A stretch of 53,801 bases of DNA from an uncultured Lachnospiraceae bacterium (GTDB taxonomy: Bacteria; Bacillota; Clostridia; Lachnospirales; Lachnospiraceae). Under the pieces are notes generated by a model. The model searched no databases and was not told the DNA's origin. It saw nothing but the letters and a program-made list of their open reading frames with translations. Location: the NCBI GenBank assembly GCA_947174495.1, contig CAMWJC010000014.1:1-53801 (forward strand), written 5' to 3'. Position numbers and translations under genes: made by a program. Shown in pieces: positions 1-53,801 of the stretch (positions are counted from its first letter, which is position 1; each line of letters starts with the position of its first letter).

Positions 1-94
1 ACAATTCGCGAACGCTTTATCGAGCGTGTTGACGAGAGGCTTTCTTTTCATCGGAACGGATGTCTCGCATATGCGTACCCCAGCTAAACGTTAA
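1..94 (+). mobile_element. Structured repeat, copy A (right end only, cut by window edge)
   Basis: Bases 1-94 match 12539-12631 of copy B: the conserved loop text ACAATTCGCGAACGCTTTAT, one arm of the second hairpin (TTTTCATCGGAAC) and the terminal CTAAACGTTAA at 84-94. The left partner arm lies outside the window. The copy ends 21 bp from the stop codon of the glucosaminidase gene. No coding potential is seen. Confidence 0.85.
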
Positions 95-115
95 CTTTAC
101 CACTGACGCCTCACA

Positions 116-3085
116 CTAATCATTTTTCCTCCGGAAGATCAAATAACCGGCAATCACTATGGCCGTACTTCCCAAAAAGATTAGTGCAATAATCCCTGCT
201 GCCTTCTTGGGCTCCTCGGCAGGCTTTTCATTAGCAGAATTATTCCGTTCCTCCTGAATGATCCTCTCTGCTTCTTCCAATTGCGGTGCACGCAGCTCAA
301 GCAGATTTTCTTTGATTTCATCACTGATAATAATAATATAATCAGATGCATGAACAAATTCAAAGCTGGCAATCTTTGTACTTCCAACTAAAGAAGCACA
401 CATAAATCGGAATTCGCCCGTCGATTCATCATAATAGAACAGATTTGCATACTGTCCCGGTTCAGCGTTTTCAAGACTTATCGATAATACCACCGTAAAT
501 CCGAATCCACCGTCATGTGCAAGCGAAATTTCAACGTAGTTTTCTCCTTCCGTCAATGCATCTCTTTTCGCTTTCGGAATATTGCTTCTTCCTACCACGA
601 CATCAAAATCAATATCTTGAAGCTGACCGTCACCCATCGCAGCTCCATCAATATACCAGGCCACACCATTCCCCATTTCCAGTGTAACTTTCCTGCTCTG
701 TTCCCTGATCTGTTCTAATGTCTGGGCATATACAATACTATTATCCTCCATCTCAAAGGTAATTGCAGATTTATCCTCTGATGCCGTCTGCGGCTTCGGA
801 GTGGCTGCCGCTATTACTGCACTTCCGGCATCCGATCGATCATGCTCCTGTTCCTGCGCAGTTACCGGTTCCTGCGTTACCACAGACTCAGGCGCCTGTG
901 TTGCAACCGGTTCCGATGGCGGAACAATTTCCACTGTAACAATCGGTGCTGTTATCGTACTTTCCTCCGTTTTTTCTGTAGGCTCCGCCACCGGTTTCTG
1001 TGTCGGCTTTGCCGTTGGTGTTGCTGTAGGCTTCGCTGTCGGTGTTTCCGTGGGGGTTGCCGTTGGCGTTGCTGTGGGTGCCGCCGTTGGTGTTTCCGTA
1101 GACTTTGCAGCTGGTGTTGCTGTCGGCGCCGTCGTCGGTGTTTCCGTAGACTTTGCAGTTGGCGTTGCTGTGGGCTTCGCCGTTGGTGTTTCCGTGGGTG
1201 CTTCTGTTGGCGCTGTCAATGTAGAATCTGCCGATACCGTAGGTGATGCCGTAGAAACTTCTGCCGGTGTTTCCGTTGGTTTCACTGTTGTCGCTACCTC
1301 AGGTACCGTCGTGGGTCTCTCTGTCGGTTTTATCGTCGGTTTTGCTGTAGGCGTTTCCGTTGGCTTTGCTGTCGGCTTTACCGTTGGTGTTGCTGTAGGC
1401 GCCATTGTTGGTGTCGGCGTCGCCGTTGGTTTTGCTGTAGGCTTTACCGTTGGTGTTGCTGTGGGCGTTACTGTCGGTGTTGCTGTAGGCGTTGCCGTTG
1501 GTTTTGCTGTAGGCGTTACTGTCGGCTTTATCGTCGGTGTTGCTGTAGGCGCCGTTGTTGGTGTTGCTGTAGGCGCCGTTGTTGGTGTTGCTGTAGGCGC
1601 CATTGTTGGTGTCGGAGTAGGATTTGATCCCGGTACCGGACAGGCCACAGCAGGCATATTATTATACACGGGAATCTTAAATACAAAAGGATTATCCAGA
1701 GACCCGGTCTCTGTGTAGGCCTTTTTAACCATCTGAGATTCGGTATAAGGAGCCATGATATTCTGCATATACTGATGCCAATACAGGCCGCTATAACTTG
1801 CATCCACATCAAACTTCTGAAGATAAAGGGTATCCTGTCCTTTCAAAATATAATCCTTTGAAAGAATTACAGCTCCTCCATTTAACGCCTTGTAACGGGT
1901 ATTCCAACCTTCCTTCTTTGCACGCTCCAGGCCGGTTTTTACAATTACCTCCGTAGTTTTTCCCGAAGCGCCGATATTATAGTAATTATAATATCCCTCA
2001 TATCCACTGTAGGTTCCCGAAATCAATGCAGAAGTCCCTTTTCCCTGCTCCTGATATACCCGGCATGCCAAGTGAAACGGACTCACTTTCAGATTGACAC
2101 CGATCTCAAAAAAAGCGGTTGAATAACTTTTTCCTTCTCCCGGAAGTTCCCCTTTCATAAAGGTATTGCTTAAGATCCGGTCTATGGCCGCCTTGGAATG
2201 ATAAGATGGATTGTAGGTCAACTGCTCAAATTGAAAAACTCTAGTCTCATCCAGAAAATTTCTGGGATCAAGGTAATACTTTACTGCCTCCTCCGAAGCA
2301 TAATACCAGCCCGAACCATACAACCCATTCTTGTATGCACTGCCCGCACTGGAACTGATCAGATTTCGATCCTGATAATTTTCGTTCTTCACTACATCCT
2401 GCCAGTTAAGGCCCGTATTCTGCTTTACAAAGATCCAGTTGGGATGCGCCTGTTTCAAACGAATAAGCTTGTCCCGGTAAGATTCCGGGAACTGCTCCAC
2501 ATCCGGATAAATGGAACTGGCCGCCGCAAACATTGCTATCTTCGGAAAATATGTATTTTCCCATTCTATGAATATTTCATTTGAGTATGCCAAATAGCTT
2601 CTGTCGATATACCCTGTATATGTATGATCATTATGGGAGAGTGAAACTTTATACCAAATATTCCACTCCTCATCCAGCTCTACTCCGATAATTTGAACAG
2701 TCGTTCCGGTAGGAACCCGTACGCATAATTCTCCATTTTCACCGGGTGTCTTTTTAACCGAATAAGAATCGCAAAGATAGACCAGCGCCATAATGATCTC
2801 CTGATCCGTGACCGTCTTCAATTCTTCCTTTGCTTCATTGATGAATGCAATAAGTTCCTCGTCCTCATCATACTCTTCCAAATCTTGCATATCTAAATCT
2901 TCCGCAAGTTCTTCTTCATCTTCTGGAAATTCTTCCTCGTCTTGCGTATCTTCTTCCGATTCTGCGGCATCACCCAAATCCTGCACATCTTCTTCTGCAA
3001 GTTCCGTAGCGGAAACAGGCATAGCCGTCCCCAACAAAAGAATAAAGCTCATCATAAAAATAAGTATACGCTTGCACTTTTTCAT
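116..3085 (-). CDS. Secreted, membrane-anchored glucosaminidase with SH3-like domain and long Pro-Thr repeat region
   Basis: A 989-residue exported cell-wall hydrolase. A signal peptide spans residues 1-27 (cut near VSA-TE), followed by a very acidic linker to about residue 80. Residues 105-175 look like a bacterial SH3 domain, and residues 200-480 like an LytB/Mannosyl-glycoprotein endo-beta-N-acetylglucosaminidase fold (LKQAHPNWIF, YNYYNIGASG), which would cut the glycan strand of peptidoglycan. Residues about 490-745 are degenerate PTATPT/PTAKPT hexads, a likely flexible wall-spanning stalk. A beta-rich domain and a C-terminal membrane helix with a basic RRKND tail follow, so it is probably anchored at its C terminus. 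A TTGACA box lies at 3155-3160 but no convincing -10 pairs with it. The substrate is inferred from the fold; the stalk function is a guess. Confidence 0.88.
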   Translation of the reverse strand: MKKCKRILIFMMSFILLLGTAMPVSATELAEEDVQDLGDAAESEEDTQDEEEFPEDEEELAEDLDMQDLEEYDEDEELIAFINEAKEELKTVTDQEIIMALVYLCDSYSVKKTPGENGELCVRVPTGTTVQIIGVELDEEWNIWYKVSLSHNDHTYTGYIDRSYLAYSNEIFIEWENTYFPKIAMFAAASSIYPDVEQFPESYRDKLIRLKQAHPNWIFVKQNTGLNWQDVVKNENYQDRNLISSSAGSAYKNGLYGSGWYYASEEAVKYYLDPRNFLDETRVFQFEQLTYNPSYHSKAAIDRILSNTFMKGELPGEGKSYSTAFFEIGVNLKVSPFHLACRVYQEQGKGTSALISGTYSGYEGYYNYYNIGASGKTTEVIVKTGLERAKKEGWNTRYKALNGGAVILSKDYILKGQDTLYLQKFDVDASYSGLYWHQYMQNIMAPYTESQMVKKAYTETGSLDNPFVFKIPVYNNMPAVACPVPGSNPTPTPTMAPTATPTTAPTATPTTAPTATPTIKPTVTPTAKPTATPTATPTVTPTATPTVKPTAKPTATPTPTMAPTATPTVKPTAKPTETPTAKPTIKPTERPTTVPEVATTVKPTETPAEVSTASPTVSADSTLTAPTEAPTETPTAKPTATPTAKSTETPTTAPTATPAAKSTETPTAAPTATPTATPTETPTAKPTATPTAKPTQKPVAEPTEKTEESTITAPIVTVEIVPPSEPVATQAPESVVTQEPVTAQEQEHDRSDAGSAVIAAATPKPQTASEDKSAITFEMEDNSIVYAQTLEQIREQSRKVTLEMGNGVAWYIDGAAMGDGQLQDIDFDVVVGRSNIPKAKRDALTEGENYVEISLAHDGGFGFTVVLSISLENAEPGQYANLFYYDESTGEFRFMCASLVGSTKIASFEFVHASDYIIIISDEIKENLLELRAPQLEEAERIIQEERNNSANEKPAEEPKKAAGIIALIFLGSTAIVIAGYLIFRRKND
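985..1635 (-). repeat. Hexad Pro-Thr coding repeat
   Basis: About 650 bp of in-frame 18-bp units coding PTATPT, PTAKPT, PTTAPT and variants inside the glucosaminidase gene. Codon choice varies between units, so the region is not a recent pure slippage product except near 1550-1615, where three near-identical units occur. The long Val/Gly-rich reading frame on the plus strand here is a shadow of this repeat. Confidence 0.85.
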
Positions 3086-3163
3086 TGGTATCCTCTTATC
3101 TGTCTATTTCAGGGTGTTTGTTTACATAATACACCTTACTATATTCAAAAAATTATGTCAACC

Positions 3164-3212
3164 AAAAAAGGGAATCTCGAACAGGAACTCTTGTTCCGTC
3201 GATATCCCCTTT
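3164..3212 (-). terminator. Terminator after the phosphoribosyltransferase-like gene
   Basis: Read on the minus strand, AAAGGGGATATCGA pairs with TCGAGATTCCCTTT around an inner GGAAC-aaga-GTTCC hairpin and is followed by a T tract. It lies between the stop at 3272 and the glucosaminidase start, so it should end the upstream transcript. Confidence 0.75.
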
Positions 3213-3271
3213 ATTGCATTTTTATATAATTTCCTACAACTTATTTCCGGTCAGACCAAATCTCTGTAAGA

Positions 3272-3913
3272 TTAATTGATTCTTGAATATCCAAACCCGT
3301 TTGCCAGTGCATCAATCGGCTGCTTCTCTTTGCATAAGCTGCATCCTTCTGGATTGAATGCCTTATAATCCGGAATATCCGCAATTGTGAACAGTGATTT
3401 AATAGGAATTCCCATAGCGCTGTTTGCCGCGCTGAACACAGCGCTGATACCGCTGATGGTTGCCCCATAATAACTAAGTGCCTGTCCAACCTTCACAATT
3501 GTCTGTCCGGTCGTTGCGGAAGCAAGTAAAAGCAGTACGTTCTTTCCTTTTATCATCGGAATATAATTTTCCCGGAACAAAATCTGCCCGGAATTTGCAT
3601 ACTCCGGCGTAATAATATAAATCGTATTATGAGCATTCATGGAATAAACGCCTGCCCTTGTCAATTCCTCTGCCAAAAATGCTCCGATGATTTCACAACC
3701 GTCTATGCAGACGATGGTATCTACCACGGTGGAAACCGAAATCTGTCCCCCCAGTTCCTTTGCAACCATTAGCGCCTCGTTCAATCTGGATTTCAGGGTT
3801 GTCATATCCAGAAAATAATTTACATGGGAATTGGGTGTTACAAAGTGTCCGGGTATTGCTTTCAAAATAACATTTGGATGTGCTTTCGAGCGAATTCTTA
3901 TCATGTCCTGCAT
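3272..3913 (-). CDS. Divergent orotate phosphoribosyltransferase-like protein
   Basis: A 213-residue protein of the type I phosphoribosyltransferase fold. The order of segments (VDTIVCIDGCEIIGAFLAEEL, then GKNVLLLLASATTGQTI) follows the orotate phosphoribosyltransferase plan. The PRPP loop normally reads like VLVVDDVITTGGS; here the two acidic residues are replaced (LLASATTGQ), so catalysis on PRPP is doubtful and the protein may be a sensor or a different enzyme. The C-terminal part has two close cysteines (CSLC). The start at 3913 is supported by AGGAGG eight bases upstream. It stands alone between a terminator and a divergent gene. Fold assignment is good; activity is uncertain. Confidence 0.75.
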   Translation of the reverse strand: MQDMIRIRSKAHPNVILKAIPGHFVTPNSHVNYFLDMTTLKSRLNEALMVAKELGGQISVSTVVDTIVCIDGCEIIGAFLAEELTRAGVYSMNAHNTIYIITPEYANSGQILFRENYIPMIKGKNVLLLLASATTGQTIVKVGQALSYYGATISGISAVFSAANSAMGIPIKSLFTIADIPDYKAFNPEGCSLCKEKQPIDALANGFGYSRIN

Positions 3914-3987
3914 ATGACATACCTCCTTTTATGGCGCGGCTGCTTTTTTGCGTCTCTTTCCCGCCAGTCGAAAAATTGTGCCGCAAT

Positions 3988-4017
3988 ATTATAATTCTAT
4001 TGTAAGATATTACACAA
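3988..4017 (-). promoter_or_regulatory. Candidate promoter for the phosphoribosyltransferase-like gene
   Basis: Minus strand TTGTGT (4012-4017), 18-bp spacer, perfect TATAAT (3988-3993), 75 bp before the start codon. Confidence 0.5.
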
Positions 4018-4115
4018 TTTAATTCAATATATTTATTTGTCTTTCCTCCTTCCGTATGCTATACTTTTTTCGTTATATATTACATAATTATATTAAGGAT
4101 GAGGAGGAATTTTTC

Positions 4116-5099
4116 ATGTACAACAAAGTTAAAAAATTTGCTGTAAACAGCGGATTGACCGTTGAAGAAAAAGCGGGAATCGCTTACGGAAACTTTGGCG
4201 GATATTTTGTAGTCATCCATCAGGATCCCGCAACACCTGCACGTCATACGGTTCAGCTTTGGGTAAAGGCCGGTGATATTACACCTGTTCCTGCTATCGT
4301 GGATTTTGTCAACCAATGTCCATCCAAATACAGGTATCTCAGCACTGCTTCCTACAGCGGTACCAAGATCATTGCCGAATTCTGGGGAACTGGCTTTAAA
4401 TGGGGTTCTGAATATACCCCATGCATAGAGTCCTTTTTGAAGGAACTGACCGACTATTGCCGAAGTAACCAGTTAGTTCCTTGTTGTGAGTCCTGCGGAG
4501 GCGATATCGGTTTATCACTCTATCAGATTGAGTCCGGTGAACATATGCTTTGCTCTTCTTGCTATGCCAATACTGCTGACCAGATCCACCAGCACATGAA
4601 TCAGGAAGCAAAGAAGGGAAACGGCAACGTAATTGGCGGTATCGCCGGCGCTTTCTTAGGCGCTCTTATCGGTGTTGTTTTATGGGTTATTATCTATCAA
4701 TTAGGATATATCTCCGCTCTTGTTGGTGCCGTCATGGTGATATGTGCTCTGAAGGGTTATGAACTGCTGGGAGGAAGACTTAGTATTCTGGGAATCATCA
4801 TAAGCTGTGTTATTTCTGCCCTGATGCTGTTATTAGCCGAGCAAATTTGCCTTGCCATTGAAATCTACAGCGCTTTTCATAATGTATACGACATCACCTT
4901 TTTTGACGCATTTACTTCCACTACTGCCTTTTTGGAAGATTCCGAGGTTCTCACTTCTGTAGCCTTTGATTTGATTATGGGATATATTTTGATGATTGTA
5001 GGCGCTGCCGGATCGGTACACAACGCTTACAAAAAGAATAAAACCACGGTTGATTCCCGTATGGTCACAGCCATCACAAATTCAAACGACATACATTGA
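4116..5099 (+). CDS. Unknown membrane protein with a four-cysteine motif
   Basis: A 327-residue protein I do not recognise. I chose the ATG at 4116 because GAGGAGG lies nine bases upstream; an upstream in-frame ATG at 4056 has no such site. Residues 1-120 form a soluble domain (MYNKVKKFAVNSGLTVEEKA). A likely zinc-binding pair CCESCGG and CSSC follows near residues 127-155. Then a glycine-rich helix (GGIAGAFLGALIGVVL) and three or four more hydrophobic segments make a membrane domain, with a short polar tail. It is monocistronic: a divergent promoter precedes it and a strong terminator follows. The plan (soluble domain, zinc knuckle, membrane helices) suggests a membrane-linked sensor or assembly protein, but that is only a guess. 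Confidence 0.8.
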   Translation: MYNKVKKFAVNSGLTVEEKAGIAYGNFGGYFVVIHQDPATPARHTVQLWVKAGDITPVPAIVDFVNQCPSKYRYLSTASYSGTKIIAEFWGTGFKWGSEYTPCIESFLKELTDYCRSNQLVPCCESCGGDIGLSLYQIESGEHMLCSSCYANTADQIHQHMNQEAKKGNGNVIGGIAGAFLGALIGVVLWVIIYQLGYISALVGAVMVICALKGYELLGGRLSILGIIISCVISALMLLLAEQICLAIEIYSAFHNVYDITFFDAFTSTTAFLEDSEVLTSVAFDLIMGYILMIVGAAGSVHNAYKKNKTTVDSRMVTAITNSNDIH

Positions 5100-5112
5100 T
5101 CAGAACGATGAG

Positions 5113-5188
5113 AAATACGCTTTGCGAGCCGTCCTTATGTAGACAACGGACAGCACACTTCGCGCGCTGTCCTTATGTTAGTACAAAG
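5113..5188 (+). other. Structured 3' region with repeated CCTTATGT motif
   Basis: Between the stop at 5099 and the terminator, GCTTTG and CAAAGC form an outer stem. Inside, GGACAGC pairs with GCTGTCC, and GTCCTTATGT occurs twice. A related CCTTATGTACAA lies at 35480-35491, before another terminator. Role unknown. Confidence 0.4.
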
Positions 5189-5221
5189 CCCTCTGCCAGT
5201 TTTCACTGACAGGGGGTTTTT
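5189..5221 (+). terminator. Rho-independent terminator
   Basis: CCCTCTGcCAGT pairs with ACTGaCAGGGGG, followed by TTTTTCTT. It ends the plus-strand membrane-protein transcript just before the converging sigF stop. Confidence 0.85.
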
Positions 5222-5222
5222 C

Positions 5223-5954
5223 TTATCGTTTTTCTTCCACAATCTTCTGCCGCATTCCAAGAAGAATTCTTTTCTCCATTCTGCTCACCTGAACCTGGCT
5301 GATTCCCAACATCTTTGCAACTTCTGTCTGTGTCTTATCCTGATAGTAACGTAAAATAATCAGTTTCTGTTCTTCTTTTTCGAGACCGTCCAGCAATTGA
5401 TGGATCAAAAGACTGTTCAGCACCTCCTCATGGGCGCTTCCTGATTTATCCGCAAGTTGATCCACCATAAAAATCTCGTTTCCATCATTTTGATAAACCG
5501 ATTTGTATATGGATTCCACCTGGACATTTGCTTCCAGGGCAAGCACCACATCTTCCACCTCAAGGGCTGTTTCCGCCGCCACCTCATCGACCGAAGGCTC
5601 TCTGCCTAATTTCCCGGCAAGTATATCCCTAGCATGTCCTATTTTTATTCCGTTTTCTTTCAAATTCCTTGAGATTTTTATCATTCCATCATCCCGGATA
5701 AAACGCTTGATCTCTCCGGAAATCAGGGGAACCGCATAAGTGGAAAATTTAACCTGGTATCCCGTATCAAATTTATCAATTGCCTTGATCAGGCCGATCA
5801 CACCTATCTGAAACAGATCCTCTGCCTCATATCCCCGCCCCAAAAAACGCTTTACAATATGATGTACCAGTCCCAGATTTTGTTCGATCAGTACTTCTCT
5901 TGCTTCCTTTTCTCCTGCTCGTGCCTTTTCGATCAGTACTGAATTTTCAACCAT
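5223..5954 (-). CDS. sigF: Forespore RNA polymerase sigma factor SigF
   Basis: A 243-residue sigma-70 family protein. Region 2 spans about residues 10-80 (DLFQIGVIGLIKAIDKFD and FSTYA at 70-74), the middle region follows, and region 4 with a helix-turn-helix is near residues 195-235 (TQTEVAKMLGISQVQVSRME). Length matches sporulation sigma factors SigF/SigG. It is the last gene of the order spoIIAA-spoIIAB-sigF, which distinguishes it from SigG. SigF switches on forespore genes after septation and is held inactive by SpoIIAB. The gap to spoIIAB is only 3 bp, so translation is probably coupled. Confidence 0.96.
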   Translation of the reverse strand: MVENSVLIEKARAGEKEAREVLIEQNLGLVHHIVKRFLGRGYEAEDLFQIGVIGLIKAIDKFDTGYQVKFSTYAVPLISGEIKRFIRDDGMIKISRNLKENGIKIGHARDILAGKLGREPSVDEVAAETALEVEDVVLALEANVQVESIYKSVYQNDGNEIFMVDQLADKSGSAHEEVLNSLLIHQLLDGLEKEEQKLIILRYYQDKTQTEVAKMLGISQVQVSRMEKRILLGMRQKIVEEKR

Positions 5955-5957
5955 ATC

Positions 5958-6476
5958 TCACTCCTCTTGCTTAATCCATGATATGGTTCCTAATTTCTTT
6001 TTCATTCGTACAAGGGTTCCCTGAAAAGGTTCAGAGATCACCTCCAGATCATCCATAAACGCTTCCATAAATGCAAATCCCATCCCAGACCGATCCATGT
6101 CCGGCCTGGTCGTAAAAAGAGGTTCCATTGCCTGGTCAATGTCTGCAATTCCCTTCCCAGTATCCTGTACTTCTACATGCAGTACATCTTCTACAATCTT
6201 GCAGTGCAGATACACCTGATTTTTCCCTTTCTGCCCAGTCGCTCCCAGAAACTCTTCATCGTAGCCATGAATGATTGCATTGGTCACTGCTTCCGAAACA
6301 GCTGTCTTAATATCTGAAATTTCTTCTACTGTAGGATTCAGCGGAGTTACAAATGCTGCCACTGCAACCCTTGCAAATGCCTCGTTCACCGAAACAGCGT
6401 CAAAGGACAACCGCATTTCATTCTCCAAAAGAGTATTCCTTTTCATTTCATTTTTAATTTTCTGTTCTGTCTCCAT
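5958..6476 (-). CDS. spoIIAB: Anti-sigma F factor and kinase SpoIIAB
   Basis: A 172-residue GHKL-type ATPase that binds SigF and phosphorylates SpoIIAA. The N box is E62-A-V-T-N66, the G1 box D105-TGKGI and the G2 box RSGMGFAFM near 129-137. It is about 25 residues longer than the Bacillus protein, partly through an N-terminal extension (METEQKIKNEMKRN) and a C-terminal tail, so a start at the internal Met-11 is possible. It sits between spoIIAA and sigF. Confidence 0.96.
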   Translation of the reverse strand: METEQKIKNEMKRNTLLENEMRLSFDAVSVNEAFARVAVAAFVTPLNPTVEEISDIKTAVSEAVTNAIIHGYDEEFLGATGQKGKNQVYLHCKIVEDVLHVEVQDTGKGIADIDQAMEPLFTTRPDMDRSGMGFAFMEAFMDDLEVISEPFQGTLVRMKKKLGTISWIKQEE

Positions 6477-6514
6477 AATCTATCCACTAACCTTTTCCTT
6501 TCTGTTTCGGTATT

Positions 6515-6823
6515 CTACTCCATAATTTCTACTATTTTATGTAAACCACATATCATTAAGGTACGCTTTATCCTTGTGTCTGCATTAATTGCAAATACCT
6601 TTCCTCCAAAATATGATATCTTCTTGTATCTTCCGATGATAACGCCAATTCCTGAGCTATCCATGAATCGTGTAGTTTCAAAATCAAAAACCACATTTCC
6701 AATTCCCTCCTTCATGATATACTCATCTGCTATTTTACTTATGTAAACTGATTTGTGATGATCCACTTCTTCCGGCATTCTGACCATCAGATAATTATCG
6801 ATCACCTTAAAATTATCTTCCAT
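6515..6823 (-). CDS. spoIIAA: Anti-anti-sigma factor SpoIIAA
   Basis: A 102-residue STAS-domain protein. The conserved FMDSSGIGVIIGRYK around residues 53-67 holds the serine (S56/S57) that SpoIIAB phosphorylates; unphosphorylated SpoIIAA frees SigF. First gene of the sporulation operon. GAGGTG lies seven bases before the ATG. No clear sigma-H promoter was found in the 110 bp upstream, which are filled by two GC-rich hairpins. Confidence 0.96.
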   Translation of the reverse strand: MEDNFKVIDNYLMVRMPEEVDHHKSVYISKIADEYIMKEGIGNVVFDFETTRFMDSSGIGVIIGRYKKISYFGGKVFAINADTRIKRTLMICGLHKIVEIME

Positions 6824-6854
6824 GTTTCACCTCATTTCCTTTTACTTTGTAATC

Positions 6855-6932
6855 GGCAGGGAAGCTTTTCCCTCTGCCCGTTGTGCAGGGCGCATGCCAC
6901 AACACGGCAACTTCCTCGATGCGCCCCTGCAC
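6855..6932 (-). other. Two GC-rich hairpins in the spoIIA leader
   Basis: In minus-strand order: GTGCAGGGGCGCAT (6919-6932) pairs with ATGCGCCCTGCAC (6883-6895) with one bulged base, and the loop holds a smaller GCC/GGC pair. Then GGCAGAGGGAA pairs with TTCCCTGCC (6855-6878). The stems are far more GC-rich than the surroundings. No T tract follows, so they are not simple terminators. Possibly a leader RNA structure; function unknown. Confidence 0.5.
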
Positions 6933-6934
6933 AT

Positions 6935-6967
6935 AAAAAAGAGAACACCATTATTGTGTTCTCTTTT
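6935..6967 (-). terminator. Terminator after the zinc-ribbon TPR gene
   Basis: AAAGAGAACAC and GTGTTCTCTTT form an 11-bp stem around a seven-base loop, with T tracts on both strands. It ends the folC/TPR operon and separates it from spoIIA. Confidence 0.85.
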
Positions 6968-6995
6968 GTAGTCACTTTATTTCTGATCTGTTTAT

Positions 6996-8423
6996 TTACT
7001 CTGCATTATTAATTTCTGCCAGAGCAGTTTCTGATTTGTTTGCAAAATCTGTGTCAGGGAAATAGTCAATCACCTGCGCATAAGCCTCTTTTGCTTTATC
7101 ATCATCGCCATTCCGATGATAACTGTTCCCGAGATAAAACAAAGCTTCGCTTTTTGTATTATCATATTGCCATGCCTTTTGGAGATTGGGAATTGCCGCC
7201 TCATAATTCTCTCCACGATAGCTGTCATAACCGGCATTATAGTAATAATCCACCAAATTGACACCGATGATTTCAATCAGTCTGCCATACAATGTCTGGA
7301 ATGCCTCTGAGCGTTCTTTATCTGCAGCTTCTTCATCCTCCTCCGCTGCATCAATCGTCTCAAGATAAGAAGCAATCCTTTCAATATTCTCCGGCTCCTC
7401 CAGATAAGCATTCACTGCCATCATCAGTCCGTCTGACACCATCACTGCCCCACTGGTATCCTGATATATCGCAAGCTCTTCCAATAGCTGTGTATTATTA
7501 TCAGTCAGCTTTTGCACCTTTTGTTCCAGCTCATCTATAGTTGCCGTCTTTGCATCTGACTGCTCACTTACCGTACGAAGCTGGTCATTAATGCCCTCCC
7601 TGGCAGACTGTATCTGTCCCGGAAGTATCAAAAAACATGCAATAGCAATGCCTATAATCACGCCTATCCCAAGATTTAAAAGAGTAGATATACCCCGGGG
7701 TTCCTTTTTATTCATGGGCTGAATAATCGTCTCATTGCCGCTCTGATAGCGCATCACATGATCGTTAGTGTTCTTCTTCTTTGGCGCATTTCTTGCCGGT
7801 TCCTCCGGCATCAGCATATGCTCAACTTCTTTCAGATAACGCAGTGTTGTCGTATTATTTGCATCGATCTGAATGCATTTTGTGAGTTCTCTCTGCGCCT
7901 TCTCCCATTCTTCCGTATTGATATATAAAAGCGCCAAAAGCTGATGGGCACGAACATACTTGGGATTATAGGACAAAACCTTTTTCAGCTGTATCACTGC
8001 CAGATCCTGACTGTCCTGATAACAGTAAAGAAGCGCCTGGTTATATTTTTTGATTGTCTGGTTTATCGTATCCAGCCTGGCCTGATTGGTCTGAATCATA
8101 TTAATATAATCATCCGCAATATTCTTTTTGGCTCTTAAGTTCTTACTGATTACCCACTCACTTAAAGCGGATACTGTTTCGCCCATTTCAAAATACACAA
8201 GTCCTAAAAGGTTCCTTGCATCAATATTATTTTTATTAAATTTTAAACTCTGCCGCAAGCTGATAATTGCTCCGGATAAATCCCTTACTGTGGCTTTGTC
8301 CAAACCATCATTATAATAATGATTGGACATATACATAATTTTCTTATAAAGTGCAACATCTGCGCCACAACCCGTACAAAAATCGTGTTCAGACAAACGG
8401 CATCCACAATTATAGCAAATCAT
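6996..8423 (-). CDS. Zinc-ribbon, TPR and coiled-coil membrane protein
   Basis: A 475-residue protein with an N-terminal zinc ribbon (CYNCGCRL and CTGCG), tetratricopeptide-like repeats through about residue 210, a charged linker and one membrane helix near 248-268 (GIGVIIGIAIACFLIL). An extracytoplasmic coiled coil (QSARE to LLEELAIYQ) follows, then a second TPR block near 385-470 (YNAGYDSYRGENYEAAIPN). The topology puts TPRs on both sides of the membrane, which suggests a scaffold. It lies four bases after the 49-residue gene and downstream of folC. I do not recognise a named family; similar zinc-ribbon/TPR proteins are common in clostridia. Confidence 0.85.
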   Translation of the reverse strand: MICYNCGCRLSEHDFCTGCGADVALYKKIMYMSNHYYNDGLDKATVRDLSGAIISLRQSLKFNKNNIDARNLLGLVYFEMGETVSALSEWVISKNLRAKKNIADDYINMIQTNQARLDTINQTIKKYNQALLYCYQDSQDLAVIQLKKVLSYNPKYVRAHQLLALLYINTEEWEKAQRELTKCIQIDANNTTTLRYLKEVEHMLMPEEPARNAPKKKNTNDHVMRYQSGNETIIQPMNKKEPRGISTLLNLGIGVIIGIAIACFLILPGQIQSAREGINDQLRTVSEQSDAKTATIDELEQKVQKLTDNNTQLLEELAIYQDTSGAVMVSDGLMMAVNAYLEEPENIERIASYLETIDAAEEDEEAADKERSEAFQTLYGRLIEIIGVNLVDYYYNAGYDSYRGENYEAAIPNLQKAWQYDNTKSEALFYLGNSYHRNGDDDKAKEAYAQVIDYFPDTDFANKSETALAEINNAE

Positions 8424-8427
8424 GCCG

Positions 8428-8577
8428 TTACTCCTGTTCTTCTGTTCTAGGTTTATCCATCATCTTAATTAATATATCCGCCATATCTGTCAAATCCTGA
8501 TTATAAATGGCTTCCTCTGCATCCTCCACCTCTAGGCTCGGATGGAATTTCCTTAATTCTTCTTCAAAATCAATCAT
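8428..8577 (-). CDS. Small acidic protein of 49 residues between folC and the TPR gene
   Basis: A short frame begins MIDFEEELRKFHPSLEVED and ends PRTEEQE. It overlaps the folC stop by eight bases and stops four bases before the zinc-ribbon TPR gene, whose AGGAG ribosome site lies in its last codons. Tight packing on both sides and no internal stop support a real coupled gene. It is strongly acidic with amphipathic helices and may be a partner of the TPR protein, but this is inference from context only. Confidence 0.7.
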   Translation of the reverse strand: MIDFEEELRKFHPSLEVEDAEEAIYNQDLTDMADILIKMMDKPRTEEQE

Positions 8578-9871
8578 CCTGCATTCTCCTCATCAGGGAC
8601 TTAACCTGTCCTATCAAATACAATGATCCGACAACATATGCAGTATCCTCACTTGTTTTATCACTCAACAGCTGTTTAAGAGCTTCTCCTGCATCCTCAT
8701 GAAAGCTGCATCTGATATCCTCATACTGCTCCCATATTCTCGTAAGCTCATCTATTGAAGCGCTTCTGTCTGTCTCTAACACTGTCACAACTGCCTGCGC
8801 AAAAAGACCTGAATCTTCTATCATCTGAATCATTTTTCTGTAACGCTTGTCCGTCACAACACCAAAAAGTAAAATTCTTTTTCCGATACAGCCATCCCTT
8901 GCAGCTGTACGCAAAAAAGCTTCTATTCCATCTTCATTATGGGCCCCATCCAAAAAAACACCGGGAATTGCCTCTTCCATCCTGCCCGGCCAACAAGCCG
9001 CCCACACTCCCCTCCTAATGACATCGGGAGTAATCTTTTTATCTTTGAGTTCCTGAGCCGCCAGAATTGCCAATGAGGCATTTTCTATCTGATAAAGCGC
9101 AGAAGTGTTCAAAGAAAGACTAACATAATTATAATAACCAGTATGCAGGGAAAAATCAATGGTTTTATTCTTTATATTCACATTCAAAATCTGATCTTTT
9201 CCGAGCATGATCGCCGGACTATTCTTTTTTTTGGCATATTCGGTCAAAATTCCTGTAACTTCTGTTCTTCTGTCTGGAAACACCACCGGGATATTTTCTT
9301 TGATAATTCCCGCTTTTTCCGCTGCGATCTGTTCCAGGGTATCTCCAAGATACTGCATATGATCATATCCGATCTGCGTAATCACACACACAGCCGGGTT
9401 TAAAATACTGTTTGTAGCATCTAACCTTCCCCCCAGCCCGGTCTCCAACAGAATATAGTCCGGCTGTTTTTCTCCAAAATAACACATTGCCATTAAAAAT
9501 AAAAATTCAAAATAGGAAGGATGAGATAAGTCATACTTCCCACTCTCCTCTGCCATTTTCCTGACAAGGGTAAATATTCTGACAAAATCCTCCTTTGCTA
9601 TCAGCTCTCCATTAATACTGATCCTTTCCCGCATGCTTTCAAGATGCGGAGAAATGAACATTCCCACACTCCTTTTCCCTTCCGTCAGGATAGCACGTAA
9701 ATAAGCACAAACGGAACCTTTTCCGTTTGTGCCTGCTACATGAATAATTTTGCTTTTTAAGGAATTCCCTGTAAGAAGAGAAAGCATTCTGCCTGTGTCT
9801 TCTACGGTATTTTTTGCCGCAAACCTGGGAATCTCTTCTATATATTTTACCGCTTCCTCATAAGATACCAT
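8570..9871 (-). CDS. folC: Folylpolyglutamate synthase / dihydrofolate synthase
   Basis: A 433-residue Mur-ligase-family enzyme that adds glutamate to folates (and to dihydropteroate in bifunctional forms). The ATP loop is G47-TNGKGS53; the family motif around ETGLGGRLDATN and the C-terminal FLDGAHNEDG stretch are both present. Length is normal. It lies about 35 bp after the DUF342 gene and overlaps the following small gene, so it is in the middle of a four-gene operon. Confidence 0.95.
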   Translation of the reverse strand: MVSYEEAVKYIEEIPRFAAKNTVEDTGRMLSLLTGNSLKSKIIHVAGTNGKGSVCAYLRAILTEGKRSVGMFISPHLESMRERISINGELIAKEDFVRIFTLVRKMAEESGKYDLSHPSYFEFLFLMAMCYFGEKQPDYILLETGLGGRLDATNSILNPAVCVITQIGYDHMQYLGDTLEQIAAEKAGIIKENIPVVFPDRRTEVTGILTEYAKKKNSPAIMLGKDQILNVNIKNKTIDFSLHTGYYNYVSLSLNTSALYQIENASLAILAAQELKDKKITPDVIRRGVWAACWPGRMEEAIPGVFLDGAHNEDGIEAFLRTAARDGCIGKRILLFGVVTDKRYRKMIQMIEDSGLFAQAVVTVLETDRSASIDELTRIWEQYEDIRCSFHEDAGEALKQLLSDKTSEDTAYVVGSLYLIGQVKSLMRRMQDD

Positions 9872-9906
9872 CCTGCAGTCCTCTCCAAATTATCACTTAT
9901 CCTTCC

Positions 9907-11460
9907 TTAAGAATAAGCAATCACATTACTTTCAATTCTTCCTCCCAGCAAGAAGTACTTCATAAAACAGGTGGTATGTTCCACCGGCATCTGGGATATT
10001 CCAAGACTGATCAACGTTCCCTGGTATATATTACCACCTATCACAATCTCGGCGTTTAAACTGTCTTTTATTACCTTCTCAAGTTCCTGAAATTCATTTC
10101 TGCCTTCTTCCCATTCCTCCATCAGCGCATTTCGACTCTGTTCCATCGGTTCCAGCTTTGATGATAATTCCGCCTCATCGGTATACTTCTTCCGACATTC
10201 GTCTATTTCCGCCGCCAATTCCTTAACCTGTCCCGAGATTTCTTTATTTCTCTTCTTAAGCTGCTGTGCTCTCTGGTATATTTCTTTGTTACAACCGGCA
10301 TGCACCACGGTCCGAACTTCCGATGTATCCCCCACCTCTGCTGCCTTGATTCCCTTTTCCGCATGAGTATAGCCGCCGATGATTGCCCCCTTCTTTCCAG
10401 TAAGTATCACATATTCATCTGCGGAAATTCTGGAATTCATTATCACATTTGCCTGAACGCTCTCCCCTGCCGTAGCAATTGTATCTTCAATAAAATCTGC
10501 AAAAATATTTCCCTTGGCGGAAATCTTTGCTTTCCTTGCTCCCTGAATACCTTGGCAAAGCAAAATATCCCCGCCGGCAAACAGATCGACCTCCTCTGCG
10601 GCTCCCCTGATCTCGATGTTTCTACCGGCACGGATAGTTACTCCTGCCTCCAAATTTCCATGGATCAATACATCACCCCGAAATTCTACTTTTCCGGTAA
10701 TCAGAGTGACATCACCGTGAATCTCATGAACGTTCTGGATATCAATTCCTCCATCCCGGATCTCGATCTTGCCATCCTTTGCGGCAAGATAAACGTCCGG
10801 ATCATCCGGTGAAACAACCACCTGTCCCTTAAGTTCTGGTATCTCCTTTGCTGCCTCTGCCTTAATCACATTTCCCTTCACATCATAGCCGTCCTGTCCT
10901 GCATGAGCATGATGATAAACAGCAACCGGATCACCCGCTTTAATATTTTCCAGAGTACACATACTTGCATAGTCCACGCTGCCATCCGGTTTAGTCTCCG
11001 GTGCACAGTAACGCTCCGGACTGAATTTATACTCGTAATATCCGTTCTGACCATGGACAACCACCTGTCCTGCAGCCACCTCAATTTCTCTCCGGTATAC
11101 CTTTTTACGAATCACTGCTGTCAGATTCGACTGATGCAATCCTGTGGTCACACCTTTTTTCTGCAAAAAGTCAACCAACTCATCTTTTGTATAATTATCC
11201 TTCCCCTCGCCGGGAGGCATCAGGTAAAGAAAGGCATGCATATTATCATCGCTTATTCTCACATAAGAACCATTCTCTTCAATTGATAAAGGAGTCAGCT
11301 CTTCCAAAAGATTATGGTGTTTGGATTTCCTTGACGCTGCCTTGGATCTCTTTTTACCGGTGTCATCACCACTTTTATCAATATCCGCTACCAGCGCATC
11401 AACCTCTCGTCTGAGCTCCTCAACTTCCTTCTCTGATAAAAAATCCTGTTCTCTGTCCAT
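9907..11460 (-). CDS. DUF342 / FapA-family polymer-forming protein
   Basis: A 517-residue protein. I start at 11460, where AAGGAG lies eight bases upstream. An N-terminal charged region and a domain with VLV-type sheets lead into a long stretch of short glycine-punctuated beta strands (residues 230-390; GDVTLITGKVEFRGDVLIHG), the right-handed beta-helix expected of DUF342/FapA proteins. A coiled coil near 395-470 and a short C-terminal beta segment follow. The family is linked to flagellar number control or surface functions in some bacteria; the role here is not known. First gene of the operon with folC. Confidence 0.85.
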   Translation of the reverse strand: MDREQDFLSEKEVEELRREVDALVADIDKSGDDTGKKRSKAASRKSKHHNLLEELTPLSIEENGSYVRISDDNMHAFLYLMPPGEGKDNYTKDELVDFLQKKGVTTGLHQSNLTAVIRKKVYRREIEVAAGQVVVHGQNGYYEYKFSPERYCAPETKPDGSVDYASMCTLENIKAGDPVAVYHHAHAGQDGYDVKGNVIKAEAAKEIPELKGQVVVSPDDPDVYLAAKDGKIEIRDGGIDIQNVHEIHGDVTLITGKVEFRGDVLIHGNLEAGVTIRAGRNIEIRGAAEEVDLFAGGDILLCQGIQGARKAKISAKGNIFADFIEDTIATAGESVQANVIMNSRISADEYVILTGKKGAIIGGYTHAEKGIKAAEVGDTSEVRTVVHAGCNKEIYQRAQQLKKRNKEISGQVKELAAEIDECRKKYTDEAELSSKLEPMEQSRNALMEEWEEGRNEFQELEKVIKDSLNAEIVIGGNIYQGTLISLGISQMPVEHTTCFMKYFLLGGRIESNVIAYS

Positions 11461-11504
11461 TTGCTTATCTCCTTGCAGGGTACAATTCATCACTCTTATG
11501 ACAT

Positions 11505-11533
11505 ATTGTACCCTATTCCTATGGTGGTTGCAA
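11505..11533 (-). promoter_or_regulatory. Candidate promoter for the DUF342-folC operon
   Basis: Minus strand TTGCAA (11528-11533), 17-bp spacer, TACAAT (11505-11510), about 45 bp before the start codon. Confidence 0.55.
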
Positions 11534-11652
11534 ACAGATATTTACTCCAGTTTGTACGGTACTTCATTCTTATATCCATAATACGCTCTACCTTCCTATC
11601 AAAGATGATCCTCCCTACATCAATCAGAATCACTCTCTTACACAGTGTTTCT

Positions 11653-12069
11653 TTATGCTTTTTTATCAAATGAAGATATAATCTCATTGCCTGTCATTTT
11701 TATAAATGTATCTTTATCATTATGGGGAAACAGCAACTCCATATATAAATTTCCCAGCAAGCTCTTTACTTTGTCAACATCAATATTTGTAACGGGAAAA
11801 TCATTAAGCTCCAGACGTTTTAAATTCTCCAGAATTTTCTCTATGTTCTGCTGTTCAGAAGATTCCAGCTCCGTTTCATTATACGCAGATGCCGAGACTA
11901 TTGGCTCCATAATTGATTTTGTTTCAGGAATGTTGTATACAACATTTTTACATGTTTTCGCAAAACATTCCGGATCATACTCTGCCAGATATCCCAATTC
12001 ATCCATAGTCAGTGTTTTTTTATTATGTATTTTTAGATATATATTAATAAGATGAGTATCTTTTCCCAT
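11653..12069 (-). CDS. Hypothetical cytoplasmic protein
   Basis: A 138-residue protein I cannot assign. The start at 12069 is chosen for AGGAGG five to six bases upstream; a longer frame begins at 12090. It opens MGKDTHLINIYLKIHNKKTL and contains a compact, conserved-looking core (YLAEYDPECFAKTCKNVVYN). A polar linker then precedes a helical C-terminal half. No signal peptide or membrane helix is seen. It has its own promoter at 12141-12169 and the structured repeat B lies just upstream of that. The two cysteines near residue 40 could bind metal, but this is speculative. Confidence 0.75.
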   Translation of the reverse strand: MGKDTHLINIYLKIHNKKTLTMDELGYLAEYDPECFAKTCKNVVYNIPETKSIMEPIVSASAYNETELESSEQQNIEKILENLKRLELNDFPVTNIDVDKVKSLLGNLYMELLFPHNDKDTFIKMTGNEIISSFDKKA

Positions 12070-12140
12070 AATTGTCCTCCTGCGCGGCATACCATCCTTA
12101 TCATATCTGCCCCTTTATCAGTTTCCGATTCATTGCTACA

Positions 12141-12169
12141 ATTATAATCTGTTTTCAATAGAAACTCAA
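12141..12169 (-). promoter_or_regulatory. Candidate promoter for the 11653-12069 gene
   Basis: Minus strand TTGAGT (12164-12169), 17-bp spacer, TATAAT (12141-12146), 70 bp before the start codon. Confidence 0.6.
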
Positions 12170-12205
12170 TTCCTAAAAAGGCAATCTCTTATTCCAGAAT
12201 CATGA

Positions 12206-12631
12206 AATTTTCTATGCTGGGTTTCAGGGATTAATGCGAAAACCCGGATAGAATCAAATTCTACGTCACCGCGCTTCCGTTCTACAAAAAGCGTAATGGT
12301 GCTAAGTTCGTTAAGAACCTCACTAAGCACCAACGCTTTTTGAAGGGTTCCTTAAGAATTTGATTTCTATCCGGGTTAAATTATTGGCTGACGGAAAACC
12401 AGCTAAGGACTCAACTATAGTCACCCAATCCACTGTCTGGCTATTTGTAAAAAGTGGAACATTCGACTTTAGTGAAGTTACCAGTTGGGCGTTGCATTAT
12501 TTGACAGCCCAGCTCCGATGAAAAAAATCCTTGAGGAAACAATTCGCGAACGCTTTATCGAGCGTGTTGACGAAAGGATTTCTTTTCATCGGAGCGGACG
12601 TCCTACCATGTATACCCCATCTAAACGTTAA
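12206..12631 (+). mobile_element. Structured repeat, copy B (full length, left terminus worn)
   Basis: About 426 bp without coding potential. Hairpin 1: AACCCGGATAGAATCAAATT at 12241 pairs with 12356-12377 (one bulged base). Inside it, AAAAAGCGT pairs with ACGCTTTTT and TGGTGC with GCACCA. A conserved central region spans 12378-12510. Hairpin 2: 12512-12530 pairs with 12576-12595, with an inner CGCT/AGCG hairpin in the loop. The right end is CTAAACGTTAA (12621-12631), 25 bp from the valS stop. The left 11-bp terminus is no longer recognisable, but GCTnnGTTTCA matches copy C. It also fills most of the 587-bp gap between valS and the next gene. Confidence 0.88.
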
Positions 12632-12656
12632 TTTATTAAAATTAAAAATCTCATCC

Positions 12657-15317
12657 CTACTTTTTAAGCTGTCCCAGCCTCTCCTTAACCTGCTCCATCA
12701 TCTGGGTGTACTTCTCCAGCTTCGCCCGCTCCTCGGCAACCTTTGCCTCCGGTGCTTTGGACATAAACTTCTCGTTATTCAACATACCGTTTACTCTTGC
12801 TAGCTCACCGTTAAGACGCTTTTCCTCCTTCTGCAGACGTTCAATCTCCTGTGTTATGTCAACCAATTCCGCAAAAGGAATATACAACGTAGCATTTGCA
12901 ATCACCACTGATACAGCATCCTCCGCGATCCCTTCTTTATCACTCTGGATGGTCACTTCGGAAGCGGAAGCAAGAGCCGCAAAGAACAGCCTGCCTTCTG
13001 TAAATGCATTCACAATATCCTGATTTTCGCTGACTACAAACACCTGTGCCTTTTTGCTGGGCGCAACGTTCATTTCAGTCCGAACATTACGAATTCCACG
13101 AACTGCTTCTTTAATAATCTCTATATCCTTCTCTTCCTTTGCAAAGTTCCATGCTTCCCTGTACTCAGGCCACTTGGAGATCATAATGGACTCTTCCTCT
13201 GACTGTAATGTACAGAAAATTTCTTCGGTAACAAAAGGCATATAAGGGTGAAGCAGCTTTAATGCATCAATCAATACTGTCCTAAGCGTCCACAGTGCTG
13301 CGCCCTGGCTCGCCTTGTCATCGGAATTATATAAGCGGGGCTTTACCATCTCAATATACCAGTCGCAGAACTCATCCCAGATAAAATCATAAACCTTTTG
13401 AACCGCAATACCCAGCTCAAAGCTTTCCATATTGTCAGTCACATCTTTGATCAGCGTATTTAATTTTGATAAGATCCACTTATCCACCGGCTCTAATGCA
13501 GGGTCAGAAACCTTAAGCCCTTCCTCCGGCATATTCATCATAATGAAACGGGATGCATTCCAGATCTTGTTTGCAAAGTTCCGGTTCGCCTCCACCCTCT
13601 CATAATAGAAACGCATATCATTTCCCGGTGCATTTCCCGTGATCAGGGTAAGCCGAAGGGCATCGGCCCCGTACTGATCAATAATCTCCAGAGGATCAAT
13701 ACCGTTCCCTAAGGATTTACTCATCTTCCGTCCCTGAGAATCTCTTACAAGTCCGTGGAATAATACGGTCTTAAAGGGTTTTTCTCCCATCTGTTCAAAT
13801 CCGGAAAAGATCATACGGATTACCCAGAAGAAAATAATATCATATCCCGTCACCAACACATCCGTGGGATAAAAATATTTCAGATCCTCCGTCTGCTCCG
13901 GCCATCCCAAAGTTGAAAAAGGCCAAAGAGCCGAGGAAAACCATGTATCCAGTGTGTCCGGATCCTGCTCCAAATGCTCGCATCCGCATTTCGGACATTT
14001 GCCCGGTGCCTGCGGCGCAACCGTAATTTCCCCGCATTTACTGCAATAGTAAGCAGGAATCCGATGTCCCCACCAGAGCTGTCTGGAAATACACCAGTCA
14101 CGGATGTTATCCGTCCAGTTAAAATAAATCTTTTCCATTCGTTTGGGAATAAGCTGAATATCTCCACTCTTTACCGCTTCCACAGCAGGCTTAATGAGCT
14201 CATCCATCTTTACAAACCACTGCTGCTTGATCATGGGTTCAATGGTAGTCTTGCAACGGTCATGAGTTCCCACATTATGAGAATAATCTTCAATTCTAAC
14301 CAAAAGCCCCATCTCATCCAGTTCTTTAACAATGGCTTTCCTTGCCTCATAACGGTCCATTCCACAGAACTTTCCGCCGTTCTCGTTAATAGTGGCATCG
14401 TCATTTAAAATATTGATTTCCGGCAGATTGTGACGCTTTCCAACCTCAAAGTCGTTAGGGTCGTGGGCAGGAGTAATCTTTACCACACCGGTTCCAAATT
14501 CCATATCTACATAGGAATCCGCAACCACAGGAAGCTCCCTGTTCACAATAGGAAGCATCAGCTTTTTACCGATCATATCCTTATATCTCTCGTCCTCCGG
14601 GTTCACCGCCACCGCCGTATCCCCCAGCATGGTTTCCGGTCTGGTGGTTGCAAATTCCACAAACTTGGTGGTGCTCACCGTACCATCCTCTTCAATCAAC
14701 GGATACTTGATATGCCAGAAATGCCCTGCCTGCTCCGCATATTCCACCTCTGCATCAGAAATGGAGGTATTACATACCGGACACCAGTTGATAATCCTGC
14801 TTCCCTTATAGATCCAGCCCTTTTCATGCATCTTGCAGAACACTTCCGTAACTGCCTTGTTGCAGCCCTCATCCATGGTAAAGCGCTCTCTGTCCCAGTC
14901 ACAGGAACTTCCCAGCTTCTTAAGCTGGCTTACGATCCGTCCGCCATATTCCTTTTTCCAGTCCCATGCCCGCTCAAGGAATCCTTCCCTTCCGAGATCT
15001 TCCTTATTAATACCTTCTTCCTTCAGCTTCTCGATAATCTTAACCTCTGTGGCAATGCTGGCGTGATCCGTTCCTGGCTGCCATAATGCATTATATCCCT
15101 GCATCCTCTTAAACCGGATCAAAATATCCTGCATGGTATTGTCCAATGCATGCCCCATGTGAAGCTGTCCTGTAATGTTTGGGGGCGGAATCACAATGGT
15201 AAAAGGTGTTTTAGAATGATCTACCTCGGCATGAAAATACTTCTTATCCAGCCACTTCTGATAAAGTCTGTCCTCAATCCCCTTGGGATCGTAGGTTTTT
15301 GCAAGTTCTTTGCTCAT
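12657..15317 (-). CDS. valS: Valyl-tRNA synthetase
   Basis: An 886-residue class I aminoacyl-tRNA synthetase that charges tRNA-Val. HMGH is at residues 53-56 and KMSKS at 531-535. An editing domain lies between them with zinc-finger-like cysteines (CSKCG, CPKCGC near 425-446), and a C-terminal coiled coil ends the protein ([20 protein letters not shown]). I start at ATG 15317, preceded by AGGAGAG; an in-frame upstream extension to 15377 lies in the leader and lacks a ribosome site. Expression should be controlled by the T-box immediately upstream. Confidence 0.97.
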
Positions 15318-15379
15318 AACTGTTCTCTCCTCTCTGTTATACTTGTCCGCAGGAATTTCTCTATCGTTTTCTTCCAACG

Positions 15380-15414
15380 AAAAAATCCCTTTACGGACAA
15401 TTGTCTGTAAAGGG
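15380..15414 (-). terminator. T-box attenuator terminator of valS
   Basis: CCCTTTAC and GTAAAGGG form the stem with inner ACAATTGT, followed by a run of T on the minus strand. The first half overlaps the region reached by the antiterminator, as expected for a T-box. Confidence 0.85.
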
Positions 15415-15707
15415 CGTATTTACGCGGTACCACCTTCATTTATCACTCAGTGATTTCAAGTCTGCTTTAAAATTCCGGCTTAAAATCCTATCCTTTAACG
15501 GGGATAAAACGTGAACGCTTACTTGGAACTACCATACAGGATATCATTTGTCTCTGCCAAACCGTTCCGTTCACCGCTCCGGCTCCAAAGCTACCTTCCG
15601 CATTCCTTTTCCTGAGATCTCACAGCGCCGCACTAATCATGCGGGATCTCTTCTCTGAAGGGCAGGTAATGCGTACTCCTCTTCTTCAACGCCTTTGAAA
15701 TTAAGAT
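15380..15707 (-). promoter_or_regulatory. T-box riboswitch leader of valS
   Basis: The minus strand carries the hallmark AGGTGGTACCGCG (15423-15435) just before a terminator and about 105 bp before valS. The roughly 330-nt leader has room for stem I, with an AGTA-type element near its 5' end (GGAGTACG). A GTA valine codon within GGAAGGTAGC (15592-15594) is a possible specifier. Uncharged tRNA-Val would pair with the UGGU bulge and allow readthrough. The specifier choice is my inference. Confidence 0.9.
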
Positions 15708-15713
15708 AATCTT

Positions 15714-15742
15714 ATCTTAGTTGCCGCCTTAACTTTTGTCAA
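15714..15742 (-). promoter_or_regulatory. Promoter of the valS T-box transcript
   Basis: Minus strand TTGACA (15737-15742), 17-bp spacer, TAAGAT (15714-15719), just before the T-box leader. Confidence 0.7.
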
Positions 15743-15778
15743 GACAGATTTTCTCCAAAAATACTGTTCCCATACAAA

Positions 15779-15839
15779 ATGATGCAAAAATGATGCAACT
15801 TTGATGCTATTATGATGCAAAAATGATGCAACTTTGATG
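15779..15839 (+). repeat. Phased TGATGCAA repeats upstream of the exosortase operon
   Basis: Two identical 28-bp copies (15779-15806 and 15812-15839) start 33 bp apart. Each copy contains TGATGCAA twice, 11 bp apart, and ends in CTTTGATG. All spacings are multiples of 11 bp, so the boxes lie on one DNA face. The last TTGATG (15834) could be a -35 box with TAGATA at 15856. Likely operator for an unknown regulator. Confidence 0.65.
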
Positions 15840-15901
15840 GGATGTCATTGTACAGTAGATACAGACGAAAAACAATCAACATTCAGAAAGGTATGAACAA
15901 G

Positions 15902-17932
15902 ATGAAAAAACACCAAAGACTACTCTGCTTTCTTTTGACACTACTGATTCTTCTGGCAAACACTCCAACCGTTTACGCGGCGGAAAGTGAAACCAAAAAC
16001 GAAGATAAAACCGCTTCTCCATATTTTTATGTGGAAAGCAGTGAAATAGGCGTAGACAGTTTCCCTCTAAAAGATACCAGTGTAACGGCAAATATTGAAG
16101 GTGTTGTTGCCGATATTCATGTGGTACAAACCTACGCAAACGAAGGCACTGCTCCTATCAATGCCTGTTATCTTTTCCCAGCTTCCACTAAGGTCACGGT
16201 TCATGGAATGCAGATGCAGATTGGTGATCAAACCGTAACTGCTGTCATCAAGGAGAAAGAAGAGGCCAAGCAGGAATTTGAAGCAGCAAAAAGCAAGGGC
16301 AAGAGCGCTTCTATGCTATCCGAAGAGCGGGCAAATGTATTCAGTATGGATATTGCCAACATTATGCCCGGCGATGAGGTACGCATTGATCTCCATTATA
16401 CGGAAATGATCACGCCCACGGAAGGCACCTATCAATTTGTTTTCCCTACAGTTGTCGGTCCCCGCTATAAAGGTCCCGTGAAAGACGACAGTGGCAACCG
16501 GGATGAGTGGGCAGCTGCTCCTTATCTTACAGAAGGGACCCTTCCCACTGCCGGATACAATATTAATGTCACAGTTTCCGCCGGAGTTCCTATTTCCGCG
16601 CTGTCCAGCAGTTCACACCAAGTCAACATTGCATGGGATGATAGTTCCATAGCCCATATCTCTCTGACAAATCCTCTGGAATATGCCGGAAACCGAGACT
16701 TTATACTTGACTATAAGCTTACCGGTGAAGACATCGGAACCGGATTAACATTGAATAAAGGGGAACAGGAAAACTTCTTTATGCTGATGGTACAGCCCCC
16801 GGAACGAACCGTACTTGCGGAAATTCCCTCCAGAGAATACATCTTTGTTCTGGATGTTTCCGGCTCCATGTCCGGTTTTCCTTTAGATACCGCAAAGGAA
16901 CTAATGAAGAATCTGATTTCCGATTTGCGCGAGACAGACACTTTCAACCTGATTTTGTTCTCCGGAACCTCCTATCAGATGTCCGCCCGCTCCCTTCCTG
17001 CCACCAGCGAAAATATCACCAAGGCAGTCAAGCTGATCAGTGAACAAAGCGGGGCTGGTGGAACCGAACTATCCTCTGCACTTACGGACGCACTCGCTAT
17101 CCCATCGGATAACGACACCGCCCGCAATATTGTTATCATTACCGATGGATATATTTCGGGAGAATCCGAAATCTTTCAGCTGATCAGCGAAAATATAAAT
17201 CAGGCGGACTTCTTCTCCTTCGGGATCGGCTCTTCCGTTAACCGTTATCTGATCGAGGGAATTTCCAAGATCGGACAGGGAGAACCTTTTATCGTCACCG
17301 AGGCAAAAGAAGCCTCCGAAGCAGCAGACCGTTTCAATGCCTATATCCAGTCACCGGTTCTGACGGATATTCAAGTATCCTTTGAAGGATTTGACGCTTA
17401 CGACATAGAGCCTGCTGCCCTACCTACCTTATATGCCCAAAAACCTCTCGTTCTGCTTGGAAAATGGAAAGGAGAACCTACCGGTACCATTAAGATTTCC
17501 GGAAAAACCGGCAATGGTGATTTCTTGCAAAGTATTTCTGTCGCCGATGCGGTATACGGACACAGCAATACCCTTGGATACCTGTGGGCCCGCAAGCGGG
17601 TAGAGCGCCTGACCGATTATGGAGTAAACGGAAACAACCCGGAGGTCAAAGAAGAGGTAACACAGCTGGGGCTGTCTTACCACATGATGACTCCTTATAC
17701 TTCATTTATTGCCGTATTGGATACTGTACGAAACCCCGGCGCGGAAAGCACGGATGTGGACCAGCCTCTTCCCCTTCCTCTTTCTGTATCCAACCTGGCG
17801 GTAGGTTACCGGTCCGGTTCCGAACCGGGAGAAATGATTCTCCTTGCCGGCCTTGCCTTTATCCTGTTCATGCCATTTCTTTATAAAAAGATATACTTAC
17901 TATTACAGAACCGAAAAAGGATGAGTCTATGA
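15902..17932 (+). CDS. VIT and vWA domain surface protein with C-terminal exosortase-type sorting signal
   Basis: A 676-residue exported protein. The signal peptide (MKKHQRLLCFLLTLLILLAN, cut near VYAAES) is followed by a VIT domain (about residues 35-165; YLFPASTKVTVHGMQMQIGD) and a vWA domain with the metal site D318-V-S-G-S and later TDG. The C-terminal end is tripartite: a short SEPGE motif near residue 640, a hydrophobic helix and a basic NRKRMSL tail. This resembles PEP-CTERM/MSEP-CTERM-like sorting signals. The next gene, overlapping by four bases (ATGA), is an exosortase, so this is probably its dedicated substrate. Start: ATG at 15893 is also possible, but the AAAGG site fits 15902 better. 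Proteins with VIT plus vWA are linked to adhesion or complex assembly. Confidence 0.85.
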   Translation: MKKHQRLLCFLLTLLILLANTPTVYAAESETKNEDKTASPYFYVESSEIGVDSFPLKDTSVTANIEGVVADIHVVQTYANEGTAPINACYLFPASTKVTVHGMQMQIGDQTVTAVIKEKEEAKQEFEAAKSKGKSASMLSEERANVFSMDIANIMPGDEVRIDLHYTEMITPTEGTYQFVFPTVVGPRYKGPVKDDSGNRDEWAAAPYLTEGTLPTAGYNINVTVSAGVPISALSSSSHQVNIAWDDSSIAHISLTNPLEYAGNRDFILDYKLTGEDIGTGLTLNKGEQENFFMLMVQPPERTVLAEIPSREYIFVLDVSGSMSGFPLDTAKELMKNLISDLRETDTFNLILFSGTSYQMSARSLPATSENITKAVKLISEQSGAGGTELSSALTDALAIPSDNDTARNIVIITDGYISGESEIFQLISENINQADFFSFGIGSSVNRYLIEGISKIGQGEPFIVTEAKEASEAADRFNAYIQSPVLTDIQVSFEGFDAYDIEPAALPTLYAQKPLVLLGKWKGEPTGTIKISGKTGNGDFLQSISVADAVYGHSNTLGYLWARKRVERLTDYGVNGNNPEVKEEVTQLGLSYHMMTPYTSFIAVLDTVRNPGAESTDVDQPLPLPLSVSNLAVGYRSGSEPGEMILLAGLAFILFMPFLYKKIYLLLQNRKRMSL

Positions 17933-18711
17933 AAAAGCTTTCGTTTAAAACATTACTTAAAGACAATTGGATCTTCTATCTTTTAACAATACTTGCCGCA
18001 CTGGCAATGAGATACTTTAGCCGGATAACAGACAGTGATGCCCTTTTATGGATACTTGCGCCCACCACACGGTGGGCCGGTATCCTTGGCGGAATCCATT
18101 TTGAATATCTCCCGCACATGGGTTATGTAAACCATTTTTATCGTTTTCTCATTGCTCCATCCTGCTCCGGAATTCGTTTTATGATGATTACCTTTCTTAT
18201 GCTGATCTTTTCCTTTATACACAAGTTTTCTTCCAACCGGGCAAAAACCTTCTGGTTTGGCATTAGTGCTGTCTTTTCCTATCTGTTCACCATTTTTGTA
18301 AACGGAATCCGGATCACAACTGCCATTTACCTTCCCATTCCACTGGAAAAGGCAGGACTGCTAACGGGCTTACTTAACCCGGACAGACTTCATACACTGA
18401 TCGGAACGGTTGTCTATTTTTCCTCTCTGTGTGTATTCTATCCTCTCGCTTCCTGCCTTTGCCAATATCTATTTGCGTTATTGTCGGATAAATGTGCCGA
18501 CAGCTTTTCCTCTGCTTCCGAAACGGAATCCAGACTGCTTATCCCTGCATTCTGGTATCTTCTTGCGGTTTTGGTGATTCCTTTTGCAGGAAGAATTTTA
18601 CGAAATGACTGGGAGGGTTTTGGCCCCTATGTACTGCTAGTTTCCGGCGCATGCATTATCATCCTTGCGGTTTCCCTGCTGATCCGCAGACTTTTTCCTC
18701 CTCACGCCTGA
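17929..18711 (+). CDS. Exosortase-family membrane cysteine protease
   Basis: A 260-residue multi-pass membrane protein. It has the exosortase/archaeosortase triad: C79 in APSCSGIRF, R128 in NGIRIT and H155 in RLHTLIGT, each at a membrane-helix boundary, with about eight hydrophobic helices. It most resembles the small exosortase K type (from memory; needs profile search). Exosortases cut C-terminal sorting signals and transfer the protein to a surface acceptor. It overlaps the VIT/vWA gene by four bases and overlaps the converging mutarotase-like gene by 10 bp. Exosortases are mainly known from Gram-negative bacteria, so its presence here is unusual. Confidence 0.85.
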   Translation: MKKLSFKTLLKDNWIFYLLTILAALAMRYFSRITDSDALLWILAPTTRWAGILGGIHFEYLPHMGYVNHFYRFLIAPSCSGIRFMMITFLMLIFSFIHKFSSNRAKTFWFGISAVFSYLFTIFVNGIRITTAIYLPIPLEKAGLLTGLLNPDRLHTLIGTVVYFSSLCVFYPLASCLCQYLFALLSDKCADSFSSASETESRLLIPAFWYLLAVLVIPFAGRILRNDWEGFGPYVLLVSGACIIILAVSLLIRRLFPPHA

Positions 18712-19583
18712 ATCCGAATCTGATAGGACCGTTTCCACACCCCGCCTGGCGTCAGAAGATTTCCCCATTCCCGATCTGCCAGCTCCCCGGCAAAATTTTC
18801 GTGGTCGCATCTGCCATACCAGGGCTCAATGCAAATAAACGGAGCATTTTTGTGCGGGGGAGACCAGATTCCAAAAAGAGGCGCTTCCATGGTCACGGTA
18901 AGATAAGGGGTTCCCTCCGCTGTGCAAAGGGAAACCTCTTTTGCCTGATCATGCTCAATCACCAGCGCATCATAATCGAACAGGTTTTCCGTAATCGGAA
19001 GATATCCCTCTTTTAACTCATAGATATCCCTCTGATCCGTTGCAAGTCCTTTCTCCCCAATCCTGGTACTTGAAATCTCGCCCCGGGCGTCCAGATAAAT
19101 CTGATAATCGGTCTGTTTCTTTCCCTCTTCAATAGGACAATTAAATGCCGGATGACCTCCAATGGAAAAGGGCAGTTCTTCCTGACCCGGATTTTCCACT
19201 TGCCAGAGCACTTCCACGCCCTCATCAAGAAGCTTATATCCCAGCTTTAAAATAAATTCATAGGGATATTTTTTCAGTGTTTCTTCACTGGACTTAAGCT
19301 CAAACCATATCTCATTCTCATCCTGAGAAACCAGTTCGAACTCCATGTCTCTTGCAAACCCGTGCTGAGACATTGGGTAAACCTCTCCTTTTGTTTTGTA
19401 TTCCTTTTCTTTCAGACTGCCCACAAAGGGGAACAACACCGGTGATGTTCTTCCCCAAAACTGCGGATCTGCTTTCCACATGTACTCTGTTCCCGTGCTG
19501 AGCCTCTTTAGCGATTTCAGTTCAGCCCCATGGGAATTCACCAAAATAGAAACCTTTTCGTTTTTTAATTCATATACTGCCAT
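18702..19583 (-). CDS. Aldose 1-epimerase family protein
   Basis: A 293-residue galactose-mutarotase-fold protein of the YihR/LacX-like branch, expected to interconvert anomers of a hexose or sugar phosphate. Landmarks are SHGAELKSL at the N terminus, QHGFARDMEFE near residue 73 with the conserved histidine, GGHPAFNCP near 142 with the second histidine, and IEPWYGRCD near the C terminus with a glutamate in the catalytic position. Soluble, normal length. Its end overlaps the exosortase gene tail to tail by 10 bp. Confidence 0.9.
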   Translation of the reverse strand: MAVYELKNEKVSILVNSHGAELKSLKRLSTGTEYMWKADPQFWGRTSPVLFPFVGSLKEKEYKTKGEVYPMSQHGFARDMEFELVSQDENEIWFELKSSEETLKKYPYEFILKLGYKLLDEGVEVLWQVENPGQEELPFSIGGHPAFNCPIEEGKKQTDYQIYLDARGEISSTRIGEKGLATDQRDIYELKEGYLPITENLFDYDALVIEHDQAKEVSLCTAEGTPYLTVTMEAPLFGIWSPPHKNAPFICIEPWYGRCDHENFAGELADREWGNLLTPGGVWKRSYQIRIQA

Positions 19584-19602
19584 AACACCCTCCTTTTATG
19601 TT

Positions 19603-19631
19603 AAAAAAGCCGCATAATCTATGCGGCTTTT
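19603..19631 (-). terminator. Bidirectional-looking terminator
   Basis: AAAAGCCGCAT and ATGCGGCTTTT form a perfect stem with a five-base loop and T tracts on both sides. It ends the 19642-20049 transcript and separates it from the mutarotase-like gene. Confidence 0.85.
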
Positions 19632-19641
19632 ACCCTCTTTA

Positions 19642-20049
19642 CTAAGCAATCATATTTACCCGGTAGCTTTCCGCCGCCTTTTGCATCTGGAATAGATTCC
19701 TGTCATATTGCATAAAAGAAGCTTCCTGGGACTGGTTTACACCTTGCATATCCTTACCCACACCTGACATCACCGCCATAACATTTTCTCCCGCCGGCTT
19801 CATAATTCTGGCAGCATTCAGCCTTCCTGTCTGCATTTGCTTATTTAACACATCCGTGAAGTTCGCTGTCTGCCCTCTTCGAAGCGGATTTTCATTTAAA
19901 TCCTCATCTGTAAGCCCCGAAAAGTCCGTCTTAGAGGAAACAAGATCATTTCCGATAGGCGATACTTTTGATAAGCTGTTACCGCTCAGTCTGTTTGTAT
20001 TGTAAATAAAAGGTCTGAAATCCATAGCGCCTAACGCACCAATCCGCAT
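19642..20049 (-). CDS. Hypothetical protein
   Basis: A 135-residue soluble protein I do not recognise. The sequence starts MRIGALGAMDFRPFIYNTNR and is poor in hydrophobic segments; no signal peptide. The C-terminal half is helical and ends MQKAAESYRVNMIA, which reminds me of the C-terminal helices of small flagellar rod proteins. No flagellar gene is nearby, and I do not claim that function. It is monocistronic, closed by a strong terminator, with AAGAGGGAT before the ATG. Confidence 0.75.
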   Translation of the reverse strand: MRIGALGAMDFRPFIYNTNRLSGNSLSKVSPIGNDLVSSKTDFSGLTDEDLNENPLRRGQTANFTDVLNKQMQTGRLNAARIMKPAGENVMAVMSGVGKDMQGVNQSQEASFMQYDRNLFQMQKAAESYRVNMIA

Positions 20050-20178
20050 AGGTATATCCCTCTTCTTTCTCTTCCGATACTGATCTTAGTGTAACACAAG
20101 ATTTCCTTTATCTCAAGACTATTCTGTATTCGCCCGTCCTTTGCCATTACTATTAAACCTGGTATTTCCTTTTGATAC

Positions 20179-20772
20179 TCACTGATCATCTCCGTCCATT
20201 TCTACGGCCTCCACATCTATGATCCTTTCTTTACCCTTTTTTACCTTAAAGACTCTTGATATGATCCACATGTCTGATAGGCCGTCATAGATCAGGAAAA
20301 TTCCGATAAGCCTTACAATCATCTCCACCACAGAAAAAGGATTATAAATAAGAACGCCGCCCAATACGGTGGTCAAAACTCCCAGCAGGCAGGCAATCCA
20401 CCACCCCTCATATCCGTCTTTTTTCAAATCAATTGCCTGAACAACATTATGTAAACCATGTATCACAATCAAAATACCAACAATCACCGGAACCGCCATA
20501 ATAATCATTTCCGGTTTTACCAGAATCCATATACCTATTACGGATACAATGATTCCGAAAACCATCATTCCCTGCGAAGCAATACTTCTCTCTTTACTGA
20601 TCAGGTACAGTAAAATCTGTATCACACCATAGACGAGCAGTACGATTCCAAGCATCATACACACAATCTGAGTGGTGGTTCCCGGCCAGATTAAAAGTAC
20701 CAGCCCCAGCACCACGCATACCAGCGCCGATGCTGTATAATTTACTTTAAGTCCCTTTAAAAATTCTGTCAT
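20179..20772 (-). CDS. DUF308 / HdeD-like membrane protein
   Basis: A 197-residue integral membrane protein with six short hydrophobic helices arranged as repeats of a two-helix unit (ALVCVVLGLVLLIWPGTTTQ, then GMMVFGIIVSVIGIWILVKP). This is typical of the DUF308 (HdeD acid-resistance) family. A highly charged tail (KVKKGKERIIDVEAVEMDGDDQ-type) ends the protein. GGAGGG lies nine bases before the start. It faces the same way as the truA-VanZ operon but is separated from it by 45 bp. Biochemical role unknown. Confidence 0.85.
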   Translation of the reverse strand: MTEFLKGLKVNYTASALVCVVLGLVLLIWPGTTTQIVCMMLGIVLLVYGVIQILLYLISKERSIASQGMMVFGIIVSVIGIWILVKPEMIIMAVPVIVGILIVIHGLHNVVQAIDLKKDGYEGWWIACLLGVLTTVLGGVLIYNPFSVVEMIVRLIGIFLIYDGLSDMWIISRVFKVKKGKERIIDVEAVEMDGDDQ

Positions 20773-20816
20773 ATTGTTCCCTCCTTTTGGTAATCACTTC
20801 CACAAAGGTATATACC

Positions 20817-21305
20817 CTATCTTTTCCGATAACAGAATCTGATCTTTTCAAACAGAATATAACATATATAACCAATTACTGCTCCCACGCAGTTTAACAA
20901 AATATCGTCCACATCAAAAGCGCCGAAAGCGCTGAACAACTGAAACACTTCAATGCCAAGAACAAACAAAAAGACATTCAAAAACATGATGAAAAAGTTT
21001 CTGCCCCTTTTAAACACATAAGGGAACAAGAACCCAAAGGGGATAAACACGGCTACATTCCCCACCAGATTCTCAAAACTGTTCAGCATATAAGAATAAT
21101 TAATATACATGCGGATAGTTTTAAACAAGGTGAAGTTTGCTGTATCCAATCCCTCCAGTATCACATCCTTTTTCCAGGCCCCGGCAATCTCTTTAAGCTG
21201 AGCATAGGGATACTTGAAAATGATCAGCCGGATCACAAGCAAAAGATATAGTATGAATATCATGCGGAGTTTCCTGCTTCCGCCAGCCTTATCAGCCTTT
21301 TCCAC
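20817..21305 (-). CDS. VanZ-like family membrane protein
   Basis: A 162-residue membrane protein with four predicted helices and the VanZ pattern: NLVGNVAVFIPFGFLFP in the middle and FDVDDILLNCVGAVIGY near the C terminus. VanZ itself lowers teicoplanin susceptibility; most relatives have no assigned function. It overlaps the truA stop by one base, so it is the last gene of the lon-to-VanZ chain. Confidence 0.9.
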   Translation of the reverse strand: MEKADKAGGSRKLRMIFILYLLLVIRLIIFKYPYAQLKEIAGAWKKDVILEGLDTANFTLFKTIRMYINYSYMLNSFENLVGNVAVFIPFGFLFPYVFKRGRNFFIMFLNVFLFVLGIEVFQLFSAFGAFDVDDILLNCVGAVIGYICYILFEKIRFCYRKR

Positions 21306-22072
21306 TAATAGCGAACCTCCATTAAAGTGAGTCCCTTTGCAGGCACCAGTTCTCCTGCATTTTCTCTGCTGCCGGAAGCTAAAATGTCCGGCATTTCCTC
21401 CGGTTTTCTTTTGTGTGTTCCCACTTCTAAGAGTGTTCCCGTCAGTATTCTTACCATATGATATAAAAATCCGTTTCCGCTGTAGGTGAAGCGGATCTCA
21501 TCGTCAATCCCCTGTCTCTTCATGGAAAAACTGCCGACTCTCTCGATCCGTATCTCCTCAATGGTTCGCACGGTAGATTTTTTCCCACGCTTGTTTGATG
21601 TAAATGCCTTAAAATCATGGGTGCCGAGAAAATGCGAAGCCGCCCGGCGCATCGCATCCACATCTACTTCTTCCGTAATCACATGTGCAAACCGCCGGTC
21701 AAATACATGGGGCAGTCCGGAACAGATTACACGGTAACAATAGGTCTTTCCCCTGGCATTAAGTCTGCTGTGAAAACGCTCGGAAGCCTTCTCCAAAGAA
21801 ATAACGCCGATATCCTCCGGCAGATAGCGGTTTATATACTCTAACATCTCCTCCGGTGTCATTTCCGTATCCGCATGAAAATTCGCCACCTGTCCCAGCG
21901 CATGGACACCTGCATCCGTTCTTCCGGAGCCTTGTACCTCTATTTTCTGTTCAGTCATTTTTGACAACAGCGCTTCCAGCTTTCCCTGAATGGTATTGTC
22001 CGTACTATCCTGCCTCTGCCAGCCCTGATATCTGGTTCCCTCATATTGGAGCGTCATCTTAAAATTGCTCAA
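21305..22072 (-). CDS. truA: tRNA pseudouridine synthase A
   Basis: A 255-residue enzyme making pseudouridine at positions 38-40 of the tRNA anticodon arm. The catalytic aspartate lies in GSGRTDAGVHALGQ near residue 52, and RGKTYCYRV and GNGFLYHMVR are family landmarks. I start at a TTG (22072) that follows the D-LDH stop directly: GGGAGG lies seven bases upstream in the end of that gene, whereas the next ATG (22057) is too far. Coupled in an operon with its neighbours on both sides. Confidence 0.95.
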   Translation of the reverse strand: MSNFKMTLQYEGTRYQGWQRQDSTDNTIQGKLEALLSKMTEQKIEVQGSGRTDAGVHALGQVANFHADTEMTPEEMLEYINRYLPEDIGVISLEKASERFHSRLNARGKTYCYRVICSGLPHVFDRRFAHVITEEVDVDAMRRAASHFLGTHDFKAFTSNKRGKKSTVRTIEEIRIERVGSFSMKRQGIDDEIRFTYSGNGFLYHMVRILTGTLLEVGTHKRKPEEMPDILASGSRENAGELVPAKGLTLMEVRY

Positions 22073-23059
22073 TTACGCTACCTCCCAGGGATTTTCCCTG
22101 CCTTCCGCAAAATATTTACAGCCGAGAAGCGAATCCCTGACTACTGTCTTTACGCAGTCATCCGTATAAAAAGCCATATGATGGCTTACCGTAACATTCG
22201 GAAACCCCCGAAGGACAGCAAGCTCTCTGTTATTTAGTATATCTGATTTATGGTCATAATAATACAAACCAAACTCATTTTCTACCACATCCAATCCGGC
22301 ACCGCCGACTTTTCCTGATTCGATCCCCTGTATCAGCGCCTCGGAATCAATCAGTCCGCCCCGCGCTGTGTTGACAATCATCACACCGTCCTTCATTCGG
22401 GAAATCGCCTCCTGATCGATCATATGGTAATTATCATCAGTCAATGGCGCATGCAAAGTGATTACATCAGCATTTTTCCACATTTCGTCAAGAGTGACAT
22501 AGGGAACACCGCTTTCCTTTACCTCCGCACTCTCATACAAATCATAAGCAAGAAGCTTACAGCCAAAGCCGGAAAGATTCTTTAGAACTGTTTTTCCGAT
22601 TCGTCCCGTGCCGATAACGCCTACGGTCAGATCTTTTAACTCCCGCCCTTGAATCCCGCATAGTGAATAATCCTGAATATTTGTGCGCTCCAGAATCCGC
22701 TTCATCTTTCTAATTGTCATCAAGATCAGCATAACTGCGTAATCGGCTACGCCGCACGGTCCATAGGGTGCGTTGGCAACCGTCATTCCAAGCTCTTTTG
22801 CCGCTTTCACATCAATATGATCATAACCTATCGTTCTTGTCGTTATGTACTTTACGCCATAATCTGCAAACACCTTTAATAGATCTGCCGGCATTTTGGA
22901 GGTGATAATATCAATACACTCACTTTCCTTTGCCAATGCCGCATTTTCCGTATTCGGCGCATCAGGACACAAAATCAGCTCAATTCCTAATTCCTTTCCA
23001 TATTGCTCAAACAGTGCTTTTTCATCAAAAGCCCTGCAATTATAAACCGTTACTTTCAT
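22073..23059 (-). CDS. D-lactate dehydrogenase (D-2-hydroxyacid dehydrogenase)
   Basis: A 328-residue NAD-dependent D-2-hydroxyacid dehydrogenase that would reduce pyruvate to D-lactate, a fermentation sink for NADH. The Rossmann loop is GVIGTGRIGKT near residues 150-160. The catalytic Arg is in NTARGGLIDS, Glu in DVVENE, and His in SHHMAFYTDD, the last typical of true D-LDH. The ATG at 23059 is preceded by AAGGAAG; an upstream frame to 23167 overlaps the permease gene and is basic and unlike the family. It begins seven bases after the permease stop. Confidence 0.9.
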   Translation of the reverse strand: MKVTVYNCRAFDEKALFEQYGKELGIELILCPDAPNTENAALAKESECIDIITSKMPADLLKVFADYGVKYITTRTIGYDHIDVKAAKELGMTVANAPYGPCGVADYAVMLILMTIRKMKRILERTNIQDYSLCGIQGRELKDLTVGVIGTGRIGKTVLKNLSGFGCKLLAYDLYESAEVKESGVPYVTLDEMWKNADVITLHAPLTDDNYHMIDQEAISRMKDGVMIVNTARGGLIDSEALIQGIESGKVGGAGLDVVENEFGLYYYDHKSDILNNRELAVLRGFPNVTVSHHMAFYTDDCVKTVVRDSLLGCKYFAEGRENPWEVA

Positions 23060-23066
23060 CCTTCGC

Positions 23067-24299
23067 TTAACTTCCTTTCTGACTTTTTTCCTTTTCTTTC
23101 TCCTGCTCCGCTTTAAAACGCCGCTTCTCCCTCTCTCTGTAAATGCGCACTGCCTCCATATCCTCATAATTCAAATGACGGAAATTGCTGACGCTGGCAT
23201 ACAAAATTTTCAGGCTGTTGAGAAACGTATCAAAAACCCCTTCCTCATACATATTAAGCACAATAATACCAATAGGAACTGCAATAATCATTCCCACTAC
23301 ACCAGCCGCTTTATACCCCACAAACAGAAGAATCAATGTAGGGATTGGAGAAAGTCCTACGGAATCTCCCACAATTTTAGGTTGTATCAGCTGTCTTGCA
23401 AGCTGCCCTACACCCCAAATGACCAGCAGACCGATCACCATGGTATAGTCACCACTAAAAAACTTTACCGCAGCCCATGGCAACAGTACAGTTCCCGTTC
23501 CAAAAAAGGGGAGGAGATCCAAAAAAGCAACTCCAATGGCTATTAAAAACGAGTAACGCACCCGCAGGATCATAAATCCTACAACCAGCAGTATATACAT
23601 CCACAGTTCAATTTTTAGCTGTGCTTTGAAATAACCACCCACTGCTCTGCGCAGCCCGCGCCTCACCAAACGGAAACGGTCAATGATGGTATCCGGCAGT
23701 ACCTTGGCAAAAAGATCCGAAATATACTCCCTGTCAGCAACAAACAAATAAGAGGACAGAAGGCACATAATGATTCCGATGATAATGGAAGGAATATTCT
23801 GGGCAAAACGACTGAGAGCCTCCAGGGTAGGACTGCTTAAACTTCCTACAAAGCCACCCAGATATTCCCCAATATTTGCGGTAAATCCACTGATTGCCAC
23901 ACTCACTTCCTTAGGCAGAAAGCGCATTCCCACTTCCAGCTTTTCTCCTACCTGCGCAAAATCCTGTTGAACGCTTTCCCATATTTCCGGGACTTCGCCA
24001 ATAAACTCAATTGCCTGCTCCGTCAGCTTGGCACAGGTCATGTATCCGGCAAAAATAACCAGTGCAATAACCGCAATAATCACAAATGCGGAACCAGCTT
24101 TCCTTTTAACTCGAAACGTTTTTTCCAAAAAGTGTACCAGAGGACTGGCTATCAGGGCAATGATCCATCCCACCACAAAAGGCATAAAATAGACCACCAG
24201 TCTGGGCACTACAAAGATAAATAACAAAATCAACACAAGAATAATGGACAAATTAATCAACACTTTTAAATAAGTCCGCAGCTTCGTTTTATCACTCAT
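23067..24299 (-). CDS. AI-2E family permease-like membrane protein
   Basis: A 410-residue membrane protein of the AI-2 exporter/YtvI family. Two N-terminal helices (LINLSIILVLILLFIFVVPR), a long amphipathic soluble segment (residues 70-165), then six helices and a conserved loop (FLDLLPFFGTGTVLLPWA, and IQPKIVGDSVGLSP). The basic C-terminal tail reads KRRFKAEQEKEKEKSQK. The gene overlaps the end of ysxC by eight bases. Members transport varied substrates including sporulation-related ones in Bacillus; substrate here unknown. Confidence 0.88.
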   Translation of the reverse strand: MSDKTKLRTYLKVLINLSIILVLILLFIFVVPRLVVYFMPFVVGWIIALIASPLVHFLEKTFRVKRKAGSAFVIIAVIALVIFAGYMTCAKLTEQAIEFIGEVPEIWESVQQDFAQVGEKLEVGMRFLPKEVSVAISGFTANIGEYLGGFVGSLSSPTLEALSRFAQNIPSIIIGIIMCLLSSYLFVADREYISDLFAKVLPDTIIDRFRLVRRGLRRAVGGYFKAQLKIELWMYILLVVGFMILRVRYSFLIAIGVAFLDLLPFFGTGTVLLPWAAVKFFSGDYTMVIGLLVIWGVGQLARQLIQPKIVGDSVGLSPIPTLILLFVGYKAAGVVGMIIAVPIGIIVLNMYEEGVFDTFLNSLKILYASVSNFRHLNYEDMEAVRIYREREKRRFKAEQEKEKEKSQKGS

Positions 24300-24897
24300 C
24301 GTTCGCCTCCCCGGCTTCCAAGTAGGAGTCCAAAAGCTCATAAATCTCCTCACGTCCCTGCTTTGTCAATGAAGAGTAAGGAATTATAATCGTATTTTTC
24401 ACTACCTTAAGGCCTTCACGGATCATTTTAACATGCTTCTGTATCTGACTTCTGTTGATCTTATCCAGTTTTGTCGCAATAATAATCGGCTCAAATCCCT
24501 GATGCAGAATCCAGTCGTACATAAGCCGGTCATTTCCCGAAGGTTCATGTCGAATATCAATCAGGAGAAATACAGCCTTAAGCTGCCTGGACTGATGAAG
24601 ATAGTTTTCGATCATCTTTCCCCATTTTGCCTTCTCCTGTTCGCTCACTTTGGCATAGCCGTAACCCGGAAGATCCACAAAATACATCTGTTCATTGATA
24701 TTATAAAAGTTGATGGTCTGGGTTTTTCCCGGCTGCGCGCTGGTACGCGCCAATGCTTTTCGATTCATCAGCCCGTTGATCAAAGAGGATTTTCCAACAT
24801 TACTCTTACCTGCAAAGGCAAACTCCATAAGCTCATTTTCGGGCAGCTTGCTTGTGACCCCACAGACCGTTTCCAGATTTACACTCTTTATTACCAT
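24292..24897 (-). CDS. ysxC: Ribosome biogenesis GTPase YsxC/EngB
   Basis: A 201-residue TrmE-Era-like GTPase needed for large ribosomal subunit assembly. G1 is GKSNVGKSSL near residue 32, G3 is DLPGYGYAKV and G4 is ATKLDK. I start at ATG 24897; a TTG six bases earlier overlaps the lon stop and is also possible. Following lon with ysxC is a common Firmicutes order. Confidence 0.95.
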   Translation of the reverse strand: MVIKSVNLETVCGVTSKLPENELMEFAFAGKSNVGKSSLINGLMNRKALARTSAQPGKTQTINFYNINEQMYFVDLPGYGYAKVSEQEKAKWGKMIENYLHQSRQLKAVFLLIDIRHEPSGNDRLMYDWILHQGFEPIIIATKLDKINRSQIQKHVKMIREGLKVVKNTIIIPYSSLTKQGREEIYELLDSYLEAGEANDE

Positions 24898-24899
24898 AT

Positions 24900-27263
24900 T
24901 CAATCCAGCCCCTTTACCAGTGCGCGTTTTAAAATATCCTTCATATCCTTCACATATGTGATTACAATTCCCTCCCTGATCTCCTCAGAGATTTCCTCCA
25001 CATCCTTCCGGTTTTCAAAGGGAACCAGTACCTCCTTGATTCCTGCCATTTTGGCTGCCAGCAGCTTTTCTTTTAATCCCCCGATGGGAAGGGCTCTTCC
25101 ACGCAGCGTGACCTCTCCGGTCATGGCAAGGTCACTGCGTACTTCTTTTTCCGTGATTGCGGAAAACAGGGCTGTCGCCATGGTAACTCCCGCAGACGGT
25201 CCATCCTTGGGCACTGCCCCCTGGGGAATATGTATATGAAAATCATTTTCTTTAAAAACTTCCGGACGAATTCCGTATTTTTCACCGATGGATCTGACAT
25301 AACTCATTCCGATCATAGCAGATTCCTTCATTACATCTCCCATCTGCCCGGTCAGCTCCACTTCGCCCTTACCAGGCATCCGGTTCACTTCGATCTGCAG
25401 GGTATCTCCTCCCACACTGGTCCATGCCAGTCCGCGGACAATACCAATCTGCGGCTTCCGGTTCGCCTTATCCAGCATATACTTCCTTTTTCCCAGATAA
25501 TGCTCCAAACCTGCTGCCGTGACATTGATCTTAGACAGTTCTTCACCGGCCTCCTGCTTTTCCAGAATCTCAATCGCCGCTTTGCGCAGGATATCCCCGA
25601 TCTTCCGCTCCAACTCGCGGACACCTGCCTCTTTGGTATAATAAGTAATAATATTCTTAAGCGCACTATCCTGAATAGACAACATCTTTCTGGTGATGCC
25701 GTTTTTCTCCATCTGCTTTTTCACCAGATGCTCCTTGGCAATATGGAACTTTTCATTTTCCGTATAACTGCTCACCTCGATGATCTCCATACGGTCCAAA
25801 AGCGGTCTGGGGATAGTCTGGGTGGTATTAGCGGTTGCTATAAAAAGCACCTCCGAAAGATCCAGAGGAATCTCCACATAGTGATCCCGGAATTTAATGT
25901 TCTGCTCTCCGTCCAAAACCTCCAAAAGGGCGGAAAAAGTATCTCCCTTATAATCATTGCTCACCTTGTCAATCTCGTCAAGAAGCATCAAAGGATTTTT
26001 GACGCCTGCCTGCTTTAAACCGGTAGCGATCCTCCCCGGCATAGCTCCCACATAAGTCTTCCTGTGCCCTCTTATCTCCGCTTCGTCCCGTACGCCGCCA
26101 AGACAGATCCGCACATATTTTTTATTCAGCGCTCTGGCTACACTTCTGGCAATGGAAGTCTTGCCGGTTCCTGGAGGTCCCACCAGACAAATGATAGGGC
26201 TCTGCCCCTTTTCTGTCAGACAGCGTACTGCCAAAAACTCCAAAATACGCTCTTTTACCTTGGACAGCCCGTAATGATCCTGTTCCAGAATTTCTCTGGC
26301 ATGCTGTATACTGCGATTATCAGTTGATGCCTTATCCCAGGGAAGATCCAGCAAGGTTTCAATATATCCCCGCTCCACGGCGCTCTCGGAGCTGCTTCCA
26401 GAAAGACTTTTAAAACGGGAAATCTCCTTTTGAATTTTTTCCTTCACCTTATCCGGTGCCTGAAGGGCTGCAAGGCTCTCCTCAAACTGATCCGCATCGG
26501 AAAAAGAACCGTCCTCGCCAAGTTCATCCTTGATATAACGAAGCTGCTCCCGAAGCAGATATTCCTTTTGATTCTTTTCTACCCGGCCTTTAATTTTGGC
26601 AGTGATTTCTTCTCTCGCACGGGCAATCTCTATCTCCTGCTGCAGCAGGTCAATTAAGATCTCATATCTTTCATGAATATCCAAAGTTTCCAGCAGCATC
26701 TGCTTTTTCTCAAAATCGACGGGCATGTTCATAGCAATCTGATCGATCAGTTGTTCCAGACTTTTTACCCGTGTATAACGCTGCAATGCATTTTTATCCA
26801 ACTTCGGATAATGGGCTGCAAATTGCGCAAACATTTCCTTAAGCTGACGAAGCATCGCTTCCTGACGGATTTTTTCTTCCTCATCCGTCTCCTCTGTCAT
26901 GATCTCCTCCACAAACGCCTCCGGAAATCCGCTCTGTTCCTCATTGAAATCATGTAATATTCCCCGGCATTTGCCTTCCACCAGTACCCTGACAATCTGA
27001 TTCGGCATTTTGGTGATCTGCTTGATCTGGGCAATCGTTCCTACGTGGAATAATTGCTCCTTTTTCGGGTTATCCGCGCTGCCGTCTTTTTGAGAGATCA
27101 AAAAAATCCTTCCCTGACTGTGCATGGCTCTTTCCAGTGCCTGAATTGATTTTTCCCTGTTCAGTTCAAAATGGATAACCGCCCCCGGCATAATCGTCAT
27201 TCCTTTAAGCGGAATAACGGGCAACTGCTGAAGCTGCTCTTTTTCTGTTATTTTATCACTCAT
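24900..27263 (-). CDS. lon: ATP-dependent protease Lon
   Basis: A 787-residue LonA protease. The N-terminal substrate-binding domain covers residues 10-210, a coiled coil follows, the AAA+ module has Walker A GPPGTGKT (362-369) and Walker B LMLLDEID, and the protease domain has the Ser690 (DGPSAG) and Lys731 (GGLKEK) dyad. AGAGG lies eight bases before the ATG. It follows clpX after a hairpin terminator, so it may be transcribed partly by readthrough or from a promoter within clpX. Confidence 0.97.
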   Translation of the reverse strand: MSDKITEKEQLQQLPVIPLKGMTIMPGAVIHFELNREKSIQALERAMHSQGRIFLISQKDGSADNPKKEQLFHVGTIAQIKQITKMPNQIVRVLVEGKCRGILHDFNEEQSGFPEAFVEEIMTEETDEEEKIRQEAMLRQLKEMFAQFAAHYPKLDKNALQRYTRVKSLEQLIDQIAMNMPVDFEKKQMLLETLDIHERYEILIDLLQQEIEIARAREEITAKIKGRVEKNQKEYLLREQLRYIKDELGEDGSFSDADQFEESLAALQAPDKVKEKIQKEISRFKSLSGSSSESAVERGYIETLLDLPWDKASTDNRSIQHAREILEQDHYGLSKVKERILEFLAVRCLTEKGQSPIICLVGPPGTGKTSIARSVARALNKKYVRICLGGVRDEAEIRGHRKTYVGAMPGRIATGLKQAGVKNPLMLLDEIDKVSNDYKGDTFSALLEVLDGEQNIKFRDHYVEIPLDLSEVLFIATANTTQTIPRPLLDRMEIIEVSSYTENEKFHIAKEHLVKKQMEKNGITRKMLSIQDSALKNIITYYTKEAGVRELERKIGDILRKAAIEILEKQEAGEELSKINVTAAGLEHYLGKRKYMLDKANRKPQIGIVRGLAWTSVGGDTLQIEVNRMPGKGEVELTGQMGDVMKESAMIGMSYVRSIGEKYGIRPEVFKENDFHIHIPQGAVPKDGPSAGVTMATALFSAITEKEVRSDLAMTGEVTLRGRALPIGGLKEKLLAAKMAGIKEVLVPFENRKDVEEISEEIREGIVITYVKDMKDILKRALVKGLD

Positions 27264-27286
27264 ATTTTAACCTCTTATATACACAA

Positions 27287-27308
27287 AATGCCGCCATATG
27301 GCGGCATT
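27287..27308 (-). terminator. Hairpin between clpX and lon
   Basis: AATGCCGCC-ATAT-GGCGGCATT followed by TTTTGTG on the minus strand. It lies 3 bp after the clpX stop and 24 bp before lon, so it probably tunes rather than blocks expression of lon. Confidence 0.7.
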
Positions 27309-27310
27309 CG

Positions 27311-28564
27311 CTATTTTGCTCTTTTAAGCACTTCACGATGTATCAATAAAGGTTCACTGGCACCTTCCACCGCACCCTTTGTGATAACACACTCTTCAAT
27401 TGTATCGTCAGACGGAATCCGGAACATCACATCCATCATAACCTTTTCCATGATGGAACGAAGTCCTCTTGCGCCTGTCTTGCGCTCAAATGCCTGCTTT
27501 GCAATAGCTTCTACCGCATCCTCTTCAAAAGAAAGTCTCACATCATCATAACCGAAAAGCTTCTGATATTGTTTAACCAAAGCGCTCTTAGGTTCCGTCA
27601 AAATTCGAATAAGCGCCTCCTGATCAAGTCCTCTGAGAGCTACATTGATAGGCACACGTCCCACAAACTCAGGAATCACTCCGTACTTCACCAGATCCTG
27701 AGGTATTACCTCCTGTAACAGATCACTGATCTCACGGTTGCTCTTGCTTGAAATCTCCGCATCAAACCCGATAGAATTGCGGTTTAACCTGTTCTCCACG
27801 ATCTTTTCCAAGCCATCAAAAGCTCCACCGCAGATAAACAAAATATTGGTAGTATCAATCTGAATTAGTTCCTGGTGAGGATGCTTTCTGCCCCCCTGAG
27901 GCGGCACGCTTGCCACAGTTCCTTCAATCAGTTTGAGCAGCGCCTGCTGCACTCCCTCTCCGGATACATCTCTGGTAATCGAAACATTTTCGCTCTTTTT
28001 GGTGATCTTGTCGATCTCATCAATATATACGATCCCGAGCTGCGCGCGATCTACATCGTAATCCGCCGCCTGTATCAGTTTCAGCAGGATGTTCTCCACA
28101 TCCTCCCCCACATAACCGGCCTCTGTCAATGTAGTTGCATCTGCAATCGCAAAAGGAACGTTAATTATTTTTGCCAAAGTCTGAGCAAGATAGGTTTTTC
28201 CCGATCCGGTAGGCCCTAACATAATGATATTACTTTTTTGAAGTTCCACATCATCCATGTCCTTAGGCGCCGTCACCCGCTTATAATGGTTGTATACTGC
28301 AACGGAAAGAACCTTTTTTGCCTCTTCCTGTCCAATCACATAATCATCCAGGAAATTTTTGATTTCAATCGGTTTTAAGAGATTGATGTCAAGTTCCTCT
28401 TCTCCCAGTTCATCCTCATATTCTTCTTCTACAATGTCCGCGCAAATCTCCACGCATTCATCACAGATATAGACCCCTGCAGGGCCTGCAATCAATTTTC
28501 TTACCTGATCCTGTGTCTTATTACAAAAAGAACACCTGATATTATCCGAATTTCTGCCTGCCAT
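27311..28564 (-). CDS. clpX: ClpX ATPase subunit of ClpXP
   Basis: A 417-residue AAA+ unfoldase that feeds substrates to ClpP. The N-terminal zinc domain is CSFCNK with CDECVEIC. Walker A is [12 protein letters not shown], Walker B is [10 protein letters not shown], and the ClpP-binding loop region and sensor motifs are in place. Start: MAGRNSDN at 28564 fits the family, but upstream in-frame ATGs at 28576 and 28588 exist and the ribosome site (GGAAAGG) is between them, so the exact start is uncertain. Follows clpP after 75 bp. Confidence 0.96.
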
Positions 28565-28639
28565 TTTTCTATCCATGCACCTTTCCATGACCACAGCCCT
28601 GTACCTAACGCACAAGGCCGCTTCTGAAAAATTATTCTT

Positions 28640-29233
28640 TTATTTGTCATCAGGACGCTTATAGAGAATTCTGTCAATCAAACCATACTCCTTGGCTTCC
28701 TCCGCCGTCATCCAGTTATCTCTCTCTGTGTCCGCCGCAATCACATCATAATCCTTGCCGGTATTCTCAGCCAGGATCCTGTTCAGCTTTTGTTTGGTCT
28801 GTAAAATATGCTTTGCCGCAATCTCAATTTCAGTAGCTTGCCCCTGTGCACCTCCGAGAGGCTGGTGAATCATGATCTCCGCATTCGGAAGAGCCATTCT
28901 CTTTCCTTTGGCTCCGCCAGCCAAAAGAAAAGCTCCCATGCTTGCCGCCATACCCATACAGTTCGTAGCAACATCACATTTAATATACTGCATGGTATCA
29001 TAAATTGCCATACCTGCAGTCACGCTTCCTCCTGGGCTGTTAATATAGAACTGAATATCCTTCTCCGGATCTTCCGCTTCCAAAAACAACAGCTGCGCCA
29101 CAACCAGGCTGGCAGTCACATCATTGACTTCCTCACCCAGAAAGATGATCCTTTCCTTTAAAAGCCTGGAATAAATATCGTAAGAACGTTCCCCCCTACT
29201 GGTCTGTTCAATGACATAAGGCACTAAACTCAT
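28640..29233 (-). CDS. clpP: ClpP serine protease
   Basis: A 197-residue ClpP peptidase. The triad S98 ([10 protein letters not shown]), H123 (MIHQPLGG) and D172 (TERDNWM) is intact at standard spacing. The ATG at 29233 has TGGAGGA upstream; a longer frame to 29266 has no ribosome site. It follows tig by 65 bp and precedes clpX, the usual order. Confidence 0.97.
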
Positions 29234-29298
29234 TTTACAATCCTCCAATCCCGCTTTGCCCTGCAAATGAGGGCATCAGCATCAATCCCTGCTCTGTC

Positions 29299-30585
29299 TT
29301 ATTTTTCTTTTGCATGTTCTACAGCAAATTCAGCCGCTTTACGGACTGCAATGTCCTGCTTGATCTGCTGTACGCTCTTCTCAGGAAGCAGTTCTTTAAC
29401 TTTTTCTACTTCCATCTGATAAACCTCAGCCATGCTCTTTAATTCTTCTTCGTATTCTTCCTCGCTTACTTCGATCTTCTCTGCCTTAACGATTGCTTCC
29501 AGAACCAGCCTTGACTTAATTCTAACCTCTGCCTGAGGCTTCACCTGCTCAATCAACTTATCATAGGTAGCTCCCGTAAACTGGAAGTACTGCTCCATTG
29601 ATAAGCCCTGCATCTGCATTCTCTGGGCAAACTCATCAATCATCTGTCTCTGCTGTGTTTCCAGCATGGGCCCGGGTATTTCCATATCGGAGTCTTTAAC
29701 GATCGCCTCAATTACTGCTGACTCTTTTGTCTCCTTTGCCTCTTTAACCTTCTTCTCTGTCAGTTTATCCTTAACATCCGCCTTATATTCCGCAAGAGTA
29801 TCAAATTCGGAAACTTCGCTTGCAAATTCATCGTCAAGCTCCGGAAGTTCCTTCTCTTTGATTTCCTTGACGGTACATTTAAACACAGCTGCCTTACCCT
29901 GTAACTCTGATGCCTGATAATCTTCCGGGAATGTTACATTTACTTCCACTTCCTTGCCGATCTCTGCTCCTACAAGCTGCTCTTCAAAACCGGGAATAAA
30001 TGCACCGGAACCAATGGTGAGAGGATAATTCTCGCCCTTGCCACCCTCAAAAGCAACGTCATCTACAAATCCCTCAAAGTCAATGATAGTCATATCGCCA
30101 TCCTTGACAGCTCTGTCGGTAACTTCGATATTTCTTGCGTTGTTTTCTCTCTCTCTGTTGATTTCAGCATCCACCTCTTCATCCGTTACTTCTGTGTCTA
30201 CTTTCTCAACCTTCACACCTTTATACTTACCCAGTTTTACTTCGGGCTTTAATGCAACCAGTGCTGTAAAAATGAAGGGCTTTCCTTTTTCGATCTGGGT
30301 TACATCAATTTCCGGTGAAGATACAATATCTTCTTCGCACTCGTCTAATGCCTTCTCATACTCCTGCGGAATCAGCTCATTTGCCGCATCCTCATAGAAA
30401 ATAGACGGGCCATACATCTTCTCTATCATCTGACGGGGCACCTTGCCCTTACGGAAGCCGGGAACACTGATCTTATTTTTATTTTTCTGAAATGCATTCT
30501 CCAATGCCTTTTCCAGTTCCTCCGCCGAAGTCTCAATGGTGAGCTTTGCCATGCTGTTTTCCAGTTTCTCAATCTGTACACTCAT
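29299..30585 (-). CDS. tig: Trigger factor
   Basis: A 428-residue ribosome-bound chaperone. The N-terminal ribosome-binding signature lies in VPGFRKGKVPRQMIEKMYG near residue 41. The FKBP-type isomerase domain follows (residues 155-245; VKDGDMTIIDFEGFVDD), then a helical C-terminal chaperone domain. AAGGAGGA precedes the ATG. First gene of the tig-clpP-clpX cluster. Confidence 0.97.
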   Translation of the reverse strand: MSVQIEKLENSMAKLTIETSAEELEKALENAFQKNKNKISVPGFRKGKVPRQMIEKMYGPSIFYEDAANELIPQEYEKALDECEEDIVSSPEIDVTQIEKGKPFIFTALVALKPEVKLGKYKGVKVEKVDTEVTDEEVDAEINRERENNARNIEVTDRAVKDGDMTIIDFEGFVDDVAFEGGKGENYPLTIGSGAFIPGFEEQLVGAEIGKEVEVNVTFPEDYQASELQGKAAVFKCTVKEIKEKELPELDDEFASEVSEFDTLAEYKADVKDKLTEKKVKEAKETKESAVIEAIVKDSDMEIPGPMLETQQRQMIDEFAQRMQMQGLSMEQYFQFTGATYDKLIEQVKPQAEVRIKSRLVLEAIVKAEKIEVSEEEYEEELKSMAEVYQMEVEKVKELLPEKSVQQIKQDIAVRKAAEFAVEHAKEK

Positions 30586-30719
30586 CTAAGTACATCCTCC
30601 TTAATAAATCCTGTATTCTTTTATCGCTCTATGGCCTGAAAGCCGATTCTGTATCATGATTTCCGACTGACACACCTACTGCTGTAGCGAATTTTAAGCA
30701 CACTTACAGTCATTATGCG

Positions 30720-30748
30720 ATTATAACATATCTAAAATCAAAATACAA
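30720..30748 (-). promoter_or_regulatory. Promoter of tig
   Basis: Minus strand TTGTAT (30743-30748), 17-bp spacer, TATAAT (30720-30725). It lies about 135 bp before tig and just after the kinase stop. The leader between them has no obvious regulatory structure. Confidence 0.75.
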
Positions 30749-30759
30749 ACCCTTTCTCA

Positions 30760-33450
30760 CTACATTTCGGTCTTTGTTTTCCACTTCTCCAAGATTGTTT
30801 CACAGAGCTCTACGTCAACCTCCTCCACTGCTTCCTTCAGATCATCAAACATTTCATGCTGCCAGCCCTCATAGTGATACTGTCCCATCTTTCCAATCGC
30901 CTCTTCCATCCGGTCCATGTCCAAATCATCAAGAGCACCTTCCATATCCTGGAAACATTCTAAAAGTATTGCCTCCGAAATTTCCTCTTTTCCTTCCTCA
31001 TCCTCCTCTTCCTCTGCGCAAAAAGGCTCCAACACCGGCAGATAGTCAAGGTACTGTGTAATCATCGCATCTGTATCCTGATATATGGTTTCCAGATTTC
31101 TTGCGTTTCCGGCAATTTCCAAAGCTGCCGCCTTTTCAGACAAGGACAGCGCCCCAATCTGTTTAGCTGCATTTTTAAGCGCATGGACTTCCACGGTATA
31201 ATCGGTCCAATTCTCCTGTTCCACCAGTGTTTGAATGAGTTTTGCTTTCTTTTCTATGCTGCGGTAAAATACCGTTAACACCTTCCAGAACAGTTCCTCA
31301 CTGACCAGTAAATTGATTGCAGACTTCACATCCAGATCGCCCACAATAATAGAGGATTCATCCTTTTCTTTCTTTTCAAAGATCCGGTTGTCGTAAACCC
31401 TTTGAATCTTTTCAGCCGGAAGCCATTGCTTTACCTTAGCCACCAGCATCCGAATCTCAATAGGCTTTGCCACAAAGTCATTCATTCCCTCCCGGCAGAA
31501 CATTTCCTTGGTTCCTTCCACCGCATTGGCTGTAAGAGCAATAATCGGAACATCATTATACTCCGAATGAAACCGCCGAATGATGTGAGTGGTCTCTACC
31601 CCATCTAATTCCGGCATCATATGATCCATAAATACAATATCATAATGGAAGGATGCGGTCTTCTCGATTGCCTCCTTGCCACTGATAGCCGTATCAATAT
31701 TCATTTTCAGCGGTTCTAAAAGTCCTTCTGCTACTGTCAGATTCACTGCATTGTCATCCACAATTAAAACATGAGCTTCCGGAGCAATAAAGTCATATTC
31801 TTTTTCCTGCATATCTTCTGAAAAATACAGTTCTTTCCCATTTAAAATAGTCGCTATGTTTAATATGAAAAGCGGCTTTTTCATGATCAGCAGATTAGGT
31901 ATCTCTAAATTAACATGATCATCGAAATTGATCAGCAAAACCGCCGTAACATCCGGATTCTGAAGTACAAACCCCTCCACTGCCTGCGTAAACATAGGAT
32001 ATTCTATGAAAAGAACCAGCCTTCTTTCACTGGAAAAACTCAAAAGATCCCTGGCGGACGATAGTCGAACGCTGTCTATACCCAGTGCTTCGGCATCTGA
32101 ATACAAGTTCTCCCTGACGTATGGATTGGAGATCAGCCCAGCTATCAATATCTTTTCTGGTTCCTGCACACTGATGCTTAGCGTTCTGTCCACAACCTTC
32201 TGAGGGATGACAAAAGAAAAACGACTTCCCTTCCCGTATTCGGTTTCTAACCGGATGTCTCCTTCCATCAAATCCAAAAGCCGTTTTGAAATGGCAAGCC
32301 CCAAGCCGGTTCCCTCAATATTGCGGTTTCTTTTACTGTCCACCTGCTGGAAAGACTGGAACAGCTTTCCAATATCTTCCTCTTTAATACCGATACCGGT
32401 ATCTTCCACCGAAATCTGAAGCTGGATTCTTCCATCTGCCATCTCCACATTGTCCATCTTTATGACTATTTTTCCCTGCGGAGTAAACTTTGCGGCATTG
32501 TTAGCCAGGTTTAAAAGCACCTGTTTGATTCGGATACTGTCACCGAGCAATTTATTAGGCAGACTGGGATCAATATCCAAAATCAGTTCCACATCCTTAT
32601 CTCTCAGTCTTGTCATAATGATATTGGCGACATCATAGACGATTGACATCGGTTCATACTCTTCTTCAACAATGTCCATCTTTCCGGATTCGATCTTGGA
32701 AAAGTCCAGAATATCATTAATAATAGTGAGCAGCGATCTACCGGCTTCCTTAATCTGCATAATGTAATCTCTTGCAGCAGAAGGCAGTTCTTCTCTGAGA
32801 GCCATTTCCGCCATACCAATCACCGCATTCATAGGTGTCCGGATCTCATGACTCATATTAGCAAGGAAATCCGATTTCATATTTCCTGACCGTTCCAATT
32901 CCACATTGCTCTTATAAACCAGATACTTGTTGTAAGCCATATTAGACAACGTATCAACAATCGTATACAAAAACCTGGCGGCCTTGTCAATTTCATCCTG
33001 ACTGATCACATTAACGCTCCCGGCCGCTTCCAAATATTCCTCCGGCTCTACGCCGATTTCCTCCGCTATTTCTCTCACCGGTTCCGGATCTGGTATACTG
33101 ATAAAAACATGCCCACCGATAAAGCTGCCCACAAATTTACCGCCCGCCATAATTGGCGCTATAAATTCAATAAGTCCTGCGTGACAAAAATAAACTGCCG
33201 CCTTCCCGGATTCCATCACCTGTTCCGCGCCCTTTTGGTAGCACTGCTCACAGCGCATACACCCTTCCTTAGAGGCTCTGGTATATTTCACGCAAAAATC
33301 GGGAATGCTAGATCCGGAAGTTACCGGCACACCGTCTGCCTCCCTGACAATCGCTGCCATACCTGTCATCTCTGTGAAATCATCCTGTAATTTCTGTAGC
33401 ATTTCTATATCAATCAAATCGGCCAAACGCAACTCATTGCCCGTCCCCAT
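30760..33450 (-). CDS. PocR-domain hybrid sensor histidine kinase with receiver and Hpt domains
   Basis: An 896-residue cytoplasmic hybrid kinase without membrane helices. Order: PocR-type sensory domain (residues 10-175; conserved cysteines C53, C64, C67, C70, C89), HisKA with H201 (MSHEIRTPMN), HATPase (DTGIGI, GTGLGLAISK), a degenerate receiver near 440-555 lacking the acidic pocket, a normal receiver with IVFMDHMMPELDG near 610, and an Hpt domain with H756 (HALKNAAKQIG). The phosphorelay can therefore be completed within one protein. It starts at ATG 33450 (AGGAG upstream), 34 bp after the response regulator stop. The ligand is unknown; PocR domains bind small hydrocarbons or redox signals in some cases. 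Confidence 0.9.
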   Translation of the reverse strand: MGTGNELRLADLIDIEMLQKLQDDFTEMTGMAAIVREADGVPVTSGSSIPDFCVKYTRASKEGCMRCEQCYQKGAEQVMESGKAAVYFCHAGLIEFIAPIMAGGKFVGSFIGGHVFISIPDPEPVREIAEEIGVEPEEYLEAAGSVNVISQDEIDKAARFLYTIVDTLSNMAYNKYLVYKSNVELERSGNMKSDFLANMSHEIRTPMNAVIGMAEMALREELPSAARDYIMQIKEAGRSLLTIINDILDFSKIESGKMDIVEEEYEPMSIVYDVANIIMTRLRDKDVELILDIDPSLPNKLLGDSIRIKQVLLNLANNAAKFTPQGKIVIKMDNVEMADGRIQLQISVEDTGIGIKEEDIGKLFQSFQQVDSKRNRNIEGTGLGLAISKRLLDLMEGDIRLETEYGKGSRFSFVIPQKVVDRTLSISVQEPEKILIAGLISNPYVRENLYSDAEALGIDSVRLSSARDLLSFSSERRLVLFIEYPMFTQAVEGFVLQNPDVTAVLLINFDDHVNLEIPNLLIMKKPLFILNIATILNGKELYFSEDMQEKEYDFIAPEAHVLIVDDNAVNLTVAEGLLEPLKMNIDTAISGKEAIEKTASFHYDIVFMDHMMPELDGVETTHIIRRFHSEYNDVPIIALTANAVEGTKEMFCREGMNDFVAKPIEIRMLVAKVKQWLPAEKIQRVYDNRIFEKKEKDESSIIVGDLDVKSAINLLVSEELFWKVLTVFYRSIEKKAKLIQTLVEQENWTDYTVEVHALKNAAKQIGALSLSEKAAALEIAGNARNLETIYQDTDAMITQYLDYLPVLEPFCAEEEEDEEGKEEISEAILLECFQDMEGALDDLDMDRMEEAIGKMGQYHYEGWQHEMFDDLKEAVEEVDVELCETILEKWKTKTEM

Positions 33451-33484
33451 ACGCGGTTCTCTCCTCTCAGCCACTTTTTCGCTT

Positions 33485-34513
33485 TTAACCAATGACCTTT
33501 CCAATTGCCTCCATCAGCTTCCCCCGCTGAATCGGCTTTAACAGATAGCTCTGCGGTTTAAGCGCAAGCGCTTCCTGTATTTTTTTACCTTCTGTAACGC
33601 CGGTAAGAAAAATAACTGGAATATCTCTGGTATCCACAGAAGCACGCAACTGTTCCAAAACAGCAGGTCCATTTTCCCCTGGCATCTCATAATCCAGCAA
33701 AATAAGATCTGTCTGTTTTCTTTCCAAAAATTTTAGGGCAATCTTCCCATTGAGTGCAGTTGCTACATCGTATTTCTCATGCAAATATTCCTTCATAAGC
33801 TTCAGCATCATCGCATCATCGTCCACGATTAGCACATGCTTCCTGCGTGTGCTTCCTGCTTCCAGTAAGTCAAGTTTCCTTTCCAGTGCGTAAATCATCT
33901 CCTCATAAGCCTCATCCGATGTTAGAGCTTCCCTTATCAGACTGTCACTTAATTCCCGTCTTTTCGTCGTTCTGGGAACATCAGAAGCTGGCATGGCTGT
34001 GCTTCCCGTCAGTGCACCAGATTTGGCAGCGCTTGTATTTGCATTTCCTGCCGGAGCTGACGGCTTGACAGCACTTGCATTAACATTCCCTGCTGGAACT
34101 GACGGCTTGACAGCACTTGCATTTACATTGTCTACAGCTGCTTTTGATTTTTGGATCAGCTTAATAATCTCCTCTCTGACAACATTGGCAGTAAGAGGCA
34201 GATATAGTGTTAAATCCGAAACTCCCGGAGCATCAGCTTCAAACTGTGCACAATCCTCCTTTGCTCCAATTGTTACAAAGGATGCACCATTTTGTGACAA
34301 CCTGCGTTTGATACTAGCCACCTTATTAATACGCTCTTGTGATTCTTTATAAAGGCAGTATACAAAAATATCCGGCGCAAAGTAGTTCATATGTCCAGCC
34401 ATATCCTCATAACGGCTGGATGTGCTCAAAACTTCAAACTGATCACCCATTTTCGTAAAGAAACCATCTATAACAGGATCATTCTTCCCTGTAATAAGAA
34501 CCTTGTACTTCAT
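33485..34513 (-). CDS. Response regulator with N-terminal receiver-like domain and Ala-rich repeats
   Basis: A 342-residue protein. Residues 1-115 resemble a receiver fold without the usual acidic cluster (MKYKVLITGKNDPVIDGFFT). Residues about 128-170 are three imperfect 14-residue repeats of the type NVNASAVKPSVPAG. A short helical linker follows. The C-terminal receiver (residues 225-342) has KHVLIVDDDAMM, phosphoacceptor D in LILLDYEMPG, and KP near the end. No DNA-binding or enzymatic output domain is present, so output is probably through protein contacts. GGAGGG precedes the ATG. It sits directly upstream of the hybrid kinase. Confidence 0.88.
   Translation of the reverse strand: MKYKVLITGKNDPVIDGFFTKMGDQFEVLSTSSRYEDMAGHMNYFAPDIFVYCLYKESQERINKVASIKRRLSQNGASFVTIGAKEDCAQFEADAPGVSDLTLYLPLTANVVREEIIKLIQKSKAAVDNVNASAVKPSVPAGNVNASAVKPSAPAGNANTSAAKSGALTGSTAMPASDVPRTTKRRELSDSLIREALTSDEAYEEMIYALERKLDLLEAGSTRRKHVLIVDDDAMMLKLMKEYLHEKYDVATALNGKIALKFLERKQTDLILLDYEMPGENGPAVLEQLRASVDTRDIPVIFLTGVTEGKKIQEALALKPQSYLLKPIQRGKLMEAIGKVIG
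34005..34130 (-). repeat. Three 42-bp in-frame repeats in the response regulator gene
   Basis: Successive units code NVNASAVKPSVPAG, NVNASAVKPSAPAG and NANTSAAKSGALTG. The first two are nearly identical at the DNA level, the third is diverged, suggesting recent slippage in a flexible linker. Confidence 0.75.
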
Positions 34514-34622
34514 AGTAGTCCCTCCATAATCAAAATCTATTTTTATTTCCTGCGGTGCACCGGCTAACAAACAAATGCGCCAAAAGCCTGCCTCGAAAGA
34601 CCTCTTTAAAAGACAATTATCT

Positions 34623-35294
34623 CTATTTGGCTTTAAATGTCCTCTCGGCCAATACATTTTCATAAAAATCCAAGTAACGAATCACCAGCGTGCTGGCACC
34701 GCTTCGTCCAATTACCTCGTCAAAGGCTTCCACCACTTCCCCGAAATTATCTGCATAATTCTCCAATTGTTCTTCTAATAAGGCACCTATACCTTTTACC
34801 TCCATGCCCTCCGGACATTTCAACTCCATGGTAAGGTCATTCCCCTTTGCGTTCATGCGGAACTCAAACCCTTCTAAAGAATCAGCAGCAAAACCGGCAT
34901 CTAACTCCGCCCTCACCTCTGGGTCATTGATGTATTCTTCTATGGTAGAATAAACTTTTTCTTCTGGCTGTATTTCACTGGTCATAGATTCTGGAGTATT
35001 TTCAGTAATCTTCTCTTCCTCCCCCGACTGCGCATCCACTGCCGCTTCAGTCAGATCAGGAATCACAAATACCTGACCAGCATAGATAAGATTCGGGTTT
35101 TTGATTGCAGCCTGGTTTGCTTCATAAATAACTTCCCACAGTGCTTCATCTCCATACACCTTCTGAGCAATCTTCTTCAAATAGTCACCACTTTCCACGG
35201 TATAGCTTTCCGCCGCATAAACCCCTGTTCCTGCGAACAATACGGTGATGACAGTAAAAAACACGATCAACCTTTTCATCCAGTTTTTTCTCAT
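34623..35294 (-). CDS. Exported LysM protein with DUF4854-like C-terminal domain
   Basis: A 223-residue exported protein. The signal peptide (MRKNWMKRLIVFFTVITVLF, cut near VYA-AES) is followed by a LysM domain (residues 28-77; YTVESGDYLKKIAQKVYGDE), which binds peptidoglycan glycan. A Glu-rich linker follows, then a C-terminal domain of about 105 residues (EEYINDPEVRAELD to ERTFKAK). That domain is clearly related to the C-terminal half of the next lipoprotein; I recall it as DUF4854 but could not check. ATG 35294 has AAAGGG upstream. Function of the shared domain is unknown. Confidence 0.85.
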   Translation of the reverse strand: MRKNWMKRLIVFFTVITVLFAGTGVYAAESYTVESGDYLKKIAQKVYGDEALWEVIYEANQAAIKNPNLIYAGQVFVIPDLTEAAVDAQSGEEEKITENTPESMTSEIQPEEKVYSTIEEYINDPEVRAELDAGFAADSLEGFEFRMNAKGNDLTMELKCPEGMEVKGIGALLEEQLENYADNFGEVVEAFDEVIGRSGASTLVIRYLDFYENVLAERTFKAK

Positions 35295-35364
35295 AGTATC
35301 TTTTCCCTTTCTTTTCTTGCCATATAGGCTGCTTTGCTGGTTTCTATTCACTTTCTCCAACATA

Positions 35365-35393
35365 AATTTACCGAATTAGAGTACACTTGTCAA
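35365..35393 (-). promoter_or_regulatory. Promoter of the LysM gene
   Basis: Minus strand TTGACA (35388-35393), 17-bp spacer, TAAATT (35365-35370), about 70 bp before the start. Confidence 0.65.
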
Positions 35394-35490
35394 TTGCTAT
35401 GCTTCATTTTAAGGGATATTTACTGGGAAATAAGAATCTTCCTATCTATAACTCAATGGACGCAATGTCCTGCAAGTCGACCTTATGTAC

Positions 35491-35529
35491 AAAAAAGGTG
35501 CTTTTGAGTCTATAACTCAAAAACACCTT
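35491..35529 (-). terminator. Terminator of the DUF4854-like lipoprotein gene
   Basis: AAGGTGTTTTTGAG pairs with CTCAAAAGCACCTT and is followed by TTTTTTG on the minus strand, 24 bp after the stop. CTATAACTCAA occurs here and again 63 bp to the left. Confidence 0.85.
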
Positions 35530-35552
35530 CTTGATTACGATAAAACTGTTGC

Positions 35553-36137
35553 TTACTGCGCCTTAAAAGACTTTTCAACAAGCAAATTACCTTCTCCGTC
35601 CAGATACCGTACAATAACCGTACATGCACCCTCCTGACCGATTGCTTCATCGAAAAATTCTGCCTGTACTTCAAAGACAGCATCCATACTCTCAAGCGAT
35701 GCATCAAGCTGATCTACTACATCATCCACTAATTCCAAGCCAGGACCATACTGATAGGTCATTATAAAATCATTACCCTTTGCCTCAATGTTCATAGACA
35801 TTTCCGAATCTGATACAGCTGAAGCCCGTTCTTCATAATTTGCCTTGACCTCAGGTTGATTGAAATAATCCTCAACAGTCTTATAATCACCTGCTTCTGC
35901 TTCTGCCTCAGATTCCACTTCCGGCTCTGCCTCAGGTTCTGCTTCCGGCTCTGTCTCAGGTTCCGCTTCTGGCTCTGCCTCAGGTTCTACCTGATTTTCA
36001 TCTTCCGTTCCTGCTGTTTCTTCCACTTTGTCAGCATCTGACGGTACATCTGCTTCCTTAGACCCGCATGCGCTCATGGATAATGCCATTACCATAACTG
36101 CTGTTAATACAATTGATTTTAATGTTTTCCTTTTCAT
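35553..36137 (-). CDS. Lipoprotein with Glu-Pro repeats and DUF4854-like domain
   Basis: A 194-residue lipoprotein. The signal sequence ends in the lipobox SMSACGSKE, with the lipidated cysteine near residue 23. Residues 45-80 are an EPEAEP/EAEAE repeat. The C-terminal 105 residues (EDYFNQPEVKANYEER to EKSFKAQ) are a paralogue of the LysM protein's C-terminal domain; shared landmarks are AKGND, DEAIGxxGA and VRYLD. Two adjacent genes thus display the same domain on different anchors (lipid versus LysM). It has its own promoter and terminator. Confidence 0.88.
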   Translation of the reverse strand: MKRKTLKSIVLTAVMVMALSMSACGSKEADVPSDADKVEETAGTEDENQVEPEAEPEAEPETEPEAEPEAEPEVESEAEAEAGDYKTVEDYFNQPEVKANYEERASAVSDSEMSMNIEAKGNDFIMTYQYGPGLELVDDVVDQLDASLESMDAVFEVQAEFFDEAIGQEGACTVIVRYLDGEGNLLVEKSFKAQ

Positions 36138-36204
36138 AATATACTCCTTTTTCTCAAAAAATCTCCACATTTATTTTAAACCTGTGGAGTTCTCGCAAAA
36201 AGAA

Positions 36205-36233
36205 ATTTTACATAGAGTTCTGGTCTTTGTCAA
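36205..36233 (-). promoter_or_regulatory. Promoter of the lipoprotein gene
   Basis: Minus strand TTGACA (36228-36233), 17-bp spacer, TAAAAT (36205-36210), about 68 bp before the start codon. Confidence 0.75.
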
Positions 36234-36250
36234 TATCAAAAATTATTACG

Positions 36251-36276
36251 TTAACATTTAGCCTGGGTATGTAATG
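36251..36276 (-). mobile_element. Isolated end of the structured repeat
   Basis: TTAACATTTAG (one mismatch to the repeat terminus) followed by CCTGGGTATGTAATG, which matches the subterminal GGGGTATGCGTATG of other copies. No hairpin arms follow, so it is a remnant. It lies between the lipoprotein promoter and the glgP terminator hairpin. Confidence 0.55.
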
Positions 36277-36287
36277 TAACCACAAGA

Positions 36288-36318
36288 CAGGCAGGGCATT
36301 CTATATCTGCCCTGCCTG
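36288..36318 (-). terminator. Hairpin after glgP
   Basis: CAGGCAGGGCA and TGCCCTGCCTG form a perfect 11-bp stem 14 bp after the glgP stop. The T tract is weak (TGTCTTGT), so it may act as an mRNA end-protecting hairpin as well as a terminator. Confidence 0.65.
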
Positions 36319-36331
36319 CATTCCAACTTCT

Positions 36332-38641
36332 TTATTTCAATTTCCAAATATCTCTGTTATACTCCGCAATGGTCCGGTCAGATGAGAAGAAGCCTGCTTT
36401 TGCAATATTTACAAGCATCATCTTTTTCCATTTCTGGCGATCCTCGTAATCAGCCAGCGCCTGATCCTTCACCTTGATGTAGTCCTCTAAATCAAGCAAA
36501 GTCATAAACCAGTCTTTGCCGATCAGTTCCTTATAAAGACGGTTCAGATTCTCCTTATGCCCTACTTTAAGAGCCTTCTTACTAATAATGAAATCTACAG
36601 CTTCTTTGATCACCGGGCTCTTCTTATAATAATCCTTGGACACATAGTCTGCCTTAGCATAGTGTTCAATGACTGTCTCAGACTTCTCACCGAAAATATA
36701 AATATTATCGTCACCGACAAGTTCATGAATTTCCACATTTGCACCATCTGAGGTTCCCAGCGTAACCGCACCATTTAACATAAATTTCATGTTTCCAGTA
36801 CCGGAAGCTTCCTTGGAGGCAAGTGAAATCTGCTCAGAAATATCACAGGCCGGAATCAGCTTCTCCGCATAGCTTACATTATAATTCTCCACCATAAGAA
36901 CCGTCATATAGGGACTTACATCCGGATCATTATTTACAATCTCCTGAAGGACCAAAAGCAGGTGGATGATATCCTGTGCAATCACGTAGGCAGGAGCCGC
37001 CTTTGCTCCAAAAATGAAATTAATGGGTCTTTGGGGCTTCTTTCCACCCTTGATCTCCAAATATTTGTGAATAATATATAATGCATTCATCTGCTGACGC
37101 TTGTATTCATGAAGTCTCTTAATCTGAATATCAAAAATAGCATCGGGATTCAGATCCACGCCTTCTTTTTCCCTTACATAGGCAGCAAGCTCTTTCTTAC
37201 GGTTCATCTTGATCTGTGCAAGCTGATCAAGAACTTCCTGATCCTCCTGATAATCAAGCAGCTTTTCCAGCTTATCCGCATCCTTCTTAAATCCGTCACC
37301 GATTTTCTCTGCCAGAAAAGCAGAAAGCTCATGATTACAACCAAGCAGCCATCTCCGGAAGGTTATGCCGTTGGTCTTATTATTAAACTTCTCCGGATAA
37401 AGCTTATAAAAAGCATTTAACTCAGTATCCTTTAAAATCTGTGTATGGATAGCCGCCACTCCGTTTACAGAAAAACCGTAGTGAATGTCAATATGAGCCA
37501 TATGCACTTTCTTATCCTTATCAATGATCTGAACCGCAGGGTCCTTATACTTGGCAGCAACCCGCTTATTCAACTCTTTAATGTAAGGTACAAGCTGCGG
37601 AACCACCTTCTCCAGATATTTTAGCGGCCATTTCTCCAACGCTTCCGCCAAAATCGTGTGATTGGTATATGCACAGGTCTGACTCACAACCGCAATCGCT
37701 TCATCCATACTGAATGCTTTTTCCTCCACCAGGATTCGGATCAATTCCGGAATTACCATAGTCGGATGAGTATCGTTGATCTGGATAATGGCATGCTCAT
37801 ACATTTTTCGCAGATCATATTTCTTCTCCTTCATTTCACGGAGAATCAACTGTGCCGCATTGGATACCATAAAATATTGCTGATAGATACGGAGCAGATT
37901 ACCGGCTTCATCGGAATCATCTGGATACAAAAACAAAGTCAGATTCTTCTCAATGGCTTCTTTATCAAAGTCAATCCCTTTCTTAACCAAACTTTCATCA
38001 ACTGATTCAATGTCAAACAAACGAAGCTTATTAACACCGCTGTCATAACCTGCAACATCAATATCATAAAGTCTCGACACTACTTTTCTGTTGCCAAAAT
38101 GTACGTCAAATGTCACATCTGTTTTGGTCAACCATGATTTTTCTTCAATCCAGTCATTCTTTTCCGCTGTCTGCAGCCTGTCTTTAAACTCCTGTTTAAA
38201 AAGACCAAAATGATAATTAAGTCCAATGCCTTCTCCCGGGAATCCTAAAGTTGCAATGGAATCAAGGAAGCATGCTGCAAGTCTCCCTAAACCGCCATTT
38301 CCAAGGGACGGCTCCGGCTCGATTTCTTCAATCACAGAAAGGCTTTTACCTTTGCTTGCCAGAATCTTTTCAACTTTCTCATAAATACCCAGGTTGATCA
38401 GATTATTGGATAAAAGCTTGCCAATCAAAAACTCGGCAGAAATATAATAAATCTTTTTTTCTCCCTCGTTACTGTCTGAAACTGCCATCAGCCGTTTTGC
38501 AAGAATCAGTACCACATAGTAAGTCTCCTGATCCGTCAGCTCTGCAACGCCCTTTCCAAACAGATCCTTTGCAATATCCTCCATCTGCGGTTCCAGGTTG
38601 AGCACCAAAATGTCCTTCTGTAAATTTGTTTGCGCTGCCAT
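36332..38641 (-). CDS. glgP: Glycogen / alpha-glucan phosphorylase
   Basis: A 769-residue GT35 phosphorylase that releases glucose 1-phosphate from glycogen or maltodextrin. The pyridoxal-phosphate site is in [19 protein letters not shown], and the entry loop begins [20 protein letters not shown]. It is shorter than animal enzymes and close to bacterial GlgP/MalP. AGGAGGAG precedes the ATG. The LacI-family gene directly upstream and the palindrome inside its promoter suggest sugar-dependent repression. Confidence 0.96.
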
Positions 38642-38680
38642 AATCTCCTCCTATTTAAAATGAATCCTTTCGTTTTCTTG

Positions 38681-38710
38681 AGTGTATCACAAGAAAAACG
38701 TTTTCCGCAA
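38681..38710 (-). promoter_or_regulatory. glgP promoter with LacI-type operator in the spacer
   Basis: Minus strand TTGCGG (38705-38710), 18-bp spacer, TACACT (38681-38686). The spacer holds GGAAAACGTTTTTC (38693-38706), centred on AAAACGTTTT, a CG-centred palindrome typical of LacI/CcpA family sites. Binding would block RNA polymerase. Confidence 0.65.
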
Positions 38711-38717
38711 GTATTTT

Positions 38718-39707
38718 TCAACAGATAATATCTTCGTATTTCATTCTTATTAATGTATGCTCCATCTGAACGTTCCGCCCCTTCTCTCCGCTCATCAAAA
38801 GCTGCAATTCCTCCATCGATCTTTGGGATATTCCCGCAAAATCCTGCCCTACCGTATTCATCTGCTTTCCCACATATCCCATCAAAATAATACCATCAAA
38901 TCCACATACCGGTCTGAAAATATCCATTTCGGTCAATGCTTTCATCGCTCCGATGGCCATCAGATCTGAAGCACACACCACTGCATCTTTATTTTTTGCA
39001 TACCGCATAGTAATGTTCCTTGCCTGCAGTTCCGAAAATTCGCCATTTCTGACCATAACAGTCAATTCAAGATCCTTTGCCAAATCTTCCATTCCCTTCA
39101 GACGTTCATCAGAAACGTAGCCATTTCTCTTGCCCGCTATATACAAAATTCTTTTACAATTATTTTCCTCTATAGTTTTCTTTGCCACATCATACTGTGC
39201 CCTGCGATGGTCAATCCATACCGATGAGGTGCTTTCATTAACCAAAGGTGCATCCACCACCACACATTTAAACTTTTGGCTCGCCACAAGTCCATGCAGT
39301 ACTTTATCTTCCTTGGATACACCATAGATAATGATTCCAGTTATACTTTGTGACTGAAGATACCGGATAAGCTCTTCCGTCGTTTTATTCTTAAACATAA
39401 AGAAAAAAAGTGTTATCACATCTAAGTTTAACTCCATTGCCTTATTAATGGCGCCGGAAATATACTGCAGCCCGATTTCGTCAATTGCCTGTGTTTTTTC
39501 ATTCAAATTAATCAAAAGCGCCACACGTCCTGCCTGCTTAGAAGAAAGTGCTGCTGCCACTGAATTGGGGACAAAATTAAGCTCTTCCACAGCCCTGGCC
39601 ACTCTTACTTTCATTTCTTCACTTACATTCGGATAATTATTGAGCACCTTTGATACCGTTGAGATCGCCACTCCCGCATGCTTTGCCACATCTTTAATTG
39701 ATATCAT
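38718..39707 (-). CDS. LacI-family transcription regulator
   Basis: A 329-residue repressor. The N-terminal helix-turn-helix and hinge are ISIKDVAKHAGVAISTVSKV with AVEELNFVPNSVAAAL. The rest is a periplasmic-binding-protein-like effector domain (residues 60-329; GRVALLINLNEKTQAIDEIG). It ends 76 bp before glgP and most likely controls it through the AAAACGTTTT palindrome; it could also be a CcpA-like global regulator, but the local operator favours a dedicated role. ATG at 39707. Confidence 0.92.
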   Translation of the reverse strand: MISIKDVAKHAGVAISTVSKVLNNYPNVSEEMKVRVARAVEELNFVPNSVAAALSSKQAGRVALLINLNEKTQAIDEIGLQYISGAINKAMELNLDVITLFFFMFKNKTTEELIRYLQSQSITGIIIYGVSKEDKVLHGLVASQKFKCVVVDAPLVNESTSSVWIDHRRAQYDVAKKTIEENNCKRILYIAGKRNGYVSDERLKGMEDLAKDLELTVMVRNGEFSELQARNITMRYAKNKDAVVCASDLMAIGAMKALTEMDIFRPVCGFDGIILMGYVGKQMNTVGQDFAGISQRSMEELQLLMSGEKGRNVQMEHTLIRMKYEDIIC

Positions 39708-39741
39708 AATCAAACCAACTTTCCATTTATGACCGCATAGG

Positions 39742-39768
39742 AAAATCCAGAGCTTCCTCTGGATTTTT
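39742..39768 (-). terminator. Terminator of the CheX/CheY-like operon
   Basis: AAATCCAGAG-GAAG-CTCTGGATTT hairpin with T tracts, 5 bp after the cheY-like stop. It separates that operon from the LacI gene. Confidence 0.85.
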
Positions 39769-39772
39769 CTGT

Positions 39773-40132
39773 CTATTTTAATACTTTTGAAATAACATCC
39801 TTTACATCATCCGGCTCATAAGGCTTTGTGATGAATTCTACTGCCCCATGCTTAATCGCCTGAATCATCTTTTCCTTTTGTCCTGCTGCCGTGATCATCA
39901 CAACAAGTGCATCCTCATTGCACTTTTTGATAAGCTGAAGTGCCTCAATTCCATCTAACTTCGGCATGGTGATATCCAGGGTGACCAAATCCGGCTTAAG
40001 TTCTTTATATTTCAGATAGCCATCTTCTCCATCCACACCCTCTCCAATGATTGTATGTCCGGCAGTCTCCAAGATTTCTCTTAGAATCTTTCGCGATGTT
40101 CTTGAATCATCTACAATCAAAATATCTGCCAT
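39773..40132 (-). CDS. cheY: CheY-like single-domain response regulator
   Basis: A 119-residue receiver domain. Acidic pocket D8-D9, phosphoacceptor D53 (LDITMPKLDG), T in MITAAGQ and K in FITKPYEP. Closest in style to CheY of the Thermotoga/clostridial kind, which binds the flagellar switch, but single-domain receivers also serve other systems. It follows the CheX-like gene by 12 bp, so a phosphatase-receiver pair is likely. Confidence 0.88.
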   Translation of the reverse strand: MADILIVDDSRTSRKILREILETAGHTIIGEGVDGEDGYLKYKELKPDLVTLDITMPKLDGIEALQLIKKCNEDALVVMITAAGQKEKMIQAIKHGAVEFITKPYEPDDVKDVISKVLK

Positions 40133-40144
40133 ACTTTATGCCTC

Positions 40145-41032
40145 CTACTCCATTTCTATTTTTTGATCTATTGCTGCTGCTAAATGGATTTTCTGCCCCA
40201 AAATATGCAGGGGAACAACTATCATTTCCTCACTTCCGATTCCGCTGATCTGATCTGAAAACTCTGGCGGATACAATTCCATGGATACTCCCCCTTGACT
40301 AAGTGCTGTCGCATACAGACCATTGATACAATTTAAAAGCTCCCCGATTGCATCCAAAGCATCCATATTGACTTCCGGGAAATCTTCTTTTCCAAAAACG
40401 GAGGCAGCCGGAAGTAGTGCCTGTCCCTCGCCAGTCATAGCACAGGTAACGTTGTGCTCACCCTCAACAAACTGAATCGCACCGTTATCTGCATCACACT
40501 GCTTTGCCAGGTATCCCTTTTCCAAATAAATATCAGAATCAACACAACGGATCAACGTACGGATTGCTGTTCCGATCAAATTTAAGTATTTTTCTCCTTC
40601 AATTGGCATATACAGCGGAAGAATCCGATCCACGTCATTACTTTTCAAATCTTCCATGTCAGAGTAGGTGAAATTATGGTCTCTTTGAAAATCTATCATG
40701 TACTGCTCGAGCTGCTCGATAGTCAACAAGTCCTGATTTTCAAGGGTCTGGGCAAATATCAGATAGGCATTTCCCTGCTTCTTTAACAGCGCTTCTACCT
40801 GCCCTTCCGTCAGATATCCTTTTTCAATCGCTATATCACCAAAGCGCTTATCCATCACTGTCTGTAGTCTATTGACCTTATCAGTCTCTTCCTGTGTCAT
40901 CAGACCTTCCGCAACCGCGATCAGACCTAATTTCACTCTTACTTTCCGCTGTTCTCTTATTAGATCCTTAAACTGCTCCAGAGTAATCACATTGTTCTCT
41001 ACCAGATAGTTTCCCACGATATTTGACACCAT
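40145..41032 (-). CDS. CheX-like protein with N-terminal helical domain
   Basis: A 295-residue protein. Residues 1-135 are helical with repeated modules (VITLEQFKDLIREQ, YLTEGQVEALLKKQG, LLTIEQLEQYM), similar to the small helical repeats seen in GspE/PilB N-terminal regions. Residues 140-295 resemble CheX/CheC phosphatases: DAIGELLNCINGLYATALS near residue 235 matches the E-x-x-N catalytic helix. Such proteins remove phosphate from CheY, encoded next. ATG 41032 chosen because GGAGGG fits it better than the earlier ATG at 41041. Confidence 0.8.
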   Translation of the reverse strand: MVSNIVGNYLVENNVITLEQFKDLIREQRKVRVKLGLIAVAEGLMTQEETDKVNRLQTVMDKRFGDIAIEKGYLTEGQVEALLKKQGNAYLIFAQTLENQDLLTIEQLEQYMIDFQRDHNFTYSDMEDLKSNDVDRILPLYMPIEGEKYLNLIGTAIRTLIRCVDSDIYLEKGYLAKQCDADNGAIQFVEGEHNVTCAMTGEGQALLPAASVFGKEDFPEVNMDALDAIGELLNCINGLYATALSQGGVSMELYPPEFSDQISGIGSEEMIVVPLHILGQKIHLAAAIDQKIEME

Positions 41033-41055
41033 AGCGCTCATCCCTCCTATGCAAA

Positions 41056-41084
41056 ATCATATAATATTTTCCATATTTAGTCAA
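41056..41084 (-). promoter_or_regulatory. Promoter of the CheX/CheY-like operon
   Basis: Minus strand TTGACT (41079-41084), 17-bp spacer, TATGAT (41056-41061), 24 bp before the start codon. Confidence 0.7.
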
Positions 41085-41086
41085 GA

Positions 41087-41150
41087 AAATAGCCAGCCTC
41101 CATGGCATGTCCTCCATTAGGAGGACACCCAAAGAAAGCCGGCCTGCATT
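41087..41150 (-). terminator. Terminator of the phosphofructokinase gene
   Basis: Minus strand GCCGGC and GCTGGC close an outer stem around a perfect TGTCCTCC-TAAT-GGAGGACA hairpin (41108-41127), followed by TATTTTC. Lies 10 bp after the stop. Confidence 0.55.
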
Positions 41151-41158
41151 ACAATTGT

Positions 41159-42388
41159 TTATTTTCTAACCAAATGGCGCGGTACACCATTTACAAAAAT
41201 AGGAAGAAGTTCGCCCATGATAAGAGGTCTTGCATACTTAATATAGCCATCATTCAAGCCGCATCCATCCTCTGTAATCCACTCAGCGGGTACTGGTCTC
41301 TCAACATTGGCAATAGCATGAATGTCATATGCGCTTGTCCCACACTGATAAGGATCATCACCATTTCTGTCCAGTGTAATCATCATACCGGTCTTTCCAT
41401 CCTCTGCTGCCATAACAGCGTCATGTCCAACCTGGAATGCTTCATTGATATCAGTAAGAGAAGCAAGGTGTGTTGCCGCTCTCTGAAGTGTTGAGAACTC
41501 AATTGCTCTTGTCTTTAATCCTGTCTCCTCAGCAATCTTCTGTGCCAGATAAGCTGCTGTACCGGACATCTGCTTATGACCAAACGCATCCACTGCTACA
41601 TTTTCATTAGCCAGCTCGCATACATAACGTCCGTCTGCAATATGAATACCCTCTGAAACTGCAATAACAACAGAAGACTTTGTCTCTGCAAGATGTTTTA
41701 CTTTTGCCATAAATGCATCCATATCAAATACCTTCTCCGGAAGGTAGATTGCATCTGCACCGTTGCAGTCGTCACCCTTTGCCAGTGCTGCTGCTGCCGT
41801 AAGCCAGCCTGCATTACGTCCCATGATCTCTACAATACAGATAGTAGGTTTCTTAGCACCAAAGGACTCGTTATCACGAATTACTTCCTTTAAGCTGGTT
41901 GCAATATATTTTGCTGCGCTGCCATATCCGGGACAGTGATCCGTTACAGGCAGATCATTGTCAATAGTTTTGGGAACGCCCATAAATCTCTGTGTTTTGC
42001 CATGAGCTGCCGCATAATCGGATAACATCTTTACAGTATCCATGGAATCATTTCCACCGGCATAAAACAGACATTCAATATCATGCTTCTCCATGATCTC
42101 AAATACTTTCTCGTATACATCCTCATGTCCCTCAATCTTGGGCATTTTAAAACGGCATGAGCCTAAAAATGCGGAAGGAGTTCTCTTTAACAATTCGATT
42201 CCTGTAGGATCGTCAAGATACTCTTCCAGCTCAATCATTTTGTCCTCTAAAAATCCTTCAATACCATGAACCATACCGTATACTTTCTTAACGCCAAGCT
42301 TCTTTGCTGCTGCGTATACACCTGCTACAGATGAGTTGATTACGGCTGTAGGTCCGCCAGACTGTCCAACTACAATATTACCTTTCAT
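41159..42388 (-). CDS. pfp: PPi-dependent 6-phosphofructokinase
   Basis: A 409-residue phosphofructokinase. The nucleotide-site signature reads GGNDS (111-115), with Asp at the fourth place where ATP enzymes have Gly, and K140 precedes TIDND. Both are marks of pyrophosphate-dependent enzymes, which phosphorylate fructose 6-phosphate reversibly. MGRNAGWLTAA is also present. GGAGG precedes ATG 42388. It has its own promoter. Confidence 0.94.
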   Translation of the reverse strand: MKGNIVVGQSGGPTAVINSSVAGVYAAAKKLGVKKVYGMVHGIEGFLEDKMIELEEYLDDPTGIELLKRTPSAFLGSCRFKMPKIEGHEDVYEKVFEIMEKHDIECLFYAGGNDSMDTVKMLSDYAAAHGKTQRFMGVPKTIDNDLPVTDHCPGYGSAAKYIATSLKEVIRDNESFGAKKPTICIVEIMGRNAGWLTAAAALAKGDDCNGADAIYLPEKVFDMDAFMAKVKHLAETKSSVVIAVSEGIHIADGRYVCELANENVAVDAFGHKQMSGTAAYLAQKIAEETGLKTRAIEFSTLQRAATHLASLTDINEAFQVGHDAVMAAEDGKTGMMITLDRNGDDPYQCGTSAYDIHAIANVERPVPAEWITEDGCGLNDGYIKYARPLIMGELLPIFVNGVPRHLVRK

Positions 42389-42469
42389 TTTTCCTCCATT
42401 CTGCCGCCTTAGCGGCTTACACATACGGACTTATTTACAAGCAGCCTTCCTGCTGCCTGCACAATCACG

Positions 42470-42498
42470 ATTATAACAAACTTTACCAGTGAAAACAA
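42470..42498 (-). promoter_or_regulatory. Promoter of pfp
   Basis: Minus strand TTGTTT (42493-42498), 17-bp spacer, TATAAT (42470-42475), about 80 bp before the start. Confidence 0.7.
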
Positions 42499-42502
42499 TT
42501 GT

Positions 42503-43873
42503 TTATTTAATCTTTTGCAAAGTCTCCTTCGAAACAATCTTTTTAATATTCAGTAAAAACAGCATTGCAGCCATAGTTGCCGAAAGCACATCGGATATAG
42601 GTTCTGCATAATAAATTCCCATAACACCAAACTTAAGCGGCAATATCAGCGCCAATGGAACCAACAGAATCACCTTGCGGAATATAGCGATAAAGAAGGA
42701 TATCTTCGCCTGTCCCAATGCCAGAAAGGTAGGCTGAATCCCCTGCTGAAGTCCAAAAACCAACATCCCACACATAAAAATGGGCATCATCTGCTCCACC
42801 AGGCGGATCAACGCTGCATCGTTTGTGAACATCCCTGCAAAAAATCCCGGGAAAATGATAATGAGAATCGTCGCTGATGCTGAAAACAGAAAACAACTGG
42901 TAATCATGCTGCGATATAATTTCTTTACCCTGTCAAAATTACCAGCCCCGAAATTATAACTGATAATTGGCTGCACACCCTGTGTAAAACCGCCCAACGG
43001 CGCTGCATACATTTGCATCACGCTTTGCATAATAGTCAGGGAACCCACATAAATATCTCCGCCGTACCTTTGTAATCCGCTGTTCAGTACAACGCTGATC
43101 AGGCTTTCCGTAGCCCGCATGATAAAGGGGGAAACGCCCAGCGCCATAACACTTCCGATAATATGCAGATCCGGTTTCATCGCCTCCGGTTTTATGGTAA
43201 GAGAGGAACGTTTACTGATCAGAAATCCCACTGTCCACAACGCGCTTAATGCCTGTGAGATCACGGTTGCTCTTGCTGCCCCCTTTACCCCCATCTGAAA
43301 CCCGAAAATAAAGATCGGATCAAGGATAATATTGACAGCGGCACCGATCAAAACCGCAATCATTGCAATCCGTGACTGTCCCTGGGAAATGATAAAGGCA
43401 TTCAAGCCCAGCGCCAACTCCACAAAAATGGTACCCAGCAGATAAATAGAAATGTAGTCTACCGCATATGGAATCGTGGCATCACTGGCTCCGAATAGAT
43501 ATAGCAGAGGCTTTTCAAAAGCATAAAAGAATCCCATCAACAACAGCGAAAAGAAAAGCAGCATAGAAACACCATTTCCAAGGATTTTTTCTGCCCGCTT
43601 TCTGTCACCTTTTCCAAGCCATATGGAAGCTAGCGGTGCTCCGCCCGCCCCTGCAAAAGCGGAAAATGCGGATATCAACGTAATGATCGGAAAAGTGACT
43701 CCCACTCCCGTCAGTGCCTCCATACCCACACCTTCAATATGTCCAATATAAATTCTGTCCACTATGTTATATAAAATATTTATGACCTGTGCCACGATAG
43801 AGGGCACTGCCATACCGATCATCAATCTACCGATGGGTTCCGTTCCCATCCGCTTTTCTTTGTCCTGCTGCAT
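42503..43873 (-). CDS. MATE-family multidrug exporter
   Basis: A 456-residue protein with twelve hydrophobic helices in two similar halves (PIGRLMIGMAVPSIVAQVIN at the N terminus). These exporters use sodium or proton gradients to expel cationic drugs or metabolites; DinF/NorM-like clostridial branch. Substrate unknown. A terminator-like hairpin sits in its leader, 30 bp before the start, so expression may depend on readthrough or a promoter in the 25 bp between. Confidence 0.93.
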   Translation of the reverse strand: MQQDKEKRMGTEPIGRLMIGMAVPSIVAQVINILYNIVDRIYIGHIEGVGMEALTGVGVTFPIITLISAFSAFAGAGGAPLASIWLGKGDRKRAEKILGNGVSMLLFFSLLLMGFFYAFEKPLLYLFGASDATIPYAVDYISIYLLGTIFVELALGLNAFIISQGQSRIAMIAVLIGAAVNIILDPIFIFGFQMGVKGAARATVISQALSALWTVGFLISKRSSLTIKPEAMKPDLHIIGSVMALGVSPFIMRATESLISVVLNSGLQRYGGDIYVGSLTIMQSVMQMYAAPLGGFTQGVQPIISYNFGAGNFDRVKKLYRSMITSCFLFSASATILIIIFPGFFAGMFTNDAALIRLVEQMMPIFMCGMLVFGLQQGIQPTFLALGQAKISFFIAIFRKVILLVPLALILPLKFGVMGIYYAEPISDVLSATMAAMLFLLNIKKIVSKETLQKIK

Positions 43874-43900
43874 AGTTATCTCCCGGCTTTCTTATCATAT

Positions 43901-43927
43901 AAAAAAGAATCCTGCTTGCAGGATTCT
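43901..43927 (-). terminator. Terminator just upstream of the MATE gene
   Basis: AGAATCCTGC-AA-GCAGGATTCT followed by TTTTTT on the minus strand. It would end a transcript coming through structured repeat C from the PadR operon, or act as an attenuator of the MATE gene. Confidence 0.8.
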
Positions 43928-44010
43928 CCGCCTGCGGCGAACCGCGCTTCTTACAATTTACATTATAGCAAAGCAGTTATTTGTGTTCAAGACTTATCTC
44001 ACCCACTAAG

Positions 44011-44437
44011 TTAACGTTTAGTTAGGGAATGCGTATGTGAAACGGCCGCACAGAATAAAATAAATCCTACGTCACCACGCTTGATAAAGCGTGCGCGAAT
44101 TGGTTCCTTAAGGATTTATTTTATTCTGTGCTGGGTTGTTGAATGACGCAAAGCACAACTGGCAACTTCACTAAGGTCGAAAGTTCCACTTTTTAACAAA
44201 TAGCCAGACAGTGGGTTGGGCGGCTATAGTGGAGTTTTTAGCAGGTTTTCTGTTAGCCAATAATTTAACCCGGATAGAAATCAAATTCTTTAGGAGCCCT
44301 TTAAAAAGCGTCAGCACTTAGTGAGGTTTTTTCGAACTTAGTGCTGCTACGCTTTTTATAGAACGAGAGTGGGGCGACGTAGAATTTGATTCTATCCGGG
44401 TTTTCATATTTCTATTTGAAACTAAGCTAAACGTTAA
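44011..44437 (-). mobile_element. Structured repeat, copy C (complete, 427 bp)
   Basis: Complete copy with perfect inverted ends TTAACGTTTAG (44011-44021) and CTAAACGTTAA (44427-44437). In plus-strand order: hairpin 2 with a perfect 20-bp stem (44049-44068 with 44111-44130) and inner CACGCTT-gata-AAGCGTG; a central region; hairpin 1 (44267-44288 with 44382-44402) with inner AAAAAGCGT/ACGCTTTTT and CAGCAC/GTGCTG. Opposite orientation to copy B. It occupies most of the 577-bp gap between the MATE gene and the PadR operon's last gene, ending 13 bp from that stop. No coding potential. Confidence 0.92.
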
Positions 44438-44450
44438 TTTTGCAATGCTG

Positions 44451-45281
44451 TTATTCCAACGTAATAAACCCATAGTTTGCCCTACCGTTCTCCCAGATTC
44501 CCGTCACATCATACACATAACCTGCTGTGACACCGGTAAGCACAAACTCTCCATCCTTTTTCTCAACAACAACGCTCTCACCTTCCGGTATATTCTCTGT
44601 CCCCAGAAGTTCGGAATCATAGCGAACCACTTCCACCTCATCAGGCATCTGAGAAAAATACAGTGTAATATCCAAAGGCTCCGTAATTTTTACATCCGCC
44701 AATTCCTCTCCTATTTTCCACTGCAGCACATGTGCCGCGTCCGCCACTACCGCATTGCTTAAATAATCTTTGTCAATATAAACCCATTCATATCCGCCCC
44801 GGTTCACCATCACAGTAACGGATGCCAGATCCGTAGTGTATCCCAGATTCATGGTAGGCGGCTCTGCCGGATCCGGCTCTGTATATATTTCGTCCACCAG
44901 ATTCTGATAAGCATCGGCATCCGATGGATTCCCCTGCTTTATCACCTCCATCTTCGTGACCCCCGGATACTGTCCCGGATATGATTCCAGCATAATTCCG
45001 TTTCCGTAGATCTTTACCACATTCCCTTTCTCCAGCTGCTCCTGCGTAATTTTATTTCCATTAATATCATAAATTTTCTCTGGGAATGTGACAGTAAAAA
45101 CTCCTGCCTGTTCGCTTACAAAGATATAACCTCCTTCACCAAAAGGAATGTACATTGCCGTGATTGCTCCCTGTTCCATATCCGCCTTACCGCCTTTTCC
45201 CAAAAACATCCATATAAATACGCCTGCCAAAATCAAAATAATTACTACGATAATACTAATCAATCCTGTTTTCTTATTCAT
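44451..45281 (-). CDS. Single-span membrane protein of unknown function
   Basis: A 276-residue protein. A short cytoplasmic end and one membrane helix (ISIIVVIILILAGVFIWMFL, residues 8-27) anchor an extracytoplasmic region. That region seems to contain two small beta domains, residues 40-110 (AITAMYIPFGEGGYIFVSEQ) and 170-276. It is the last gene of the PadR operon, 10 bp after padR. I do not recognise a named family. Context suggests an envelope protein induced with the Fe-S membrane protein and the lipoprotein. Confidence 0.8.
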   Translation of the reverse strand: MNKKTGLISIIVVIILILAGVFIWMFLGKGGKADMEQGAITAMYIPFGEGGYIFVSEQAGVFTVTFPEKIYDINGNKITQEQLEKGNVVKIYGNGIMLESYPGQYPGVTKMEVIKQGNPSDADAYQNLVDEIYTEPDPAEPPTMNLGYTTDLASVTVMVNRGGYEWVYIDKDYLSNAVVADAAHVLQWKIGEELADVKITEPLDITLYFSQMPDEVEVVRYDSELLGTENIPEGESVVVEKKDGEFVLTGVTAGYVYDVTGIWENGRANYGFITLE

Positions 45282-45291
45282 ATTTTTCTCC

Positions 45292-45882
45292 TTACTCCTT
45301 CCTAGGGACATTTTTCCGAAATTCTTCCGGGAAAATGTCCTTAAAGTTTTCTAGAAATTCCTTTGCTTCCCTGCACCACTCTAAGTATGCACAATAAGTT
45401 TTAATTCCAAACTCCACAGTGAGAAGATAATATTTATGAGTATCATCATCCTTGAGACATTCTTTCAAACCTCTTTCCGCTTCCAGAAGATATTCCATCT
45501 CTTTTTCCATCTTCTCCCGAAAAGCCTCAATATGTGCTATTGTCTGGGCTTCTCCCTGTTCATTCCCAAAAAACAGTTTCAAAAGAGTCTCATAACGAAT
45601 CTCATCCCGTTCAGCTGGCTGCTTCAGCCACTTCTTCAAATATTCCCTTCCAGCCTCGGTGATCGCATAGATTTGTTTATTTCTTTTATTTTCGCTGCAT
45701 TCCTCCCGAACTGCAAGTCCCTGCCTCACCAATTCACTTAAGGTCGGGTAAATACTTCCGTAGCTTGCCCCCCAGAAATACTTTAAGGTGGTATCCATCC
45801 GCTTTTTTATTTCATAACCGGTCAGATCTTCATGACTTAACAGCCCTAAAATCACACAGTCCAACTTTTTTTCCGTTGCCAT
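45292..45882 (-). CDS. PadR-family transcription regulator
   Basis: A 196-residue repressor. The winged-helix domain spans residues 1-85 (DCVILGLLSHEDLTGYEIKK, ASYGSIYPTLSEL), followed by a helical dimerisation domain characteristic of PadR subfamily 2 (Vir-type C terminus). It lies inside a four-gene operon whose promoter carries two identical inverted sites, so autoregulation is likely. Effector unknown. Confidence 0.93.
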   Translation of the reverse strand: MATEKKLDCVILGLLSHEDLTGYEIKKRMDTTLKYFWGASYGSIYPTLSELVRQGLAVREECSENKRNKQIYAITEAGREYLKKWLKQPAERDEIRYETLLKLFFGNEQGEAQTIAHIEAFREKMEKEMEYLLEAERGLKECLKDDDTHKYYLLTVEFGIKTYCAYLEWCREAKEFLENFKDIFPEEFRKNVPRKE

Positions 45883-45893
45883 TGTCTCTCCTT

Positions 45894-46916
45894 TTATTCG
45901 CTATCTGCGAGAATAAAATGTGCATAAATCGTATATTCATCAAAATCCCCGCTTCCACGGAAATCATGAATCTCCTTTTTGATCCGATACTCTCCTGCAG
46001 GAAGCTTTCCATATAACCATTCCCAGCTTAAATCCACTTCCAAGCTTTGTCCAGCGTCAATAATATGAGCAATATCATTAAATCCATACTCGCCTTCCAA
46101 GATATCGGGAACTCTCTCCCATTTATCGTCATTTTGAACTTCCAATTCAAATTCATCCCCAAAATCCAGCTCTCCTGTAGGAGCATCCGGGTCATACTGA
46201 TAAAAGACAAGTGTTGCCCCGGCAGGTGAAATATTTTTTAAAGAAAATTCAAGTCCCAGAGCAGTGATCTCCGACTCTTCATGATAGATATAAGCGCCGC
46301 CTTCTCTTTCCGATGCCTGAAAGGACAGGGTATTAAGAATATCCCGTACCTGCTCATGGTATTTGTCCCACCAGCTATCTACAGAATAAGTGTATGCAAC
46401 AACACCTTCATACTCTCCATGAAAGGCAATAAAGTCCCAATATTCATGTTCATCATAGGTTCCAATACTGGCCTGCTGACCTGCAATATCCGCATTTTCA
46501 CTTTTCAGCCCTGTTCCGCAAACTCCAAATGGCTTAATATAAGTAATCTCAATATATCCTTCCTTCGCGTCTTCCGGATAAAAATGAATTCCATACATAC
46601 CGTATATGAGACTTTCGCTGTCCATCGGATAAGCCTCAAAGCTCCACCCCTCTGGCAGAGAAATGGTAATTTTCCCATAGGGTCCTCCCTGTGCTGCCTC
46701 TGCGGAGAAAAGATTTTCCGATATGTTTCCTGCTAAATTCCCCTCTTCCGATGCTTCCTGAACTTCCGGTACTTCCTGACTTTCCGGATTAAATGCATTC
46801 ATTATGGCCGGATTATCTGTCTGTGATTCCGGAACGGAGCGGTCTTGGCATCCGCATAAGGTCAATCCCGACAATAACGCCAACAGTAACAGGATCATCA
46901 AACGTTTATTTTTCAT
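45894..46916 (-). CDS. Lipoprotein with C-terminal Ig-like domain
   Basis: A 340-residue lipoprotein with lipobox TLCGC (cysteine near residue 22) and a Glu/Pro-rich linker. A middle domain of about 150 residues follows (GKITISLPEGWSFEAYP to IAFHGEYEGVVAYTY), then a C-terminal immunoglobulin-like beta domain (EITALGLEFSLKNISPAG). GGAGGAGG precedes the ATG. It lies between the Fe-S membrane protein and padR. Possibly an extracellular sensor or binding partner for the operon, but no function is known. Confidence 0.85.
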   Translation of the reverse strand: MKNKRLMILLLLALLSGLTLCGCQDRSVPESQTDNPAIMNAFNPESQEVPEVQEASEEGNLAGNISENLFSAEAAQGGPYGKITISLPEGWSFEAYPMDSESLIYGMYGIHFYPEDAKEGYIEITYIKPFGVCGTGLKSENADIAGQQASIGTYDEHEYWDFIAFHGEYEGVVAYTYSVDSWWDKYHEQVRDILNTLSFQASEREGGAYIYHEESEITALGLEFSLKNISPAGATLVFYQYDPDAPTGELDFGDEFELEVQNDDKWERVPDILEGEYGFNDIAHIIDAGQSLEVDLSWEWLYGKLPAGEYRIKKEIHDFRGSGDFDEYTIYAHFILADSE

Positions 46917-46993
46917 AATTTGCACCTCCTCCTTGATCCATCTGATACAGATACGAAGGAGCAATGTAATTTTATGGATATTTTTAAAACTTT

Positions 46994-47764
46994 TCAAGAA
47001 AAATCATCTGGCCCGGCACCGAAACCATACGCCAAAACGGAACGCGGACATTGGTCAATGCAGGCACCGCACTGAATACATTCCGAAAGGTGTCCCGGAA
47101 TATAATTTCTACTCTTGACCTGCCCCTTTTCCATTTCCCGGATAATATCAATTCCCATAGGACATGATTTGCTGCATTTTCCACAGGAAATACAATTCTG
47201 TTTTGCCTTTACTTTCACATGCAAACCCGGCAGATGTAATAATCTTCTCAGTTTTGTCCCAAACACCATAAACGGTGCCATCCAGCAGAAGTAATGGCAA
47301 AACGCTCTTTTTCCCGCCAATAGGGCAGGAATCAGGATCAGGCACAGAATCCCATAATAGATCACATAACTCTGAATCTCCGACACAGAAATCCCATGCT
47401 CCGTTTCAAACCAGAAATCAACTGTTAACTCTTTTTTATTGTTCAGAAAGCAAACCACCACCGCAAGAATCCAAACCGACCATATCACATACTTGATTTT
47501 ATTCCTCCACCCCTGTTTCGGAAGTTTATCGTTGACGGTAAATACACATTCCTGCAGCCCTCCTGCCGGGCAGAAATAAGCGCAAAAAAGCCTGCCAAAT
47601 GGAACAGAAAGCACAAACATTGCCACAAATACAAGAAAACTTCCGTTAATAACTCCTTTCATTCCCGCATTAAAAATCAGCGCCGGACTGAAATAGTAAA
47701 GCGTTACCGGAAATAACAGCAACGATAGGATAAGTAACAGTTTTCGAATCTTTTGTCTTTTCAT
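46994..47764 (-). CDS. NapH/NosR-like membrane ferredoxin
   Basis: A 256-residue membrane protein with about five helices and 4Fe-4S motifs. CAYFCPAGG near residue 62 and CHYFCWMAP near 171 lie at helix ends. Two classic clusters are near the C terminus: CISCGKCSKSCPMG and CIQCGACIDQCPRS. It resembles the NapH/YccM/NosR group that passes electrons from the quinone pool or flavins. First gene of the PadR operon. Electron partner unknown; no flavin-binding (FMN) domain is encoded alongside. Confidence 0.9.
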   Translation of the reverse strand: MKRQKIRKLLLILSLLLFPVTLYYFSPALIFNAGMKGVINGSFLVFVAMFVLSVPFGRLFCAYFCPAGGLQECVFTVNDKLPKQGWRNKIKYVIWSVWILAVVVCFLNNKKELTVDFWFETEHGISVSEIQSYVIYYGILCLILIPALLAGKRAFCHYFCWMAPFMVFGTKLRRLLHLPGLHVKVKAKQNCISCGKCSKSCPMGIDIIREMEKGQVKSRNYIPGHLSECIQCGACIDQCPRSVLAYGFGAGPDDFS

Positions 47765-47777
47765 GACTCAACCTCAA

Positions 47778-47828
47778 ATATATCAATCTGATATATTTGA
47801 CTATATATCAGATTGATATATATGTCAA
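47778..47828 (-). promoter_or_regulatory. Promoter and PadR-type double operator
   Basis: Minus strand TTGACA (47823-47828), 17-bp spacer, TATAGT (47800-47805). Two identical 19-bp arms, ATATATCAATCTGATATAT (47778-47796) and its inverse (47803-47821), flank TTGACT. One lies in the promoter spacer, the other over the start point. The -35 box overlaps the stop of the preceding gene. This is a strong candidate for PadR autoregulation. Confidence 0.85.
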
Positions 47829-48310
47829 GGTTCTGTCTCCTCTATCCGCTTCTTTTCTTCAAATTCCAGAATTCGCAGCTTTAACGCCGTCTGTAAAGGC
47901 TGCAAAATCAACACTCCCGCCATTCCATATACGATAGAAATTATGATAGGATCCAATAAATACCCTACGGAAGTGGGATCATCATACATATGTAATGCAA
48001 GCACTGCCTGTACAAAGGCAATAAACACGGCAAATCCCAGTATCGTATTCTTTGCAAGCTTTACTGCTTCCCCTGCGCGCTTTAATTCCGTCAAACTTTC
48101 TGCCGCTTTCTTTTTTCTTGCAATTAAAACAGCATTCCCAAAATCCTTCAAAAGCCCGTTAAGCATCAGAAATGGAATCGGTGACAGAAATACCACCACC
48201 AACGACGGAAAATCAAAAAACCACGGGAGAAAAAGAAACCGCAATTCTACCACCCAGATACAGTATAGTAGAAACATAACAAAAACCGCAATTATGGATA
48301 ATATATACAT
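47825..48310 (-). CDS. Small membrane protein of unknown function
   Basis: A 161-residue protein with three or four hydrophobic helices: residues 1-28, 33-52 (FPSLVVVFLSPIPFLMLNGL), 90-110 and 120-145. A basic cytoplasmic loop (IARKKKAAESLTELKRAGEA) separates the pairs. The arrangement is faintly like MotA/TolQ-type proton-channel subunits, but no partner gene is present and I do not claim it. Its stop overlaps the -35 box of the next operon. Confidence 0.75.
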   Translation of the reverse strand: MYILSIIAVFVMFLLYCIWVVELRFLFLPWFFDFPSLVVVFLSPIPFLMLNGLLKDFGNAVLIARKKKAAESLTELKRAGEAVKLAKNTILGFAVFIAFVQAVLALHMYDDPTSVGYLLDPIIISIVYGMAGVLILQPLQTALKLRILEFEEKKRIEETEP

Positions 48311-48340
48311 AGTACTCCTCCTTTATGAGAAATCTGCAAG

Positions 48341-49693
48341 TTACAGTAATGGCGTCATATACAAAGGCAGATAAAAAATACCATCCTTCTCCATAAGATC
48401 ACTTGTATGCAAAACATACGGAATATTCAACTGCTCCCTGTACTTTGTTATAAACTTTTTCATGGAAGATAAAGTATAGTTTTTTCCGGATTTCACCTCT
48501 ATCGCTGAAATATTATGACGGCTACTGATCTTGCTCTTTGCAATCAAAAAATCAATTTCCATGCGTGATGATGCATCATCACGGGATGCTCTGGCATAAA
48601 AATAAAGCTTATGACCTCCTGCTGTCAGCATCTGGGCTACTATATTCTCTACAATCATTCCTTTATTTACTTCCAACTTATCAAACAAAAGCTTCTTATA
48701 GATTTCTTCACTTGCAATCCCATTTTCATCAAAAGCATGACTGATTAACAGTCCAGTATCCGCCATATAGCATTTTAATGTTAGCCGATCCCTGTTAAGA
48801 CGCAGTCCGATATTCGGAGCCGTAGAATTATAGCAGATATTTACGATCATTGCATCCTGAAGCCAAAACAAAGCATCTTCGTAATCACGAAAACGCGCTT
48901 CTTTTTTCAATGAGGAAAGCTTGAATTTCTTATCATGTTTCTGAAGCTGTGATGGAATATCATCAAAAATTTGTTCCACCTTCATCTCATAGCCTCTGGC
49001 ATGCTTTGCGATGTCGGCACGATATAATTCAATAATATCCCTTTTCACCCGGTCAACCCTGTCAAAATCATGGGTATCCACATAAGCCTTAACTGCTTGA
49101 GGCATACCGCCCACGATCATATACTGTCTAAAATAGTCCATCGCCTTTCTGTGAAGCGCCTGTCCCATGGGCTTCTTTTCCTTAAAACATATTCGGATAA
49201 AATCCATCAAAGTTTCATTAGAAAGCGCCCAAAGAAATTCTTCAAAATCAAGTGGATACATTTTGATATGATGCTCTTCCGAAGGAATCACAATGTCCTG
49301 AACATTTTTTTTGATGCTCATCAAAGAACCGGTCTCAATGTAATCATATCGCCCGTCTGCAACAAGATATTTAATTGCCGACCTCGCCTTGGGAAACACT
49401 TGTACTTCGTCAAAAATAATTAGCGTTTCACGCTCATAAAGTTTCACATTATAAAAGCTGGATAAATACAAAAAAAACGTGTCTAAATTGTCTAAGTAAT
49501 CAGTGAACATATTCGTGATTTCTTTGCTGACACGGTTAAAGTCAATCATAATATAATTTTTATATTCTTTTTTTGCAAATTCCTCGACAATATAACTTTT
49601 CCCTACCCGGCGCGCACCATCAATCAATAATGCCGTTCTTCCTGCATCCTCGCTCTTCCACTTTAACAGTTCTGCATAAATCTTTCTTTTCAT
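48341..49693 (-). CDS. DUF4143-family ATPase (AAA_14)
   Basis: A 450-residue cytoplasmic protein. The N-terminal P-loop ATPase has GARRVGKSYIVEEFA near residue 26 and a Walker B-like LIIFDEVQ. The C-terminal DUF4143 domain contains a PD-(D/E)XK-like signature, MEIDFLIAK with IEVKSGK near 400-420. Such proteins are common accessory genes of unknown role, often near repeats or mobile DNA. The four-fold 33-bp array at 49708-49824 lies directly upstream. A pair with a toxin was not found. Confidence 0.9.
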   Translation of the reverse strand: MKRKIYAELLKWKSEDAGRTALLIDGARRVGKSYIVEEFAKKEYKNYIMIDFNRVSKEITNMFTDYLDNLDTFFLYLSSFYNVKLYERETLIIFDEVQVFPKARSAIKYLVADGRYDYIETGSLMSIKKNVQDIVIPSEEHHIKMYPLDFEEFLWALSNETLMDFIRICFKEKKPMGQALHRKAMDYFRQYMIVGGMPQAVKAYVDTHDFDRVDRVKRDIIELYRADIAKHARGYEMKVEQIFDDIPSQLQKHDKKFKLSSLKKEARFRDYEDALFWLQDAMIVNICYNSTAPNIGLRLNRDRLTLKCYMADTGLLISHAFDENGIASEEIYKKLLFDKLEVNKGMIVENIVAQMLTAGGHKLYFYARASRDDASSRMEIDFLIAKSKISSRHNISAIEVKSGKNYTLSSMKKFITKYREQLNIPYVLHTSDLMEKDGIFYLPLYMTPLL

Positions 49694-49707
49694 AATCGGC
49701 CTCTTTT

Positions 49708-49824
49708 ATCATAAATTTGAGATTTTGCATCTTAACCGTATCACATATTCAAGATTTTTTCAATCAGAGAAATTCACGAATACGAGATTTTTTCATTTCT
49801 CCTAATACACGATTTCAAGATTTT
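49708..49824 (-). repeat. Four tandem operator-like repeats upstream of the DUF4143 gene
   Basis: Read on the minus strand, AAAATCT plus a GTGA-type tail recurs four times (starting at 49824, 49791, 49758 and 49726; periods 33, 33 and 32 bp). Units: AAAATCTTGAAATCGTG, AAAATCTCGTATTCGTGA, AAAATCTTGAATATGTGA, AAAATCTCAAATTTATGA. Three DNA turns per unit put all on one face. TTGAAA and TACGGT, 17 bp apart, may form the promoter within the array. Confidence 0.7.
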
Positions 49825-49829
49825 CCATT

Positions 49830-50420
49830 TTAGCTACCCTTCTTGTCTTGCAGACCAAGACCGCCTTTGCAATTCCAAACAGTTCCGTTTTCAAGTCTGA
49901 TCCAGAACCGCTTCATATTCGCCTTGAGCGGTTCCGCCCACACGGTTTTCTCATAAATACCGCCTCCGCCACGTATGGTCCGTTCACTTGCCACATTATC
50001 CTCTCTGCAAGTGAGCAGAACCTCATTGATTCCATATATCTTACAAGTCTCCAGCACCAGACGAAGAATGATTCCTGCATAACCTTTCCTTCTCTCAAAC
50101 GGCCTGACACAATAACCGATATGACCGCCCCATAGACGAAGCACCGGATGATCAATATGATGCCTAAGCTCTGCAATCCCTACAATTCGATTATCCTCTT
50201 CTCTCAGCGCCAGATAAATGTCCGAATCCACCAGATCCTTCGGGCAGGTATCCCGCTGACGCATTTTTTCCATATAATGAATCCATTCTTCTGCATTACC
50301 ACACTCCCGCAGGTTCCCTGCACCATGAATATCTTCATCCGGATCTTCATCCAGAAATTCCCTGCGTAATTCCATAATAGCGTCACCATATTCAAGTGTC
50401 GGCCTGATCAATTTAATCAT
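49830..50420 (-). CDS. GNAT-family acetyltransferase
   Basis: A 196-residue N-acetyltransferase. The acetyl-CoA motif is ERRKGYAGIILR near residue 108, preceded by GGHIGYCVRP and followed by LLTCREDNVASERTI. Acceptor unknown; the RimJ-like layout suggests a protein N-terminus or small amine. Monocistronic or paired with the Nudix gene 48 bp upstream. Confidence 0.9.
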   Translation of the reverse strand: MIKLIRPTLEYGDAIMELRREFLDEDPDEDIHGAGNLRECGNAEEWIHYMEKMRQRDTCPKDLVDSDIYLALREEDNRIVGIAELRHHIDHPVLRLWGGHIGYCVRPFERRKGYAGIILRLVLETCKIYGINEVLLTCREDNVASERTIRGGGGIYEKTVWAEPLKANMKRFWIRLENGTVWNCKGGLGLQDKKGS

Positions 50421-50468
50421 AAATTCGATTCCTCAAACTGAAATTTCTCTCGTTCCTTAAACGGGAAT

Positions 50469-50921
50469 TTATTTGCAAACCGGATAGCTTATTGCATCAC
50501 CCCAGCGTGATACCTCATCGTGAAAGTCTTCAACATCAAGCAAACCGTATGACCAAAGATAAGCTCTTTCACGTTCTGTAAATTCATCCAAGGATAACCA
50601 ACGAACATTTTTAATAGCTTGTTCTGCACCTTCCTGAATTTCAGGGTCAGACCCGATCATTTCCCGCTGTTCACTTGATACATCAACAAGATAAACGTAT
50701 TCTGTGCTGCCATCTTTCCTATGCAAGATATTTAGCTGCCTGCTTATAGTGCCAATTAAGCCGCATTCTTCTTTCAATTCTCTGAGTGCCGCTTCTTCCG
50801 ATGTTTCGCCCGGCTCAATGCCACCGCCTGGCAGCTCATTGATATATCTACCTGATCTGTGCGTTTGTACCGACAATATTTTATTATTACGAACTACTAA
50901 TGCCATACTGCGATCTCTCAT
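50469..50921 (-). CDS. Nudix hydrolase
   Basis: A 150-residue Nudix protein. The box lies at about residues 32-54: GGGIEPGETSEEAA followed by RELKEECGL, with all catalytic glutamates present. It would hydrolyse a nucleoside diphosphate derivative; substrate not predictable. AGGTG precedes the ATG, and a TATAAT (50955-50960) lies 34 bp upstream. Confidence 0.92.
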   Translation of the reverse strand: MRDRSMALVVRNNKILSVQTHRSGRYINELPGGGIEPGETSEEAALRELKEECGLIGTISRQLNILHRKDGSTEYVYLVDVSSEQREMIGSDPEIQEGAEQAIKNVRWLSLDEFTERERAYLWSYGLLDVEDFHDEVSRWGDAISYPVCK

Positions 50922-51237
50922 GCCTGCACCTCCAAATTTCGATCTATATACTTGATTATAAAGTATTTTCCTGTTTCTTATAATGTATATTTATAAATTT
51001 ATTTTTAATGGATACACAATTGCGAAAAGGGAGTTTTATAATGATAAATTCATTATATACTCTTTGATGTTTTCTGTCATATACTTCTTTGCCTTATTTT
51101 TACATCATGTCGAGCTGTAAATTCAAATTCAATTTCGATTACCTCCTATTGTTCAATTCTCATTGTGAGAAATAATTCTGTATGATAAAATAGAAAATCG
51201 CCAGAGGAATAAATCGTAAAATTGCGGAGGTACACAA
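50922..51237. other. AT-rich intergenic region
   Basis: About 316 bp at the border of the accessory segment. Apart from the -10 box for the Nudix gene and GGAGG before 51238, I see no gene or repeat. Base composition falls sharply compared with the left side, consistent with imported DNA. Confidence 0.5.
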
Positions 51238-51458
51238 ATGCAGGGCTATAACATAATCGTAGTATTTTGTGAAAATGCCTCCTTGAAGTTTATGTTGGAA
51301 GGCTGAATAAAACAGTAGATGTTTATGGAAATGAAAACGAATTATATTGGTCAACATTAGATCATGACTTTTTTGATGCAGCAAAATATGCGGGAGAAGG
51401 AAACATTGGACACATTATGATGCAGATTAAAAAGCATGAAAAAGAATTACTGAAATAA
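51238..51458 (+). pseudogene. Damaged copy 1 of a small gene (duplicate of 53475-53745)
   Basis: Starts at an ATG with GGAGG and begins MQGYNIIVVFCEN, then shifts frame. Compared with the second copy it has lost 50 bp between two TGAAAA microhomologies (at about 51283). The C-terminal part (VYGNENELYWSTLDHDFFDA) is still readable in another frame. TTAACGTTTAG follows two bases after the stop. Function unknown. Confidence 0.75.
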
Positions 51459-51459
51459 A

Positions 51460-51487
51460 TTAACGTTTAGCGGGGGTATGCGTATGC
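51460..51487 (-). mobile_element. Isolated end of the structured repeat
   Basis: Perfect TTAACGTTTAG (51460-51470) followed by CGGGGGTATGCGTATGC, as in copies A and C. The rest of the element is missing. It lies one base after the stop of the damaged small gene. Confidence 0.75.
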
Positions 51488-51514
51488 AAAACCCAGTTGG
51501 AAACATCCAGAGAG

Positions 51515-51540
51515 AATAGCGTTTGGTGGACGCTATTTTT
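51515..51540 (+). terminator. Terminator before the class D beta-lactamase-like gene
   Basis: AATAGCGT and ACGCTATT form an 8-bp stem around TTGGTGG, followed by TTTT. It would end any transcript coming from the damaged small gene. Confidence 0.7.
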
Positions 51541-51620
51541 GTGGAAGGTAGAAAAAAACAGATGATATATGATAACATTGTGTCCGTTGATGAACACTTT
51601 ATCAAATAAGGGGAAGTATC

Positions 51621-52538
51621 ATGAAAAAAATCATGACTATAACGATAGTGCTTTTGTCTGTTATCGTTACAGGATGTTCAAGCATAAATAGTGAACCACA
51701 GGCAGATAACGATATTTCGTCAGAACAGCAAACAGATAGGGAGAAGCCGAGCACACAGAGTATCGACACACCAAAAGAGAACGAAATACCTGTTGAGACA
51801 TATAAGACGGTTGATTACTCTGAATACTTTCAGGAAATTAGCGGCTGCGCGGTAATATATCACGAATTATCAAACACTTATTCCCTTTATAACAAGGAAA
51901 AATGTGAAACAAAGGTTTCACCATTGTCAACATTTAAAATCATATCTGCGTTGGCAGGTCTGGAAAATGGAGTGCTTATAAATGAAACCAGTAAAATGAA
52001 ATATAGCGGCGAGAAATACCCCATTGACACATGGAATTCAGATTTAACATTAAAAGAAGCCTTTGAAAGCTCGTGTGTCTGGTATTTTCGACAAGTTGTA
52101 GATATGGTCGGTCAGGATAATATTCATACAATGTTAAAAGGAATACAGTATGGAAATTGTGATATATCCGAATGGAACGGAAGCGGAATTAATTCATTGC
52201 CGGAGCTTAATGGCTTTTGGTTAGAGTCCTCCTTAAAGATTTCACTCATACAACAGGTAACGGCACTGAATTATATTTTTTGCAGCGAGAACCATTTTCG
52301 TGTTGAAAATCTGGATGAACTGAGAAATATAATGTATATAACAGAACTTGATACTGGCAGTATATACGGTAAAACAGGTTCGGGAACCGGTGGGAACGCT
52401 TGGTTCGTCGGTTTTCTTGAAAAAAATGACCATAGGATCTATTTTGCAGTTTATCTTGAAGATATGCAAAATAAAGATATCGTATCAGGAAATAAGGCGA
52501 AAGAAATAGCGATCAGTATATTAAGTAATGGGGTATGA
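51621..52538 (+). CDS. Class D (OXA-type) beta-lactamase-like lipoprotein
   Basis: A 305-residue lipoprotein: signal peptide with lipobox VTGCSS (C19), a Ser/Thr/Glu-rich linker to about residue 60, then a penicillin-recognising domain. Class D motifs are in order: S103-TFK, S151-CV, Y177-GN, FWLES..LKIS near 199-208, and K251-TG. The lysine next to the active serine is the one carboxylated in class D enzymes. It could be a true beta-lactamase or a non-hydrolysing BlaR-like sensor domain; the intact motif set favours an enzyme. GGGGAAG precedes the ATG. AT-rich relative to most of the window. Confidence 0.88.
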   Translation: MKKIMTITIVLLSVIVTGCSSINSEPQADNDISSEQQTDREKPSTQSIDTPKENEIPVETYKTVDYSEYFQEISGCAVIYHELSNTYSLYNKEKCETKVSPLSTFKIISALAGLENGVLINETSKMKYSGEKYPIDTWNSDLTLKEAFESSCVWYFRQVVDMVGQDNIHTMLKGIQYGNCDISEWNGSGINSLPELNGFWLESSLKISLIQQVTALNYIFCSENHFRVENLDELRNIMYITELDTGSIYGKTGSGTGGNAWFVGFLEKNDHRIYFAVYLEDMQNKDIVSGNKAKEIAISILSNGV

Positions 52539-52563
52539 TTGCACCTTACTGTTTTTCAAAATG

Positions 52564-53412
52564 TTAATGAAGCACACATTTTTCACAAAATTCATGAATG
52601 ATATCCAGTATTGTACTATCATAAAAGACTGCGCCGCCATGTGCATCGCTTTCTTCCAGTTCATAGTATAAAACATTATGATGAGAAGTAATCAGTTTTT
52701 CATATAGTGTCCTGCTGTTTTCTACAGAAACAACGGGATCATTTTCGCTGTGTATAAGCAAGATTGGTGGAAGTTCAATATTCTCTGAGATATACATAGA
52801 GCAGGAAGCCTTTTCTGCAAGTTCTTCATGACCCTCAATTTTATCAATGCCAAGGAGTACAGCAGATGGACGAATTTTCATCCATGGTGGAAGCATGGCT
52901 TTTGCGCAGATTAGCAAATCCGTTGAACCACTTTCACAGATAACGCCAGAAACTTTCGGTAACGTCTTACATAATCCATGTGCATTGAAAAGGACTGACA
53001 TCATAGCAATATGTCCGCCGGATGAATTTCCCATAAGAAAGATTTTACTTGTGTCAATATGGAAATTATTTGCAATATTGGGAATGAACATTAAAGCGTT
53101 ATATACATCTTCAATTTGAGCCGGAAAAGCCGCAATATCAGACTCACGATATTCCATTGCAGCAACCACAAATCCTCGTTTAGCAAGCAGCGCATATTGC
53201 GGAATATCATTATACATTTCTTGTTTGTGCCAAGCGGAACCAGGGATAAACAGGATAAGAGGATACTTTTCGTCCTCCTTCATTTCTTGCTTGTATGGAA
53301 AAATAATCTGTAAATGCCTCTTACAATCACCATAATCATAATATTCCCAGTCTTGTGAGTATAAGCATTGCATTTCATTTGAATTAGCAGCAATTTTGAT
53401 TTTACGTTTCAT
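52564..53412 (-). CDS. Alpha/beta hydrolase (esterase-like)
   Basis: A 282-residue cytoplasmic hydrolase. Oxyanion region IPGSAWHKQE, nucleophile in GNSSGGHIAM near residue 145, Asp in HSENDPVV and His in ESDAHGGAV, giving a full catalytic triad. It looks like carboxylesterase/BD-FAE types acting on acetylated sugars or small esters; substrate unknown. ATG 53412 is preceded by GGAGG. It converges on the beta-lactamase-like gene with a 25-bp gap and no visible terminator. Confidence 0.9.
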   Translation of the reverse strand: MKRKIKIAANSNEMQCLYSQDWEYYDYGDCKRHLQIIFPYKQEMKEDEKYPLILFIPGSAWHKQEMYNDIPQYALLAKRGFVVAAMEYRESDIAAFPAQIEDVYNALMFIPNIANNFHIDTSKIFLMGNSSGGHIAMMSVLFNAHGLCKTLPKVSGVICESGSTDLLICAKAMLPPWMKIRPSAVLLGIDKIEGHEELAEKASCSMYISENIELPPILLIHSENDPVVSVENSRTLYEKLITSHHNVLYYELEESDAHGGAVFYDSTILDIIHEFCEKCVLH

Positions 53413-53474
53413 TATTTCCTCCACAGATACCGAATTAATAATGCAATTATAACCTATTATTAGCAGGAACGCAA

Positions 53475-53745
53475 ATGCAGGGATATAACATCATCGTAGT
53501 ATTTTGTGAAAATACTGATGTGCAAAAGAAGATTGATGGATTTTACATATTATTTTGAAAACTGCCTCCTTGAAGTTTATGTTGGAAAGCTGAATAAAAC
53601 AGTAGATGTTTATGGAAATGAAAACGAATTATATTGGTCAACATTAGATCATGACTTTTTTGATGCAGCAAAATATGCGAGAGAAGGAAACATTGGACAC
53701 ATTATGATGCAGATTGAAAAGCATCAAAAAGAATTACTGAAATAA
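53475..53745 (+). pseudogene. Damaged copy 2 of a small gene
   Basis: From an ATG at 53475 it begins MQGYNIIVVFCENTDVQKK and stops at a TGA after 28 residues. Beyond a single-base frameshift near ATATTATTTT the frame ENCLLEVYVGKLNKTVDVYG continues to the stop at 53745. A separate GTG frame (53506-53745, 79 residues) is possible. With one base removed the gene would code about 89 residues. Function unknown; it is duplicated at 51238. Confidence 0.6.
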
Positions 53746-53746
53746 T

Positions 53747-53801
53747 TTAACGTTTAGCTAGGTAACGGAGATTAATATAAAAACCCGGATAGAATCAAAT
53801 T
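53747..53801 (+). mobile_element. Structured repeat, copy D (left end only, cut by window edge)
   Basis: TTAACGTTTAG (53747-53757), then GCTAGG and GATTAATAT, then AACCCGGATAGAATCAAATT, the left arm of hairpin 1, running to the window end. Same orientation as copies A and B. It starts one base after the stop at 53745. Confidence 0.85.

Follow-up and report, generated by a model that had tools for sequence, protein, structure and literature searches.

A gene-less element built from two inverted halves

The window analyzed here is a 53,801-nt stretch of DNA, one contig of the 2.89-Mb draft genome of an uncultured Lachnospiraceae bacterium (genome G000; 112 contigs, 78.3% complete). At positions 44011 to 44437 lies a 427-bp element (copy C), and a first-pass annotation had described two full copies of it, along with two that are truncated at the contig edges, plus two lone ends, all with common termini. 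A scan for the terminal motif TTAACGTTTAG at up to one mismatch confirmed this account, as the motif occurs seven times in the window, at those six features, whereas 100 shuffled sequences contain it 0.76 times on average and never more than 3 times. The features are listed below, where R1 denotes a covariance model built from an alignment (A1) of 14 sequences selected among those already collected.

44011..44437, plus strand: copy C, full element; inverted halves, each ending in TTAACGTTTAG
44011..44021, plus strand: left terminal repeat TTAACGTTTAG of copy C, from the end-motif scan
44427..44437, minus strand: right terminal repeat TTAACGTTTAG of copy C, from the end-motif scan
44048..44131, plus strand: hairpin 1 of copy C, short-tip module; internal loop ACGTC / TCCTTA
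44271..44400, minus strand: hairpin 2 of copy C, long-tip module; R1 match, E 3.6e-26
12206..12631, minus strand: copy B; left end degenerate, 12238-12631 alignable to copy C
12243..12373, plus strand: long-tip module of copy B; R1 match, E 2.1e-28
1..94, minus strand: copy running off the contig edge; end at 84-94
53747..53801, plus strand: copy cut by the contig edge, from the end-motif scan
51460..51494, plus strand: lone end; alignment with the relative G032 restarts at 51495
36251..36283, plus strand: lone end with one mismatch; forms the edge of a 797-bp stretch, 35487-36283

Within each half of the element, a spacer separates the terminal repeat from a hairpin. Loci on the minus strand aligned with other loci even before being turned, which showed each half to be an inverted version of the other, and further comparisons agreed. 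The two large hairpins of the first-pass annotation were borne out by folding copy C as single-stranded DNA (z = -11.6; none of 100 shuffled sequences folded as well). Beyond that account, we found that the element is made of two inverted halves and that both hairpins are versions of one module, hairpin 1 with a short tip and hairpin 2 with a long tip. The hairpin comprises a stem of ~20 pairs (P1), the asymmetric loop ACGTC / TCCTTA, and an inner stem with three covarying pairs. Model R1 also matches hairpin 1 of copy C, at positions 1538-1619 of locus L001 (window 44048-44129). An exact TTAACGTTTAG end is found in copy B solely at 12621-12631. The lone end at 51460-51494 is probably a deletion remnant; going by coordinates only, G032 has a copy of the element near the matching point. 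The 797-bp stretch has no G032 match at that place, and the gap ends in the lone end at 36251. Separately, an element end comes directly after either of two similar gene ends in the window, which lie at 51260-51459 and 53500-53746.

As annotated, copy C contains no plausible gene. Its four overlapping open reading frames (ORFs) of at least 30 aa reach at most 51 aa, and the longest extends beyond the element end. A known Rfam RNA family was ruled out, since no match at gathering score was obtained across the window and loci L002-L003; a permissive search of seven loci returned three matches, all far below gathering scores.

Dispersal of the element and of its hairpin module

Searched with copy C, the own genome yielded 65 local matches. 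About a third of them cover the 427 bp completely or for the most part, and these, copy C itself excluded, are 73 to 88% identical to it. Exact TTAACGTTTAG occurs 61 times in this genome, compared with 7 times for a control. The copies have common ends and unrelated flanks, and shorter derivatives with the same TTAACGTTTAG ends exist (e.g., at L027). The marked stretch is one among dozens of dispersed, gene-less palindromic copies in its genome. Copies of the window subfamily mostly lie between AAA and TTT, many with TTAA on both sides, and TTAA may be their target or their terminus. No copy-specific target duplication was detected in 21 copies (those with both ends recognized among 32 G000 and G032 loci), and no promoter rule was seen across 47 ends. 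From the precise common ends of the dispersed copies and the same-ended derivatives of varying length, we infer that the window subfamily is mobile.

Comparison with G032 revealed one shared site at which the element is oriented oppositely in the two genomes, between flanks that are 91 to 92% identical, and two further shared sites where, by alignment coordinates, half of the element or its tip differs. Empty sites, which the first-pass annotation had proposed as a check, did not emerge from the comparison of G032 with G000, including a search of G000 with five joined pairs of G032 flanks. The site corresponding to L390 also has the element, that of L388 has a remnant plus other sequence, L031 and L384 were matched by one flank only, and L380 gave no usable match. 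Two other repeats were observed. At L400, ~1670-1900 (own genome, C4), there is a different palindromic repeat with ends CAGTTCAGCCA / TGGCTGAACTG, where G032 has an element of the window type. A short dispersed sequence around ATGATGCAACTATGATGC occurs at over ten places on many contigs of the own genome, one of them at window 15777-15819.

The first-pass annotation had also proposed searching relatives with copy C, building a covariance model, and counting copies per genome, and these searches showed that the family is not confined to the own genome. Copy C matched 16 of 60 genomes, namely, its own, 14 relatives of the same genus, and one member of another family, in which the 24-base match is probably due to chance. 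Nearly all of the matches listed for relatives other than G032 were to hairpin 2 alone. Of 295 genomes from the order, 26 (including the own genome) contained a module match to R1; these fall within 13 of 130 genera, and every one belongs to the window's family. As 11 candidates were scored per genome, copy counts from this search are lower bounds. With more candidates scored, ten chosen carriers had 6 to 79 module matches each at E 0.001. A second covariance model (alignment A2, 78 matches from 62 chosen loci) detected the module in 5 of 398 genomes across the phylum, own included. Four belong to the window's family and the fifth, with seven module matches, to another class. A motif scan of named genomes found at least 120 stretches with the module motif. 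Among the 80 listed, titles were mostly Lachnospiraceae or genera such as Eisenbergiella, Roseburia, Butyrivibrio, and Oribacterium, and some were metagenome-assembled genomes with other titles. Carriage by phages or plasmids was considered and not found, with no match to the module motif or the short-tip motif in viral contigs and none to copy C in plasmids and phages.

Most module matches (72 of 83) lie outside any ORF of at least 90 aa; this count covers 83 of 96 matches, 13 having been dropped by hand (cut-off or partial matches, some of them close to a locus end, a nested double, and a few by oversight). Among the neighbors listed, the genes appear by eye to be ordinary chromosomal ones. 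The same pair of sugar-nucleotide genes (by eye) flanks the module at L071 and L072, loci from two congeneric species, and at L065 the module is adjoined by simple tandem repeats of the acggactcctagtcacttttc type.

The module is enclosed by different ends in different repeats. In the window subfamily the ends are TTAACGTTTAG, in Lachnospiraceae bacterium CE91-St56 they are GGGTGYAGATAAAAAAG, at L038 and in genome G035 they are GTTACTTTTCAC, and at L070 and L115 a GCGAAACTC repeat was seen by eye. Module copies in genome G177 are mostly without a common outer repeat beyond P1. In genome G321, inverted repeats outside P1 look unique to each copy (five copies, three of them clear), which might hint at insertion into existing hairpins. 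At L209, by eye, a module sits within the tip of a second module at two places of one contig, 3128-3430 and 6064-6367. Conversely, TTAACGTTTAG ends surround elements without the module at L355, L356, and L370 (by eye), and at L359 and L367 (own genome, from 1501) they accompany other large hairpins that by eye are unrelated to the module. No target duplications were found in 52 module copies from G177, G035, G063, and G321 at the boundaries used. That the module is common to repeat families with different ends argues that it travels as cargo. The TTAACGTTTAG-ended hairpin family of the first-pass annotation is real, but it was drawn too narrowly, TTAACGTTTAG being one of several end types.

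Movement is most evident in CE91-St56, whose complete genome has 30 module matches. The palindromes could be extended to 234 to 309 bp in 27 of these, with an early stop in the other three. At up to two mismatches, GGGTGYAGATAAAAAAG occurs 48 and 53 times, compared with 5 and 3 times for the control. Among the 21 of 30 copies with both ends recognized, 9-bp direct repeats are perfect in 8 and have at most two mismatches in 13, compared with 0.7% of 420 mispaired flanks. Outward of the ends, a strong promoter-like pair has its -35 element at 14 to 18 nt in 14 of 49 cases and at exactly 16 nt in 9, against a background at the same 49 ends of 26 promoter-like matches over 220 positions (40 to 259 nt); the promoter distance for TnGBS, ISLre2, and several ISKra4 elements is reportedly 15 to 17 bp. 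The CE91-St56 repeats have moved, with duplications and a promoter spacing like those of transposases of the TnGBS/ISLre2 type. The earlier statement that the element could be mobile only in trans holds if it moves, which target duplications show for the CE91-St56 relatives and which is an extrapolation for the window.

Possible movers were sought near these ends. UPF0236 (PF06782), which we take to be the ISLre2 transposase, was found in 1 of 15 carriers, CE91-St56, and its gene there has no element ends within 1.5 kb on either side, so that ISLre2 was rejected as the mover. No facing pair of ends 1 to 3 kb apart, as expected of an autonomous element, was present among the places listed for CE91-St56 and the own draft genome, and by eye no transposase was seen beside nine CE91-St56 ends.

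Paired change and the level at which the structure is kept

Base pairs in the module show extensive paired change. Two-sided changes affect 33 of 45 pairs in A1 (14 sequences) and 44 of 45 in the second alignment (77 distinct rows), figures that are inflated by fitting the alignments to a covariance model, a procedure that should not favor A-C over G-U mismatches. None of 500 shuffles reached the observed covariation score; of five covariation measures, one, the number of further pair types in the second alignment, was not above shuffles (139 versus 137.9). Among CE91-St56 copies (18 of the 30, of length 230 to 245 with both ends), those 5 to 8% apart showed 204 two-sided Watson-Crick changes compared with 23 under independence, in 50 comparisons that share sequences. 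In the three comparisons of copies less than 3% apart, 11 changes were one-sided and 1 was two-sided, so arm copying is not instantaneous. One-sided changes followed by quick repair of pairing fit template switching during replication.

In RNA helices, G-U mismatches are expected to far exceed A-C mismatches. Family-wide, we counted 64 G-U and 70 A-C (29 versus 40 in P1 and 35 versus 30 in the core). As a control, the acceptor stems of 11 tRNAs at these loci had 8 G-U and 0 A-C in 77 pairs, a small set filtered to stems with no more than one nonstandard pair in 7. The 18 CE91-St56 copies had more G-T (23) than A-C (14), a mild lean towards RNA. Relative to codirectional neighboring genes, the module pointed the same way in 23 cases and the opposite way in 23 (hand count over the same 83 matches). 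Strand assignment by GC skew gave 84:64 over four sets (p = 0.12), showing no significant replication strand bias overall. Three sets comprised 72, 22, and 24 loci, with pairs and edge matches dropped by hand and skews below 0.05 by script, and the fourth comprised the 30 CE91-St56 copies (19:11), assigned to replichores by hand; the set of 24 loci, mostly from G177, gave 19:5 (p = 0.007, uncorrected). The balance of G-U and A-C, the even orientation, and the overall skew count argue against a strand-specific RNA role, and the structure is apparently kept as a DNA shape. The same mismatch balance could also result from transcription and selection of both strands. The term "structured" in the first-pass annotation is therefore apt as far as strong pairing goes, with the evidence favoring structure at the level of DNA and not RNA.

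These observations bear on several explanations. A structured noncoding RNA, transcribed from the module, acting as a regulator, terminator, or protein-binding RNA and spread by duplication, would account for the very strong covariation, the conserved unpaired motifs, the location of most matches outside ORFs, and the G-T excess in CE91-St56. The family-wide mismatch balance, so different from that of the tRNA stems, together with the lack of orientation bias and of any Rfam match, makes this reading distinctly unlikely in our judgment. Ordinary MITEs, that is, neutral hairpin palindromes kept by template switching around a module without function, agree well with paired change far above independence and with the G-U/A-C balance. 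On such an account, however, template switching should erase unpaired bases, and these persist: facing unpaired A's (an A.A mismatch) are invariant on both sides in all 73 of the 77 sequences that have the region, and a bulged A is conserved at 96%. The persistence of both suggests that the folded module is recognized by some partner. Because the module also recurs in 13 genera and another class between unrelated arms, we regard the neutral account as unlikely.

The repeats are dispersed, mostly intergenic, and in some genomes arranged as inverted hairpin pairs, as REP or REPIN elements mobilized by RAYT (a Y1 tyrosine transposase) would be. Yet Y1_Tnp had no match in 6 of 16 searched carriers, among them G000, G177 (79 module matches), and G063 (44), on which ground a RAYT partner was rejected for the carriers tested, and the hairpins measure ~84 and ~130 nt, compared with 20 to 40 bp for REPs (PMC3733652). 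We consider this origin very improbable, and the first-pass annotation's view that the element is not a REP is well supported. A recombinase-driven invertible hairpin, attC-like or switch-like, would explain the opposite orientation at the one site shared by G000 and G032 and the differing half or tip at the two others. Long inverted halves can invert without a dedicated enzyme, though, and a DDE transposase would be in keeping with the CE91-St56 duplications of 9 bp; such a hairpin also seems highly improbable to us.

The reading that we favor, and judge rather probable, is a non-autonomous, MITE-like palindromic element that is moved in trans, copies one arm from the other, and carries a hairpin module selected as bound DNA cargo. 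A transposase acting in trans would recognize the terminal repeats and move the element, a step that for the TTAACGTTTAG subfamily of the window is presumed. The palindrome arms would change quickly without losing their complementarity as DNA, and the probable reason is template switching, in which one arm serves as template for the other when the hairpin is replicated. The module at the tip would be under selection because a host or transposon factor binds the DNA hairpin, as its invariant unpaired bases suggest, and, being common to differently ended repeat families, it would travel with them as cargo. More tentatively, a module recognized as folded DNA may have entered unrelated palindromic transposon families, in Lachnospiraceae and beyond, whose arms copy each other; we see this wider proposal as possible.

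Where covariation is found, a functional RNA is usually considered proven. In this family the covariation is very strong, and yet G-U and A-C are balanced family-wide, which argues for a DNA-level cause; comparing the two mismatch counts is an easy way of testing other candidate "structured RNAs". The hairpin module also sits inside differently ended repeats of related bacteria, apparently as a DNA shape. If it is indeed bound in its folded form and common to transposons, it would be a novel type of recognition signal, or of cargo, in bacteria common in the gut. Since the CE91-St56 subfamily lands beside promoters, gene expression may be changed.

Relation to known repeat families

The first-pass annotation had called the family undescribed, and this view is supported so far by the absence of an Rfam match and of any description in the titles and abstract openings of open-licence papers on Lachnospiraceae, Roseburia, and Clostridia repeats. 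Two REP surveys contain no words beginning with lachnospir, clostridi, or firmicutes in their main text, nor, in the one checked for it, eubacterium. With REP, BIME, and REPIN sequences the repeat shares extragenic palindromes, inverted pairs, and high copy number, but its multiloop hairpins are much longer. A REP is defined as a palindrome of 20 to 40 bp tagged on one side by GTAG or CGTC (PMC3733652); the ACGTC of the window lies inside the hairpin and not at its foot.

Prokaryotic Mutator-like elements are reported to make duplications of 8 or 9 bp, and TnGBS, ISLre2, and several members of ISKra4 to insert upstream of promoters of the sigma-A type (PMC3942029). The CE91-St56 repeats resemble these elements in their 9-bp duplications and in their insertion upstream of promoter-like sites, and differ in that no transposase gene was found with their ends; the window subfamily differs in having neither the 8- to 9-bp duplication nor the promoter rule. 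Stems kept by template switching with paired substitutions are described for RNA genes (PMC8794818). The paired substitutions across both arms are alike, but the stems here belong to a mobile DNA palindrome. Like MITEs, the repeat is short, has no gene, carries terminal inverted repeats, and occurs in many mostly intergenic copies, with target duplications in the CE91-St56 relatives. Unlike them, it includes a conserved, complex hairpin module that is common to differently ended families, and no parent IS was found. On its size, ends, and copies, and on duplication in the CE91-St56 relatives only, the repeat is filed as MITE-like, a new variant of that class.
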